From: Bacillota bacterium
GTDB lineage: Bacteria; Bacillota; Clostridia; Acetivibrionales; JAMNXU01
Reading direction: 5' to 3'
DNA length: 64,000 nucleotides
Assembly (NCBI GenBank): GCA_023623175.1
Contig: JAMNXU010000010.1
Span: 84,967-148,966, forward strand
The notes beneath the pieces are model-generated. The model ran no database searches and had not been told where the DNA came from. It worked only from the letters and a program-made list of their open reading frames with translations. The position numbers and the translations under genes are program-made. Below are positions 1 to 64,000 of this stretch, piece after piece (the stretch's first letter is position 1; each line of letters begins with the position of its first letter).

Positions 1-70
1 TCTCCCTGCCGTTTTTTCAGCATCAGCATGCAGGATTTACCGCCACGGGGCAATGTATTATAATAGTATC

Positions 71-95
71 GTTGTTTACGATGGTTGTAAATAAC
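71..95 (+). repeat. imperfect inverted repeat (gttgtttac-n7-gtaaataac) between a TATAAT (59-64) and murD
   Basis: direct reading; 8/9 bp arms. Confidence 0.4.
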
Positions 96-126
96 ATATA
101 AATCCATGATCCGGAGGATTGCATGA

Positions 127-1521
127 ATGAGCGCCAGGATTGAAGAATTCAAAAAATACATAAAAGACAGGAAAGTGGCGGTACTGGGAATAGGAATCAG
201 CAATGTTCCGCTGATTAAGTACCTGTATAACCTTGGAGTAGACATTACGGCCTTTGACAGGGCTGACCGCGACTGGCTCGAGCCGTCGCTCAGAAAACTC
301 GGGGATATTAACATAAAACTGTGCCTCGGCGAAAACTACCTCAGCAATCTGAAGGGTTTTGACGTAATATTCAGGACGCCGGGCATGAGATATGACATCC
401 CGGAAATCCAGGAAGAATGCAGAAGGGGAGCAGAGCTTACATCGGAGATGGAAGTGTTTTTCAGTCTTTGCCCGGCAGAAATAATTGCCGTTACCGGCAG
501 CGACGGAAAGACAACGACCACTACGCTGATCTACAAGATACTCATGGAGCAGGGATATAACTGCTGGCTCGGGGGAAACATCGGCATACCTCTTCTCAGC
601 CGGGTCGAAGAAATAGGCGAGCAGGACAAGGTGGTACTGGAACTGAGCAGCTTTCAGCTGCACACAATGAAGCAGAGCCCACACGTTGCCGTGATTACAA
701 ATTTGTCACCCAACCATCTTGATGTTCACAAGTCCATGCAGGAGTACGTGGACGCAAAGAAAAACATATTCTTGCACCAGCATCGCGACGACAGGCTTAT
801 TATAAACTACGACTGCGACCTGACGAGGGAATTTGCTGACGAAGCAAGGGGAGAAGTGAGGTTTTTCAGCAGGAGGAAGGAACTCGAAAATGGTGCCTTT
901 GTCCGCGACGGGAAAATTATATATAAAAAAGACGGAAAAGAAATTTACATAGCCGATACCGACGACATAATACTTCCGGGACTGCACAACCTCGAAAACT
1001 ACCTGGCGGCCACGGCGGCGACAATAGATTACGTGGAACCGCAGGCCATAAGGAAAATCGCTTCAACCTTTGAGGGAGTGGAACACAGGAATGAGTTTGT
1101 GCGCGAAGTAAACGGCGTCAGGTTCTACAATGACTCGATAGCATCAAGCCCGGCGAGGACCATTGCGGGACTGAATTCCTTCAACCAGAAAGTTATCCTC
1201 ATTGCAGGAGGGAAGGACAAAAAAATACCCTATGATCCGCTGGGCGAAGCCATACTGGACAAGGTTAAAACACTGATACTTATAGGCGCTACTGCGCCCC
1301 TGATTGAAAAGGCCCTGTACGATGCGGCTGCAAAAAGGAATGTGACCGTGGACATTCCCGTAATTCACTGCACCAGTTATGAGGAAGTGGTGAAAAAAGC
1401 GTACGAGAGCGCTTCGAAAGGCGATATAGTTTATTTTTCGCCAGCCAGCACAAGCTTTGACATGTTCAGAAATTTCGAGGAACGCGGCAACTTGTTCAAG
1501 GAACTGGTCATGAAGCTGTAA
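127..1521 (+). CDS. murD: UDP-N-acetylmuramoylalanine--D-glutamate ligase
   Basis: ORF 464 aa; Mur ligase ATP motif VTGSDGKTTTT, ELSSFQL, SPNHLDVH, HRNEFV, GGKDK; SD ggagg upstream. Confidence 0.95.
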   Translation: MSARIEEFKKYIKDRKVAVLGIGISNVPLIKYLYNLGVDITAFDRADRDWLEPSLRKLGDINIKLCLGENYLSNLKGFDVIFRTPGMRYDIPEIQEECRRGAELTSEMEVFFSLCPAEIIAVTGSDGKTTTTTLIYKILMEQGYNCWLGGNIGIPLLSRVEEIGEQDKVVLELSSFQLHTMKQSPHVAVITNLSPNHLDVHKSMQEYVDAKKNIFLHQHRDDRLIINYDCDLTREFADEARGEVRFFSRRKELENGAFVRDGKIIYKKDGKEIYIADTDDIILPGLHNLENYLAATAATIDYVEPQAIRKIASTFEGVEHRNEFVREVNGVRFYNDSIASSPARTIAGLNSFNQKVILIAGGKDKKIPYDPLGEAILDKVKTLILIGATAPLIEKALYDAAAKRNVTVDIPVIHCTSYEEVVKKAYESASKGDIVYFSPASTSFDMFRNFEERGNLFKELVMKL

Positions 1522-1530
1522 GAAGTAAAC

Positions 1531-1566
1531 AAAAACCTTGCGCATGGTAATCATCGCAAGGTTTTT
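1531..1566. terminator. bidirectional intrinsic terminator between convergent murD and oxidoreductase
   Basis: aaaaaccttgcg-n12-cgcaaggttttt, 12-bp perfect stem with A/T tails on both sides. Confidence 0.85.
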
Positions 1567-1610
1567 CAGTAATTAACGAAATTTTATCAGTGAAGCTTTT
1601 TATGGCTGCT

Positions 1611-2942
1611 TTACAGAGCAGATCCGCCCTGTTTCAGCAATGATCGCACTTCGACGCCGTCAATTTCCTGTATGGGCCTGTTCCGGTGCAGCGATAACCA
1701 GGAAGCGACTCCCGCGGCTTCTCCGAGCTGGTTCAGGTTTATCATTACCCTGAGCGCGCCGAAGGCTCCTTCATCAGCGTGGATCATTCTGCCCACGGCG
1801 ATGAAATTTACGCACTGTTCCTGTATGAGATTCTCAAAAGGCAGCTGGTAGTACTTGGTGCTCTCGCCGTAATAATTATGTTCGTCCCTCCAGCTTCCGA
1901 TGATGATTTTTTCGTTTTTGCCGTAATGGGTGGCCGTCGTTCCGTCCAGGTATTTGAAAGTAATGCCGTTATCGTGGCTGTGATGGATGTCTACGCGGTA
2001 TGTCCCGTTCAAAACGGCGCTTTCATACCTTTTACCCGTCAGCAGGGCTCTTTCGTTGGCCATGTATCTTGTTTTGTAATGAACCGTTTCCCTGATTCCG
2101 ATATGAGAACAGGTGTTGACAAGAGCGAATTTCCTGCCGCTGTACTTATTGAGCATCCTGACTATGGCGTCGGCCTGCCTTCTGCCTTCCATTTCGGCAT
2201 GGGTAAGGTCGTCGGCGCGGCTGCAGAGTACATTGTAGACGTGGGTGTCGGCTCTCAGCGTGATGTTGTCCAGCCCGGGCACTTCCGTGCTCCATCCCCA
2301 GTCATTGTCAACGCCGAATTCCTCACCGTGTTTTTCCACGAGATCGCCTAGGTTGATACCTGTCATGTCACCGAGCATGAAAAAACATGAGGTAGGCGGC
2401 TGGATGGATTTACCCACGTAGGAAGGCAGCCTGAGGTCCCTAGCGAGATCTCCGTCACCTGTGGCGTCTATGAAAAAATTCGCCTTTATGGCGCTTCTTC
2501 CGTCCTTGTTCTCAATGATGGCATGGGTAATCCTGTTGCCATCACAAGCCAGCGCTGAATAATAGGTATGAAGGTATGCCTTGATTTTGTGTTCTTTTAT
2601 AAGGTTGTCCAGTTCAACCTTTAAATTATTCGGGTTTAACTGGAAATTTCTCTTCGCTGTTTCTCTTACAGCATCGGTTTTTTTGAGCCTTTCTATTACT
2701 TCATGGGACAATCCCGCGATTATCTGGTTTTTTCCATCAACATCATAAAGGGAGTGCCATATGTTTACCAGCCCCGCGGTTGCAACGCCGCCGAAGCAGT
2801 TTTGCTTCTCCACGATGACAACCTTCAGACCGAGGCGCGCCGCCCTTACAGCAGCAAAAACTCCGGTGCAGCTTCCTCCGACCACGCAGAGGTCGGCTTC
2901 ATAACAAACGGGAATTCTCCTTGAAGGTTCAGTAATATACAT
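1611..2942 (-). CDS. FAD-dependent oxidoreductase (FAD_oxidored type)
   Basis: 443 aa; N-terminal dinucleotide-binding region DLCVVGGSCTGVFAAVRAARLGLKVVIVEKQ and GGVATAGLVNIW; DATGDGDLA. Confidence 0.85.
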   Translation of the reverse strand: MYITEPSRRIPVCYEADLCVVGGSCTGVFAAVRAARLGLKVVIVEKQNCFGGVATAGLVNIWHSLYDVDGKNQIIAGLSHEVIERLKKTDAVRETAKRNFQLNPNNLKVELDNLIKEHKIKAYLHTYYSALACDGNRITHAIIENKDGRSAIKANFFIDATGDGDLARDLRLPSYVGKSIQPPTSCFFMLGDMTGINLGDLVEKHGEEFGVDNDWGWSTEVPGLDNITLRADTHVYNVLCSRADDLTHAEMEGRRQADAIVRMLNKYSGRKFALVNTCSHIGIRETVHYKTRYMANERALLTGKRYESAVLNGTYRVDIHHSHDNGITFKYLDGTTATHYGKNEKIIIGSWRDEHNYYGESTKYYQLPFENLIQEQCVNFIAVGRMIHADEGAFGALRVMINLNQLGEAAGVASWLSLHRNRPIQEIDGVEVRSLLKQGGSAL

Positions 2943-3117
2943 TTCTTTTGCACCTTATGTAAAAATCTGACCAATCGCCCTTATAAAATTCTACCACAGC
3001 GAATGTACTTTCACCAATTTTACTTAAACAAATACCTTAACCGAACCGATTTCCTGAAAAATCATCAGACAAACAACACAGCCGCATTCGCTGAATATCC
3101 AACAAAAACTGAAATAA

Positions 3118-3146
3118 ACAAAGCGGACGTCCATGACGTCCGCTTT
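3118..3146 (-). terminator. intrinsic terminator downstream of tRNA pair
   Basis: - strand aaaagcggacg-tcatgga-cgtccgctttgttt hairpin. Confidence 0.7.
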
Positions 3147-3231
3147 TGGTGGGGAGAGATGGATTCGAACCATCGAAGTCAGCGACAACAGATTTACAGT
3201 CTGCCCCCTTTGGCCACTTGGGTATCTCCCC
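3147..3231 (-). tRNA. tRNA-Tyr (GTA), class II with long variable arm, encoded CCA
   Basis: reverse complement GGGGAGATACCCAAGTGGCCAAAGGGGGCAGACTGTAAATCTG...GGTTCGAATCCATCTCTCCCCACCA. Confidence 0.95.
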
Positions 3232-3240
3232 GTATTTTTA

Positions 3241-3317
3241 TGGTGGGCCTTCAGGGACTCGAACCCCGGACCAACCGGTTATGAGCCGGTTGCTCTAACC
3301 AACTGAGCTAAAGGCCC
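3241..3317 (-). tRNA. tRNA-Met (CAT, elongator type), encoded CCA
   Basis: reverse complement GGGCCTTTAGCTCAGTTGGTTAGAGCAACCGGCTCATAACCGGTTGGTCCGGGGTTCGAGTCCCTGAAGGCCCACCA. Confidence 0.92.
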
Positions 3318-3418
3318 TCGAAGTGACACGAATTAGTATACAAGAAAAAACTGAGTGAGTCAATAGAGAAATTTCATCTGCGCCGTGGCAATTTTTTTAG
3401 TTTCACGGCATGAATTTT

Positions 3419-3447
3419 TTTACAAACCATGTCGGCTTTGCTATAAT
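3419..3447 (+). promoter_or_regulatory. sigma-A-type promoter upstream of M42 operon
   Basis: TTTACA-17 nt-TATAAT. Confidence 0.6.
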
Positions 3448-3575
3448 TAAGTTGTTGTTCAGGAATAATTAAATGCGTATATGCAACATTAATTTTAAAA
3501 AGACACGCACCATTGGCTGATAAGTGCCGCTTATTTATTGCATATGCGTATCACTGCTTAACGGGAGTGTTTTCC

Positions 3576-4652
3576 ATGGAAATAAAAGAAGCTTTGAAAG
3601 AACTGGGCTGCATAAATGCGATCACGGGGTTTGAAAAATGTGCGTCTGAGAAAATAAGGCAATTGTTTGAATCCCGTGGAATACCTGCAAAAGTCGATCC
3701 TTTTTTTAATGTTGTCGGCCGTTTGAAAGGACGGGGTGAACCGAGGAGAAAAATCCTCGTAACAGCCCACTATGATGAAATCGGTCTGTTGGTCAAAAGC
3801 ATAGACGAAAGGGGATTTATATATTTCACCAACGTCGGGGGAATAGATTCGAGGATTTTGCCCGCACAGGAAGTTATTGTTCATGGCAGAAAAGACATAC
3901 CGGGAGTGATAGGAGCCAAGCCGCCCCACCTTATGGAAGCCGATGAAGCGGACAAGGCTCTCAGGATGAAGGATTTGACCATTGACACGGGACTTGATGC
4001 CGAAGAAGTGAAAAAATACGTTTCCGTGGGAGATCCCATATCCATTAAATCAGAAATGATCAGCCTGTCCGGTGGGAAATTTTCTTCAAAAGCCCTGGAC
4101 AACAGGGCCGGGGTAGCAACATTGCTGCAGCTGGCGGCAGAGTTGAAGGGATACGATCATTGCTGCGATATCTACCTTTGTGCCACGGTACAGGAGGAAA
4201 CCGGCGCAGCAGGAGCGGTGAACCTCGCATATAACGTCGAACCCGATTTATCCGTTGTAGTTGACGTGTGCCACGGCGACATGCCCGGCGTTGAAAAAGA
4301 AGTGGCTTTTCCGCTGGGAAAAGGTCCTGCTATAGGCGTCGGACCGATTTTAAACCCGGAAATGACAGAATTGATGATCAGCGTGGCAAAAGAGGAAAAT
4401 ATACCGTACCAGGTCGATGTGGAACCACGAACAACGGGCACCGAAGCCTGGGTGACACAGGTTTCAAAAATGGGAATACCCACCGTACTGGTTTCAATTC
4501 CCCTGAGATATATGCATACTCCGATAGAAACACTGGATGCCGGTGATGTAAAAGCTGCCGCAAAACTGCTGGCAAGGTTTTTCACAGCCGTTGACCGGTG
4601 CTGGAACTGCCCCGAAAAGCCTTTGGAGTTGGGCCGGCTGGAGGTGAAATAA
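3576..4652 (+). CDS. M42 family metallopeptidase (aminopeptidase), copy 1
   Basis: TAHYDEIGLLV, ALDNRAGVATLL, VQEETGAAGA, TEAWVTQ, RYMHTPIE; start at internal ATG 3576 preferred over ORF start 3513. Confidence 0.9.
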   Translation: MEIKEALKELGCINAITGFEKCASEKIRQLFESRGIPAKVDPFFNVVGRLKGRGEPRRKILVTAHYDEIGLLVKSIDERGFIYFTNVGGIDSRILPAQEVIVHGRKDIPGVIGAKPPHLMEADEADKALRMKDLTIDTGLDAEEVKKYVSVGDPISIKSEMISLSGGKFSSKALDNRAGVATLLQLAAELKGYDHCCDIYLCATVQEETGAAGAVNLAYNVEPDLSVVVDVCHGDMPGVEKEVAFPLGKGPAIGVGPILNPEMTELMISVAKEENIPYQVDVEPRTTGTEAWVTQVSKMGIPTVLVSIPLRYMHTPIETLDAGDVKAAAKLLARFFTAVDRCWNCPEKPLELGRLEVK

Positions 4653-4657
4653 CGCTT

Positions 4658-5725
4658 ATGAACAATGAATTTGCTTTCTTAAAGGATCTTGTTTCCTTAT
4701 ACGGAGTTTCTGGCAACGAGGGCGAAGTGAGGGAATACGTTAAAAAACAGGCACAGCCCCTTGCCGACGAAATAACTGTCGATGCCCTTGGCAATCTTAT
4801 TGCATTTAAAAAAGGAAGGCGGCCGGGCAAAAAAATAATGCTCGCAGCCCACATGGATGAAGTCGGATTCATTATCACGGGGCACTCAGACAACGGAACA
4901 CTGAAGTTTGCGACTGTCGGCGGGATCGACGACAGGATACTGCCGGGGAAAAAGGTACTGGTGGGAAAGAAGGCCCTGCCAGGCGTCATCGGTTTCAAAC
5001 CGGTTCACCTCGTTGAAAAGGAAGAGGCGAATAAGGTCGTAAAGATTAAAAACCTTTACATAGACATCGGCGCCGACAGCAAAAACGACGCGGAAAAGCT
5101 TGTGCAGCGCGGAGAGTATGCCTGCTTTACGGGCGAATATGCTGAAATGGGCAACTGCATCAAGGCCAGGGCCCTGGATAACCGCGCAGGATGCGCTCTG
5201 CTGCTGGAAATCCTGAAAAACAGGTACGACTTCGATTTGTACTGCTGCTTTACCGTCCAGGAAGAAGTGGGACTGAGGGGAGCACAGGCAGCTTCCTGGA
5301 GGATAGCGCCCGATCTGGCTATAATCGTCGAGACTACAACATGCGGAGATGTAGCGGGCGTCGAAAAACACGAATATTCCACGGAACTCGGAAAAGGTCC
5401 TGCGCTGACGGTCATGGACCGAACGACCATCTCGGACAGGGGCCTCGTCGAGTTTATCCGTAATGTCGCGGAGCGGGAAAATATCCTGTTCCAGTTCAAG
5501 AAAGGTGCTGCCGGCGGAAATGACGCAGGCGCTGTCCAGCGGTCGCGCAGCGGCGTAAAGGTTGCATCGGTTTCCGTTCCGTGCAGGTATATTCATTCGC
5601 CGGTAAACATGATGCACCGCGAAGATTTCATGAATTGCAAAAAACTTCTCGAAGCTGTTTTAAGCAGGATCGACAGAGAGCCGGAAGTATTTGGAAAATT
5701 CATTAACGGAGGAATGGGATTATGA
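4658..5725 (+). CDS. M42 family metallopeptidase (aminopeptidase), copy 2
   Basis: LAAHMDEVGFI, ALDNRAGCALLLE, VQEEVGLRGAQ, GGNDAGAVQ, RYIHSPVNM. Confidence 0.92.
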   Translation: MNNEFAFLKDLVSLYGVSGNEGEVREYVKKQAQPLADEITVDALGNLIAFKKGRRPGKKIMLAAHMDEVGFIITGHSDNGTLKFATVGGIDDRILPGKKVLVGKKALPGVIGFKPVHLVEKEEANKVVKIKNLYIDIGADSKNDAEKLVQRGEYACFTGEYAEMGNCIKARALDNRAGCALLLEILKNRYDFDLYCCFTVQEEVGLRGAQAASWRIAPDLAIIVETTTCGDVAGVEKHEYSTELGKGPALTVMDRTTISDRGLVEFIRNVAERENILFQFKKGAAGGNDAGAVQRSRSGVKVASVSVPCRYIHSPVNMMHREDFMNCKKLLEAVLSRIDREPEVFGKFINGGMGL

Positions 5726-6705
5726 TAAGTCTGTTGGAAAAACTTACGCAGGCATTCGGGGTTTCTGGCAACGAAGAACAGGTGAGAGATCTTATATGCA
5801 ATGAAATAAAGGATTACGTTGATTCGTACCATGTGGATGCGCTGGGAAACCTGATAGCGGTGAAAAAAGGCAGCGGAAGGAAGATCATGCTCGCGGCCCA
5901 TATGGACGAAATAGGCGTAATGGCTACACACATCGATGATAAGGGATTTATCCGGTTTACGAATATAGGCGGCATATCGCCCCATATTTTCGTCGGACAA
6001 AAGGTGCGATTTGCCAACGGCACCTGTGGAGCGATCTTTTACGAAGAAAAGGACGCAGACATGAAAAATCTTAAATTTTCGAAAATGTATATAGATATAG
6101 GCGCTTCATCACGTGCAGAGGCTGAAAAGAAAGTCAAAACGGGCGATACTGCGTGCTTTTTGAGCAATTTGACCGTACAGGGCGAGTTTGCATACTCAAA
6201 GGCCATGGATGACCGATGCGGATGTGCCGTCCTCGTGGAACTGATCAGGAACCTGTCCCAGACAAGCAATGAACTGTATTTTGTATTTACCGTCCAGGAA
6301 GAAGTTGGACTTCGCGGAGCAAGAACAGCTGCTTTCCAGATTGTGCCCGACATTGCCATAGCTGTTGATATCACGCGCACCGGTGACACTCCCGAGGCAG
6401 AACTGATGGAAGTTCAGTGCGGAAAGGGTCCCGCGGTTAAAATAAAGGACAGTAATATAATTGCCCATCCCGAAGTTAAAAGGCTGCTTGCAGATTGCGC
6501 CGGGAAAAACAATATCCCGTTCCAGTACGAAGTTCTTGAAAGGGGAGGCACCGACGCCGGCGCCATCCATATAACCGCAGGCGGGATACCGAGCGGAGCG
6601 CTGTCCATACCATGCCGATACATCCATTCTCCCGTCGAATGCATAAGTCTCAGGGACCTGGAGAATGCCGTGAAAATTCTGAGGGAGGCAGTAAAACAGG
6701 CTTAA
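5722..6705 (+). CDS. M42 family metallopeptidase (aminopeptidase), copy 3
   Basis: LAAHMDEIGVM, AMDDRCGCAVLVE, VQEEVGLRGAR, GGTDAGAIH, RYIHSPVE; ATGA overlap with copy 2. Confidence 0.92.
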   Translation: MISLLEKLTQAFGVSGNEEQVRDLICNEIKDYVDSYHVDALGNLIAVKKGSGRKIMLAAHMDEIGVMATHIDDKGFIRFTNIGGISPHIFVGQKVRFANGTCGAIFYEEKDADMKNLKFSKMYIDIGASSRAEAEKKVKTGDTACFLSNLTVQGEFAYSKAMDDRCGCAVLVELIRNLSQTSNELYFVFTVQEEVGLRGARTAAFQIVPDIAIAVDITRTGDTPEAELMEVQCGKGPAVKIKDSNIIAHPEVKRLLADCAGKNNIPFQYEVLERGGTDAGAIHITAGGIPSGALSIPCRYIHSPVECISLRDLENAVKILREAVKQA

Positions 6706-6750
6706 AAGGGCATTTCGAAATAAAAAAGGTAAAAAACAATATTAATAAAA

Positions 6751-6785
6751 AAAAGAAGGAGCAAAATTCCTTCTTTATTTTTTTG
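6751..6785 (+). terminator. intrinsic terminator after M42 cluster
   Basis: aaagaagga-gcaaaa-ttccttctttatttttt. Confidence 0.75.
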
Positions 6786-6890
6786 CCGCGTTGTATTATA
6801 ATTAAGACTAATTTATGTACGCCATCAGCATTTCGGCAGGACAGCAGTATGGCAGTGCTTGTTTAACAAATCAAAAGGTATTACGGAAGG

Positions 6891-8402
6891 ATGGTAGGTA
6901 TGTTTTTAAAGTATGCTTTTCTTTTGCTATTCGTATTATTAATGGTTTCCGTAGGTGTTTACAGCCGTAAAAAAATCAAAAATGTGCAGGACTTTTTCCT
7001 CGGAGGCAGGAAAATGGGTCCGTGGCTTTCTTCGTTTGCCTACGGCACGACTTATTTTTCAGCGGTGATTTTTGTCGGATATGCCGGAAAAACAGGCTGG
7101 GGTTTTGGTCTTTCCGGAACATGGGTGGGCATCGGCAACGCCGTTATTGGAAGCCTTTTGGCCTGGCTTATACTGGCCCGGCGTACGCGCAGTATAACCC
7201 ACGAGCTCGGCGCTTCGACAATGCCCGAGTTTTTTGAGAAGCGCTACAACAGCAAGGCCATGAAAATAGTAACCGCACTGATTATCTTCATTTTCCTTGT
7301 GCCGTACTCCGCATCGGTGTACCAGGGTCTGAGCTATATCTTCGAGCAGGCTTTCGGAATTCCCTTTATTTACTGCATGATGGCTATGGCGCTGCTTACG
7401 GGTATATACCTCATTCTGGGCGGATACATTGCGACGGCCATAAATGATTTCATCCAGGGAATTGTAATGCTTGCCGGCATGGCGATCCTGCTGGCTTCCA
7501 TTATAAGCCACCCAAAGGTGGGTGGACTTGCTGAAGGCGTCAGAAGACTGTCGGAAATACCCGGAGAGGGTTCGGGACTGGTATCGCCTTTTGGCCCCAA
7601 TCCCGCTGCGCTGTTGTCGCTGGTTTTGCTGACAAGTCTCGGCACATGGGGGCTTCCCCAGATGCTGCATAAGTTTTATGCAATTAAGGATGACGATGCC
7701 GTGAAAAGAGGCACGGTCATTTCCACTGTTTTCGCGCTAATTATCGCCGGTGGCGCTTACTTTATGGGAGCGTTCGGAAGGCTGTTCCTTGACAATACGC
7801 TGCCTGAAGTAAACGGAAGAGTCAATTTTGACCTGATAGTGCCCAGGATGCTGGACATGGCGCTGCCTGACGCACTCATGGGACTGGTTATAGTACTGGT
7901 CCTGTCGGCATCAATGTCAACGCTGTCTTCCATTGTGCTGGTCTCGAGCTCTGCCATAGCAATGGACCTTGTCAAGGGATATATAGCGCCCAATATGAAA
8001 AAGGAAAATGTGATGGTTTTGATGAGGGCGCTCTGCTGCATTTTCGTAGTACTTTCCTTCCTGGTTGCCGTTACGCCCAATGCGATACTGACGCTGATGT
8101 CCTTTTCATGGGGGACAATAGCCGGAGCATTCCTCGCGCCGTTCCTTTTCGGACTTTACTGGAAAGGTACCACCAAAGCCGGCGCCTGGGCTGGATTTGT
8201 TACCGGCCTTGCCTGCTCGCTGGGCGGCACGCTTTATTACGGCATGGATGCCAGCCGCGCGCCTGCCATCGGGGCGGTAGCCATGCTTATGTCGCTTGTC
8301 GCGGTACCTGCCGTGAGTCTGCTTACCCGGAAAAGCTTGAGCCGGGTTCACGACTCGCTTCCCAAAACTCTTGTGTCCGACGAGGCTGCGACAAAGCTTT
8401 GA
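6891..8402 (+). CDS. sodium:solute symporter family protein (SSS)
   Basis: 503 aa multi-TM; N-terminal FFLGGRKMGPWLSSFAYGTTYFSAVIFVGYAGKTGWGFG typical of the SSS family. Confidence 0.9.
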   Translation: MVGMFLKYAFLLLFVLLMVSVGVYSRKKIKNVQDFFLGGRKMGPWLSSFAYGTTYFSAVIFVGYAGKTGWGFGLSGTWVGIGNAVIGSLLAWLILARRTRSITHELGASTMPEFFEKRYNSKAMKIVTALIIFIFLVPYSASVYQGLSYIFEQAFGIPFIYCMMAMALLTGIYLILGGYIATAINDFIQGIVMLAGMAILLASIISHPKVGGLAEGVRRLSEIPGEGSGLVSPFGPNPAALLSLVLLTSLGTWGLPQMLHKFYAIKDDDAVKRGTVISTVFALIIAGGAYFMGAFGRLFLDNTLPEVNGRVNFDLIVPRMLDMALPDALMGLVIVLVLSASMSTLSSIVLVSSSAIAMDLVKGYIAPNMKKENVMVLMRALCCIFVVLSFLVAVTPNAILTLMSFSWGTIAGAFLAPFLFGLYWKGTTKAGAWAGFVTGLACSLGGTLYYGMDASRAPAIGAVAMLMSLVAVPAVSLLTRKSLSRVHDSLPKTLVSDEAATKL

Positions 8403-8599
8403 TTATGACGATACCTTTAAGACTGACGCATTTGAAACTGAAAAAAATACAAAGAATTCGAAACTGAGAATATGATACCGAGCATATGAGAAAGAGCAGC
8501 ACATGGTTTGGGCAGGTTGCAATATGCAGCGAAGTTGTATAGTATGCAGAAAATGCTTTAAAAATACACTAATATTTGCAGTTTGGAGGTCAAAAGAGA

Positions 8600-10318
8600 A
8601 TGAAACTTCTTATGCTTGGGAATGAAGCTGTCGCCAGGGGAGCCTATGAAGCCGGAGCGACGGTTGCCACAGCTTATCCCGGCACGCCAAGTACCGAGAT
8701 AACCGAGGAACTGGCCAAATATGACGATATTTACTCGGAATGGTCGCCTGCAGGCGCTTCCATTGCGGGAGCAAGGGCAATTTGCTCCATGAAGCATGTA
8801 GGGTTGAACGTTGCAGCGGATCCGCTTTTCACGCTGTCCTATACGGGAGTGAACGGAGGGCTCGTGATTGCGGTCGCCGACGATCCCGGGATGCACAGTT
8901 CCCAGAATGAACAGGACAGCAGGTTTTATGCGCGGGCTTCAATGGTTCCGATGCTTGAACCTTCGGACAGCCAGGAATGCAGGGATTTTACCATGGCAGC
9001 GTTTGAAATAAGCGAAAAATTTGACTGTCCAGTCATCCTGCGCCTGTCCACGAGGGTGTCCCATTCCCGAAGCATTGTTGAAACAGGCGAGAAGAAAGAA
9101 TATGTCATAAAGGAATATGTAAAAAACGCGGACAAATATGTAATGATGCCCGCCATGGCAAGAAAAAGGCATGTTGAACTGGAAAAAAGGATGCAGCGGC
9201 TTAAGGAGTTTTCCAACGAATGCAGCCTGAACAGGATTGAATGGGGCAGCCGGAAAATCGGCGTTATTACTTCGGGTATAGCTTACCAGTATTCCAGGGA
9301 AGTTTTCGGGGATGTATCATACCTTAAGCTGGGCATGGTATATCCCCTGCCTGACAGGCTCATCAGGGAGTTTGCCTCCCAGGTGGAGAAACTATATGTG
9401 ATCGAAGAACTGGAACCCTTCATTGAACAGCATGTAAGATCCCTGGGAATTGAAGCCGTCGGAAAGGATCTGCTTCCGAGTACCGGTGAGTACAGCGTGT
9501 GGCTGCTTAAGGAGAGGATTTTAGGTGAAAAGCCAGGGCCGGGAGCGAAAATAGAAGAAAACGTTCCTGTGCGGCCTCCAGTCATGTGCCCCGGTTGTCC
9601 TCACAGAGGTATGTTTTATGTTTTGAAAAAACTTAAGCTCACCGTATCCGGGGATATCGGCTGTTATACCCTTGGAGCGCTTCCTCCGATACAGTCCGTG
9701 GATACCTGCATTTGCATGGGCGCGAGCGTAGGCGCTGCCCACGGCATGGAAAAAGCCAGGGGAAGGGATTTCGGCAGGAAAACAGTGGCGATTATTGGGG
9801 ATTCCACCTTCATACATTCAGGAATAACAGGCCTGATTGACATTGTTTACAATAAAGGAAACTCTACCGTTATAATACTCGATAACGCGATAACAGGGAT
9901 GACAGGACATCAGGACAATCCGACCACGGGATTTACCATCAAAGGAGAGGTTACGAAGCGCGTTGATCTTGAAAAACTGGCATACGCGATCGGAGTTGAA
10001 AGAGTCAGGGTGGTTGATCCGTTTGACATAGCTGAGTTTGAAAAAACCGTGAGAGAAGAAGTCAGCGCCGATGAACCGTCGGTCATAATATCACGCCGCC
10101 CCTGCGCTCTTTTAAAATACGTCAGGCATGAAGGACCCCTGAAAATAAATCCCGAACGCTGTAAAAAATGCAGGATGTGTCTTTCCATAGCCTGTCCTTC
10201 CATAGTTGACATGGGAACCCATATTGAAATCAATGACGCATTGTGCGTAGGATGCGGACTCTGCACAAAAGTATGCAGGTTCGACGCCATTGAAAGGGAT
10301 GGTGAAAACCGTGAGTAA
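8600..10318 (+). CDS. iorA: indolepyruvate ferredoxin oxidoreductase, alpha subunit
   Basis: TAYPGTPSTEITE, TPP-binding GDIGCYTLG / GDSTFIHSG, C-terminal 2x[4Fe-4S] CKKCRMCLSIACP / CVGCGLCTKVC. Confidence 0.93.
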   Translation: MKLLMLGNEAVARGAYEAGATVATAYPGTPSTEITEELAKYDDIYSEWSPAGASIAGARAICSMKHVGLNVAADPLFTLSYTGVNGGLVIAVADDPGMHSSQNEQDSRFYARASMVPMLEPSDSQECRDFTMAAFEISEKFDCPVILRLSTRVSHSRSIVETGEKKEYVIKEYVKNADKYVMMPAMARKRHVELEKRMQRLKEFSNECSLNRIEWGSRKIGVITSGIAYQYSREVFGDVSYLKLGMVYPLPDRLIREFASQVEKLYVIEELEPFIEQHVRSLGIEAVGKDLLPSTGEYSVWLLKERILGEKPGPGAKIEENVPVRPPVMCPGCPHRGMFYVLKKLKLTVSGDIGCYTLGALPPIQSVDTCICMGASVGAAHGMEKARGRDFGRKTVAIIGDSTFIHSGITGLIDIVYNKGNSTVIILDNAITGMTGHQDNPTTGFTIKGEVTKRVDLEKLAYAIGVERVRVVDPFDIAEFEKTVREEVSADEPSVIISRRPCALLKYVRHEGPLKINPERCKKCRMCLSIACPSIVDMGTHIEINDALCVGCGLCTKVCRFDAIERDGENRE

Positions 10319-10886
10319 TCTCAGCATTTTAATTGCGGGCGTGGGAGGACAGGGAACGCTTCTAGCGAGCAGAATTCTCGGCAGCGTGGCAATGAAAAAG
10401 GGATATGACGTAAAGGTTTCAGAAGTTCACGGAATGTCCCAGAGAGGCGGCAGCGTAGTGACTTACGTGAGAATGGGTGAGAAAGTCCATTCGCCCATCG
10501 TTGAAAAACGGATGGCCGATATAGTGCTTGCGTTTGAAAGGCTGGAAGCGCTGCGCTGGATCGATTACCTGAAGGATGGCGGGAAACTGATCATAAATGA
10601 CCAGAGGATCAATCCGATGCCCGTTATTATGGGGAAGGAAAAATACCCGGAAAACATAGTTGAAAAAATTAAAAGGGTATTTCCAAATACCCAGGCCATG
10701 GACGCGCTTTCCATCGCAAGGGCATGCGGCAATGCCAGGGCGATTAACGTGGTTCTGATTGGCTTGATGGCGAAATCAACGGCAATAGAAAAAGAAGTCT
10801 GGCTTGAAGCGATCAGGGAAAACGTTCCGCCAAAATACCTTGAAGTTAACATGAATGCTTTTGAAGCAGGTTATAATGCAGTGTAA
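10302..10886 (+). CDS. iorB: indolepyruvate ferredoxin oxidoreductase, beta subunit
   Basis: ILIAGVGGQGTLLASRILG, EVHGMSQRGGSVVTYVR; start could be 10290, 10302 or 10311. Confidence 0.9.
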   Translation: MKTVSNLSILIAGVGGQGTLLASRILGSVAMKKGYDVKVSEVHGMSQRGGSVVTYVRMGEKVHSPIVEKRMADIVLAFERLEALRWIDYLKDGGKLIINDQRINPMPVIMGKEKYPENIVEKIKRVFPNTQAMDALSIARACGNARAINVVLIGLMAKSTAIEKEVWLEAIRENVPPKYLEVNMNAFEAGYNAV

Positions 10887-10907
10887 ATATAACCGGGGGG
10901 TCAATTT

Positions 10908-12215
10908 ATGCGATACTGGAATCCTACTTATGAATGCATGACAAGGGAAGAAATGCGCAGAATCCAATCCGACAGGCTGGTGGAGACTGTCAACAGAGTC
11001 TACCACAATGTTCCTTTCTACAGGGACAAGATGCAGAAAGCTGGCATTGAACCCGCCGACATAAGAAGCGTGGATGATCTTCACAAGCTGCCCTTTACTT
11101 ACAAGGACGACCTTAGGGATAATTATCCCTTTGGACTGTTTGCCTCGCCTTTGAGCGAAATAGTAAGAGTTCATGCTTCATCAGGCACCACGGGAAGACA
11201 GACCGTTGTAGGGTATACCAGGAGGGACATAGACGTCTGGGCTGAAGTCATGGCAAGGACGCTGACATGCGCGGAAGCAGACCGCGAATCGCTGATCCAG
11301 GTAGCCTACGGATACGGCCTGTTCACCGGGGGACTCGGGGTTCATTATGGCGCGGAACGCATCGGAGCGCTCGTGATTCCCATTTCGGGCGGAAATACAA
11401 AAAGGCAGATACAGATAATGAAAGACTTCGGAACCACCATACTGGCGTGTACACCATCCTATGCCCTCCATATGGCGGAGGTCATGGAGGAAATGGGAAT
11501 TGACAAAAGCGAACTTAAACTGAAGGCAGGAGTTTTTGGCGCAGAGCCGTGGTCCGAAAACATGAGGAAGGAAATAGAAGAAAAATTCGGAATAATGGCT
11601 ATTGATATATATGGGCTCAGCGAGGTAATAGGTCCCGGAGTGGCGACGGAATGCCCGTGTCGCTGTGGCCTTCACATACAGGAAGACCATTTTATCCCCG
11701 AGATAATCGATCCTGAAACCGGGGAGACTTTACCCCCGGGAAAACCGGGAGAACTTGTATTCACCACCGTGACCAAGGAAGGACTGCCGCTCATACGCTA
11801 CAGGACCAGGGATATTTCATCACTTAATTATGACAAATGTGAATGCGGCAGGACAACGGTGCGCATGTCAAAGGTAACCGGAAGAACTGACGACATGCTG
11901 ATAATCCGAGGTGTAAACGTATTCCCTTCGCAGATAGAAAGCGTGTTGCTTGAAAACGGTGAAACGGCCCCGCATTACCTTCTGATCGTTGACAGGGTCG
12001 GCAGGCTTGACACCCTTGAAATATGGGTTGAAATGACGAAAAACATGTTCTCCGACAAGATAAAAAATATCGAAGATGTTGAAAGAAAAATAAGGAACGA
12101 GGTTGAAACTACGCTGGGCATTGGCTGCAAGGTGAAGCTCGTCGAGCCCAAGACCATTGAGAGAAGCGAAGGAAAGGCAAAAAGGATTATTGACAGGAGA
12201 AAACTGCATGAATGA
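10908..12215 (+). CDS. paaK: phenylacetate--CoA ligase family protein
   Basis: [48 protein letters not shown]. Confidence 0.9.
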
Positions 12216-12239
12216 TCCGATATCGGGGAGGGTAGAGAA

Positions 12240-12671
12240 ATGCTGGTAAAACAGATTTCCGTTTTTCTTGAAAACAAGTCGGGCAGGCTTGCCGAAGTCT
12301 CAAGGGTTCTCGGCAGAAACAACATAAATATAAGCGCCCTGTCCATAGCCGACACCACGGATTTCGGCATACTCAGGCTCATAGTGAACAATCCCGGGCT
12401 TGCGGAAAAAGTTCTAGCCGAAAACGGTTTTGCCGTCGGACTTACCGATGTCATCGCCGTTGCAATAGAAGACAGGCCCGGCGGCCTCTGTGACACGCTG
12501 AATGTCCTGGAATCAGCAAATATTGATATTGAGTACATGTACGCTTTTGTAGGAAAGTCAGAAAACGAAGCAATGGTAATAATCCGGGTAGAGGATCCGG
12601 AAAAGGCGGCTCGCCTGCTTATCGAAAACAATATAAAGGTGCTTCCGTCCGAAAACGTTTATTCATTATAG
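12240..12671 (+). CDS. tandem ACT-domain protein
   Basis: QISVFLENKSGRLAEVSRVLGRNNINISALSI and a second repeat VAIEDRPGGLCDTLNVLESANIDIEYMYAF. Confidence 0.88.
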   Translation: MLVKQISVFLENKSGRLAEVSRVLGRNNINISALSIADTTDFGILRLIVNNPGLAEKVLAENGFAVGLTDVIAVAIEDRPGGLCDTLNVLESANIDIEYMYAFVGKSENEAMVIIRVEDPEKAARLLIENNIKVLPSENVYSL

Positions 12672-12737
12672 GCATGAAGCATTTGCCAAGTTCACATACA
12701 TTAGGCAATATTTCAGGCGATATTTTGAGGCATGTAG

Positions 12738-12793
12738 CAAAATGCACTTCATGAATGCCTGGCTAAATTCATGCATTTATGAAGTGCATTTTG
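12738..12793. terminator. large inverted repeat, probable bidirectional terminator
   Basis: caaaatgcacttcat (12738-12752) / atgaagtgcattttg (12779-12793), 15-bp perfect arms between convergent operons. Confidence 0.6.
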
Positions 12794-12950
12794 TTTATTT
12801 AGTTTATTAAACAGTTTATTAAATAAATAATTAAAATAATTTTCAATTGAATAATTCGAATTAATATTTTTTTAATAATTTGTATTATTTTGGATATCTC
12901 CGATAATCATATTTTTCAGAGTATTTTCGTATGTTTTCTAACTATATTTA

Positions 12951-15449
12951 CTATTTAAAATTAAACTTCCCGAGAATGTACTTGTTGTAGAAATACCTGG
13001 GCCTTCCCATGGATATCCGTACTTTCTCCATCAGCTGACCATAGTATGACAACACGGTCTGCTTGTGTTCCTCGGTAACCGCCGATGGATTATAACGCGC
13101 CATTATGAATGCGTCCATAACTGCCATGAATTTTGACTGCTTGTGAATGTCCTCAAGATTTTTTATACGTTCGAGGAATTTTTCCATGGGTTCGTTGCGG
13201 AACGCATAGCGGTCGTACAGTAGGATCTTGCCGACTCTCTTGCTGTATTCCAGCGGCGTTTCGCCCTTTTTTATCTCAAGGCCGAGCAGCGCGAGTATTT
13301 TCATGTAATAAGCCATAAGATACAGGATGCATTCTCTGGGCTTCATTTTTTCAACGGAGCGCATGCGATATTTTCTTACGCTTATATTGTAAAGGAATAT
13401 CAGCGCGATCACGAGGAACACTGTGGAAAAAACAACTGCCGAAACGGTTATTATCTGCTTCGCCAAAGCTTCGCGGTAAGCTTTATCATCAACACTCCTG
13501 TCATATTCCCTGAGCAGCCTTAAGTAATCACGATAGGCCGGATCTTCTTCGAAGTCTTTCGAGAGTTTCGTGTCAAACGGTTTGGTGCTGTTGTAAAACA
13601 CCCTGTTAAACGGAGGAGTGGGTTCAAAAGTGACCCATCCTACGCCTTCAAAGTAGACTTCCACCCAGGCGTGGGCCTGCTGATTTGTCACGGTATATTT
13701 TGAGAATCCGTCGGACTTTGGAGGGAGCATGTAGCCTTCCACGTAACGCGCGGGAATGCCGAGGGACCTTACCATGACAACCATCGCTGAAGCGTAATAG
13801 GTGCAGTATCCTTCCTTCAAATCAAACAGGAAGTAGTCCACAAAATCCCTTCCTTCCGGAGTTTCGCCGGGACGAAGGGTATAGGCGTAATTTGACACAA
13901 GGTAGGTCTCAATGGCTTTAACCTTGTCGTAATTGTTGTCGTAAGGCTGGCTTATCGAATAAGCCAGCTGTGAGACACGAGAGGGAAGGTTGCCCGGAAG
14001 CTGGGTATATATCCTGTAAATCTCGCTGGCATAATTGTCAAGCCTTTTAACGGTGTCAACCGTTACACCTACTTTCAACCCGTGGCTATAGTTGCTGTAC
14101 AGCCCCTTTTCGCTTTTCTTAAGAAGATTTATGAAATTTTCGTCATTATACCGCGGCGTTAGGGTCACAAGGTTATAGCTGAAATTCTTTTTTGCCTTCC
14201 GGTCAAGGGAATAGACGCCGGACTTGTCAATATAGGTTTTCAGGGGCTTGCTGACGTTGGTGTACACGATCCTCCTGGTTTTAAGCGGTACAAACAGGGA
14301 TCTCGTGTTCAGCGCCACGTATTTCACCGAAATATCGTCAATGTAAAAAATGCTTTTCTTGTAGTCAGTAAAGCCCAAAAGACGCGGTCCTTCAGTGATT
14401 TCAAGAAAATCTACGTTCATGGGGTTATCCTTGCTTCCGCCTTCAAACAGGTCGGAAGTTTCAGATAACAAAACATCGAGGGAATTGGAGTTATTGGGAT
14501 TGTCAATAAGCTGCCTTGTATTTTGCCAGTTGATCCATGCCGAACCCGTATAGTAATCCGGCGAAGCGCCCTTCAGGTATATCCTTCTTGAAGCCGTAAC
14601 TTCCATGACCACGGTGTCGTCAAGGCTTACCGGTCCTCCGAGCCTGCCTTCATCGCCGAACCCGGTTATTCCAAGGGAAAAATAGTCAAAAGCCCTGAAA
14701 CTCCCAGTCTTGTTCATGTCATCGAGAAAGGACAGCAGCGCCCTGTTGAGCCAGGATATTCTCGGAGGCTTGGTGTGCTGGGAAATTTTGAACGAAAGAG
14801 CAAAAACGACTATGCAAACGGGCAGTATCCATGCAATAAAGGTCTGCAGCGAAACGAGGTCGCTTTGTTCCGACTCCGAGTGAATCTGATAAACATGCAG
14901 GAGATACAGGATCAACAAAAGAAACATGAAAATGTAAAATGCCGTGTAACTCATGAAATAGCCTTTAATCCACTGGATCAGGAACAGGGAAAGGCCCGAT
15001 ATCATGATGACATAGAAATTGTAGTGAACCCTCGTGAAGTAATAAATCGGGGGCACGAGCAAAAGGCATAAAAGGAATATTGTAATAATGGCGTATGGCC
15101 GGTAGAAATTGTCGGCATACTTTAGAAACTGCATGAACCAGCGCCAGAAATCGGCGAAGTAGCCGTAAAAAACCCTTGAGTTTTTCGGCCCTGCAAGCAG
15201 CGGAAACGCAAACAGCAAAACCGTGCCTGCCGCTGTATATATTAACAAGGCTTTTTTATTCCTCACATATTTTTCAATAAGATAGCATGCGGCAATATAG
15301 AGGCATATCAGCAGAAAAAGCGGCTGCGCATAATTGCCCATAAAATCGCAGAAAAGCATGGATTCGGTCAGGGCAAATATGAAACTGAAGCTGAAAAAAA
15401 CGGTCAATATCAGGTTTGCAAGCGGTTTGTATGCCTTTCCGGTTTTCAT
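12951..15449 (-). CDS. transglutaminase-like domain membrane protein (TgpA/DUF3488-DUF4129 type)
   Basis: 832 aa; multi-TM N-terminus; GYCTYYASAMVVMVRSLGIPARYVEGY ... QQAHAWVEVYFEGVGWVTFEPTPPF. Confidence 0.88.
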   Translation of the reverse strand: MKTGKAYKPLANLILTVFFSFSFIFALTESMLFCDFMGNYAQPLFLLICLYIAACYLIEKYVRNKKALLIYTAAGTVLLFAFPLLAGPKNSRVFYGYFADFWRWFMQFLKYADNFYRPYAIITIFLLCLLLVPPIYYFTRVHYNFYVIMISGLSLFLIQWIKGYFMSYTAFYIFMFLLLILYLLHVYQIHSESEQSDLVSLQTFIAWILPVCIVVFALSFKISQHTKPPRISWLNRALLSFLDDMNKTGSFRAFDYFSLGITGFGDEGRLGGPVSLDDTVVMEVTASRRIYLKGASPDYYTGSAWINWQNTRQLIDNPNNSNSLDVLLSETSDLFEGGSKDNPMNVDFLEITEGPRLLGFTDYKKSIFYIDDISVKYVALNTRSLFVPLKTRRIVYTNVSKPLKTYIDKSGVYSLDRKAKKNFSYNLVTLTPRYNDENFINLLKKSEKGLYSNYSHGLKVGVTVDTVKRLDNYASEIYRIYTQLPGNLPSRVSQLAYSISQPYDNNYDKVKAIETYLVSNYAYTLRPGETPEGRDFVDYFLFDLKEGYCTYYASAMVVMVRSLGIPARYVEGYMLPPKSDGFSKYTVTNQQAHAWVEVYFEGVGWVTFEPTPPFNRVFYNSTKPFDTKLSKDFEEDPAYRDYLRLLREYDRSVDDKAYREALAKQIITVSAVVFSTVFLVIALIFLYNISVRKYRMRSVEKMKPRECILYLMAYYMKILALLGLEIKKGETPLEYSKRVGKILLYDRYAFRNEPMEKFLERIKNLEDIHKQSKFMAVMDAFIMARYNPSAVTEEHKQTVLSYYGQLMEKVRISMGRPRYFYNKYILGKFNFK

Positions 15450-15472
15450 AATGCCTCCGATGCAAATTTTTC

Positions 15473-16675
15473 TCAGCGGTTTTCAAATACGGCCTTTATA
15501 TCATCGCTGACATTGATTTTATAATAGTCAACCCCGATTTCAGGCAGGTAAGAGAGCACGTTTTCGGCGGTCTCATCCTTCATTCCCGTCAGTTCCTCGG
15601 GAGAAACGTAAACCAGGATCACCTCATAGCCCGAATACTTTGCTTTGTATATCTGGTCGAAAAGGTGGTAATCGACGACGGAGGTAAAAATAACAATGTT
15701 CGCCCTGGTTATGTGCTCGTTCAGGTAGAGTTCGAGCAGGTCTCCCGCTTTGGTCTCCTCGTTGAAGCGTACCCTTGAAAGCAGCCTGTATACGGAGTTG
15801 AAATCAAGGGGATTCTTTGCCTTGATATCTAACAGTTTTTCTTCGAAATAAATTATGTTTGTGGGTATCCATCCTGAAAGGCAGTAGTAAACCACTGCCA
15901 CCATGGCTTCAATGAGCTTGTCTTCCACCACTATCCTGATATCCTCGCTGAAGGGCAGTTTTTGAAGGTCCAGCAGGAGAACTGTGCCGGTTTCGGAAGT
16001 TCCCTGGAAATTCTTCACCATTAACTCGTTACTTTTAGCCGTCAGTTTCCAGTGAATTTTCTTAAAACTGTCGCCGTAAGCATATTTCCTGATATCTGAA
16101 ATGGTTGCCATGTCTTCATACTTGTTGTCAAGGACGGTTTGGGTTTCTGACATGAAATTAGTCCTGAGCCTGAATTTTTCGAGCACCACTATGCGCGGAA
16201 ATACTGTTATCGTCTTTTCTTCGCTGTATTTGTTTCTTAAACGGAAAATTCCAAGGAAATCCCTTATTTCAACGGACTCGATGCCGACCTTGTAAAAGCC
16301 CCTGTATTTGCATTCAAGGTCCACGGTGAAGGATTTTACCTCCCTTGGGTACAGGGAGAAAATTTTCGAAGAAAGCTGGTCGGAAAATACAGTATCGGAC
16401 CCGAAAAAAGTGATTTTTAAGTAGGGATACAGGAGATAATCGTCGCTTCCGAGGGAGAAGGTAAGCCTCATCCTGTCGCCCTTGGTAAAAGTGGTTTTGT
16501 CTATGCTCTGTACAAACCGGAATTTGAAATATACAAAAAGAGTGTAAAGGAACGAAACCGCAGGAAGAACCCACAGCAGGTTGAAAATAAGGTTTGGAAC
16601 CATTCCGCTGTACGAATGAACGAATAAAACTGCGAATAAAACGAGTATTCCGTATAAAAGCCTGGTTTTGAGCAT
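15473..16675 (-). CDS. DUF58 domain-containing protein
   Basis: N-terminal TM pair; DIRKYAYGDSFKKIHWKLTAKSNELMVKNFQ. Confidence 0.88.
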   Translation of the reverse strand: MLKTRLLYGILVLFAVLFVHSYSGMVPNLIFNLLWVLPAVSFLYTLFVYFKFRFVQSIDKTTFTKGDRMRLTFSLGSDDYLLYPYLKITFFGSDTVFSDQLSSKIFSLYPREVKSFTVDLECKYRGFYKVGIESVEIRDFLGIFRLRNKYSEEKTITVFPRIVVLEKFRLRTNFMSETQTVLDNKYEDMATISDIRKYAYGDSFKKIHWKLTAKSNELMVKNFQGTSETGTVLLLDLQKLPFSEDIRIVVEDKLIEAMVAVVYYCLSGWIPTNIIYFEEKLLDIKAKNPLDFNSVYRLLSRVRFNEETKAGDLLELYLNEHITRANIVIFTSVVDYHLFDQIYKAKYSGYEVILVYVSPEELTGMKDETAENVLSYLPEIGVDYYKINVSDDIKAVFENR

Positions 16676-16676
16676 G

Positions 16677-17618
16677 TTAATCCACCATTGGTATAGTCGT
16701 GTTGCCCAGGATTGATTCAATTATTTCATTGGGCGAAATTTTCTTGAGTTTTGCCTCCTGCTTGAGCATAATGCGGTGAGAGAGAACGGGCACCGCCATT
16801 TTCTTGATGTCGTCGGGCAGGACATATGTCCTGCCGTTGAGAAACGCATGGGCCTGGGATGCCCTGAACAGGGCCAGCGATCCCCTGGGACTGCAGCCAA
16901 GAGTGACATCGGGATGTCTTCTTGTCTGGCTTACAATATCTACTATGTACTTGTTCAGCGTCTGATCAACGACGACATTCTTTACTTCCTCCTGGATTGC
17001 AATAATGTCGCTTCCGTCGGCAACGGGTTTAAGGCTGTTGAGTGGATTGTCGTACTGGAAACGCGTCAGTATGGCACTCTCCTCGTTGAATCCCGGGTAG
17101 CCGATGGAAATTTTGATTAAAAACCTGTCCAGCTGCGCTTCCGGGAGAGGATACGTGCCGACATATTCCACGGGGTTTTGCGTGGCGAGTACCATGAACG
17201 GCGAGGGTACCTTGTATGTTGTGCCGTCAACGGTAACCTGGCGCTCTTCCATTACCTCGAGCAGGCTTGCCTGGGTCTTCGGCGAAGTACGGTTGATCTC
17301 GTCGGCCAGGATTATCTGGCTCATTACGGCTCCCGGGCGGTACTCAAATTCGCCGGTCTTCTGGTTGTATATGGAAAAACCCGTGATGTCCGAAGGCAGG
17401 ATGTCAGGAGTAAACTGGATTCTTTTAAAGGAAGCGTTTATGGATTTTGCGATAGAGGATACGAGACTTGTTTTGCCAACGCCGGGCACATCTTCAATGA
17501 GAACGTGTCCGCCGCACATAAGAGCAATGAGCGTCAGTTCAATGGCATTCTTTTTGCCAATTATGACTTTTTCAACATTTTCAATTATTTTTTTGAGAAC
17601 TTGCATCGAATAATTCAT
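16677..17618 (-). CDS. MoxR family AAA ATPase
   Basis: HVLIEDVPGVGKTSLV, ILADEINRTSPKTQASLLEVMEERQVTVDG, ATQNPVEYVGTYPLPEAQLDRFL. Confidence 0.93.
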   Translation of the reverse strand: MNYSMQVLKKIIENVEKVIIGKKNAIELTLIALMCGGHVLIEDVPGVGKTSLVSSIAKSINASFKRIQFTPDILPSDITGFSIYNQKTGEFEYRPGAVMSQIILADEINRTSPKTQASLLEVMEERQVTVDGTTYKVPSPFMVLATQNPVEYVGTYPLPEAQLDRFLIKISIGYPGFNEESAILTRFQYDNPLNSLKPVADGSDIIAIQEEVKNVVVDQTLNKYIVDIVSQTRRHPDVTLGCSPRGSLALFRASQAHAFLNGRTYVLPDDIKKMAVPVLSHRIMLKQEAKLKKISPNEIIESILGNTTIPMVD

Positions 17619-17890
17619 ACTACACACCCTTTGCAAAGAATCGGACTGAGTATAAAAAATATGTCTTGCGCACGGTGAAAGAAAATTTAAAGTTGCATTT
17701 GATAAAAGCTACATTAAAACACATACTTAAATAATGTGACTAAATGATGAAATTTAGATTAAAGTACATATTTAAATTGTATTTTAACATATTTAAATTG
17801 AATTTTAAGCAACATCATAATTGTATCAAAAGTTACATTATAGTTGTAGCATATATAAAAACTATCATTAATATATAAAAATTGTATCAT

Positions 17891-17915
17891 AAAAAAAAGG
17901 GCCGCATAAGCCCTG
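17891..17915 (-). terminator. intrinsic terminator downstream of ldh
   Basis: - strand AGGGC-TTATGCG-GCCCT followed by T8. Confidence 0.65.
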
Positions 17916-17963
17916 AAATTTTACAACCCGGTATTGAAAAAATAACCGGAAATTTTAGAGTCT

Positions 17964-18911
17964 TTATAACTGTATTTGCCGGCTCAGCTCCTTCAGCGTC
18001 CTTCCGGAATCCTGTAACTTCCTGTATTCATCGTCGCTCAGGGGCACTTCAATGATTTTTCCGACTCCTCTCCTGTCAACAATGGTAGGAACGCTGAGGC
18101 AGACATCGTTAAGCCCATACTGTCCCTCGAGCAGGCTTGAAACTGTCAGGATCGAATGTTCATCCCTGACAATGGCTTCCACGATTCTTCTGACAGCCAG
18201 GGCGACGGCATAGTAAGTTGCTCCCTTTCTTTCGATTATCTTGTAGGCGGCGTTTTTCACCTCGTTGTAGATTTCCTCCCTTGACACTGATCCTTCGCAT
18301 CCTCCGCAATGTTCACAATAAAGTTCCATGGGAATGCCGGCGATATTGGTCAGGCTCCATGTGGCCACTTCTGTATCACCGTGTTCACCGATTATATAGG
18401 CATGGACGTTCCTTGTATCAATGCCCACATGTTCGCCCAGGAGGTATCTGAAACGCGCGGTGTCAAGCACCGTTCCGGAACCTATGACCTTTTCCTTGGG
18501 AAAACCCGACAACTTATAGGTGACATAGGTCAGGATGTCCACGGGATTGGTCACCACAAGGAGTATGCAGTCCGTGTTGTATTTTATTATGTTTGAAACA
18601 ATGTCCCTGAAAATCACCGCGTTCCTGTTGAGCAGGTCAATTCTCGTTTCGCCGGGTTTCTGGTTGGCTCCCGCGGCGATTATGACGAGACTGGAACCGA
18701 CTGTGTCGGAATAATCGCCCATGTATATTCTCACGGGGCGCACGAACGGCATGCCGTGGTTTAAGTCCATTACCTCTCCCTCGGCCTTGCTCTTGTTGAC
18801 ATCTATCAGGACGATTTCTGAAAACAGGCCGCTGAGCATCAGCGTATAAGCCGTTGTGGAACCGACAAATCCCGTTCCAACTATGGTAACCTTATTTATT
18901 GTCTTTTCCAT
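17964..18911 (-). CDS. ldh: L-lactate dehydrogenase
   Basis: [59 protein letters not shown]. Confidence 0.93.
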
Positions 18912-19228
18912 GTTCACGCCTCCTTTCTACCCGAAAACAGCCGGATAAAACGATTATTGTCGATTTTCTTCTCATATAATATTTTACCTTTTTATTAGAG
19001 CGTTAACCGAATTTTTAGGACTATCCGTCTATACCATATACTTCCGGAATATAATTTTGGTTTTTTTCAGTACCTTACAAACGACCGCTGGCGCAACGGC
19101 AAATGCAGTAGTATAATAATTATATGATTTTTATGGCAAATGTCCCTTTGAGCCCGGGATTTTGCCTTTACGGCCTTTTGCATTTCGAAACTGCTGGTTT
19201 TGAGATCGGGGTTTTTCAGGAGGTTTGT

Positions 19229-20476
19229 ATGGATGCTGAAATACTTGCAGTCGGAACGGAACTTCTCATGGGGCAGATAGCCAATACAAATGCCCAATAT
19301 ATATCAAGCCGTTTGCCCGATGCAGGCATAAACGTCTATTACCACAGTGTGGTGGGGGACAATCCCGTCAGGCTTAAGGACGCTGTAAAGCGCGCTCTCC
19401 AGAGGTCTGACGCCGTTATAATGACCGGGGGTCTTGGTCCCACTCAGGACGATCTGACAAAGGAGACCGTGGCCGAAGTACTGGGAAGAAAGATGGTGCT
19501 CAATGAAGAGTGCCTTAAAAAAATAGAGGAATTTTTCAGGAGAACGGGGCGCGTAATGTCTGAAAACAATAAAAGGCAGGCCTATTTCCCCGAGGGCTCG
19601 ATAATTCTTGACAACGGAACGGGCACAGCTCCGGGGTGCATCGTGGAGACAGACGGAAAGGTCGTAATAATGCTGCCCGGTCCGCCTTCGGAAATGAAGC
19701 CGATGTTTGAACGATACGTGATGCCCTATTTCCTTTCGAAGTCGGAGTATGTCCTGCATTCCGTATATGTCAGGATTTTCGGCATAGGGGAATCCATGGT
19801 TGAAAGCATGCTGATGGACCTGATAGACGCCCAGACCAATCCGACGCTTGCCACCTATGCCCGCGAAGGCGAAGTAACTCTGAGGGTCACGGCGCGGTGC
19901 AGAAGGGACGAGGACCCGGAGCCGGTTCTGAAACCCGTTATTGACGAGATTTCTGCAAGGCTCGGTGACAATATTTTCTCGACGGACGGAAGGAGCCTTG
20001 AGCAGGTTACGGCAGACCTGCTTATAAAGAAAGGCGTAAGCATTGCAGTGGCGGAATCCTGCACTGCAGGAATGATCTGTTCCAGGCTCGGAGACATACC
20101 CGGCATTTCCGCCGTTTTCAACAGGGGATTCGTAACTTACAGCAATGAAGCCAAAGTTGAAAATCTTGGCGTTTCAATGGAAACGCTGATGAAACATGGT
20201 GCGGTAAGCCGCGAGACGGCGCTGGAAATGGCCAGGGGAGCAAGGAAAGCAGCCGGTACCCATATAGGTGTTTCGGTAACGGGTATTGCGGGTCCCGGTG
20301 GCGGCACGCCGGAAAAACCCGTCGGCACGGTTTTCATGGCACTGTCCGACGGAGCATATGAAACCTGCAGGGAACTGCATTTATGGGGCGACAGGGCAAA
20401 GATCAGGAACCTGTCGGCGCTCAATGCCTTTGACATGATAAGAAGATACCTGCTTTCAAAATACGGTAACGATTGA
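19229..20476 (+). CDS. cinA: competence/damage-inducible protein, nicotinamide-nucleotide amidase family
   Basis: [38 protein letters not shown]-terminal VAESCTAG...[15 protein letters not shown]. Confidence 0.93.
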
Positions 20477-20489
20477 AAACGGGCAATAA

Positions 20490-20615
20490 TTATATAAGCA
20501 ATATTATATAAGCAAATTTGAAAGAAATATATATATAGGCAATTAAGAAATATACATAAGCAATGTTTTATATAAGCGATACCTTATATAAGCAATACCT
20601 TATATAAGCAATACC
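20490..20615. repeat. degenerate short tandem repeats, core (t)tatataagcaata(cc); last three units exactly 16 bp
   Basis: units 20568-20583, 20584-20599, 20600-20615 plus four diverged upstream copies. Confidence 0.85.
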
Positions 20616-20752
20616 ATGTGCAAATGCAGTATTGTATTAAAGCATTGAAACAATCTCAGTTATTTATATTTGTTAAAATATTTTTTGTCCAAGTAATTGA
20701 TAACAGTTTATTTTTTTACATCAAAATTAATTTAAAAACAGGAGATGCGAAA

Positions 20753-22366
20753 TTGAAAGCTACAAAGCAAAATTACAGGCTGGCCGGCGCCGCAATAACG
20801 GTAATGACTTCAATGGTTCTCAGCAGGGCTACGGGTTTTCTGAGATCGACCCTGATTCCCAACATGCTTTCCAAGAACGATTCCGATGCGTTGTTTGCGG
20901 CATTTTCCATTACCAACTTCATGTATTTCCTGCTTGTTGGAGGATCTATAGCAGCTGCGCTCATTCCCGTATTGTCGGGATACATAGCGAGACGCCAGGA
21001 ACAGGAAGGCTGGAAAGCGGTAAGTTCATTCATAAACTGTGTTGTAATACTGATGGTTTTGTTCAGTATCGCCGGAATTATTTTTTCCAGGCAACTGGTC
21101 GATTTGACTGCGACAAAACTCAACGCCGAGGCAAAAAGGACTGCTGTCCAGGTAACCCGGATCATGTTTCCATCCGTGTGTTTCATTATGCTGGCCGGTT
21201 TCACCAACGGGGTGCTGAACTCCTACAAGAGATTTGCCGCAGCCGCGTTCGGTCCGTCGGTATATAACATTGGAACCGTTCTTAGCATACTGCTTTTTAA
21301 TAAATACGGTGTGGACAAGATTGCGCTGGGTATAATGGGCAGCTCGCTGTTTTATTTTCTTTTCCAGTTCCAGTTTGCGTTCAAAAATTTCAGGCACTAC
21401 AGGCCCGTTATACTTTTCAGGAACGCAGGTTTCAGAAGACTGGTGCGCCTTGCGGTGCCATCGCTCGCGGCTTCGTCTATCATGCCGCTTAACGTGCTGA
21501 TTTCGCAGCGCTTTGCTTCCTATTTTCCCGGGGGAAGCTTGACGGCATATTCCAATTCAACGGATATATGGCAGCTGCCCTACGGCATATTCGCCATGGG
21601 CCTTGGTACGGCCATATTGCCTTCACTCTCAGAGAATTACGCGCTCGAGGACAACGATGAATACTGCCGTGTGCTGGAAAAGGCCCTGCGCTCGGTACTG
21701 TTTCTCGTGGTGCCCTCGATGGCGGCTTTTCTTGCCATACCCCAGCATGTTGTCAGCGTGATATACAAGTGGTCGCCCCTTTTTGACAGTACGCGACTAG
21801 CGGTTACAGCCAACCTGCTTGCGTGGTTTACGCCGGCGATGTTGGCCCAGTCACTGCTGGCCATATTGAACAGGGCCTTTTATGCGCGCAACGATGTATT
21901 TACTCCGGTAATTACGGGCGTTGCCTCCATGCTTGTCAATATTGCGTCATGCCTGCTGCTCGTCGGAAAATTCCGAAACGTTTTCGGACTCGGGAGCGTG
22001 GCGTTTTCCTATTCGCTGCAAAGCGTGGTTTGCGCTGCGGTACTGATAGTAATACTGTCAAAAAAGGACCGGCTGTTCCGGCCCAACAGGCTGGTACCCT
22101 ACCTGGCCAGGGTTTCACTCGCTTCAGCTATAATGGGCGTGCTGATTTTTATTCTGAGCCGCATGATTCCCGTTGATTTTGCGGAAATCTTCAGCCTTGC
22201 CGGAAAAATTCGAGAAGCAGCGGTCATGGCAATTTTTGTCGCCGTCGGTGTCGCGCTGTATTTCACGGCGGCGATTGTTCTCGGTGTAGAGGAGGCAGTA
22301 AATTTACTGGGTATATTGAGGAAAAAATTATTGCGACTTAGAAATGATTCTTTACCTGAAAACTGA
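20753..22366 (+). CDS. murJ: lipid II flippase MurJ/MviN family
   Basis: multi-TM; SRATGFLRSTLIPNMLS, AALIPVLSGYIAR, GLGTAILPSLSE; TTG start proposed at 20753, ORF opens upstream. Confidence 0.88.
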   Translation: MKATKQNYRLAGAAITVMTSMVLSRATGFLRSTLIPNMLSKNDSDALFAAFSITNFMYFLLVGGSIAAALIPVLSGYIARRQEQEGWKAVSSFINCVVILMVLFSIAGIIFSRQLVDLTATKLNAEAKRTAVQVTRIMFPSVCFIMLAGFTNGVLNSYKRFAAAAFGPSVYNIGTVLSILLFNKYGVDKIALGIMGSSLFYFLFQFQFAFKNFRHYRPVILFRNAGFRRLVRLAVPSLAASSIMPLNVLISQRFASYFPGGSLTAYSNSTDIWQLPYGIFAMGLGTAILPSLSENYALEDNDEYCRVLEKALRSVLFLVVPSMAAFLAIPQHVVSVIYKWSPLFDSTRLAVTANLLAWFTPAMLAQSLLAILNRAFYARNDVFTPVITGVASMLVNIASCLLLVGKFRNVFGLGSVAFSYSLQSVVCAAVLIVILSKKDRLFRPNRLVPYLARVSLASAIMGVLIFILSRMIPVDFAEIFSLAGKIREAAVMAIFVAVGVALYFTAAIVLGVEEAVNLLGILRKKLLRLRNDSLPEN

Positions 22367-22390
22367 GAACTTTACATGAAAACCAAGAAC
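22351..22390. repeat. 20-bp tandem duplication spanning murJ stop codon
   Basis: tttacctgaaaactgagaac / tttacatgaaaaccaagaac, 17/20 identical. Confidence 0.75.
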
Positions 22391-22450
22391 CAGTTATCGA
22401 CAACATTAGCAATAAATTGTTAATAATTTGTAAAATAATACATTTATCCA

Positions 22451-22479
22451 TTGACTTATGGAAGAAAAAGATATATAAT
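22451..22479 (+). promoter_or_regulatory. recA promoter
   Basis: TTGACT-17 nt-TATAAT. Confidence 0.75.
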
Positions 22480-22486
22480 TTTTTCA

Positions 22487-22498
22487 GAACAAGCGTTC
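22487..22498 (+). promoter_or_regulatory. LexA (SOS) box
   Basis: GAACAAGCGTTC, matches the Gram-positive GAAC-N4-GTTC operator; 7 nt downstream of the -10. Confidence 0.8.
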
Positions 22499-22528
22499 GA
22501 TAAACTTTTGAGGGGGATATTTCTCAAC

Positions 22529-23575
22529 ATGTCTGAAAAGAAAAAAGCACTCGACATAGCTTTGAGCCAGATTGAAAAGCAATTCGGAAAAGGCGCGGTC
22601 ATGAGACTAGGCGAATCTACTCATCTGAATGTTGACGTCATTCCCACGGGAGCGCTGGGACTTGATATCGCTCTCGGAGTGGGAGGTGTGCCGCGCGGAA
22701 GAATCGTGGAAATTTTCGGACCGGAGTCTTCAGGAAAAACAACGGTTGCGCTTCACATTATCGCTGAAGCTCAGAAAGCAGGAGGCGAAGCTGCTTTTAT
22801 CGACGCTGAACATGCGCTCGATCCCGTTTATGCCCAGAATCTCGGGGTCAACATAGAGGATCTGATCGTTTCACAGCCCGATACCGGCGAACAGGCGCTT
22901 GAAATAGCCGAAGCCCTGGTGAGGAGCGGGGCGATAGATGTTATTGTTATAGACTCGGTTGCCGCTCTTGTTCCAAAAGCGGAAATAGACGGGGAAATGG
23001 GCGATGCCCATGTGGGACTTCAGGCCCGGCTCATGTCCCAGGCCCTGAGAAAACTGGCCGGAGTTATAAGCAAGTCCAACACAACGGCCATATTTATCAA
23101 CCAGTTGAGGGAAAAAGTCGGTGTGATGTTCGGCAATCCTGAAACGACGCCGGGCGGACGCGCATTGAAATTTTATGCTTCCGTAAGGCTCGATGTCAGG
23201 CGCGTTGAGTCTATAAAGCAGGGCAATGAAGTTATTGGCAGCAGAACGAGGGTCAAGGTCGTGAAGAACAAGGTTGCGCCCCCGTTCAAGGAAGCCGAAT
23301 TTGACATTATTTACGGGGCCGGCATTTCGAGGGAAGGAAGCGTTCTGGACATAGGAGTCAGCCTGGATATCATAAACAAGAGCGGTTCATGGTTCTCTTA
23401 CAACGGCCAGAGGATAGGGCAGGGCAGGGAAAATGCAAAACAGTTCCTCAGTGAGAACAGGGACATTTTGGAAGAAATTGAACGAAAAATCAGGGAGAAT
23501 TACAGCCAGGCATTTTTGAAAAGCATGAGCTCCAGCAGGGAAATTTCACCGGAAGATAATGCTTTCGAAAGCTGA
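22529..23575 (+). CDS. recA: recombinase RecA
   Basis: [68 protein letters not shown]. Confidence 0.98.
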
Positions 23576-23612
23576 GCCTGCTTAAATCCGCAAATCGGCT
23601 GCAGGTGAAATT

Positions 23613-24236
23613 ATGCAGATAACGGATGTTGTTAAAAGCAAAAAAAACAGGGATGTTCTGTCCGTATACGTGGACAACCGTTTTGCCTTCTCGATCCGCG
23701 AAGAAGATTTCCTGGCGCTGGGACTCTATGAAAAGTCCGAAATAACCGATGAGGAGATAGAGCATATCAAAAAACACGTAATAAAAAAAGACGCCAAAAA
23801 CGCCGCAATTAGGTACCTTGCCCTGAAACTGCACACTGAAAGGGAAGTCAGGCAGAAGCTGGAATCGGAAGGTTATGACACCGATACGATTGACGAAACA
23901 ATTTCAGAGCTTAAATCAATGGGTTACATAAATGACCTGATTTATGCGCAGAAATTCCTGTACGACAGGAGCAAGCTCAAGCCGAAATCGCGGAGAATGC
24001 TTGGTTATGAACTTAAAAGCAGGGGAGTGCCCGATGAAATAATCCAGACTGCATTAAGCGAGTACTCACCCGATGACGAAGCGGTGGCGGAAAGCCTTTT
24101 GAGGAGGAAATTCGGAAAGTACGACCTGAGCGACGAGGTATATTTCAAAAAAGCTTTCGCTTTCCTCAGGCACAGGGGATTTGACGGCGATCTCGTCATG
24201 AATTTGCTCAGAAAATATAAAAATGAAGATATATAG
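23613..24236 (+). CDS. recX: regulatory protein RecX
   Basis: position after recA; AIRYLALKLHTEREVRQKLESEGY, DLIYAQKFLYDRSKLKPKSRRMLGYELKSRGV. Confidence 0.9.
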   Translation: MQITDVVKSKKNRDVLSVYVDNRFAFSIREEDFLALGLYEKSEITDEEIEHIKKHVIKKDAKNAAIRYLALKLHTEREVRQKLESEGYDTDTIDETISELKSMGYINDLIYAQKFLYDRSKLKPKSRRMLGYELKSRGVPDEIIQTALSEYSPDDEAVAESLLRRKFGKYDLSDEVYFKKAFAFLRHRGFDGDLVMNLLRKYKNEDI

Positions 24237-24335
24237 AATTCCTGGTATTAAAAGTAATAAATGATAAACTTGTAAACATAAATTCAGCAAGCTTGAAACA
24301 GATAGGGGCGTCGAAAAACGCCCCGTTTAATTGCA

Positions 24336-25496
24336 TTAGTCTTTTTTCGCGGAAAGCTCCTTTATCAGTTCCAGCGCAATGATGTTTCTCTGTATCTGGT
24401 TGGTGCCTTCATATATTTGAGTTATCTTTGCATCGCGCATCATTTTTTCAACGGGATATTCCTTCATGTAGCCATAACCTCCAAGGATTTGTACTGCGTC
24501 AGTTGTGACTTTCATGGCAGTGTCGGAAGCCATTACCTTTGCCATTGCGCTTTCCTTGGAGAAATTTTTGGCGCCGCTGTCTATGTACCTGCAAGTCTGG
24601 TAGACAAGCGCCCTTGCCGCTTCTATCTGGATGGCCATGTCGGCAAGCATGTGCTGTATTGCCTGGAATGATGATATGGGCTGGCCAAACTGGACCCTTT
24701 CCCTCGAGTATTTCAGGGCAGCGTCAAAGGCGCCCTGGGCAATGCCCAAAGCCTGGGCTGCGACACCGGGTCGGGTTCTGTCAAGGGTTTTCATTGCAAC
24801 TATAAAGCCCATTCCTTCGCGCGCCAGCAGATTTTCCTTCGGTATCCTGCAGTTTTCGAAAATCAGTTCCCTCGTGCTTGATGCACGAATGCCCATCTTG
24901 TTTTCCTTTTTTCCGAAAGAAAATCCCGGAGTGCCCTTTTCGACTATAAAGGCGGAAAAACCCCTCGCTCCCCTGGACCTGTCAGTGCAGGCTATTATTG
25001 TATATATGTCGGCTTCTCCTCCGTTGGTTATCCATTGCTTGGTTCCGTTCAGGACATATTCATCGCCGTCACGGACCGCCGTTGTCTGTATTCCCGCGGC
25101 GTCGCTGCCCGCATTGGCTTCCGTCAGGCCGAAGGCGGCAAGCTTTTTGCCTGCGGCAATATCAGGCAGGTATTTTCTTTTTTGTTCCTCGTTTCCGAAG
25201 AGTATTATGGGAAACGCGCCGAGACCGGTTCCTGCAAAGGCGAGAGCTATTCCTCCGCAGGCGCGGCTAAGTTCCTCTACCACGAGAGCCATTTCAAAGA
25301 CGCCTCCGCCGAGGCCGCCGTATTCTTCCGGGATATATACCCCGCAAAGATCGGAGTCGGCGAGCACCTTGACAATGTCATGGGGAAAAATGCCTTCCTC
25401 GTCATATTTAAGAGCAACGGGCGCTATTTTTTCATCCGCGATTCTTGCCGCAAGCTCTTTAATCATTTTCTGTTCTTCGGTTAAAAAGTAATCCAT
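24336..25496 (-). CDS. acyl-CoA dehydrogenase
   Basis: FGLTEANAGSDA, QWITNGG, ERVQFGQPISSFQAIQHMLADM, QILGGYGYMKEYPVEKMMRDAKITQIYEGTNQIQR. Confidence 0.95.
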   Translation of the reverse strand: MDYFLTEEQKMIKELAARIADEKIAPVALKYDEEGIFPHDIVKVLADSDLCGVYIPEEYGGLGGGVFEMALVVEELSRACGGIALAFAGTGLGAFPIILFGNEEQKRKYLPDIAAGKKLAAFGLTEANAGSDAAGIQTTAVRDGDEYVLNGTKQWITNGGEADIYTIIACTDRSRGARGFSAFIVEKGTPGFSFGKKENKMGIRASSTRELIFENCRIPKENLLAREGMGFIVAMKTLDRTRPGVAAQALGIAQGAFDAALKYSRERVQFGQPISSFQAIQHMLADMAIQIEAARALVYQTCRYIDSGAKNFSKESAMAKVMASDTAMKVTTDAVQILGGYGYMKEYPVEKMMRDAKITQIYEGTNQIQRNIIALELIKELSAKKD

Positions 25497-25535
25497 CCCG
25501 ACACACTCCTTTGTACGGTGAATTATTAATAACTA

Positions 25536-25552
25536 TTATTATCTGGTAATAA
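25536..25552 (-). promoter_or_regulatory. putative FapR operator upstream of acyl-CoA dehydrogenase
   Basis: TTATTATCTGGTAATAA; same TTATTA-N5-TAATAA layout as the site upstream of fapR. Confidence 0.6.
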
Positions 25553-25565
25553 ATACTATGGAAAT

Positions 25566-25594
25566 AGTATAATACATATTAACCACGCATGCAA
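25566..25594 (-). promoter_or_regulatory. putative promoter of acyl-CoA dehydrogenase
   Basis: - strand TTGCAT-17 nt-TATACT, 13 nt upstream of the operator-like palindrome. Confidence 0.55.
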
Positions 25595-25710
25595 CCCAAA
25601 AAGCCGCAGGAAAATAAGACACGCGCAGATTCCTCAAGGCATCCTTGGCGGGACTTTTGCGCGGTTCTAATCATAGTTGACAAATCATTCTTTAAAGGAA
25701 ATAATGTAAT

Positions 25711-27078
25711 ATGGATTTAAGGATGGAGAGTGTTATTTTGAAGAAGACTGTAGGACTTGTTTCCCTTGGATGTCCCAAAAACCTTGTGGACAGCGAAATC
25801 ATGCTCGGACTGCTTTCAGCCGATGAATACGAGATAACCGGCGACAGGGATAACGCCGATATTTTGATAGTAAATACATGCGGATTCATAGATTCGGCAA
25901 AACAGGAGTCAATAGAGACAATTCTCGAACTGGCCCGGTGCAAGCAGGAAAGATGCAAACTGCTCATTGTCACCGGTTGCCTGGCTGAACGTTACCGTGA
26001 CGAGATAATGAAGGAAATACCCGAGGTTGACGCCGTTGTTGGAACGGGTGATTATGGCAGTATAGTGGAAATTGTCAAAAGGGCGGAACAGGGGGAAAAA
26101 CCCGTTTGCTGCGGCATTTCCGACCGTCTGGATTACCTTGAGAACGAAAGGCTTGTTTCGACGGGAAAAGCATATGCGTACGTCAAGATTGCCGAGGGCT
26201 GCAGCAACCATTGCACCTATTGCATAATTCCCGCGCTGAGGGGCGAGTACAGGAGCAGAAAAATGGAAGACATCGTGAAGGAAACCAGGGCGCTGGTTTC
26301 GCAGGGCACGAAGGAACTGATACTCATCGCCCAGGATACAACGCGCTACGGAAAAGATTTGTACGGGAAGCCTGCGCTGGTACCGCTGCTCAGGGAGCTT
26401 TCTGCCATTGAAGGGGTGCACTGGATACGGCTTCTTTATTGTTACCCGGAAGAGATTGACCGCGAGCTCATTGATGAAATAAAATCAAATAATAAGATAT
26501 GCAAATACCTCGACATTCCCATTCAGCACATAAGCGCCAAGATACTGAAGCTTATGGGCAGGAGGGGAACGCCCGAATTCATCAGGAACCTGCTGGATAC
26601 TCTCAGGCGGGAAATACCGGGAATAATCCTGAGAACTTCGCTGATAACCGGTTTTCCCGGTGAAAGCGAGGAAGATTTCAATGAACTTTATGAATTTGTA
26701 AAGGAAACTAAGTTTGACCGCCTTGGAGTTTTTGTCTATTCAAGGGAAGAAGGCACCGCGGCTGCCAGGATGAAAAACCAGGTGCCAAGAAGGACGGCGC
26801 GGCAGAGGCAGCGGAAAATAATGGAGCTTCAGAGGGAAATTTCTGCCGAGAAAAACAGAAGCTTTTTAGGCCAAATGCTGGATGTGCTGATAGAAGGAGT
26901 TTCTGACGACGGTATTTTTTATTTGGGAAGAAGTTATGCCCATGCACCTGACATTGACGGCCTGATCCATGTACTGAGTCCCGAGCCCCTGGAGAATGGA
27001 CAGATTGTCAGGGTAAAGATACTGAATGCGGATAATTATGATTTAATAGGAGAGGTCCAAGATGAATCTGCCCAATAA
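25711..27078 (+). CDS. rimO: ribosomal protein S12 methylthiotransferase RimO
   Basis: GLVSLGCPKNLVDSEIMLG; radical SAM CSNHCTYCIIP; RLLYCYPEEID. Confidence 0.93.
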   Translation: MDLRMESVILKKTVGLVSLGCPKNLVDSEIMLGLLSADEYEITGDRDNADILIVNTCGFIDSAKQESIETILELARCKQERCKLLIVTGCLAERYRDEIMKEIPEVDAVVGTGDYGSIVEIVKRAEQGEKPVCCGISDRLDYLENERLVSTGKAYAYVKIAEGCSNHCTYCIIPALRGEYRSRKMEDIVKETRALVSQGTKELILIAQDTTRYGKDLYGKPALVPLLRELSAIEGVHWIRLLYCYPEEIDRELIDEIKSNNKICKYLDIPIQHISAKILKLMGRRGTPEFIRNLLDTLRREIPGIILRTSLITGFPGESEEDFNELYEFVKETKFDRLGVFVYSREEGTAAARMKNQVPRRTARQRQRKIMELQREISAEKNRSFLGQMLDVLIEGVSDDGIFYLGRSYAHAPDIDGLIHVLSPEPLENGQIVRVKILNADNYDLIGEVQDESAQ

Positions 27079-27697
27079 AATAACGCTGACGAGAATTTTC
27101 CTGGTTCCCGTATTCATGCTGTTCATAATACCGCTGCCCGAACGGTTTGTCATGAGCAGCCTGTTGTCGTTCATACAGCCGCAGCTCAAGGCTCTGAACG
27201 ATTTCATATTGAACTACGGAAATTATATCGGCGCAGTGTTTTTCATAATAGCTTCGAGCACTGACGGAGTGGACGGATATATCGCGAGAAAGAGAAAGCA
27301 GATTACAAAACTGGGTATTTTTCTTGATCCCATAGCAGACAAGCTCCTTATCATAGCGGCGCTTGTGGCTTTGGTTCAGCGCAATGAACTGACGGGATAC
27401 GGAATATCGGGATGGGCAGCCATGATCATTATAGCGCGCGAGCTTCTGGTCACGGGTCTGAGATCCGTTGCCGCGACGGAAGGAATCGTCATTGCCGCTG
27501 GAAAACTTGGGAAACTGAAGATGGTTACCCAGACCGTGGCGATTTCAGTCACTCTGCTCGAAAACTTCCCGTTCAGGTATTTAGGTATTCCCTTTGACCG
27601 CTATGCCATATTTGTTGCGGTGATAATCACTGTTTACTCAGGGTACGATTATATCAGGAAAAATATTAATGTTCTGATTGAGAAAAAAGCGGGCTGA
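27062..27697 (+). CDS. pgsA: CDP-diacylglycerol--glycerol-3-phosphate 3-phosphatidyltransferase
   Basis: MNLPNKITLTRIFLVPVFM; CDP-alcohol motif DGVDGYIARKRKQITKLGIFLDPIADKLL; overlaps rimO by 17 nt. Confidence 0.92.
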   Translation: MNLPNKITLTRIFLVPVFMLFIIPLPERFVMSSLLSFIQPQLKALNDFILNYGNYIGAVFFIIASSTDGVDGYIARKRKQITKLGIFLDPIADKLLIIAALVALVQRNELTGYGISGWAAMIIIARELLVTGLRSVAATEGIVIAAGKLGKLKMVTQTVAISVTLLENFPFRYLGIPFDRYAIFVAVIITVYSGYDYIRKNINVLIEKKAG

Positions 27698-27765
27698 GTA
27701 ACCTGGCACTGACAATACGTGATCAAGATATTCGTTTTGGAGTATAACTGAATACAATTGGATGT

Positions 27766-27789
27766 AAAAGCCGCTTTTGCGGCTTTTTT
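27766..27789 (+). terminator. intrinsic terminator after pgsA
   Basis: aaaagccgc-ttt-tgcggctttttt. Confidence 0.85.
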
Positions 27790-28024
27790 GCTGCATGGAA
27801 CCACCTGGCTTGATATTGGAATATCTTGTTTTGAATATACTTTTTAAATATAATTTATTTTTAACGGATTTGTGTTTGACATACATATTTCAGTATTTTT
27901 ATTGTGAAATATATTCAATTTGAATACATTTTTATTGAAACAAATCATTTCTGAAACATTTGAAATACATTTTAAAGGAAAAGGTTGCATATCGAAAAAA
28001 TATATAATATACTTTTATCATCAG

Positions 28025-28047
28025 AATTTATTACTTGGTAATAAATT
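28025..28047 (+). promoter_or_regulatory. putative FapR operator upstream of fapR
   Basis: AATTTATTAC-TTG-GTAATAAATT, perfect 10-bp palindrome; core TTATTACTTGGTAATAA resembles FapR consensus TTAGTACCTGGTACTAA. Confidence 0.8.
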
Positions 28048-28086
28048 TGCCCGTTTAAATATATGTATTTAATCAGAGGTGTATCT

Positions 28087-28650
28087 ATGAGCAGATCGTT
28101 GTCCAAGAGGGAGAGGCACAAACTCCTGTTGGAAAAAATTGAAGAAGATCCCTTTTTAACTGACGAAGAGCTGGCGGAACAACTCTCCGTGAGCATTCCG
28201 ACCATTCGGCTGGACCGGCTTGAACTGGGCATTCCCGAGCTTCGGGGAAGAATAAAAAATGTAGCCGAGGAAAATTATAGAAAAGTAAGGTCGATGCACG
28301 GAAGGGAAATAATCGGAGAGCTTGTAGATCTAAACCTCGGCCAGAGTGGCATTTCCATTCTTGAGACAAACATGGACATGGCTTTTGAAAAGACGAGAAT
28401 AGTAAGGGGTCATTTCATATATTCCCTGGCTGAATCCCTTGCGATAGCGGTTATTGACGCCCAGGTCGCACTGGTGGGCGTGGCGAACATTAAATACAAG
28501 ACCCCGGTTTACGCGGGGAGCAAACTTGTGGCAAAAGCCGAAGTAAAAAGAAAAAGGGACAACAAGTACATTGTCTGGGTGAAAATATACGTAAAGCAGG
28601 AGGAAACCTTCAGGGGAAAGTTCATACTTGTATCCCTTGAAAAGGTTTAA
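28087..28650 (+). CDS. fapR: fatty acid and phospholipid biosynthesis transcription factor FapR
   Basis: [42 protein letters not shown]; hot-dog C-terminal domain; directly before plsX. Confidence 0.93.
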
Positions 28651-28733
28651 GCAGGATTTGGTTCTGAGACTGGTCCTGTTTTGAGCCTGATATTTAATGA
28701 ATCTGAAATTATACTGAAAGTTTTTTAATAGGA

Positions 28734-29762
28734 GTGACAGTTTTGGTTATAATAGTCGATGCCATGGGCGGGGACAATGCCCCGGAAGCGATTGTAAACG
28801 GATGCATAGACGCATTGCTTGAAAGAAACGGATTCGAGATACTGCTTGTCGGTGATGCCGGAAAAATTGAAAAGATAATAAAGGAAAGGAAATACAGCGG
28901 AAAAGGGCTGAGAATTCACAATGCGACCGAGGTTATTGAAAACAATGACGTGCCCGTGAAGGCTATAAAATCAAAAAAGGATTCCTCGATGGTCGTGGGT
29001 CTTAACCTGTTAAAGGAGAAAAAGGGCGAAGTTTTCCTTTCCGCGGGTAACACCGGGGCCCTTACCGTAGGATCAATGCTGACCCTCGGAAGAATCAGGG
29101 GAGTGGTAAGGCCAGCCCTCGCGCCGATACTGCCTGCAAAAAAAAGCGGTGTAATGCTCGTGGACGCGGGAATAAACACCGTGTGCAAGCCTGTGAATTA
29201 CCTGCAATTCGGAATACTGGGCTCGTTGTACATGAGGAATGTCATGGGCATAGAAAATCCCAGGGTAGGTCTCGTCAATGTAGGTTCCGAGGACCAGAAG
29301 GGCAATGAAACAATTAAACAGGCATACAAGCTTCTCTCGGAATCCGGAATCAATTTTATAGGCAATATCGAAGGCAGGGACATTCCTGAAAGCGTTGTCG
29401 ACGTAGCCGTGACCGACGGATTCACGGGCAATGTGGCTCTGAAGCTGATGGAGGGCGTAGGGTCCCTGTTTATAACGGAACTGAAAAATATATATACTTC
29501 GAACCTTTTGTCAAAAATCTCGGCACTGGCTGTCTCCGGCAGTCTCAAGAAGTTCAGGAGGAAGTTTGATTACGCGGAATATGGCGGAACGCTGATTCTC
29601 GGTGTTGACGGCAAGGTTATGAAAACCCACGGAAGTTCCAATGCCAAGGCCGTGAAAAAATCGGTATTCAATGCAGTAAATCTTGCACAAAGCAATATAA
29701 TCGAGATTATCCGCGAGCAATTCAAGGACATGGAGGTCGGCGATATTGAAAACGAGATTTAA
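28734..29762 (+). CDS. plsX: phosphate acyltransferase PlsX
   Basis: IIVDAMGGDNAPEAIV; SAGNTGAL; start GTG 28734 or TTG 28743. Confidence 0.95.
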   Translation: MTVLVIIVDAMGGDNAPEAIVNGCIDALLERNGFEILLVGDAGKIEKIIKERKYSGKGLRIHNATEVIENNDVPVKAIKSKKDSSMVVGLNLLKEKKGEVFLSAGNTGALTVGSMLTLGRIRGVVRPALAPILPAKKSGVMLVDAGINTVCKPVNYLQFGILGSLYMRNVMGIENPRVGLVNVGSEDQKGNETIKQAYKLLSESGINFIGNIEGRDIPESVVDVAVTDGFTGNVALKLMEGVGSLFITELKNIYTSNLLSKISALAVSGSLKKFRRKFDYAEYGGTLILGVDGKVMKTHGSSNAKAVKKSVFNAVNLAQSNIIEIIREQFKDMEVGDIENEI

Positions 29763-30771
29763 ACCGGCAGGAATAATTGGTATCGGAAGCTGTTTGCCCG
29801 AAAATGTCCTCACGAACAGTGACCTGGAAAAAATGGTTGACACCAGCGATGAATGGATAATAAAGCGCACGGGCATCCGCGAGCGCAGGATCCTGGATAA
29901 AGGTCAGCCTGCCTATTCCATAGGATATGAAGCAGCGCTGAGGGCCATTGAAGATGCAGGAATAAGCGCAGAAGACATTGACCTTATAATCGTAGCCACG
30001 GAAACTCCCGATTACCTGACGCCTTCAACGGCTTGCATCCTCCAGGGAAAACTCGGCGCCAGGAATGCAGCGGCATTTGACCTTAACGCTGCCTGCACGG
30101 GAATGATTTACGCGTTGTCCGTTGCAAGGCAGTATGTCAGCAGCGGCACGTACAGGTATGTCCTGGTGGTGTGCTGCGAAGGTCTTTCCAAGGTGACGGA
30201 CTGGCAGGACAGGAAGACATGCGTGCTTTTCGGCGATGCCGCGGGAGCCGTCGTCATAGGAGAAGTGGAAGAAGGCTATGGAATAATAGATACATACCTG
30301 GGTTCCGACGGGGAGGCGGGTCGCTGCCTTACCATACCGTGCTGCCATATGGATGAATCGGATATTGAAAAAAGGACTCATGAAAACAAGCGCGTGCTGT
30401 GGATGGACGGCAGCGAAGTGTTCAAATTCGCCGTCAGAATAATGGAACATGCGACGGAAAAAATTCTAGACTTAACAGGCACTCTTCCCGGGGATCTTAA
30501 GATGATATTTCCACACCAGGCGAATGTTCGCATAATTGAAGGCGCACTTAAGAGGCTCGGGATATCCGACGAAAACATGATGCCCGTAATTCATAAATAC
30601 GGCAATATTTCTTCAGCTTCCATACCCGTGTCCATTGACGAGGCATACAGGGCTGGAAGGCTGTTGAAGGGAGACAAAATACTTCTGGTCGGATTCGGAG
30701 GCGGTCTGACCTGGGGTTCGGCAATAATCCGATGGAATAAGAATCAGCCCGGGGATACGGGCGTTAATTAA
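29746..30771 (+). CDS. fabH: 3-oxoacyl-ACP synthase III
   Basis: GIGSCLPENVLTNSDLE, DTSDEWIIKRTGIRERR, DLNAACTGMIYAL, FPHQANVRIIE. Confidence 0.95.
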   Translation: MKTRFKPAGIIGIGSCLPENVLTNSDLEKMVDTSDEWIIKRTGIRERRILDKGQPAYSIGYEAALRAIEDAGISAEDIDLIIVATETPDYLTPSTACILQGKLGARNAAAFDLNAACTGMIYALSVARQYVSSGTYRYVLVVCCEGLSKVTDWQDRKTCVLFGDAAGAVVIGEVEEGYGIIDTYLGSDGEAGRCLTIPCCHMDESDIEKRTHENKRVLWMDGSEVFKFAVRIMEHATEKILDLTGTLPGDLKMIFPHQANVRIIEGALKRLGISDENMMPVIHKYGNISSASIPVSIDEAYRAGRLLKGDKILLVGFGGGLTWGSAIIRWNKNQPGDTGVN

Positions 30772-30797
30772 GCGGAATTTAGCAAAGGAGGGGCTTT

Positions 30798-31733
30798 ATG
30801 GGAAAGCTTGCATTTATATTCCCCGGTCAGGGTGCGCAATATCCAGGAATGGGAAAATTAATAGCCGAAAACCATATCGGCGCTGATCGCGTATTTGATG
30901 AGGCTTCCGAAGCCTTGGGGCTCGATGTAAAAAAAATGATTTTTGAAGGCGATGAAGAAGTATTGAAAATTACCGAGAATACGCAGCCTGCCATTGTAAC
31001 GACCAGCATTGCCTGCCTTCAGCCCCTGCTCGAAAACGGCATCAGGCCCGATGCAGTAGCCGGCCTGAGCCTTGGCGAATATTGCGCCCACGTGGTGTCC
31101 GGCACAATGTCTTTTGCCGATGCGGTCACAATCGTCAGAAAAAGGGGAAAATTCATGCAGGAGGCCGTGCCCGTAGGCGTTGGAACAATGGCGGCAATAA
31201 TCGGTCTGGACAACGACAACGTCATTGAAGCATGCAGCGAGGCTTCATCGGAAGGAACAGTGGAACCTGCCAATTTCAACTGCCCCGGCCAGGTAGTGAT
31301 TGCAGGCGAAGTGAAAGCGGTTGAGAAAGCGTCCGAAATATGCAGGCAAAAGGGAGCCAAAAGGGCTGTGATTCTTCCGGTAAGCGCTCCTTTCCACTGC
31401 AGCATGCTCAAACCCGCGGGCGAAAAACTGGCGCAGGAACTGGCCGGTGTGGAGCTTAAAGAAATGAAAGTTCCGGTGGTAACCAATGTAACCGGCAATT
31501 TCGTAGAATCAGTCGAATGTGTGAAAGATCTGCTGGTACGTCAGGTGAGCACGGCAGTGCTGTGGGAACAGTGCGTAAACACTATGCTGGCCCATGGCGT
31601 CGACACTTTCGTCGAAATAGGACCGGGCAAGGTTTTAAGCGGGTTTGTTAAAAGAATCGATAAGAATGCCAGGACTCTCAACGTGGAAGACATGGAGTCA
31701 TTAAATGCAACGCTTAAGGAACTTGCGGGCTAA
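30798..31733 (+). CDS. fabD: malonyl CoA-ACP transacylase
   Basis: FIFPGQGAQYPGMGK, AGLSLGEYCAHVVSG, SAPFHCSMLKPA. Confidence 0.95.
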   Translation: MGKLAFIFPGQGAQYPGMGKLIAENHIGADRVFDEASEALGLDVKKMIFEGDEEVLKITENTQPAIVTTSIACLQPLLENGIRPDAVAGLSLGEYCAHVVSGTMSFADAVTIVRKRGKFMQEAVPVGVGTMAAIIGLDNDNVIEACSEASSEGTVEPANFNCPGQVVIAGEVKAVEKASEICRQKGAKRAVILPVSAPFHCSMLKPAGEKLAQELAGVELKEMKVPVVTNVTGNFVESVECVKDLLVRQVSTAVLWEQCVNTMLAHGVDTFVEIGPGKVLSGFVKRIDKNARTLNVEDMESLNATLKELAG

Positions 31734-31784
31734 GCCTGCAGTTTATCCTGAATTTGCAATTACATATGAAAGGGGTGCATAGCA

Positions 31785-32528
31785 TTGTCGCTGAAAGGAA
31801 AAACTGCCCTTATAACCGGTTCAGCCAGGGGACTCGGCAGGGCAATTGCTCTGAAACTTGCAAAAATGGGCGCTAACATCGTTCTTAATGATATCGAGGG
31901 ATCTGACAGCATTGACGCGACCTATGAAGAATTCAAGGCGCTGGGCTTCCCCGTGGCCGTTGCCAAGGGAGACGTCAGGAATCCTGAAGATGTCAGGGCC
32001 ATGGTCAAAACGGCCGTTGACACTTTCGGAAGCCTGGATATACTGGTAAACAACGCAGGCATTACACGCGACAAGCCCATGGCCATGATGTCCGAGGAGG
32101 ACTGGGACGCCGTTCTGGACATCAACCTGAAGGGCGCGTTCAATTGCACTAAGGCTGCCGCGAAAATAATGATCCGGCAAAGATCTGGAAAAATTATTAA
32201 TATCGCCTCCGTCGCCGGAGTCATAGGCAATGCAGGACAGGCGAACTACTCCGCATCAAAGGCTGGCTTAATCGGCCTTACAAAGACCACAGCGAGGGAG
32301 TTTGCCTCGAGGGGAATCACATGCAACGCAGTGGCTCCGGGATTTATAACAAGCAAAATGACAGAAGTGCTGCCTGACAAGGTCAAGGAAGCCTACCTCA
32401 ACAGCATTCCGCTCGGCAGGTTTGGGACGCCTGAGGATGTGGCCAATGTTGTAGGGTTTTTGGCATCTCCCGAATCGGATTATATAACCGGTCAGGTTAT
32501 TAATATTGACGGAGGACTGGTAATGTAA
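31785..32528 (+). CDS. fabG: 3-oxoacyl-ACP reductase
   Basis: SDR: ALITGSARGLGRAIA, NNAGITRD, YSASKAGLIGLTKTTARE, IDGGLVM. Confidence 0.95.
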   Translation: MSLKGKTALITGSARGLGRAIALKLAKMGANIVLNDIEGSDSIDATYEEFKALGFPVAVAKGDVRNPEDVRAMVKTAVDTFGSLDILVNNAGITRDKPMAMMSEEDWDAVLDINLKGAFNCTKAAAKIMIRQRSGKIINIASVAGVIGNAGQANYSASKAGLIGLTKTTAREFASRGITCNAVAPGFITSKMTEVLPDKVKEAYLNSIPLGRFGTPEDVANVVGFLASPESDYITGQVINIDGGLVM

Positions 32529-32605
32529 TAATATCTTAGTGTAAAATGCTGCTGCATGAATTTGGCTTTATACGCAGTACTTCCTCTGTGGAAGGAGGTG
32601 AACTT

Positions 32606-32833
32606 ATGGTATTTGAAAAGGTAAGAAGAATCATTGCCGAACAGCTTGGAATCGAGGAAGATGATATTCAGATGGAGTCTTCCTTCCTGGATGATCTAGG
32701 TGCTGATTCACTGGATATTGTTGAATTGATAATGGCCCTGGAAGAGGAGTTTGATATTGAAATTCCCGACAGTGAAGCAGAGAAAATTACCACGGTAGGA
32801 GATGCAGTGGAATACATTAAAAATAACACATAA
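32606..32833 (+). CDS. acpP: acyl carrier protein
   Basis: [27 protein letters not shown] phosphopantetheine site. Confidence 0.97.
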
Positions 32834-32860
32834 AAAAGTCCCAAAACGGGACTTTTTTTT
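32832..32860 (+). terminator. intrinsic terminator/attenuator between acpP and fabF
   Basis: aaaaaagtccc-aaaac-gggacttttttttt. Confidence 0.75.
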
Positions 32861-32873
32861 AAGGGGGATTAAT

Positions 32874-34109
32874 TTGAAAAGACGCGTTGTTATTACCGGA
32901 ATGGGTGTCGTACATTCTCTCGGAATTGGCGTCGAGCAATTCTGGAGTGCCGTAAAAGAGGGGAAAAACGGCATAAAAAAAGTGACCAGTTTTGATACAG
33001 CGGAATTTCCCACGAAAGTAGCTGCAGAAATAACTGATTTTGATCCCCTGCTTTACATAGACAAGAAAGAAGCGCGCAGGATGGATCGCTATACGCAGTT
33101 TGCAATGGCTGCAGCAAGAATGGCGATCGAAAGTTCGCGTTTACAAACCGAAACGATGGACAAGGACAGGGTAGGTGTCCTCGTGGGTTCCGGTATTGGC
33201 GGAATCCTGACGCTGGAAGACCAGCACAGGGTGCTGCTTGAAAAAGGCGCCGCAAGAATAAGTCCGTTTTTCATACCGATGATGATAGCCAATATGGCCT
33301 CGGCAAGGATCGCCATGGAATACGGGTTCATGGGATTCAACGAATGTGTTGTTACCGCCTGCGCAACGGCTAATAACGCCATTGGAGATGCTTTCAAGGT
33401 GATCCAGAGGGGCGATGCTGACGTCATGATAACAGGTGGTGCTGAAGCCCCAATTACACCGCTTTCCTTTGCAGGTTTCTGCTCGGCCAAGGCGATGTCG
33501 ACAAATCCCGATCCTGAAACAGCATGCAGGCCATTTGACAAGGACCGCGACGGTTTTGTCATGGGAGAAGGAGCGGCAATACTGGTACTGGAAGAATACG
33601 AGCATGCCGTCGCTCGCGGCGCAGACATTGTTGCCGAAATCGTCGGTTATGGCTGTACATGCGACGCGTGGCACGTTACGGCTCCGCATCCCGAGGGCAT
33701 CGGCGGAGTCAAGTGCATGCAGCACGCCATAAAAGACGCCGGCATATCACCGCAGCAAATCGGTTACATCAATGCCCATGGAACATCAACGCCGCTGAAT
33801 GATCCCGCGGAAACGGATGTTATCAAGAAGGTGTTCGGCGAACACGCCTACAGGCTCGCGATCAGTTCCACAAAATCCATGACCGGGCACCTGCTGGGCG
33901 CAGCGGGCGCAATTGAAGCCGTTATAACAGCTATGGCACTGAAGGAAGGATTCCTGCCGGCCACGATCAACTACCGGAATCCGGATCCCGCATGCGATCT
34001 TGACTATATTCCCAACGAGGGAAGGCCGGCCGACGTGGAATACGCAATTTCCAACGCTCTTGGTTTCGGCGGACACAACGCGGCAATCGTGTTTAAGAAA
34101 TATCAGTGA
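32874..34109 (+). CDS. fabF: 3-oxoacyl-ACP synthase II
   Basis: [60 protein letters not shown] start after ggggg SD. Confidence 0.95.
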
Positions 34110-34198
34110 AAAAATAACATAATTGCCGTTGTTTCAGGCATCAAACAGTTTTGTTGATCATGCAAACCGGCGAAACAGGCGCTATAAGCAAAAACAGG

Positions 34199-34233
34199 AC
34201 AGGCGGAAGCAAAAATCCGCCTGTTTTCTTTTT
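34199..34233 (+). terminator. intrinsic terminator after fab operon
   Basis: acaggcgga-n8-tccgcctgttttctttttg. Confidence 0.85.
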
Positions 34234-34528
34234 GCAGCACTGCTGAAAATGGATTATTATTATAATTAAATAGACAATTAATTTAGACAGGATTTTGGCA
34301 GGATGCAGTCTTAATTTAATTTGAAGAGTCAAAGTATAAATTATTTGAAGAGTCTGTTTTTAATTTTGTAATAACGGATATTGCCGGGATAATTACGAGA
34401 TACTGTTCATGATAATGATATGCTGTTTACGAATGATGCGCAAAAAGGAAACAGGTCGCAAATAAGTCGAGACAATGCCCGGAATACTGTCAGCGGACGT
34501 TTGACATTGAGACGGAAAGGTGATACAT

Positions 34529-35242
34529 ATGAGCTTGGAAGACATAATTTCAGAAAAAAGAATCTCTGAATTCGAGGATTTGATTTCCTACCGGTTCAAA
34601 AACAGGGGATACCTTGTTCTTGCGCTGACTCACAGTTCCTTTGCCAATGAAAACAGGAAAAACAGCATGAAAAGCAATGAAAGGCTTGAGTTTCTCGGCG
34701 ATTCCGTGCTTAACCTCGTTATTACGGAACACCTTTATTATAACTGCGGGCAGTTTTCAGAGGGCGACCTGACGAAGATCAGGGCCGGAATCGTATGCGA
34801 GCCGTCGCTCATGGAATGCGCCAAGAAAATTAACCTCGGCGAATACCTGCTTTTGGGAAAGGGAGAAGAGCAGACGGGAGGACGCCGTCGCGCGTCAATC
34901 CTTTCGGACGCCTTTGAAGCACTCATTGGCTCAGTGTTTCTTGACGGCGGGCTTGAAAGCGCAGCGAGATTCATAAAGAAACATATGTCCGACATAATCG
35001 ATAAGGGCGTCAAGGGCCAGATCCAGATGGATTACAAGACATATTTCCAGGAACTGATCCAGAGAGATTCAGAAAAAAAGGTGACTTACGAGCTTATTGC
35101 AGAAAACGGTCCCGACCATAATAAGATATTCCGCAGCCAGGTAAAAGTAGACGATATGGTAATGGGGATCGGCGAAGGCAGGAGCAAGAAGGAATCGGAA
35201 CAAAACGCCGCGCGCGACGCCCTGGAGAGGATGGGCATGTGA
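34529..35242 (+). CDS. rnc: ribonuclease III
   Basis: NERLEFLGDSVL, SDAFEALIGSVFLDGG, C-terminal dsRBD GIGEGRSKKESEQNAARDAL. Confidence 0.96.
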   Translation: MSLEDIISEKRISEFEDLISYRFKNRGYLVLALTHSSFANENRKNSMKSNERLEFLGDSVLNLVITEHLYYNCGQFSEGDLTKIRAGIVCEPSLMECAKKINLGEYLLLGKGEEQTGGRRRASILSDAFEALIGSVFLDGGLESAARFIKKHMSDIIDKGVKGQIQMDYKTYFQELIQRDSEKKVTYELIAENGPDHNKIFRSQVKVDDMVMGIGEGRSKKESEQNAARDALERMGM

Positions 35243-36258
35243 TGGCCGCCCACGTTACCATACCAATTTTCGTGCCTCACAAAGGCTGCCCTTTTGACTG
35301 TATTTACTGCAACCAGAAAAAAATAAGCGGCCGGCTGATAGAACCGGGAGTTGCCGAGATGGATGAAATAATCCAGAGGCATCTGTCCACGATTGAAGAA
35401 GGCACCGAGGTGGAGATAGGCTTTTTCGGCGGCAGTTTCACAGGCATCGACAGGGATTACCAGTTTCTGCTTCTCGACACGGCGTATAAATATGTAAAGG
35501 CAGGAAGGGTCGGAAGCATAAGGTTATCCACGAGACCCGACCTTGTGGACGAAAACGTCATTTGTTATTTAAAGAGCTATGGCGTCAGGACTGTTGAGCT
35601 CGGTGTACAGAGCATGGACGACGAGGTCCTGCGAAAGAGCCTGCGCGGCCATACGGCGGAGGACGTGTACAGGGCTAGCCGCCTTATAAAGGAAGGCAGA
35701 ATGGGGCTCGGAATACAGACAATGCTGGGACTGCCCGGCGACAGCAGGGAAAAATCCCTTGCCACCGCCGAAAAAGTGGCCGGGATCGGTCCTGACGAAG
35801 TCAGAATATATCCGACGCTTGTAATAAAGGATACGGCACTTGAAGCGATGTACAGGCAAAACAGGTACACTCCTTTGACACTGGAGGAGGCGGTTGACAT
35901 ATGTTCTGAACTCCTGGAGCTGTACAGAAAGCACAATATAAAAGTTATCAGGATGGGACTCCAGCCCACGGAGACAATCAGCGAGGGAGGCGATGTGGTG
36001 GCAGGTCCTTTCCACCCCGCGTTCGGCCAGCTGGTTGAATCGAGGCTCATGCTCAAAAAGATTGACTCGGTTCTTCAAAAAACAGGGTCAGCACCCGGGC
36101 GTTCACTTTTTATAACGACGCCAGAAAAAAATATTTCCAACATTGTAGGACAAAAAAGAAGCAATATAGAATATTTAAAGAAAAAATACAGCTTTTCGAA
36201 AGTTGTGGTAAAAGTCGGACCACCAGGTCGCGGTGACTTCGATCTGACGGTGGAATAA
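35242..36258 (+). CDS. Elp3-like radical SAM protein
   Basis: IPIFVPHKGCPFDCIYCNQKKISG; GFFGGSFTGI; GVQSMDDEVL. Confidence 0.88.
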   Translation: MAAHVTIPIFVPHKGCPFDCIYCNQKKISGRLIEPGVAEMDEIIQRHLSTIEEGTEVEIGFFGGSFTGIDRDYQFLLLDTAYKYVKAGRVGSIRLSTRPDLVDENVICYLKSYGVRTVELGVQSMDDEVLRKSLRGHTAEDVYRASRLIKEGRMGLGIQTMLGLPGDSREKSLATAEKVAGIGPDEVRIYPTLVIKDTALEAMYRQNRYTPLTLEEAVDICSELLELYRKHNIKVIRMGLQPTETISEGGDVVAGPFHPAFGQLVESRLMLKKIDSVLQKTGSAPGRSLFITTPEKNISNIVGQKRSNIEYLKKKYSFSKVVVKVGPPGRGDFDLTVE

Positions 36259-36374
36259 CGGTATTTACAGATTAATGGTAATATTTTATAATTATATGAT
36301 ATGATTGTCCAACATCCAAGAACGACTATTCATACAACATTTCACATTTTCATAGTTGACAGGGGGAATATGTC

Positions 36375-36635
36375 ATGGAAATGCTGAAAGTGTCGGCCAA
36401 TTCACAACCTAAAGCCGTTGCAGGTGCCATAGCCGCTTTTTTAAGAGATTATAAACGCGCGGTATTGCAGGCGGTAGGAGCAGGGGCAGTAAACCAGGCA
36501 GTCAAGGCAATCGCCATCGCCCGTGGATTTGTTGCGCCGAACGGAATCGATCTCGTGGTTATTCCTGCTTTCTCGGAAATAACTATCGACGGTGAAGAAA
36601 GAACTGCAATCAAATTTATAATTGAAACCAGGTAA
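36375..36635 (+). CDS. spoVS: stage V sporulation protein S
   Basis: MEMLKVSANSQPKAVAGAIAAFLRD...GAGAVNQAVKAIAIARGFVAPNGIDLVVIPAF. Confidence 0.97.
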   Translation: MEMLKVSANSQPKAVAGAIAAFLRDYKRAVLQAVGAGAVNQAVKAIAIARGFVAPNGIDLVVIPAFSEITIDGEERTAIKFIIETR

Positions 36636-36641
36636 AATGCC

Positions 36642-36667
36642 AAACTGCATGCAAATGCAGTTTTTTT
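36642..36667 (+). terminator. intrinsic terminator after spoVS
   Basis: aaactgcat-gcaa-atgcagtttttttt. Confidence 0.8.
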
Positions 36668-36782
36668 CATCGATGGACGATTGAATATCCTGCATTTTAT
36701 TGTTAGAATTAAAAAAGTGCGCCAGCAAGAACTGTGATTTTGTTTCAGTATGGCCGCACGAAAAGGCTACTGAAATCACGGG

Positions 36783-39700
36783 GTGGATATTTTGTATTTA
36801 AAAAGTCTTGACATACACGGTTTTAAATCCTTTGCCGACAGGATTTCTCTCAAATTCAATCCTGGCATAACGGCGGTGGTCGGTCCCAACGGCAGCGGCA
36901 AAAGCAACATTGCCGACGCCGTCAGGTGGGTGCTTGGCGAACAGAGCGCAAAAACCCTCAGGGGAACAAAGATGGAGGATGTCATTTTTTCGGGAACGGA
37001 GCACCGAAAACCGCTGGGCTATGCGGAAGTTTCCATAACAATTGACAATTCCGACTCGGCGCTTCCCGTGGAATTCAGCGAAGTTACCATAACTCGCCGC
37101 GTTTTCCGTTCCGGTGAAAGCGAATATTTTATCAACAAGACCCCATGCCGGCTCAAGGACATACACGAGCTTTTTCTCGACACCGGCATAGGCCGCGAGG
37201 GATATTCCATAATCGGCCAGGGCAGGATTGACGAGATACTCAGCACCCGCGCTGAAGACCGCAGGCATATATTCGAAGAAGCTTCCGGAATAATGAAGTA
37301 CAAGCTGCGCAAAATCGAGGCGGAAAGAAAACTCGAGCTTACAAGGCAGAACCTCGTGCGCATAAACGACATTATTGCGGAGCTTGAAAACCAGCTGGAA
37401 CCGCTCAGGGAGCAGTCAGAAACCGCAAAAAAATACCTTTCGCTCAGGGAGAGTCTCAGGGACCTGGAAGTCAACGTGTACATAGAAAACATTTCAAGGC
37501 TCAGGAACAGGATAAAAGAGATGGAAGACCAGTGCTCCGACATTGGCGAACAGATAAAAAACAAGACAAGGGAACTTGAGGATCTGGCCGGAGCGAACAG
37601 GGAAAAAAGCGAGCTTCTGAAAACGCTCGAAGACAGGATCAATACGGCGAGACAGGAATTTTACAACATTGAGAACAGCCTTGAAAAAAATCATTCGGAA
37701 ATAAGGCTCAATGATGAAAAAATAAACAACCTCAAAATAAACATCGAAAGGCTTGAAAAGGAAATAGCCGAATTGCACGAAAAAGCTGCCCAGTTGGACA
37801 GGGAAGCCGCGGCAAAGCTTGAAAAGCTGGAGTATCTCAGGGGCCAGCACAGGCAGTTTTCCGCGAGACTCGAAGAAAGCCAGAAAAAATACGAGCAGTT
37901 GCTTGAATCCCTTGATGAATCGGAACGCTACATGGAGCAGCTTAAGCAAAGCGTCATGGACAGGCTTGACCTTGTCTCCGACAAGAAACTGCAGATCGGA
38001 AACATAAAAGTAACGCTGGATAATATAACAAAACGGAAAAACAGTATTGATAACGAGATCTATAATTTAAAACTCGAAAACGACCGCGAAAAAATAAAGA
38101 AGGAAGACATCAGCGAGAATCTGGCAAAAACCGCTGCTTCGATTAACTATGCAGGCGAAAAATTAAAAGAGCTTGTTTCTGAAGGGGACGAGCTATCTTC
38201 TATAGTCAGCGGCTTGCACAACAGCCTGAACACCGTTAAATCCGGCATACAGTTGCGCCGGTCAAGGCAGAAAATGCTCGAGGAAATGGAGAAAAATCTT
38301 GAAGGCTACGCCCGGAGCGTCAGGCAAATTCTCCAGGCATGCCGCCGCTCGCCGGATTTCGGCGCGGGAATCCATGGCGCCCTCGCACAATTGATAACCG
38401 TTGACAAGAAATATGAGACGGCAATTGAAATGTCGCTCGGAAGCGCGCTTCAGAACATTGTCACCTCAACGGAGGAAGACGCTAAAAAAGCCATCGAGTT
38501 TTTAAAGGAAAACAGGCTCGGGCGCGCTACATTCCTGCCCATTTCATCGGTCAAGGGCAGATACTTGGATGAACATATAAGGAAACAGGTGGGGGAACTG
38601 CCGGGATTTTGCGGCATTGCCTCCGATCTTGTCAGTTGCGGCGACGAATACAGGGGTATAATTCTCAGCCTCCTGGGCAGGGTCGTTGTCGTGGACACCC
38701 TCGACAATGCCATAAAAATGGCGAGGAAATTCTCCTACAGTTTCCGTATTGTAACGCTGGACGGCGACATATTAAACACGGGCGGATCAATATCGGGCGG
38801 AAGTGCCGATAACGGAAGCACGGGAATACTTTCGAGACAGAGGGAAATCCGCGAGCTTTCCGCGCAGCTCGAAACGCTGCAGAAAGAAGCTGAAGATCTC
38901 GAGGAAAAAATAAGGCTGATGGAAGAGCAGTCCGATGAAATAAAGAATGAGATCGCGTCCCACGAAAAGCAGTTAAAAGACCTGGAACTGGTTAAAATAA
39001 GGGATGAAAGCCACCTAAGCCAGATTGAGAGCAATATGTCAAGAATTGCGGCAAGAATTGAAATGCTTTCGGAGGAAAAAAACCAGCTTTCAAGGCAGGA
39101 GGCTGAAATTTCGGCGGAGCTTGACAAATACTCCCGCGAACTTGAAGAACTTGAAAAGGAAATAGAAGAAACAAAAAGAACAATTGAAGAGAACCAGAAA
39201 TCGCACAGGCAGGAACAGTCCAGGAGGGACGTCATGTACAACGATATCACGGACCTTCGGATTTCGGTAAATTCGATCAACGAGAGCATGGATTCCATAA
39301 AAGAGTCTCTTTCGCGCATTGAAAAGGAAAAGAGCGCCGTATTGAGGGACATCGAACGCAAAAACGCTGAAAAGGAAAAGAGCAGGCGCGAAGCCGAATC
39401 CCTTTCGCTGGCCAATGAAGGTTTACGAAAGCAAATCAGGCAGATGGAAGAGATGAAAAACGGAAAAATGTTTGAGATTGACAGGCTTACCGAGGAAAGA
39501 AAGGTTCTTGACGAAGAATTGTCCGTTTCCGTGGAATCAGTTTCTGAAATCAACCGCGAAATCATGCTGCTCAAGGAGGAATACGGCCGAATAGAGGTTC
39601 GCAGGGCAAAGACGGAGGCGGAAATAGAATCCATGCAGAACCGGCTTTGGGATGAATATGAGCTTACTTATACCGATGCGCTGCAATTTAGGAAGGACAT

Positions 39701-40364
39701 CGGGAGTATCACCCAGGCCCAGAGACAAATAAACGAGTACAGGGAACGGATTCGCGAGCTCGGCCCCGTGAATGTGAACGCAATTGATGATTATGTTAAA
39801 ACCAGGGAACGTTATGAATTCATGATGAATCAGAAAAACGACCTTGAAAAATCGGAAGAAAAACTGCGAAAAGTCATTTATGACATCACTTCAAAAATGA
39901 AGCAGCAGTTTATTGAACAGTTCAGGCTGATAAACGAAAACTTCAACATTGTATTCCGTGAACTGTTCGAAGGGGGAAAGGCGGAGCTGAGGATTGCCGA
40001 CGACTCAAATATACTGGAAAGCGGCATAGAAATTATCGTTCAGCCGCCTGGGAAAAAACTTCAGAACATGATGCTGCTGTCAGGAGGAGAAAGGGCCCTG
40101 ACCGCCATCGCGCTGCTGTTTGCGATACTGAGGCTTAAACCCACTCCCTTCTGCGTACTGGACGAAATAGAGGCGGCTCTTGATGACGCCAATGTGTACA
40201 GGTTTGCCGAGTACATAAAAAAATACTCGGACAGGACACAATTTATCATGGTGACCCACAGAAAGGGAACCATGGAGATTTCCGATACTCTCTACGGAGT
40301 GACGATGCAGGAGCACGGAATTTCCAAGATCGTATCACTCAAACTTGATGAAAAAGCAAGCTGA
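36783..40364 (+). CDS. smc: chromosome segregation protein SMC
   Basis: 1193 aa; VVGPNGSGKSNIADAVRWVLGEQ, coiled coils, hinge, LLSGGERALTAIALLFAILRLKPTPFCVLDEIEAALDD; GTG 36783 or TTG 36792 start. Confidence 0.97.
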   Translation: MDILYLKSLDIHGFKSFADRISLKFNPGITAVVGPNGSGKSNIADAVRWVLGEQSAKTLRGTKMEDVIFSGTEHRKPLGYAEVSITIDNSDSALPVEFSEVTITRRVFRSGESEYFINKTPCRLKDIHELFLDTGIGREGYSIIGQGRIDEILSTRAEDRRHIFEEASGIMKYKLRKIEAERKLELTRQNLVRINDIIAELENQLEPLREQSETAKKYLSLRESLRDLEVNVYIENISRLRNRIKEMEDQCSDIGEQIKNKTRELEDLAGANREKSELLKTLEDRINTARQEFYNIENSLEKNHSEIRLNDEKINNLKINIERLEKEIAELHEKAAQLDREAAAKLEKLEYLRGQHRQFSARLEESQKKYEQLLESLDESERYMEQLKQSVMDRLDLVSDKKLQIGNIKVTLDNITKRKNSIDNEIYNLKLENDREKIKKEDISENLAKTAASINYAGEKLKELVSEGDELSSIVSGLHNSLNTVKSGIQLRRSRQKMLEEMEKNLEGYARSVRQILQACRRSPDFGAGIHGALAQLITVDKKYETAIEMSLGSALQNIVTSTEEDAKKAIEFLKENRLGRATFLPISSVKGRYLDEHIRKQVGELPGFCGIASDLVSCGDEYRGIILSLLGRVVVVDTLDNAIKMARKFSYSFRIVTLDGDILNTGGSISGGSADNGSTGILSRQREIRELSAQLETLQKEAEDLEEKIRLMEEQSDEIKNEIASHEKQLKDLELVKIRDESHLSQIESNMSRIAARIEMLSEEKNQLSRQEAEISAELDKYSRELEELEKEIEETKRTIEENQKSHRQEQSRRDVMYNDITDLRISVNSINESMDSIKESLSRIEKEKSAVLRDIERKNAEKEKSRREAESLSLANEGLRKQIRQMEEMKNGKMFEIDRLTEERKVLDEELSVSVESVSEINREIMLLKEEYGRIEVRRAKTEAEIESMQNRLWDEYELTYTDALQFRKDIGSITQAQRQINEYRERIRELGPVNVNAIDDYVKTRERYEFMMNQKNDLEKSEEKLRKVIYDITSKMKQQFIEQFRLINENFNIVFRELFEGGKAELRIADDSNILESGIEIIVQPPGKKLQNMMLLSGGERALTAIALLFAILRLKPTPFCVLDEIEAALDDANVYRFAEYIKKYSDRTQFIMVTHRKGTMEISDTLYGVTMQEHGISKIVSLKLDEKAS

Positions 40365-40376
40365 ATGGAGGACAAC

Positions 40377-41285
40377 ATGGGATTTTTTGAAAAACTGAAG
40401 AACGGACTCGCAAAGACCAGAAAGGGAATCACTGAAAAAATCGAACAGGTCCTGGTTTCTTTCGGCAAAATCGATGATGAACTGTTTGACGAACTCGAAG
40501 AGATTTTAATAGCTGCCGACGTCGGAATAGGCACCACGATGAAAATCACGGACAATTTAAGAAAAAAGGTAAGGGAAGGAAAAATAACCAACGCGTCCGA
40601 GATTAAAAATCTACTGAAGGAAGAACTGACACGGTTGATGGAGACCGAGGATTCGGGACTGAAACTTGACACCGTGCCGTCGGTAATATTGATCGTGGGA
40701 GTGAACGGGGTCGGAAAGACCACCTCCATCGGCAAACTTGCCAACTATTACAAAAACATGGGCAAAAAAGTTATTCTGGCCGCAGGCGACACTTTCCGCG
40801 CCGCTGCCATTGACCAGCTCAGGATCTGGGCAAACCGCGTCGGAGTGGAGATGATAAGTCACAGCGAGGGTTCGGATCCGGCGGCGGTGATTTTTGACGC
40901 AGTGCAGGCAGCTAAAGCCCGCAGGGCCAATCTCCTGATATGCGACACGGCGGGAAGGCTGCATACGAAAAAGAACCTGATGGAAGAGCTGAAAAAAATA
41001 TACCGCGTTATTGAAAAAGAACTGCCCGGGGCTGACGTGGAAACGCTTCTTGTTCTGGACGCCACCACGGGTCAGAATGCCGTGGCCCAGGCAAGGACTT
41101 TCAGTGAATCTACGAACGTGTCGGGCATAATTCTCACGAAGCTTGACGGAACCGCCAAGGGCGGTATTGTAATAGCAGTGAAATCCGAGCTTGATATCCC
41201 CGTCAGGTTCATAGGCATCGGCGAAAGCATTGACGATCTGCAGCCCTTTGATCCAAGAGAATTTATTGAAGCCCTTTTTTCCTGA
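40377..41285 (+). CDS. ftsY: signal recognition particle receptor FtsY
   Basis: [56 protein letters not shown]. Confidence 0.96.
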
Positions 41286-41349
41286 GAACACGGCGATTAG
41301 CTGAAAGGAGGGGATTACGCTGATCTATGACTACTATGCGGAAACAGGA

Positions 41350-44079
41350 ATGAGAAAATTGAAGCGCGTTATTTTCATTATCGCGGCCGTCGTGGCATCC
41401 GTTGTGATTTTGGCTGCGGCAACGGAAATCTATCTCGAGATAATTCAGCTTGAAGAAATTGGCGAAGGTCTTTCAGGAGTATATGTCAAAAACCTTGTAT
41501 ACAAGCTGGTTACATCGGCCGTAAATTTTGCGCTTATTTTTGTCGTCATTTCAGCGACAAACTTTTTTATTGCCAGGAATCTCCGCAGCCATATGGCCGG
41601 CCAGGACCTTCCCATAAGGAAACTGCCCAATTTTTCGGTTTCCCTGGTCATAGCGCTTGCCGGATCTTTTATCACGCGCAATCTCTTCTACCGCGAAGCC
41701 GTCGCTTTCTTCAACGCGGTGGATTTCGGAGCGAAAGACCCGGTATTTTCCAGGGATATAGGGTATTATGTGTTTCAAAGGCCCTTCCTGATGCTGATAT
41801 ATGAATATATCACCGTTTTGTGGGTGTTTACGGCTTTATATACCGCAGTGTATTATCTCATTGTTTTTTCAATGATTTATAATCATTTGACGCTGCATAA
41901 CCTGAAGGCAAGGCCGGTGCTCAGGCACAACCTCATAAATGTTTCGCTGTTTTTTGTAATCAGGGTATTCTCCTATATCCTGACGAGGGAAAACATCCTG
42001 TATTCCGATGTTATAGGCGCCACGGGAGCCGGGTTTGTCGAGAACGCCGTATGGCTCAAATATTACTACGTGGCCCCGGTTCTGCTCATTGGCATTATAC
42101 TGTTTTCCACATATTTTATCCTGAAGGGCAGGTTCAGAAAAGCGCTGATTGCCATTGCAGTTTATCCTGCTGTATGGCTGCTGGCGCTCATAATTTCCGC
42201 GGCCGTGCAGGGATTTGTGGTTAAGCCTAATGAATTCCAGTATGAAAGCCAGTACCTGAAATACAACATGGAAAGTACAAGGGCGGCATTCGGGCTCGAC
42301 AGGGCGCGGACAATCGAAATCCCTTCAGTGGAAGAACTGACGCCGGAAATAATCGAAAGAAACGCGGGCACCAAGAACAATATCCGGCTCGTCGATTTCC
42401 AGGCCACGCTTGATACAAATGTGCAGCTCCAAAGCAACACGCTTTTCTACAATTTTGTTGACGGAGACATAATAAACTATACAATAAACGGCAATGACAC
42501 GCCGGTCTTCATTACCGCTAGGGAAATTGACACAAGCCGCCTTCCCGGCACGGTAAACTATATAAACAAAACATTTAAATACACCCACGGGTATGGAATC
42601 GTCATAAACCCAATAAACCAGCTCTCTCCACAGGGACAGGCGGAATTTATCCTCAGCGGGCTCAGGATGTCATCGAAAGATCCCAATCTCAGGGTAACGG
42701 AACCGAGGATATATTACGGCGAAATGACGCGCAACCATGTGATTGTCAATGGAAAAGGAATAAACGAAATTGACTATGACGGGCTCACTGAAACCCGTTA
42801 TAACGGAACCGGGGGAATAAGGCTGGGCTTTCTGAACAGGCTGCTGTTTTCTCTTAAATACGCCGATTTCAACATGCTTATATCAGGTTATATAACCCCG
42901 GAATCGAAACTGCTTGTCAACCGCCAGGTGATCGAGCGAGCCCAAAAAGGCGCGCCGTTCCTGGTCATGGACAATGATCCCTACATAATACTGACAAAGG
43001 ACGGCCGGCTTACGTGGGTGATTGACGCTTACACCACGACTTCCCGGTATCCCTATTCCCAGATGCACCCTGCCTATGGAGGAATAAACTATATCAGGAA
43101 CCCGGTAAAGGTAACGGTGGATGCGTATAACGGCGATGTCAGGTATTATATCATCGACAACAGCGATCCCATTATCCGGGCATATAAAAAGGCTTACCCG
43201 TGGGTTTTCACCGAGGATCCCCTGCCCGAAGACGTCCGCAGCCACATGAGGTATCCTGAAAGGCTGTTCGAAATTCAGAGCGAAATGCTGAGGAAATATC
43301 ACCTTGATCCTGCGAGGGAACAGGACGTCAATTCCTTTTACACAAACCAGGACCTGTGGAACATCGCGCAATACAAGCGGACTTCAGACGTTTCTTCGAC
43401 GGTGTCTTTCAGGGAGGCCGACGCAGCGGAAATCGAGCCTTATTACAACATGATCCGTCTGCCCGAAGGCGTGGGTGAAAAGGAAGAACTAATATTAATG
43501 AGACCCTTTACACCGTCGGGCAACAAGCACAACATGGTTTCGTGGATGGCGGTCAGGAATTCCTACGAAAATTACGGGGAGATGATACTGTTCAAATTCC
43601 CGAAAAACACGAACATACTCGGACCTTACCAAGTCGAGGCAAACATTAACTCGATTGATGCCATTTCCAAGAACATTTCTTTGTGGAGCCAGGGAGAGTC
43701 CACCGTGTTCAAGGGAAGCCTGCTTGTCATCCCGATTGAAAACAGCGTGCTTTATGTTGAACCGATATACATACGTGCCGCGGGACGTTCGTCGATACCC
43801 CAGGTCAGGCAGGTGGTTGTCGGTTACCAGAGCGGCGAAGAGTTCAGGGCCGGTATTGGGGACAATCTCGATGAAGCCCTGGCGGACCTGTTCCGCGATG
43901 CTGTAAAGGATGACCGGAAAGACGAAAAACCAGGCCGTCCGGATGAGGAAGAACCCGGGGAAGAAACCCGGGAGGACAGGGATGATGACGGCACCACCAT
44001 TGAGGACCTGAAGGAAAAATACGAAGAAATCAGGAAACAGCTCGAAGAACTCGGAAGGCTGATTGAAAAACTTTTTTGA
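41350..44079 (+). CDS. UPF0182 family membrane protein
   Basis: 909 aa; seven or so N-terminal TM segments, large extracytoplasmic domain (FVVKPNEFQYESQYLKYNMESTRAAFGLD, TDPLPEDVRSHMRYPERLFEIQSEML-like), acidic C-terminal tail; start uncertain. Confidence 0.88.
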   Translation: MRKLKRVIFIIAAVVASVVILAAATEIYLEIIQLEEIGEGLSGVYVKNLVYKLVTSAVNFALIFVVISATNFFIARNLRSHMAGQDLPIRKLPNFSVSLVIALAGSFITRNLFYREAVAFFNAVDFGAKDPVFSRDIGYYVFQRPFLMLIYEYITVLWVFTALYTAVYYLIVFSMIYNHLTLHNLKARPVLRHNLINVSLFFVIRVFSYILTRENILYSDVIGATGAGFVENAVWLKYYYVAPVLLIGIILFSTYFILKGRFRKALIAIAVYPAVWLLALIISAAVQGFVVKPNEFQYESQYLKYNMESTRAAFGLDRARTIEIPSVEELTPEIIERNAGTKNNIRLVDFQATLDTNVQLQSNTLFYNFVDGDIINYTINGNDTPVFITAREIDTSRLPGTVNYINKTFKYTHGYGIVINPINQLSPQGQAEFILSGLRMSSKDPNLRVTEPRIYYGEMTRNHVIVNGKGINEIDYDGLTETRYNGTGGIRLGFLNRLLFSLKYADFNMLISGYITPESKLLVNRQVIERAQKGAPFLVMDNDPYIILTKDGRLTWVIDAYTTTSRYPYSQMHPAYGGINYIRNPVKVTVDAYNGDVRYYIIDNSDPIIRAYKKAYPWVFTEDPLPEDVRSHMRYPERLFEIQSEMLRKYHLDPAREQDVNSFYTNQDLWNIAQYKRTSDVSSTVSFREADAAEIEPYYNMIRLPEGVGEKEELILMRPFTPSGNKHNMVSWMAVRNSYENYGEMILFKFPKNTNILGPYQVEANINSIDAISKNISLWSQGESTVFKGSLLVIPIENSVLYVEPIYIRAAGRSSIPQVRQVVVGYQSGEEFRAGIGDNLDEALADLFRDAVKDDRKDEKPGRPDEEEPGEETREDRDDDGTTIEDLKEKYEEIRKQLEELGRLIEKLF

Positions 44080-44103
44080 AATCGTCTGTCTTTTTCACTT
44101 CAA

Positions 44104-44142
44104 AATCCGGGCATGCTATTGACAAAACGGTGTGCCCGGATT
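44104..44142. promoter_or_regulatory. 10-bp perfect inverted repeat enclosing a -35 element
   Basis: aatccgggca-n19-tgcccggatt; TTGACA (44119-44124) in loop, TAAAAT at 44142-44147. Confidence 0.6.
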
Positions 44143-44172
44143 AAAATATGCTTTGTTGTAAAGTAAAAAAAC

Positions 44173-44201
44173 TTGACACGATAACCGGCAGGTAATATAA
44201 T
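44173..44201 (+). promoter_or_regulatory. consensus sigma-A promoter overlapping ylxM start
   Basis: TTGACA-17 nt-TATAAT; the -10 shares two bases with the ATG at 44200. Confidence 0.55.
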
Positions 44202-44559
44202 GGACAGCATTTTTGAAACAAGCCTTCTGCTTGATTTTTACGGTCAGCTCCTGACCGAAAGGCAGCATACAATGCTTGATTTATATTACAACAGGGATTA
44301 CTCCCTGGGCGAAATAGCCGAATATTTCGGGATAAGCAGGCAGGGAGTGCACGACAGCATAAAGAGCGGTAAGGAATCCCTTGACAGGTTTGAGCAAAAA
44401 TTGGGTCTTGTCCGCAGATTTGTCGCGAACATTGAACGCATAAGGCAGATAAAGAATTTGCTCGGATCCATTGACCGCAGTCGGTTGAGCGGGGCAGACA
44501 CGGAAAAATTGGAGCAGGTGGAAAAAATAATAGATGAAATTATCAATGACATGGAATAG
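44200..44559 (+). CDS. ylxM: YlxM family DNA-binding/SRP-associated protein
   Basis: LLDFYGQLLTERQHTMLDLYYNRDYSLGEIAEYFGISRQGVHDSIKSGKESLDRFEQKLGL; directly before ffh. Confidence 0.93.
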   Translation: MDSIFETSLLLDFYGQLLTERQHTMLDLYYNRDYSLGEIAEYFGISRQGVHDSIKSGKESLDRFEQKLGLVRRFVANIERIRQIKNLLGSIDRSRLSGADTEKLEQVEKIIDEIINDME

Positions 44560-44568
44560 GAGCATAGC

Positions 44569-45909
44569 ATGGTATTTGAAGGATTGTCCTCAAAACTCCA
44601 GGAAACGCTTAAAAAAATCCGCGGTGCGGGAAGGGTAACGGAAAAAGACGTAAAAGAAATGATGCGCGAGGTGAGGCTCGCGCTGCTCGAAGCCGACGTC
44701 AACTTCAAGGTTGTAAAGGATTTTATAAACAGGGTCTCGGAACGGTGCGTCGGGCAGGAAGTGCTTGAAAGCCTGACCCCGGGACAGCAGGTCATAAAAA
44801 TCGTTAACGAAGAACTGATAGAACTGATGGGAGGTACCCAGAGCAGGATAAACTTCTCCCCGCGGCCTCCGACGATAATCATGATGGTGGGACTGCAAGG
44901 GTCGGGAAAAACCACGGCCTCGGGAAAACTCGCAAATCTCCTGAGAAAACAGGGAAAACGCCCGCTGCTCGTTGCCTGCGACGTTTACAGGCCGGCAGCG
45001 ATAAAGCAGCTGGAGGTCCTGGGGTCCCAGCTCAACGTACCCGTGTTTTCCATGGGCGACAAAATCAGCCCTGTTGATATAGCTAAAGCCGCGATCGAAC
45101 ATGCAGGAACCGGCGGCTTTGACACGGTGATCATTGACACGGCGGGACGCCTGCATATAGATGAAGAGCTCATGGATGAGCTTTACAATATAAAGAACGC
45201 AGTAAAACCCCATGAAATACTGCTCGTAGTCGACGCCATGACGGGACAGGACGCCGTCAATGTGGCCGAAAGCTTCAATGAAAAGCTTGGCATTGACGGA
45301 ATTGTGCTCACAAAGCTCGACAGCGATACGAGGGGCGGTGCTGCGCTTTCAGTAAGGGCCATTACGGGCAAACCCATAAAGTTTGCCGGCACCGGAGAAA
45401 AGCTCAATGATCTCGAGCCGTTTTTCCCTGACAGGATGGCCTCGAGAATACTGGGAATGGGCGACGTTCTGAGCCTGATAGAAAAGGCACAGGAGAGTTT
45501 TGACGAGAAAAAGGCCCTCGAACTTGAAAGAAAAATGCGAAGCCAGCAGTTCAATTTTAATGATTATCTCGAACAGCTGGAGCAACTGAAAAGCATGGGG
45601 CCGCTTGACAAGATCCTCGGCATGCTGCCGGGAATGAACGACAAGATGCTGAAAAGCATCAGTGTTGACGAAAAGAAGCTGGCAAGGACCGAGGCCATTA
45701 TAAAATCAATGACAAAGAAGGAAAGGCTTGATCCCTCCATTATCAACGCGAGCCGGAGAAGGCGCATAGCCGCCGGCAGCGGGACAAGCATACAGGAAGT
45801 CAATCGCGTGCTGAGGGATTTCGAGGAAATGAAAAAAATGATGAAAATGTTTTCCGATATGGGAAAACGCGGAAAGAAAGGTTTCGGCAGATTCAGAATG
45901 CCGTTTTGA
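44569..45909 (+). CDS. ffh: signal recognition particle protein Ffh
   Basis: VGLQGSGKTTASGKLA, DVYRPAAIKQL, DTAGRLHIDEELM, TKLDSDTRGGAAL, C-terminal M domain GSGTSIQEVNRVLRDFEEMKKMMK. Confidence 0.97.
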   Translation: MVFEGLSSKLQETLKKIRGAGRVTEKDVKEMMREVRLALLEADVNFKVVKDFINRVSERCVGQEVLESLTPGQQVIKIVNEELIELMGGTQSRINFSPRPPTIIMMVGLQGSGKTTASGKLANLLRKQGKRPLLVACDVYRPAAIKQLEVLGSQLNVPVFSMGDKISPVDIAKAAIEHAGTGGFDTVIIDTAGRLHIDEELMDELYNIKNAVKPHEILLVVDAMTGQDAVNVAESFNEKLGIDGIVLTKLDSDTRGGAALSVRAITGKPIKFAGTGEKLNDLEPFFPDRMASRILGMGDVLSLIEKAQESFDEKKALELERKMRSQQFNFNDYLEQLEQLKSMGPLDKILGMLPGMNDKMLKSISVDEKKLARTEAIIKSMTKKERLDPSIINASRRRRIAAGSGTSIQEVNRVLRDFEEMKKMMKMFSDMGKRGKKGFGRFRMPF

Positions 45910-45955
45910 TAAACCTGAACAAGAACCATAGACAAACAGATCCGGAGGTGAAAAA

Positions 45956-46201
45956 ATGGCTGTAAAGATTAGGCTTAGAAGAATGGGAGCCAAGAAAAAC
46001 CCATTTTTCAGGGTCGTAGTTGCTGATTCAAGATTTCCCCGTGACGGAAGATTCATAGAGGAAATCGGATACTACAATCCGCAAACCGATCCCGCTGAAA
46101 TAAAAATAGACAGTGAAAAAGCCCTCAAGTGGCTTAAAAACGGTGCTCAGCCCACTGACACCGTCAGGCTTCTTCTCAAGAAGACCGGCATTATTGAATA
46201 A
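45956..46201 (+). CDS. rpsP: 30S ribosomal protein S16
   Basis: [42 protein letters not shown]. Confidence 0.98.
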
Positions 46202-46224
46202 GAAATTTTCCGGGAGGTAAGACA

Positions 46225-46452
46225 ATGAAGGAACTGCTTGAATCAATTGCCAAGGCGCTTGTCGATTATCCCGAAGAAGTCGAAGTCAAGGAAATTGAAG
46301 GGGAGAAATCCCTCATTCTTGAACTCAAGGTTTCAAAAGAAGACACAGGAAAGGTTATCGGCAAGCAGGGAAGGATTGCCAGGGCAATAAGAGTGTTAAT
46401 GAAAGCAGCAGCAGTAAAAGAAAATAAAAGAGTTGTCGTGGAAATTATCTAG
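46225..46452 (+). CDS. khpA: KH-domain RNA-binding protein
   Basis: GKVIGKQGRIARAIRVLMKAAA; rpsP-khpA-rimM-trmD order. Confidence 0.94.
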   Translation: MKELLESIAKALVDYPEEVEVKEIEGEKSLILELKVSKEDTGKVIGKQGRIARAIRVLMKAAAVKENKRVVVEII

Positions 46453-46461
46453 TTAATTAAG

Positions 46462-46504
46462 GGGGACGTCCGACATATTTTTTACAGGTATGCCGCATGT
46501 CCCC
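46462..46504 (+). other. extended stem-loop between khpA and rimM
   Basis: ggggac...gtcccc outer stem with inner cgacata/tatgccg pairing. Confidence 0.45.
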
Positions 46505-46534
46505 TGAATAATTTATGACAGAAGGAGCAGACCG

Positions 46535-47041
46535 ATGCTGGAATATCTCGATGTGGGAAAGATAGTCAATACCCATGGCGTAAAGGGAGAAGTGAAAGTA
46601 ATACCGCTTACGGACAATCCAGAACGATTCAACAGCCTTGAATGGGCTTTTGTTGAAACCGGCGACGGTTTAAAGAAATATTTTATCGAACGCGTGAGGT
46701 TTTTCAAGGGCAACGTTCTTGTAAAATTCAAGGGAATTGACGACATGACATCGGCGGAGGCTTTCCGGGGTTTGTTCATGAAAGTGGACCGTGAACACGC
46801 GGTTAAGCTTCCCGAAAATTGCTGGTTTATCTGCGACCTGATAGACTGCGAGGTTTACGAAACATCCGGCCGTTTGCTCGGAATACTCAAAGACGTATTG
46901 CAGACAGGCAGCAACGATGTTTACGTGGTTGTTGACAAGCAAAGAAGAGAGATACTTATACCGGCACTGAAAAGCGTCGTAAAGGAGGTTTCTCCTGAAA
47001 ACAAAAAAATCGTTGTTGAGCTTCCCGAAGGTTTGCTTTAG
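46535..47041 (+). CDS. rimM: ribosome maturation factor RimM
   Basis: LDVGKIVNTHGVKGEVKVIPLTDNPERF; PRC-barrel C-terminus. Confidence 0.95.
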   Translation: MLEYLDVGKIVNTHGVKGEVKVIPLTDNPERFNSLEWAFVETGDGLKKYFIERVRFFKGNVLVKFKGIDDMTSAEAFRGLFMKVDREHAVKLPENCWFICDLIDCEVYETSGRLLGILKDVLQTGSNDVYVVVDKQRREILIPALKSVVKEVSPENKKIVVELPEGLL

Positions 47042-47097
47042 AAGGTTTGATTTAAAACGTAAGTTTGCTTTAAACGGAAATTTGCTTTAAAACGGAA
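47031..47097. repeat. degenerate tandem repeats starting inside the rimM 3' end
   Basis: gtttgctttagaag / gtttgatttaaaacgtaa / gtttgctttaaacggaa / atttgctttaaaacggaa. Confidence 0.8.
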
Positions 47098-47144
47098 GTT
47101 TTTATAGAAGGCAATATGGAGAATAATAACAGAAAGGACATGCA

Positions 47145-47936
47145 ATGCACAGGTTCGACATTTTGACAATTTTCCCCGACATGATAAGGAACGCTGCCGG
47201 GGAGAGTATACTGGGAAGAGCCATTGAAAACGGGATAATAGCGGTTAACGCCATAAACATACGCGACTATTCCGGCAATAAGCACAGGAAAGTGGACGAT
47301 TATCCCTACGGAGGCGGCAGCGGAATGGTAATGATGGCCCAGCCCATATATGACGCGTACAGGGCCGTTGTTCAGAACCTTGAATATAAACCCCACGTAA
47401 TATACATGTCTCCGCAGGGAAAGGTTCTTGACCAGGAGAAAGCGCGGCAGCTCGCGCAGTATAAACATATCGTGATTCTTTGCGGTCATTACGAAGGCGT
47501 GGATGAAAGGGTTCTTGAAGAAATCGTCGATGAGGAGATTTCCATCGGCGATTATATTCTTACCGGGGGAGAACTCGCGGCCCTTGTGCTTGTGGACTGC
47601 GTAAGCCGCCTTATACCCGGCGTGCTTTCCAACGAAGACTCGCCTAAAGAAGAGACCTTCAGCAACGGGCTCCTGGAATACCCCCAGTACACAAGGCCTT
47701 ATGAATTCCTGGGAAAAAAGGTGCCTGATATTTTGCTTTCGGGCCATCATGCCAATATAGAAAAATGGAGATTCGAACAGTCGCTCCTGAGAACCAAGCA
47801 AAAAAGACCCGATCTTTATGAGAAATACCTTCAAAAAAACAAGAATATTAATAGTATAGCTGGTACAAGCAGTGTTACGGAAAAAAATGCGCAAATAAAT
47901 GCAAAAAATACGGACGGCAGATTTGTTGAAAAATAG
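47145..47936 (+). CDS. trmD: tRNA (guanine-N1)-methyltransferase TrmD
   Basis: [66 protein letters not shown]; extra about 35 aa polar tail. Confidence 0.96.
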
Positions 47937-47954
47937 AAAAGGTTAATGTACAAT
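47926..47954 (+). promoter_or_regulatory. promoter of LacI cassette, -35 inside trmD
   Basis: TTGAAA-17 nt-TACAAT. Confidence 0.65.
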
Positions 47955-47959
47955 ATTGG

Positions 47960-47975
47960 ATGTAATCGGTTACAT
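47960..47975 (+). promoter_or_regulatory. LacI-family operator
   Basis: ATGTAATCGGTTACAT, palindrome with central CG; fits TGTAANCGNTTACA. Confidence 0.8.
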
Positions 47976-47989
47976 AGCGAGGGATAAAG

Positions 47990-49006
47990 ATGGTTACAAT
48001 CCAGGATGTCGCAAAGGCAGCAGGAGTTTCAGTGGCGACCGTTTCAAGAGTTTTAAACAACAGTCCGCGCGTTACGCCCGAAACAAGGATGATAGTCGAG
48101 GCCGCCATAAAAGAACTCAATTACCAGCCGAATCTTCTGGGCAGGAACTTGAGGCGCGCCGAAAGCAAAACCATTCTTGTGCTTCTTCCGAGTATTTCAA
48201 ATCCCTTTTATTCAAGAGTTGTAAGAGGAATGGAAGATACGGCCCAAAAATACGGGTATAACATAATGCTTTGCAACGACTATTCAGAAGCGGAAATGGA
48301 AAAAAACTATCTTGAGCTTCTGAAAAAGCGTATAGCTGACGGGGTCATTTTCACGGCTCCCGTTCTTTCCGCCGGCGAGCTCGAAGATATTGCCAAAGAT
48401 TATCCAGTGGTGCAATGCTGCGAGTACATACCCGGAGCATCCCTGTCCCATGTTTCGATTGACAATGAAGCTGCAGCTTATAAAGCAGTAAAACACCTTA
48501 TCGATCTTGGCCACAGGAGAATAGGATTCGTAGGAACCCAAAGCGTGTTTATTTCAGCAATTCAGCGCGAAAACGGATATAAAAAAGCTCTCCTGGATCA
48601 TGGCATAGAAGTTTCCCCCGAACTTATACAGTACGGTAACTACGGATTTCTGAGCGGTCTGAACGTGGCAAGAAGCCTGGTAAAAATGAAAAACAGGCCG
48701 ACAGCCATATTTGCCATTTCCGACGTCATGGCCATGGGAGTCATGCGTGCGATTACAGACTGCGGGCTTTCGGTCCCCAAGGATGTTTCCGTTGTCGGTT
48801 TTGACAATATAGATTTTTCTTCTATGATAAGTCCGGCTTTAACCACCGTGTCCCAGCCGAGATATCGCCTGGGACAGACTGCGATGGAAATTTTGCTTGA
48901 ACAGCTGAAAAACGGCACGCGCGAAGTTAAGGAAGTCATACTGGACAGCAAACTTGTCATAAGGGATTCCACCGGCGCCCTGAAGTCAGCATATACCCCG
49001 GTTTAA
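47990..49006 (+). CDS. LacI family transcriptional regulator
   Basis: MVTIQDVAKAAGVSVATVSRVLNNSPRVTPETRMIVEAAIKELNYQPN; periplasmic-binding-like effector domain. Confidence 0.95.
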   Translation: MVTIQDVAKAAGVSVATVSRVLNNSPRVTPETRMIVEAAIKELNYQPNLLGRNLRRAESKTILVLLPSISNPFYSRVVRGMEDTAQKYGYNIMLCNDYSEAEMEKNYLELLKKRIADGVIFTAPVLSAGELEDIAKDYPVVQCCEYIPGASLSHVSIDNEAAAYKAVKHLIDLGHRRIGFVGTQSVFISAIQRENGYKKALLDHGIEVSPELIQYGNYGFLSGLNVARSLVKMKNRPTAIFAISDVMAMGVMRAITDCGLSVPKDVSVVGFDNIDFSSMISPALTTVSQPRYRLGQTAMEILLEQLKNGTREVKEVILDSKLVIRDSTGALKSAYTPV

Positions 49007-49053
49007 AAGGCATAAAGCCTTTGACAATAAAAACAATTCGAGGAGGTTAAATT

Positions 49054-50148
49054 ATGGCAGATAATCAAAGAATCGTAAAAGTAGGTATTATCGGATGCGG
49101 CGGCATAGCCAACGGTAAACATATGCCGAGCCTTGCCAAGATTCCCAATGTGCAGATGGTGGCATTCTGCGACATTATTGTCGAAAGAGCAGAGGAAGCC
49201 GCCAGGAAGTACGGAGTGGAAGGCGCAAAGGTTTACAAGGATTACCGTGAACTTCTCAAGGATGAATCCATCGAGGTCGTACACGTGCTGACTCCCAACA
49301 GGGAACATGCCGATATTACCGTTGCTGCGCTTGAAGCCGGAAAGCACGTAATGTGCGAAAAACCGATGGCGAAGACTGCAGCCGATGCCCGCAGAATGGT
49401 TGAGGCCGCCAAGCGCACCGGTAAAAAACTGACAATCGGTTACCAGAACAGGTTCAGACCCGATTCCATTTATCTCAAGAAAGTATGTGAAAACGGCGAG
49501 CTTGGAGAAATTTATTTCGCAAAGGCCCATGCCGTCAGAAGGCGTGCCGTTCCGACCTGGGGAGTATTTCTCGATGAGGACGCCCAGGGTGGAGGACCGC
49601 TTATTGACATCGGAACCCATGCACTGGATCTGACGCTGTGGATGATGAACAACTACAAACCCAAGTATGTAGTTGGCACATCTTATCAGAAACTCGGAAA
49701 GAAACTCAGCGAAGGAAATGCCTGGGGTCCCTGGGATCCTGAAAAGTACACCGTTGAAGATTCCGCCTTCGGATTCATAGTCATGGAAAACGGAGCAACC
49801 ATCATACTTGAATCCAGCTGGGCTCTCAATACGCTGCAGACCGGAGAGGCAAGGACGACGCTTTGTGGTACCGAGGGAGGTGCTGACATGCAGGACGGAC
49901 TCAGGATCAACGGAGAGCGCCATGGCAAGCTGTATGTAACCCTGCCCGCACTTGACGCAAAGGGCGTGGATTTCTACGATGCCAGCCAGGATTCTCCCGG
50001 CGACCTCGAAGCCAAAACATGGATCAATTGCATACTCAATGACACCGAACCGCTGGTTAAGCCCGAAGAAGCCCTCGTAGTAACTGAAATCCTCGAAGCG
50101 ATTTATGAATCCGCAAGAACCGGAAAGCCCGTTTACTTCAACAAGTAA
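49054..50148 (+). CDS. Gfo/Idh/MocA family oxidoreductase
   Basis: VKVGIIGCGGIANGKHMPSLAKIPNVQMVAFCD; VLTPNREHADITVAALEAGKHVMCEKPMA; DIGTHALDLTLWMM. Confidence 0.94.
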   Translation: MADNQRIVKVGIIGCGGIANGKHMPSLAKIPNVQMVAFCDIIVERAEEAARKYGVEGAKVYKDYRELLKDESIEVVHVLTPNREHADITVAALEAGKHVMCEKPMAKTAADARRMVEAAKRTGKKLTIGYQNRFRPDSIYLKKVCENGELGEIYFAKAHAVRRRAVPTWGVFLDEDAQGGGPLIDIGTHALDLTLWMMNNYKPKYVVGTSYQKLGKKLSEGNAWGPWDPEKYTVEDSAFGFIVMENGATIILESSWALNTLQTGEARTTLCGTEGGADMQDGLRINGERHGKLYVTLPALDAKGVDFYDASQDSPGDLEAKTWINCILNDTEPLVKPEEALVVTEILEAIYESARTGKPVYFNK

Positions 50149-50197
50149 CAGGCATGTATCCGATTCATTAAGTTGATTAAAAAAGGGGAGTTTGTCC

Positions 50198-50986
50198 ATG
50201 AAACTCGGCATTATTGCGCCTCCTGTTGAAGAATCATTTAAATCGGCCCAACAAAGGGGGCTCGATTTTCTGGAATTTACAATAAATATCGAGTATAACA
50301 CCGATGAATTCTTTGCCAGTGTCCCGTCTCTCAGGGAATGGTCCAAAAAATACAACGTCGGGGTCGGCAGCATCGGCCGCTGGGGAACGGACAAAATCGA
50401 CAGCAAAGGCAATATAATCAAGGAAGAGCTTGAAATATCCTATAAATTAATCGAGGCAGCGTCCGAGCTCGGTTGCGACAATTTCGTCACCGGTTGCAAC
50501 TATAACGAAAATATGTCCTATTTTGACAACTGCAAGGCTGCAATTGAATTCCTTTCATTGCTGCTTGAAAAGGGCAGTGAGAAGGGTGTAAAAATTTCCA
50601 CGTATAACTGCCGCTGGAACAACTTCATTGTAGAAAACATGAGCTGGACAATAGTTCACGGACACCTCAAGGACCTTGGAATCAAATTCGATCCGTCCCA
50701 CAGCCGTTATTACGGCGGCGATTACCTGAAAGAAGCGATGGAATGGGGAGATCGTTTCTACCATGTCCATCTGAAAGGATCGCTCGTACTGAACGGCGAC
50801 CGGTTTGACGATCCTCCCGCTGGAATGGACGAAACCAACTGGGGCGCCTTTATTTCGGTGCTCTATGCAAAAAAATATGATCGCTGCCTCAGCATAGAAC
50901 CCCACTCGTCAACGTGGGCCGGCGAACTCGGTGAAAAAGGCGTGGACTTCACCATCAAATATTTCAGGAACCTCATTTTCAGATAG
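50198..50986 (+). CDS. sugar phosphate isomerase/epimerase family TIM-barrel protein
   Basis: MKLGIIAPPVEESFKSAQQRGLDFLEF; LGIKFDPSHSRYYGGDYLKEAMEWGDRFYHVHLKGS; IEPH. Confidence 0.85.
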   Translation: MKLGIIAPPVEESFKSAQQRGLDFLEFTINIEYNTDEFFASVPSLREWSKKYNVGVGSIGRWGTDKIDSKGNIIKEELEISYKLIEAASELGCDNFVTGCNYNENMSYFDNCKAAIEFLSLLLEKGSEKGVKISTYNCRWNNFIVENMSWTIVHGHLKDLGIKFDPSHSRYYGGDYLKEAMEWGDRFYHVHLKGSLVLNGDRFDDPPAGMDETNWGAFISVLYAKKYDRCLSIEPHSSTWAGELGEKGVDFTIKYFRNLIFR

Positions 50987-51044
50987 TAACGTGTTATGGT
51001 TAAATTGCACTGGCACGTGTATTTTATGAAAGGTGGTCTGTTCT

Positions 51045-52010
51045 ATGAAACTTGGTGTTTTTACGGTTCTGCTGTCCGACAGAAGCCTTGAGGAGGCTTT
51101 GAAATACCTGAGCGGTTTGGGCGTTCAGGCGGTGGAAATCGGGTGTGGAGGCTTTCCCGGCGATGCCCATCTGAAACCCGACGAACTGCTCTCGGATCCT
51201 GGCAAAATCACGGCTCTCAAGGATCTCCTGCAGAAATACAACATTGAAATAAGCGCCCTAAGCTGCCATGGAAATCCCGTGCATCCCCAGAAAGAAATTG
51301 CTGACAAGTTCCACAGGGATTTTGAAAAAACCGTGCTGCTCGCAGAGAAGCTCGGAATATCGAGAGTCATAACTTTTTCCGGATGTCCCGGAGACTCTCC
51401 TTCATCCAGGTATCCGAACTGGGTAACATGTCCGTGGCCTGACGATTTCCTTCGCATCCTCGAATACCAGTGGAACGAAGTTCTGATACCCTACTGGCAA
51501 AAGGCTTCCGATTTCGCGAAGGACCACGGGGTCGACAAGATATGTTTTGAAATGCATCCCGGTTTTTGCGTCTACAACCCTGAAACATTAAAGAAACTCA
51601 GGAACGCCGTAGGCGATTCGATAGGAGCGAACTTCGACCCGTCCCACCTGTTCTGGCAGGGCATAGATCCCGTAGAGGCCATAATAGACCTGGGTCCCGC
51701 AATCTATCATTTCCATGCGAAGGATACGAAGATTGACGCTCGTAACACCTCGGTGAATGGCGTACTTGACACAAAACACTACAGCGACGAGCTCCATCGT
51801 TCGTGGATTTTCCGTACCGTTGGATACGGACATGACTACGGCGTATGGAAGGAAATCGTGAGCGCGCTCAGGAAGGTCGGATACGACCATGTCATGAGCA
51901 TTGAGCACGAAGACAGCCTCATGTCTCCTTCCGAGGGTCTCGAAAAGGCCATTAAGTTCCTGCAGGAAGTCATGATTTTTGAACCCGTGGGCAAAATGTA
52001 CTGGGCATAA
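51045..52010 (+). CDS. sugar phosphate isomerase/epimerase family TIM-barrel protein
   Basis: MKLGVFTVLLSDRSLEEALKYLSGLGVQAVEIGCGGFPG; ANFDPSHLFWQGIDPVEAI; IYHFHAKDTKID; MSIEHED. Confidence 0.9.
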   Translation: MKLGVFTVLLSDRSLEEALKYLSGLGVQAVEIGCGGFPGDAHLKPDELLSDPGKITALKDLLQKYNIEISALSCHGNPVHPQKEIADKFHRDFEKTVLLAEKLGISRVITFSGCPGDSPSSRYPNWVTCPWPDDFLRILEYQWNEVLIPYWQKASDFAKDHGVDKICFEMHPGFCVYNPETLKKLRNAVGDSIGANFDPSHLFWQGIDPVEAIIDLGPAIYHFHAKDTKIDARNTSVNGVLDTKHYSDELHRSWIFRTVGYGHDYGVWKEIVSALRKVGYDHVMSIEHEDSLMSPSEGLEKAIKFLQEVMIFEPVGKMYWA

Positions 52011-52230
52011 CGTTTGAAACACATATATCGCGAAGTATTGGGGGGCGCCTGTTCAGCCAGGCGCTCCTGCCATTTCCGGGCTGAAATTTTTACACCGGCC
52101 AAGTAGGTATGTTTTGTCCTCCTTTACACCGGCTGATTCTGTATGTATAATTTAAGGGACCGGCAACGGTTTAATTTGGCAAGTTTAAACACGAAAATTC
52201 CATCACAGGATGTGTAAACCGGAGGACGAG

Positions 52231-52757
52231 ATGATCTGGATCCTGATTACAGCGCTTATAATCGTAATCGACCGCATAACCAAAATCCTGGTAACGAAGA
52301 ATGTAGAACCTCACGAGACTATACCGGTTATCAGGGGATTCTTCAACATTGTCTTTACCGAAAATACCGGTGCCGCGCTCGGCATCCTTCAAAACGGGCG
52401 GGCTTTTTTAATACCGTTTACGATTATCACCGTATTTTTGCTTTTGTATTTTCTAATTAAATCAGAAAGCCGGCTGTTCAAGACGTCACTTTCCATGGTA
52501 ATCGGAGGCGCGCTGGGTAACCTTGCAGACAGGGTATTTCGTGGCAGCGTCGTGGATTTTCTTGACTTCCAGTTTGGATCCTGGCATTTCTGGGCTTTCA
52601 ACGTCGCCGACATTTTCATTGTTTTGGGAACAGCCCTGATGGCATGGTACATGATTTTCATATACAAGGAACCCGAAACGCTTAATAAAAAGAATAATGA
52701 AACCACGGGACCCGGTGATGAAACCACAGGACCCGGCAACACGGTGAATGATGAAAA

Positions 52758-52761
<4 letters not shown>
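52231..52761 (+). CDS. lspA: lipoprotein signal peptidase
   Basis: FFNIVFTENTGAALGIL, GGALGNLADRVFRGSVVDFLDF, FNVADIFIVLG. Confidence 0.96.
52696..52737. repeat. 21-bp in-frame tandem duplication at lspA 3' end
   Basis: aatgaaaccacgggacccggt / gatgaaaccacaggacccggc (NETTGPG/DETTGPG). Confidence 0.85.
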
Positions 52762-54234
<1,473 letters not shown>

Positions 54235-54308
54235 AATATTGATGATATTGAAAGAATAAATTGCGGTGAACGAATAATAATGACAAAAGCATGCGACGGA
54301 GGGAACGA

Positions 54309-54968
54309 ATGAAATCAAGACTGATACTTGTCAGGCATGCGGAAGCCGAGGGAAACAAGGACCGGATATTCCACGGCTGGACCGACGGCGATCTTACTGA
54401 AAAAGGGCACATGCAGGCGGCGCTGGTGGCCGAGAGGCTCAAGGACGAGCCCATTGACGTCATATATTCGAGTCCTCTCAAAAGGACGCTGAAAACCGCC
54501 GAATACATTGCGAAGCAAAAAAATCTGCCCGTTATTGCCACTGACAAACTAAAAGAAATAAACGGCGGCGAGTGGGAAGGTGTTGAGTTCAAAAAACTCC
54601 CGGTACTCTGGCCCGAAGAGTACAACACATGGGAAAACAAGCCCCATCTCCACCGCATGCCCGGCGGGGAAACGATGGCAGAATTTCAGCAAAGGATTAT
54701 CAATGAAGTGGAATCCATCCTGAAAAGCAATCCGGGGAAAAACATCTGCATCGTAACACACGGGACCGCTATCAGGTCCATAATCTGCTATTTTCAGGGC
54801 TGTGGCCTTGAAACGATGGAAAACACCCCGTGGTACGACAACACCGCAGTAACCATTGTTGAATATGAAGACGGCCGATACAATCTTGTTGTCGCCGGAG
54901 ACGCGTCCCATCTCAGCAGGGAGATGAGCACCATAAGGAACCAGGACTGGCAGAGCGAAGTCCAGTAA
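54309..54968 (+). CDS. histidine phosphatase family protein
   Basis: LILVRHAEAEGNKDRIFHGWTDGDLTEKG; SSPLKRTLKTAEYIA; IVTHGTAIRSIIC. Confidence 0.92.
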   Translation: MKSRLILVRHAEAEGNKDRIFHGWTDGDLTEKGHMQAALVAERLKDEPIDVIYSSPLKRTLKTAEYIAKQKNLPVIATDKLKEINGGEWEGVEFKKLPVLWPEEYNTWENKPHLHRMPGGETMAEFQQRIINEVESILKSNPGKNICIVTHGTAIRSIICYFQGCGLETMENTPWYDNTAVTIVEYEDGRYNLVVAGDASHLSREMSTIRNQDWQSEVQ

Positions 54969-55082
54969 AATTTAATTATAATTTGTCAACAAAGTGTATT
55001 GAAACGGACAACCCCGCTATCCTAAAATAGAATTACGCTTCTTATCAGCAAATTTTCATTGCAAATGACGGGAGTATCGGTT

Positions 55083-55880
55083 ATGGGAGAGGTTTTGAAA
55101 AAAGATACTGAAAAAAATGAAGTTGTGGTGACAAAAGACGACATTGTAAAAGGTTTAAGAGGATTGGGGCTAAAAAAAGGCGACATAATAGGAGTGCACA
55201 GCTCCCTGAGCGCGTTCGGGTATGTTGAAGGCGGCGCCGATGCGGTTGTGGATGCTTTAATTGAGGTTGTCGGCGAAGAAGGCGCGGTGGTCGTACCCAC
55301 CTATTCCGTAAACAGGCAATTCATAGAGTTGACGCCATGGGACCGCGAAAACAATGTAGCATGGAAACTCAGGTTTTCCGAGTACGATCCGGCGACAACG
55401 CCGTGCTGGACCGGCATAATTCCGGAAACGCTGAGAAAAAGACCAGGCGCCGTAAGGGGTTCGCATATATCCCACTCCCTCGCGGCCATAGGGAAAAATG
55501 CCGCGGAGTTGTGCCAGGGGTGGGACAAACTGTACGAGTATGACGGATATATTTTGCTGCTCGGAGTCCTTTTCAACCGGTGTTCTTCGCTGCACCTCGC
55601 GGAACAGTACGTAACGCTGCCCGAGGACATCTTGGAAAGCATAACGCTTACGCAGGAGCAGCTTGAAAAGTATCCGAAACCCGAGTGGGAAGTTTACAGG
55701 CACCCTTATCCGTCTTTTGAATATATTGATGAACCCTGCAGAAGAGCCGGCATATTGAAGATGACAAAAATAGGCAATGCAGAGATTCGGCTTGTCAGAC
55801 TGAGAGAGCTGATAGACCTTTACATCGAGGAGCTGAAAACCAATCCCTATACCTATTACAGGCTAAAAAAGAACAGGTGA
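55083..55880 (+). CDS. AAC(3) family aminoglycoside N-acetyltransferase-like protein
   Basis: GLGLKKGDIIGVHSSLSAFGYVEGGADAVVDALIEVVGEEGAVVVPTYS; GIIPETLRKRPGAVRGSHISHSLAAIG; LLLGVLFNRCSSLHLAEQ. Confidence 0.9.
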   Translation: MGEVLKKDTEKNEVVVTKDDIVKGLRGLGLKKGDIIGVHSSLSAFGYVEGGADAVVDALIEVVGEEGAVVVPTYSVNRQFIELTPWDRENNVAWKLRFSEYDPATTPCWTGIIPETLRKRPGAVRGSHISHSLAAIGKNAAELCQGWDKLYEYDGYILLLGVLFNRCSSLHLAEQYVTLPEDILESITLTQEQLEKYPKPEWEVYRHPYPSFEYIDEPCRRAGILKMTKIGNAEIRLVRLRELIDLYIEELKTNPYTYYRLKKNR

Positions 55881-55898
55881 CATATTTCGCGCATCAGC

Positions 55899-55932
55899 AA
55901 ACAGTTCCGCAAATTTTGCGGACTGTTTTTTA
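55899..55932 (+). terminator. intrinsic terminator
   Basis: aacagttccgcaaa-tttgcggactgttttttat, one bulge. Confidence 0.75.
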
Positions 55933-56090
55933 TTTGTTTCCGAACATCGGTTCAGTATGTTTTGTCCTTTTTACTGCGCTGTGTTATAATTATTTCTATG
56001 TAAGCGTTAAAATTATTGTCAAAAAAGATGTGAAAACCGTTATTTTGCCGGTGTATTAAATCCGGCGTCATACTGAATTATATTTATATG

Positions 56091-56132
56091 AACAATTTAT
56101 ATAAACAACTGAGTTTATAAATAATTGTTTTT
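56091..56132 (+). terminator. AT-rich hairpin with T-run upstream of miaB
   Basis: aacaatttatataaac-aactga-gtttataaataattgttttt. Confidence 0.35.
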
Positions 56133-56191
56133 GCACAATTTTATCCTGTATATTTGAATTAATTATAAATGAAATTTCCGGAGGGAAGCTT

Positions 56192-57601
56192 TTGAGCAGG
56201 AGAGAGGAAATATGCGTTCCCGGTGATGAAATCCTCAGGCAGAGGGAATTCATGCGCCTCGTGAGGGAACAGAGCATAGGAGAAATAAAAAAATACAATA
56301 TACAGACGTTTGGTTGCCAGATGAATGAAAACGATTCAGAAAGGCTTGCAGGGATGCTTTCAGAGATGGGCTACGTGGAAACCGAAAACAGGGATGAAAG
56401 CGACCTGATAATTTACAATACCTGTTGCGTCCGTGAAAATGCCGAGCTTAAAGTATATGGGCACCTTGGTTCGCTCAAAAAGCTCAAGGAAAAAAAGCCC
56501 GACATGATTATCGCGGTGTGCGGCTGCATGATGCAGCAGCCTGAAGTCGTGGAACATATTAAAAGCACTTACCGGCACGTGGACCTGATTTTCGGCACCC
56601 ATAACCTGCATAAGTTTCCCGAGCTTGTATATAACGTGCTGAGAGGGGAAACGCCCGTTGTTGATGTCATGGACAGCGCCGGTTTTGTCGTCGAGGGAAT
56701 GCCCATACGGAGAAGCAACGGCATCAAGGCATGGGTAACGATCATGTACGGCTGCAACAATTTCTGCTCATACTGCATTGTACCGTATGTGCGCGGCAGG
56801 GAAAGAAGCCGGAGCATGGAAGTCATATACGATGAAGTCCTGTCGCTCGCGCGAGAGGGATACAGTGAAATCACGCTGCTGGGCCAGAATGTCAATTCGT
56901 ACGGTCTCGATCTCCCGGATAAACCGAGCTTTGCCGATTTGTTGAGAAAACTTGACGGGATTGACGGGATTAAAAGGATCAGATTCATGACATCCCACCC
57001 GAAAGACCTTTCCGATGACCTTATAGACGCGATGAGAGATCTCAAAAGCGTCTGCCCCCACCTGCATCTTCCTCTGCAGGCAGGGAGCACAAAAGTCCTC
57101 AGGGAAATGAACCGAAAATATACGAAGGAGCAATATATAGAGCTTGCCGAAAGAATAAAGAGCAGGATACCCGGGATAGCCCTGACAACGGATATAATCG
57201 TCGGTTTCCCCGGCGAGACGGAAGAAGACTTCCTGGACACCCTTGACGTGGTGGAAAAAGTCCGCTTTGACATGGCTTATACATTTCTTTACTCAAAAAG
57301 AGCCGGGACCCCTGCCGCGCGCCGAACGGACCAGGTGCCGGAAGAAACAAAGAAGCAGAGATTTGACCGACTTATAGAACTTCAAAACAGGATAAGCAGG
57401 GAAATCAACGAAGCCCTGAAGGGAACCGTCCAGGAAATTCTCGTGGAAGGTCCCAGCAAAACCAATGCCTCGATCCTTTCAGGACGGACTTCCACCAACA
57501 AGATAGTCAATTTCAGGGGAAGCGACGATCTTACAGGCAAATATGTCAGGGTAAAAATCAGCGATGTGCAGACATGGTCCCTTGAAGGCGTAATTATATA
57601 G
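56192..57601 (+). CDS. miaB: tRNA-2-methylthio-N6-dimethylallyladenosine synthase
   Basis: YNIQTFGCQMNENDSERLAGML; radical SAM CNNFCSYCIVPYVRGRERSR; TRAM domain C-terminus. Confidence 0.96.
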   Translation: MSRREEICVPGDEILRQREFMRLVREQSIGEIKKYNIQTFGCQMNENDSERLAGMLSEMGYVETENRDESDLIIYNTCCVRENAELKVYGHLGSLKKLKEKKPDMIIAVCGCMMQQPEVVEHIKSTYRHVDLIFGTHNLHKFPELVYNVLRGETPVVDVMDSAGFVVEGMPIRRSNGIKAWVTIMYGCNNFCSYCIVPYVRGRERSRSMEVIYDEVLSLAREGYSEITLLGQNVNSYGLDLPDKPSFADLLRKLDGIDGIKRIRFMTSHPKDLSDDLIDAMRDLKSVCPHLHLPLQAGSTKVLREMNRKYTKEQYIELAERIKSRIPGIALTTDIIVGFPGETEEDFLDTLDVVEKVRFDMAYTFLYSKRAGTPAARRTDQVPEETKKQRFDRLIELQNRISREINEALKGTVQEILVEGPSKTNASILSGRTSTNKIVNFRGSDDLTGKYVRVKISDVQTWSLEGVII

Positions 57602-57648
57602 CATCATCCGGAAGAAAAAGCAAATACGGTACGAACGGAGTGAAAAAG

Positions 57649-58035
57649 ATGGATATAATGAACATAGCAGTTGAACTGGGAAAAGCCATAGCCAATTCAA
57701 CGGAACTTACGGAGTACAGGAAGCTGGAACAGGAAGTTGAGGATGACGACAGGGCGCGTGAGCTTTTTTCCGAATACAGGAAGCTTCAGGCCGATCTGGC
57801 AGGAGCTCAGTATAAGGGAGAACCTCCTGAAACAATAGAGGAATACAGAAAAAAGCTTTTGGCCAAGTATGAAGAAATAGAAACCTATGACACCACAAAA
57901 AGGTTCCTAGCGGCCAAGGCCAGGTTTGACAGGCTTATGAAGAACATAAACAGCGTAATTTCCTTTTTCGTAACCGGCGAGACTTCATGTTCGTCGGGAG
58001 GCTGCGCAGGATGCAGCGGATGTGGATCGGAATAA
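57649..58035 (+). CDS. YlbF family protein with Cys-rich C-terminal tail
   Basis: helical YlbF/YmcA region TELTEYRKLEQEVEDDDRARELFSEYRKLQ; C-terminus ETSCSSGGCAGCSGCGSE. Confidence 0.85.
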   Translation: MDIMNIAVELGKAIANSTELTEYRKLEQEVEDDDRARELFSEYRKLQADLAGAQYKGEPPETIEEYRKKLLAKYEEIETYDTTKRFLAAKARFDRLMKNINSVISFFVTGETSCSSGGCAGCSGCGSE

Positions 58036-58067
58036 TCAGATAAAGAGATTTGTGAGGTCAGCGGAAC

Positions 58068-60689
58068 ATGGAAAATATCACGCCAATGATGAGGCAGTAC
58101 CTGGAAATCAAGGAAAAATACAAGGACTGCATCCTTTTTTTCAGGCTTGGGGATTTTTACGAAATGTTTTTTGAAGACGCCGAGACGGCGTCGAGGGAAC
58201 TGGAAATCACACTGACGGGCAGGGACTGCGGCCTTGAGCAGAGAGCCCCGATGTGCGGCGTTCCCTATCATTCCGCCGACAGCTATATTTCCAGGCTTAT
58301 AAACAAGGGTTACAAGGTTGCCATATGCGAGCAGGTAGAGGACCCGGCTCTTGCAAAGGGCATAGTAAAAAGGGACGTGGTCCGTGTCATTACACCGGGA
58401 ACCGTCACAGACTCGTCCATGCTTGATGAAAAAAAGAACAACTACCTGCTTTCTGTTTATCGTCTCGGATTCCTTTTCGGCATCGCCGCGGTTGACATAA
58501 CGACAGGGGAATTTTACGCAACGCGCATCACATGGGGCAATACCGAGTCCAAGCTTATAGACGAAATTGCCCGGTATTCTCCTTCCGAAATAATCGCCAA
58601 CGCGGAATTTTCAAATGACGAAGAACTCGTTGGCCTTCTTCGCCGGCGTGTAAACACGTATCTCACGGCTTTCGACGATTCATACTACAACGGCGATTTC
58701 GCCCGCCAAAAAATTATGCAGCAGTTCGGGGAAACCGACATTCCCGGGGATGAAGGCGATCCTGCGCTGAATGCAGCGGGAGCGCTTATCGAGTACCTGG
58801 AGCAAACACAGAAGGTAAACCTTAAACATATAAGGAAAATCAACAATTACAAGGTCGAAGAATTCCTGATTCTTGACGCAGTTGCGCGCAGGAATCTCGA
58901 ACTTACGGAAACGCTGAGGGAGAGGAAAAGAAAAGGCTCTCTTTTGTGGGTGCTGGACAGGACCGTGACTTCCATGGGCGGACGCTGCATGCGAAAATGG
59001 ATTGAACAGCCTCTTAAAACTCCTTCCGACATTAACGACAGGCTCGACGCCGTTTCGGAGCTCAGGGACAAATTCATGGTCCGGATGGAAATAAGGGAAC
59101 TGCTCAAAAGGGTTTACGACATTGAAAGGCTGATTGGAAAGATAGTGCTTGGAAGTGCGAACTGCAGGGACCTCGTGGCGCTTAAAAATTCCGTTGGCCA
59201 GTTGCCGTATGTAAAGGATGTTTTGAATTCCTGCGAATCGAAAATCATCGTGCAGGGGTTAAAGTCCCTTGATACGCTTCAGGATGTGTACGAGCTGATT
59301 GACGCCGCAATCATCGATGATCCTCCCGTAACAGTAAGGGAAGGAGGAATTATAAAGGATGGCTATAACAGCGAGGTGGACGAGTACAGGAGAGCCTCGA
59401 CGGAAGGCAAGTCATGGATTGCTTCAATTGAGTCGAAGGAAAGGGAAAGGACCGGCATCAGGAATTTAAAAGTGGGATATAACAAGGTTTTCGGATATTA
59501 TATAGAGGTTACTAAATCAAATCTCGACCTGGTGCCCCAGGATTACATAAGAAAGCAAACGCTTGTAAACTGCGAAAGGTATATAACCCAGGAGCTTAAG
59601 GAAATTGAAAACAAGATACTCGGCGCAGAAGAAAAGGTAGTGGAGCTGGAATACTCCCTTTTCATTGAAATAAGGGACTGGCTGGCGCGGCAGGTCGGAA
59701 GGATCGAGGAAACGGCGCGATTCATAGCGGAGCTCGATGTCCTGTGTTCGCTCGCGGAGGTGGCTGACAGGGAAAACTACTGCCGTCCCGTGATTCGCGA
59801 AGACGGGATCATAGCGATAACCGACGGAAGGCATCCCGTCGTGGAGAAAATGATCGGAAGGGAAAATTTCGTTGCCAACGATACGCTGCTTGACCTCGAT
59901 GAAAACATGATTTCAATTATAACGGGTCCCAATATGGCCGGAAAGTCGACATACATGAGGCAGGTGGCACTGATCGTGCTAATGGCGCAAATGGGAAGCT
60001 TCGTGCCTGCCGCCAGGGCTGAAATAGGCATTGTCGACAGGATTTTTACAAGGGTTGGCGCTTCCGACGACCTGGCTTCGGGGATGAGCACTTTCATGGT
60101 GGAAATGTCCGAGGTTGCGGAAATATTGAACAATGCCACGCCGAAAAGCCTGCTTATACTCGACGAAATAGGGCGCGGCACAAGCACGTATGACGGTTTG
60201 AGCATCGCGTGGTCAGTTATAGAATATATCAGCAGCTCGGAAAGGCTTAAATGCAGGACTCTTTTCGCCACGCACTACCATGAGCTCACCGACCTCGAAG
60301 GCCGCCTTAAGGGCGTAAAAAACTATAACATAGCTGTTAAAGAACAGGGAAAGGATATTATTTTCCTGAGAAAGATTGTTCGCGGAGGGGCCGACGGCAG
60401 TTACGGAATCCAGGTGGCAAGGCTCGCGGGATTGCCCGAGATAGTGCTTGAAAGGGCCATGGAAATACTTGCTGAACTGGAAGCTGCCAACATCAGCAAG
60501 AAAGAAGGTCGGAGAAGAAGGTCCAGGCCGCCTGTTGAAGGACAGATCGACCTTTTTGCCTACGCGGCGGCCCAGGCGGCAAAGGACGGAATAATAAACG
60601 CTCTCAGGAATCTCGACATATCGAACCTTACTCCTATTGATGCGCTAAACGAGCTGTACAAGTTGCAGCAAATGCTTAAAAACATTTAG
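58068..60689 (+). CDS. mutS: DNA mismatch repair protein MutS
   Basis: TPMMRQYLEIKEKYKDCILFFRLGDFYEMFFEDA; ITGPNMAGKSTYMRQVALIVLMAQMGSFVPA; DEIGRGTSTYDGLSIAW. Confidence 0.98.
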   Translation: MENITPMMRQYLEIKEKYKDCILFFRLGDFYEMFFEDAETASRELEITLTGRDCGLEQRAPMCGVPYHSADSYISRLINKGYKVAICEQVEDPALAKGIVKRDVVRVITPGTVTDSSMLDEKKNNYLLSVYRLGFLFGIAAVDITTGEFYATRITWGNTESKLIDEIARYSPSEIIANAEFSNDEELVGLLRRRVNTYLTAFDDSYYNGDFARQKIMQQFGETDIPGDEGDPALNAAGALIEYLEQTQKVNLKHIRKINNYKVEEFLILDAVARRNLELTETLRERKRKGSLLWVLDRTVTSMGGRCMRKWIEQPLKTPSDINDRLDAVSELRDKFMVRMEIRELLKRVYDIERLIGKIVLGSANCRDLVALKNSVGQLPYVKDVLNSCESKIIVQGLKSLDTLQDVYELIDAAIIDDPPVTVREGGIIKDGYNSEVDEYRRASTEGKSWIASIESKERERTGIRNLKVGYNKVFGYYIEVTKSNLDLVPQDYIRKQTLVNCERYITQELKEIENKILGAEEKVVELEYSLFIEIRDWLARQVGRIEETARFIAELDVLCSLAEVADRENYCRPVIREDGIIAITDGRHPVVEKMIGRENFVANDTLLDLDENMISIITGPNMAGKSTYMRQVALIVLMAQMGSFVPAARAEIGIVDRIFTRVGASDDLASGMSTFMVEMSEVAEILNNATPKSLLILDEIGRGTSTYDGLSIAWSVIEYISSSERLKCRTLFATHYHELTDLEGRLKGVKNYNIAVKEQGKDIIFLRKIVRGGADGSYGIQVARLAGLPEIVLERAMEILAELEAANISKKEGRRRRSRPPVEGQIDLFAYAAAQAAKDGIINALRNLDISNLTPIDALNELYKLQQMLKNI

Positions 60690-60703
60690 CCGGTGGTGGT
60701 ACG

Positions 60704-62704
60704 GTGGGGAAGATTGTAATTCTCGATGAAAACACGGCAAACAAGATTGCCGCGGGAGAGGTAATTGAACGCCCGGCGTCGGTTGTCAAGGAACTTGTGG
60801 AAAATTCCATTGACGCCGGAGCAAGCGCCATTTCAGTGGAAATAAAAAACGGCGGTATTACATACATCAGGGTAATCGACAACGGCTCGGGCATCGACGA
60901 GGACGATGTCGAAATAGCGTTTGAAAGGCACTCTACCAGTAAAATACGCAGTACTTCCGACCTGAGCTCAATAACGACAATGGGATTCAGGGGAGAAGCC
61001 CTTGCGAGCATAGCGGCGGTTTCGTCAGTGGAGCTTGTGACAAGGGTGAAAAGGAATCCCTATGGCATGCTTGTCAGGGTAAAAGGCGGAGAAATACTTG
61101 AAGTTAGGCAGACAGGATGTCCTGTCGGCACTACATTTACAGTAAGCGAATTGTTTTACAATACTCCCGCTCGTTACAAGTTTTTAAAAAAAGACGCCAC
61201 CGAGGCAGGATATGTCTCCGATATCGTTTCGAGAATCGCCCTGGGTAATCCCCACATTTCGATCAGTCTTACGGGAAACGGAAGGCGAATTCTGCACACG
61301 CCGGGTAACAATGACCTTCTGAGTGCCATTTTCAGCATTTACGGAAGGGAAACGGCAAGAAACGTTGTGCCTGTAAATTACGATGACGGAATCGTCAAAA
61401 TTACCGGATATGCCGGAAAACCTGAAATAGCAAGGTCCAACCGGAATCACCAGTCATTTTACATAAACAGGCGTTTCATCAGAAACAGGATAATTTCGTC
61501 CGCCGTCGAAGAAGCATATAATACGCTTCTTATGAAGGGACGTCACGCATTCGTCGTTTTGAACCTCGAATTGAATCCCGTGCTCGTGGATGTTAACGTT
61601 CATCCGACGAAAGCCGAAGTAAGGTTTTCCCAGGAGCAGGATATATTTAAATCGGTCTATCATGCAATAAATTCGGCGCTGCTCGGCAGCAACCTGATCA
61701 GAAACATAACCGTATCCGTTCCCGGGAAGCAAACGGAAACAGTTAAACCCACAACTCCCGATTTCCAGCAGCAGCCGATTCCCGGTATTACCCGGGATTA
61801 CAGTCCGTCAAGGCTACCTGCCCGCGATTGTGCGGGAGAATCGAACATAAAACAGGACAACATAAAACAGGAATATGAAATAAACTTAACAGGGGACAGT
61901 CAATACCACAATTGCTTTAAAGTCGGCAAAAACCAAGTTAAAAGCCAAAGCCAGATAAAGAGTAAAAACCAAATAACAAGCGAACTCCAAATTGAAAGCG
62001 GATGCCTGAACATAAAAGAAAACGCTGAAAGTAAAAGCTTAATCATTAATGACAATATTGGCAAAAATGAAACCTTTGAATACCCTGCCGCTGCGAAGGA
62101 TGAGGTCCGCGAAGAAAAGCGGCATCTGGCCGAAGCCCGTTACATCGGACAGGCATTTTCGACCTTCATTATCTTGCAGCATGACAACGAACTTCTGATC
62201 ATTGACCAGCACGCGGCCCACGAAAGAATCCTGTACGAAAAGCTTCTGAAAAAATACAGGGAAAAAGAACCAATTGCCCAGTTCCTTCTGACTCCCGTCG
62301 TAATAGAACTGACAAACCGCGAAATGGAGATTGCCCGGGAAAACGAACAGTTTTTCAGCAGCATCGGTTTTATTTTTGAGGAATTTGGCAATAATTCATT
62401 AATACTGAGAGCAGTTCCGGTAATTATTGATAACACGGATTTAAAGAATGCTTTTCTTGAAACGCTGGACCGGCTTATTTCGGACAGCGAAGAGGATTCT
62501 GCAGGTAAGGCCGACGACGCGCTTTACTCCATGGCATGCAAGGCAGCTATAAAAGCCAACAGGAACCTGGATCAAAGGGAAATCAAAAACCTCGTTGATG
62601 AACTCTGCGAACTGGAAAACCCATATAGCTGTCCCCACGGAAGGCCGACAATAATCAGGCTTTCGCGACATGAGCTTGAAAAAATGTTCAAACGCATAGT
62701 TTAA
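60704..62704 (+). CDS. mutL: DNA mismatch repair protein MutL
   Basis: IAAGEVIERPASVVKELVENSIDAG; TMGFRGEALASI; C-terminal DQHAAHERILYEKL and CPHGRPT. Confidence 0.97.
   Translation: MGKIVILDENTANKIAAGEVIERPASVVKELVENSIDAGASAISVEIKNGGITYIRVIDNGSGIDEDDVEIAFERHSTSKIRSTSDLSSITTMGFRGEALASIAAVSSVELVTRVKRNPYGMLVRVKGGEILEVRQTGCPVGTTFTVSELFYNTPARYKFLKKDATEAGYVSDIVSRIALGNPHISISLTGNGRRILHTPGNNDLLSAIFSIYGRETARNVVPVNYDDGIVKITGYAGKPEIARSNRNHQSFYINRRFIRNRIISSAVEEAYNTLLMKGRHAFVVLNLELNPVLVDVNVHPTKAEVRFSQEQDIFKSVYHAINSALLGSNLIRNITVSVPGKQTETVKPTTPDFQQQPIPGITRDYSPSRLPARDCAGESNIKQDNIKQEYEINLTGDSQYHNCFKVGKNQVKSQSQIKSKNQITSELQIESGCLNIKENAESKSLIINDNIGKNETFEYPAAAKDEVREEKRHLAEARYIGQAFSTFIILQHDNELLIIDQHAAHERILYEKLLKKYREKEPIAQFLLTPVVIELTNREMEIARENEQFFSSIGFIFEEFGNNSLILRAVPVIIDNTDLKNAFLETLDRLISDSEEDSAGKADDALYSMACKAAIKANRNLDQREIKNLVDELCELENPYSCPHGRPTIIRLSRHELEKMFKRIV
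61844..61872. repeat. 14-bp direct repeat, period 15, in mutL linker
   Basis: aacataaaacagga at 61844-61857 and 61859-61872 (NIKQD/NIKQE). Confidence 0.8.
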
Positions 62705-62765
62705 GAGATATTGCTTTATTTTACCTTGTGGAACTTGCATTGTTTTGAGAGGGGGTAGCCGGCAT

Positions 62766-63704
62766 TTGGAAAAGGTTGTTGTAGTGCTGGGACCGACGGC
62801 TTCCGGAAAAACCGCTCTTTCCATAGAGCTTGCCAAAAGATTTGACGGCGAGATTGTTTCGGCTGATTCGATGCAGGTATACAAGTATATGGACATCGGC
62901 ACCGCTAAACCCACCGAGCAGGAAAGACAGGGAATTAAACATTACCTGGTCGATGAAGTCACCCCGGACGAGGAATTCAGCGTGGCCAAATTCCAGGAAC
63001 TGGCCTATAAATATATAGGGGAGATAATTGACAGGGGGAAGCTGCCGATAGTAGTCGGCGGCACGGGACTGTACATTGACTCGCTGCTTTACAACATAAA
63101 TTACACCGAAACCGTGAGCGACTGGGAATTCAGGGAACAGATGCAGAAAGAAGCAGAATTGAAGGGAAATGAATTTTTGCACGAAAAACTGGCAAAAATT
63201 GATCCGGAGGCTGCTGCACGAATTCACCCCAATGACCTCAAAAGGATTATCAGGGCCCTTGAAGTTTACAGGTACACCGGCGTTCCGATTTCGGTACACC
63301 AGAAGGCTTCAAGGCAAACCCCTCCGAGGTATGATTACATAGTTATCGGTCTGACCATGGACCGGGACAGGTTATACGAACGCATCAACCGCCGCGTAGA
63401 TAAAATGCTCGAAGAGGGATTGCTCGATGAAGTAATCCGGCTGGATAAAATGGGATACACAAAAAAATCGACAGCAATGCAGGGGCTCGGTTACAAGGAA
63501 TTTCTTCCGTACCTGAGGGGGGAAACAAGCCTCGAAGAAGCCGTCAGCCTGCTGAAAAGGGATACGAGACATTACGCCAAGAGACAGTTGACGTGGTTCA
63601 GAAGGAACAAGGAAATTCGATGGTTCAAGGTGGATGAATACCCTTCCATGGACCTTGTTGTAAACGATGTGGCTGAATATATCAGAAGCAGGTTAATGGT
63701 ATAA
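62766..63704 (+). CDS. miaA: tRNA dimethylallyltransferase
   Basis: VVVLGPTASGKTALSIELAKRFDGEIVSADSMQVYKYMDIGTAKPT; TTG start after gaggggg. Confidence 0.96.
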   Translation: MEKVVVVLGPTASGKTALSIELAKRFDGEIVSADSMQVYKYMDIGTAKPTEQERQGIKHYLVDEVTPDEEFSVAKFQELAYKYIGEIIDRGKLPIVVGGTGLYIDSLLYNINYTETVSDWEFREQMQKEAELKGNEFLHEKLAKIDPEAAARIHPNDLKRIIRALEVYRYTGVPISVHQKASRQTPPRYDYIVIGLTMDRDRLYERINRRVDKMLEEGLLDEVIRLDKMGYTKKSTAMQGLGYKEFLPYLRGETSLEEAVSLLKRDTRHYAKRQLTWFRRNKEIRWFKVDEYPSMDLVVNDVAEYIRSRLMV

Positions 63705-63835
63705 ATTTTACAAAGATTTTTTTAATTTTTACAAACAATTCCCATATTGCTATTGCTTTATATGGAATTATTTTGTAGAATTAGATTACTGATAAGCAAA
63801 AAGTCGGCAGAGAGAAAAATAGAGGAGGATCTACA

Positions 63836-64000
63836 GTGAATAAGACAAACATTAATTTGCAGGACGTATTTCTCAACCAGGTAAGAAAGGAGCACATACC
63901 TGTCACGGTTTACCTTACGAATGGCTTCCAGCTCAAGGGTATGGTAAAAGGTTTTGACAATTTTACGGTTGTTCTTGACACCGACGGTAAACAGCAGCTG
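63836..64000 (+). CDS. hfq: RNA chaperone Hfq (truncated by window end)
   Basis: own translation from GTG 63836: [55 protein letters not shown]; follows miaA. Confidence 0.95.

Follow-up and report, generated by a model that had tools for sequence, protein, structure and literature searches.

The 64,000-nt stretch of DNA analysed here, referred to as the window, carries a gene for an acyl-CoA dehydrogenase (ACAD; 24336..25496, minus strand; 386 aa, assigned by its Pfam ACAD domains) preceded by what looks like an operator of FapR, the malonyl-CoA-responsive repressor. The question raised by this locus is whether the enzyme, routinely annotated as degradative, may be an overlooked enzyme of fatty acid synthesis; FapR control here, together with a FASII context elsewhere, would reverse that annotation.

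Architecture of the operator

The ACAD promoter consists of a −35 element TTGCAT (25589..25594, minus strand) and a −10 element TATACT (25566..25571, minus strand) separated by a 17-nt spacer. Starting 13 nt after the −10 element, a 17-bp inverted repeat occupies 25536..25552 and reads TTATTACCAGATAATAA on the minus strand, corresponding to TTATTATCTGGTAATAA on the plus strand. A sequence-only reading of this DNA had described a palindrome just downstream of a TTGCAT-N17-TATACT promoter reading into the ACAD gene, with the same layout as a palindrome at fapR about 2.5 kb away; letters and coordinates were exact, and the two sites are 2476 bp apart. What that reading overlooked is a third half-site, TAATAA at 25523-25528, 13 bp past the second half-site, which emerged from the alignment of upstream regions. 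Inverted repeat and third half-site form a composite (double) operator (25523..25552, minus strand) with no mismatches to the pattern TTAKTAYYNRRTAMTAA-N7-TRMTAA. The 17-mer alone has no mismatches to TTAKTAYYNRRTAMTAA and, as expected of a FapR operator, is an inverted repeat close to TTAGTACC-N-GGTACTAA. We regard it as almost certain that the ACAD gene is served by a functional FapR operator at 25523-25552, FapR binding itself being inferred.

Known operators provide a close parallel. The FapR 17-bp palindrome has been given as TTAGTACCAGATACTAA (PMC5028935), from which the ACAD site differs solely at the symmetric pair 4/14, where T/A stands in place of G/C. The operators of Bacillus, Staphylococcus and Exiguobacterium are likewise 17-bp inverted repeats that overlap the promoter or directly follow it, and they leave room for two dimers, as does the double operator of ACAD. 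In S. aureus, two SaFapR dimers occupy one operator with Kd values of 0.5 and 51 nM (PMC3536700), and in Exiguobacterium binding was seen with the full promoter but not with a promoter fragment that stops at the palindrome TTAGTACCAGATACTAA (PMC5028935). The ACAD operator differs from these in having a conserved third half-site at a distance of 13 bp, which we infer to be the binding place of the second FapR dimer, and in its target, an ACAD gene. A search of open papers turned up no report of a link between FapR and an ACAD; subscription journals were outside the scope.

The fapR gene has a TTGCAT-N17-TATACT promoter of its own (27985..28013, plus strand), behind which lies the 17-mer TTATTACTTGGTAATAA (28028..28044). 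The composite operator of the fapR operon (28015..28044, minus strand) matches the composite pattern without mismatch and shares the architecture of the ACAD operator, but its orientation is opposite to that of its own promoter. The genome thus has a FapR gene that is itself preceded by a FapR-type site. The fapR reading frame (28087..28650, plus strand) opens at 28063 with a likely start at 28087, and the protein scores 263 bits against NF003359 (cut-off 183), which places it clearly in the FapR family. Downstream follow the fatty acid and phospholipid synthesis genes plsX-fabH-fabD-fabG (28734..32528, plus strand), of which plsX and fabH were named by NCBIfam and fabD and fabG by reading the open reading frames, consistent with the operon order of relatives.

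Operator sites in the genome

The 2.85 Mb genome was examined through pattern searches and selected stretches. Exact TTATTA-N5-TAATAA occurs only twice, at ACAD and at fapR. With one mismatch allowed, the bare layout is not enriched genome-wide (35 matches versus 49 for the reversed control); the layout alone therefore proves little, and we rejected it as evidence. The composite pattern was found without mismatch at the promoters of ACAD, fapR and mmdA/BCCP/oadA, and with two mismatches upstream of FabI and of an acyl-CoA ligase; another two-mismatch match, the sixth, lies at C35 and is doubtful. At three mismatches the pattern is hardly above the control (6 and 8 matches versus 5 and 3).

The perfect composite operator at G000:C22:71344-71373 (L199:5345-5374), 13.6 kb before the window, heads an operon for an mmdA-like carboxyltransferase, a biotin carrier and an oxaloacetate-decarboxylase-like protein, and is conserved in most relatives. 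This suggests that malonyl-CoA is made via carboxyl transfer from oxaloacetate. In Caldicellulosiruptor bescii, deletion of fapR raises a malonyl-CoA transcription unit whose genes include those for a biotin carrier protein and an oxaloacetate decarboxylase (PMC7071700), which provides a positive control for the carboxyltransferase operon as a FapR target. The C. bescii regulon resembles the present one in comprising a fatty acid synthesis unit and such a malonyl-CoA unit; the paper describing it names no ACAD, unlike the regulon found here. Two further sites lie upstream of a long-chain acyl-CoA ligase (G000:C19:63369-63398, L200) and, as a double site, upstream of fabI (G000:C20:99329-99358, L201).

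Conservation of the operator in relatives

Sixty genomes of the order yielded 17 other full-length ACAD orthologues, 84-94% identical to the ACAD of the window, and additional fragments, distributed across many families. The sequence-only reading would have failed had the palindrome been missing upstream of orthologous dehydrogenases, which is not the case. The composite pattern with at most two mismatches is present upstream of ACAD in 21 of 24 distinct regions of the order, in most family-level lineages that carry an orthologue; the operator is absent in three lineages (L039, L040/L062 and L046), which have lost the site. Corresponding values are 28 of 29 distinct regions for fapR and 20 of 28 regions for the carboxyltransferase, and in all three cases the mean of shuffled controls, which kept dinucleotides, was 0.0. 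The TTGCA-N-TATA-T promoter is kept in 18 of the 24 ACAD regions, the distance from promoter to operator is mostly 12-16 nt, and the 13 ± 1 nt spacing is mostly retained.

These results bear on the simplest alternative, that the palindrome is a chance match in AT-rich DNA or the site of another repressor. The lack of enrichment of the bare layout at one mismatch would be expected on this alternative, but it leaves unexplained that composite, spacing and promoter are conserved together in most orthologues and that the identical motif stands upstream of almost every fapR. Because of the extended operator and its conservation the site exceeds chance, and we consider the alternative hardly tenable. 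FapR very probably controls the ACAD gene here and in relatives, with binding again inferred; the earlier proposal that ACAD belongs to the FapR regulon is thus supported by the conserved operator and a clear FapR.

Not every site behaves in this way. The site upstream of fabI was found in one of 11 regions, that of this genome, and in none of the ten relatives; FabI was therefore rejected as a conserved FapR target.

The ACAD and its putative electron-transfer partners

The ACAD is complete, with N-terminal, middle and C-terminal domains and a predicted catalytic Glu363 in the motif IYEGT; the catalytic Glu is invariant in 95 relatives. Its best NCBIfam match is AcrC, with 492.9 bits, below the cut-off of 640. 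The previous description of the ACAD gene as "lone" holds for this genome, where a single match makes it the only one, and fails as a description of the original state, as most relatives have ACAD-etfB-etfA. In these relatives recA-recX is followed by ACAD-etfB-etfA, divergent from rimO-pgsA-fapR-plsX-fabH-fabD-fabG, an order that looks ancestral. In this genome and in relative G008, etfBA is gone from the ACAD locus, with ACAD and operator retained. The linked EtfA of relatives carries an N-terminal two-cluster ferredoxin domain.

An adjacent EtfAB, as expected of a bifurcating Bcd/EtfAB complex, is present in most relatives and absent at this locus. The only ETF of the genome is encoded on another contig (G000:C15:86k, L276); it is short, lacks the ferredoxin domain and is of a different type. 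Its gene is flanked by an MTHFR-like gene on one side and by those of a formate/nitrite transporter and formate-THF ligase on the other, and it is 78-82% identical to copies in G008 and G002. Bcd/EtfAB, acryloyl-CoA reductase and the caffeyl-CoA reductase CarCDE likewise combine an ACAD with EtfAB, and the ferredoxin domain on the EtfA of relatives is a further point of resemblance. The present ACAD differs from these systems in its FASII context, its control by FapR and the loss of EtfAB from this locus.

FASII-linked relatives in other phyla

The best non-clostridial relatives of the ACAD, 70-76% identical, come from Omnitrophota, Nitrospirota, Eisenbacteria, Elusimicrobia, Spirochaetales and others. 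In many of these distant relatives the ACAD gene, usually with etfB-etfA, sits among FASII genes, and at 24 distant loci it stands beside at least two of them. In this genome, ACAD is co-regulated and lies 2.5 kb from the fapR operon without being co-operonic with FASII genes. One locus, from a Thermodesulfovibrionia bacterium (L118:3873-12545), presents the FASII operon plsX-fabH-ACAD-etfB-etfA-fabD-fabG-acpP-fabF with overlapping genes, the names of which were confirmed by NCBIfam.

We scored 39 distant genomes for other enoyl reductases, applying our own thresholds (at least 100 bits against the FabI of this genome for FabI, at least 180 bits against TIGR03151 for FabK, and a PF12241 match for FabV) and tallying by hand from the tables. 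The FASII-linked set comprised 27 genomes, 24 with at least two FASII genes beside the ACAD and three with one. An enoyl reductase candidate was found in six of these and only a weak nitronate-monooxygenase-like match in five, whereas in the remaining 16 of 27, including the single-contig chromosomes CP070655.1 and CP070632.1, FabI, FabK and FabV were not recognised. FabV appeared only in two Spirochaetales, both with an ACAD that is not FASII-linked. The count of 16 carries the caveat that FabL-like or other SDR reductases are indistinguishable from FabG in this analysis and that most of the genomes are draft MAGs.

The same relationships help to assess whether the ACAD is of the butyryl-CoA-dehydrogenase type, converting crotonyl-CoA into butyryl-CoA as a primer for FabH or for energy conservation. 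Its 58% identity to C. difficile Bcd is in keeping with this assignment, and the ferredoxin-fused EtfA of relatives recalls bifurcating reductases; however, the ACAD family is nearer to the FASII-linked proteins of other phyla than to Bcd, and a 3HCDH-family 3-hydroxybutyryl-CoA dehydrogenase is absent from this genome. We consider this assignment improbable.

Direction of the reaction and role of the ACAD

The sequence-only reading left open whether the enzyme oxidises or reduces; the present evidence favours a role in synthesis. Because malonyl-CoA releases FapR, production of a FapR target is expected to coincide with demand for fatty acid synthesis. At low malonyl-CoA, FapR would bind as two dimers, one on the 17-bp inverted repeat and one on an overlapping site offset by 13 bp, and would thereby prevent transcription of ACAD; malonyl-CoA would release it, so that ACAD would be made alongside the fatty-acid-synthesis genes. 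An enzyme produced together with these genes most likely works in synthesis, and we regard it as likely that the ACAD does so. As a flavin enoyl-thioester reductase it would receive electrons from an electron-transferring flavoprotein, the ancestral donor presumably being the adjacent EtfAB with the ferredoxin domain on EtfA. That it is an enoyl-thioester reductase is only marginally favoured, with catalysis inferred from the context and from the missing FabI, FabK and FabV. The explanation as a whole, a FapR-controlled ACAD acting as an ETF-fed flavin enoyl-thioester reductase in fatty acid synthesis, has in our judgement a modest balance in its favour; binding, reaction direction, substrate (ACP or CoA thioester) and the electron partner in this genome are inferred.

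Several observations speak against this explanation. Close relatives of known function, such as Bcd, act on CoA thioesters, the ferredoxin-fused EtfAB is missing here, and three orthologues lack the operator. Moreover, the genome has FabI, itself preceded by a FapR-type double site, and hence no need of the ACAD as sole enoyl reductase; this weakens the enoyl-reductase reading here and leaves room for a role in unsaturated fatty acid formation. In that case the ACAD would belong to an anaerobic route to unsaturated fatty acids and act as a dehydrogenase on acyl-CoA or acyl-ACP, oxidising a medium-chain acyl thioester to the 2-enoyl form, which would then undergo isomerisation and elongation, much as with FabX except that an ETF would be the acceptor. 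Such a route would account for the presence of both FabI and ACAD in this genome and most relatives and for FapR control of the ACAD gene; dehydrogenation as a step within FASII is already known from FabX (PMC8626469), and ACADs on carrier-protein substrates exist in profile libraries (RedW, MbtN). It gives no account of why the FASII operons bearing the module are so often without a recognised enoyl reductase, and we think it unlikely, while not dismissing it. On this reading the ACAD would resemble FabX of Helicobacter pylori, a flavin/iron-sulphur redox enzyme inside FASII; unlike the ACAD, FabX belongs to the nitronate monooxygenase family and uses oxygen.

The family name of the ACAD points to the first step of beta-oxidation or lipid turnover, which would recycle membrane fatty acids together with the FapR-controlled acyl-CoA ligase. 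The FapR-type site of the ligase is conserved in most relatives, its 17-mer core being found with at most one mismatch in 19 of 30, including lineages without ACAD. Yet derepression by malonyl-CoA would then run synthesis and breakdown together, and the FASII operon context elsewhere does not fit. Searching this genome for 3-hydroxyacyl-CoA dehydrogenase (PF02737) returned fragments only, the best scoring about 23 bits and covering 48 of 180 positions, which makes ordinary beta-oxidation unlikely. We give a degradative role little credence.

Compared with FabI, FabK, FabL and FabV, an enoyl-reducing ACAD would share the predicted reaction and the operon company; it differs in belonging to an unrelated fold family and in drawing electrons from ETF, not directly from NAD(P)H. 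ACAD with ferredoxin-fused EtfAB may constitute another class of enoyl-ACP reductase, serving as the principal enzyme in many lineages of anaerobes (Omnitrophota, Nitrospirota, Eisenbacteria and others) and, under FapR control, as a supplementary one in this clostridial order; this is a tentative proposal that we hold somewhat short of probable. The open papers searched contained no report of an ACAD-type enoyl-ACP reductase, subscription journals again excluded. If true, the proposal would fill the missing enoyl reduction step in several phyla, and an ETF-linked reductase would give anaerobes a connection between ferredoxin and lipid synthesis.

In distant Bacillota, a variant motif, TTAGGACCTG-N-TCATA with TACTAA at an equal 13-bp spacing, lies upstream of ACAD-etfB-etfA (L071:5919, L072:5958 and L081:5894) and is possibly a diverged FapR operator.
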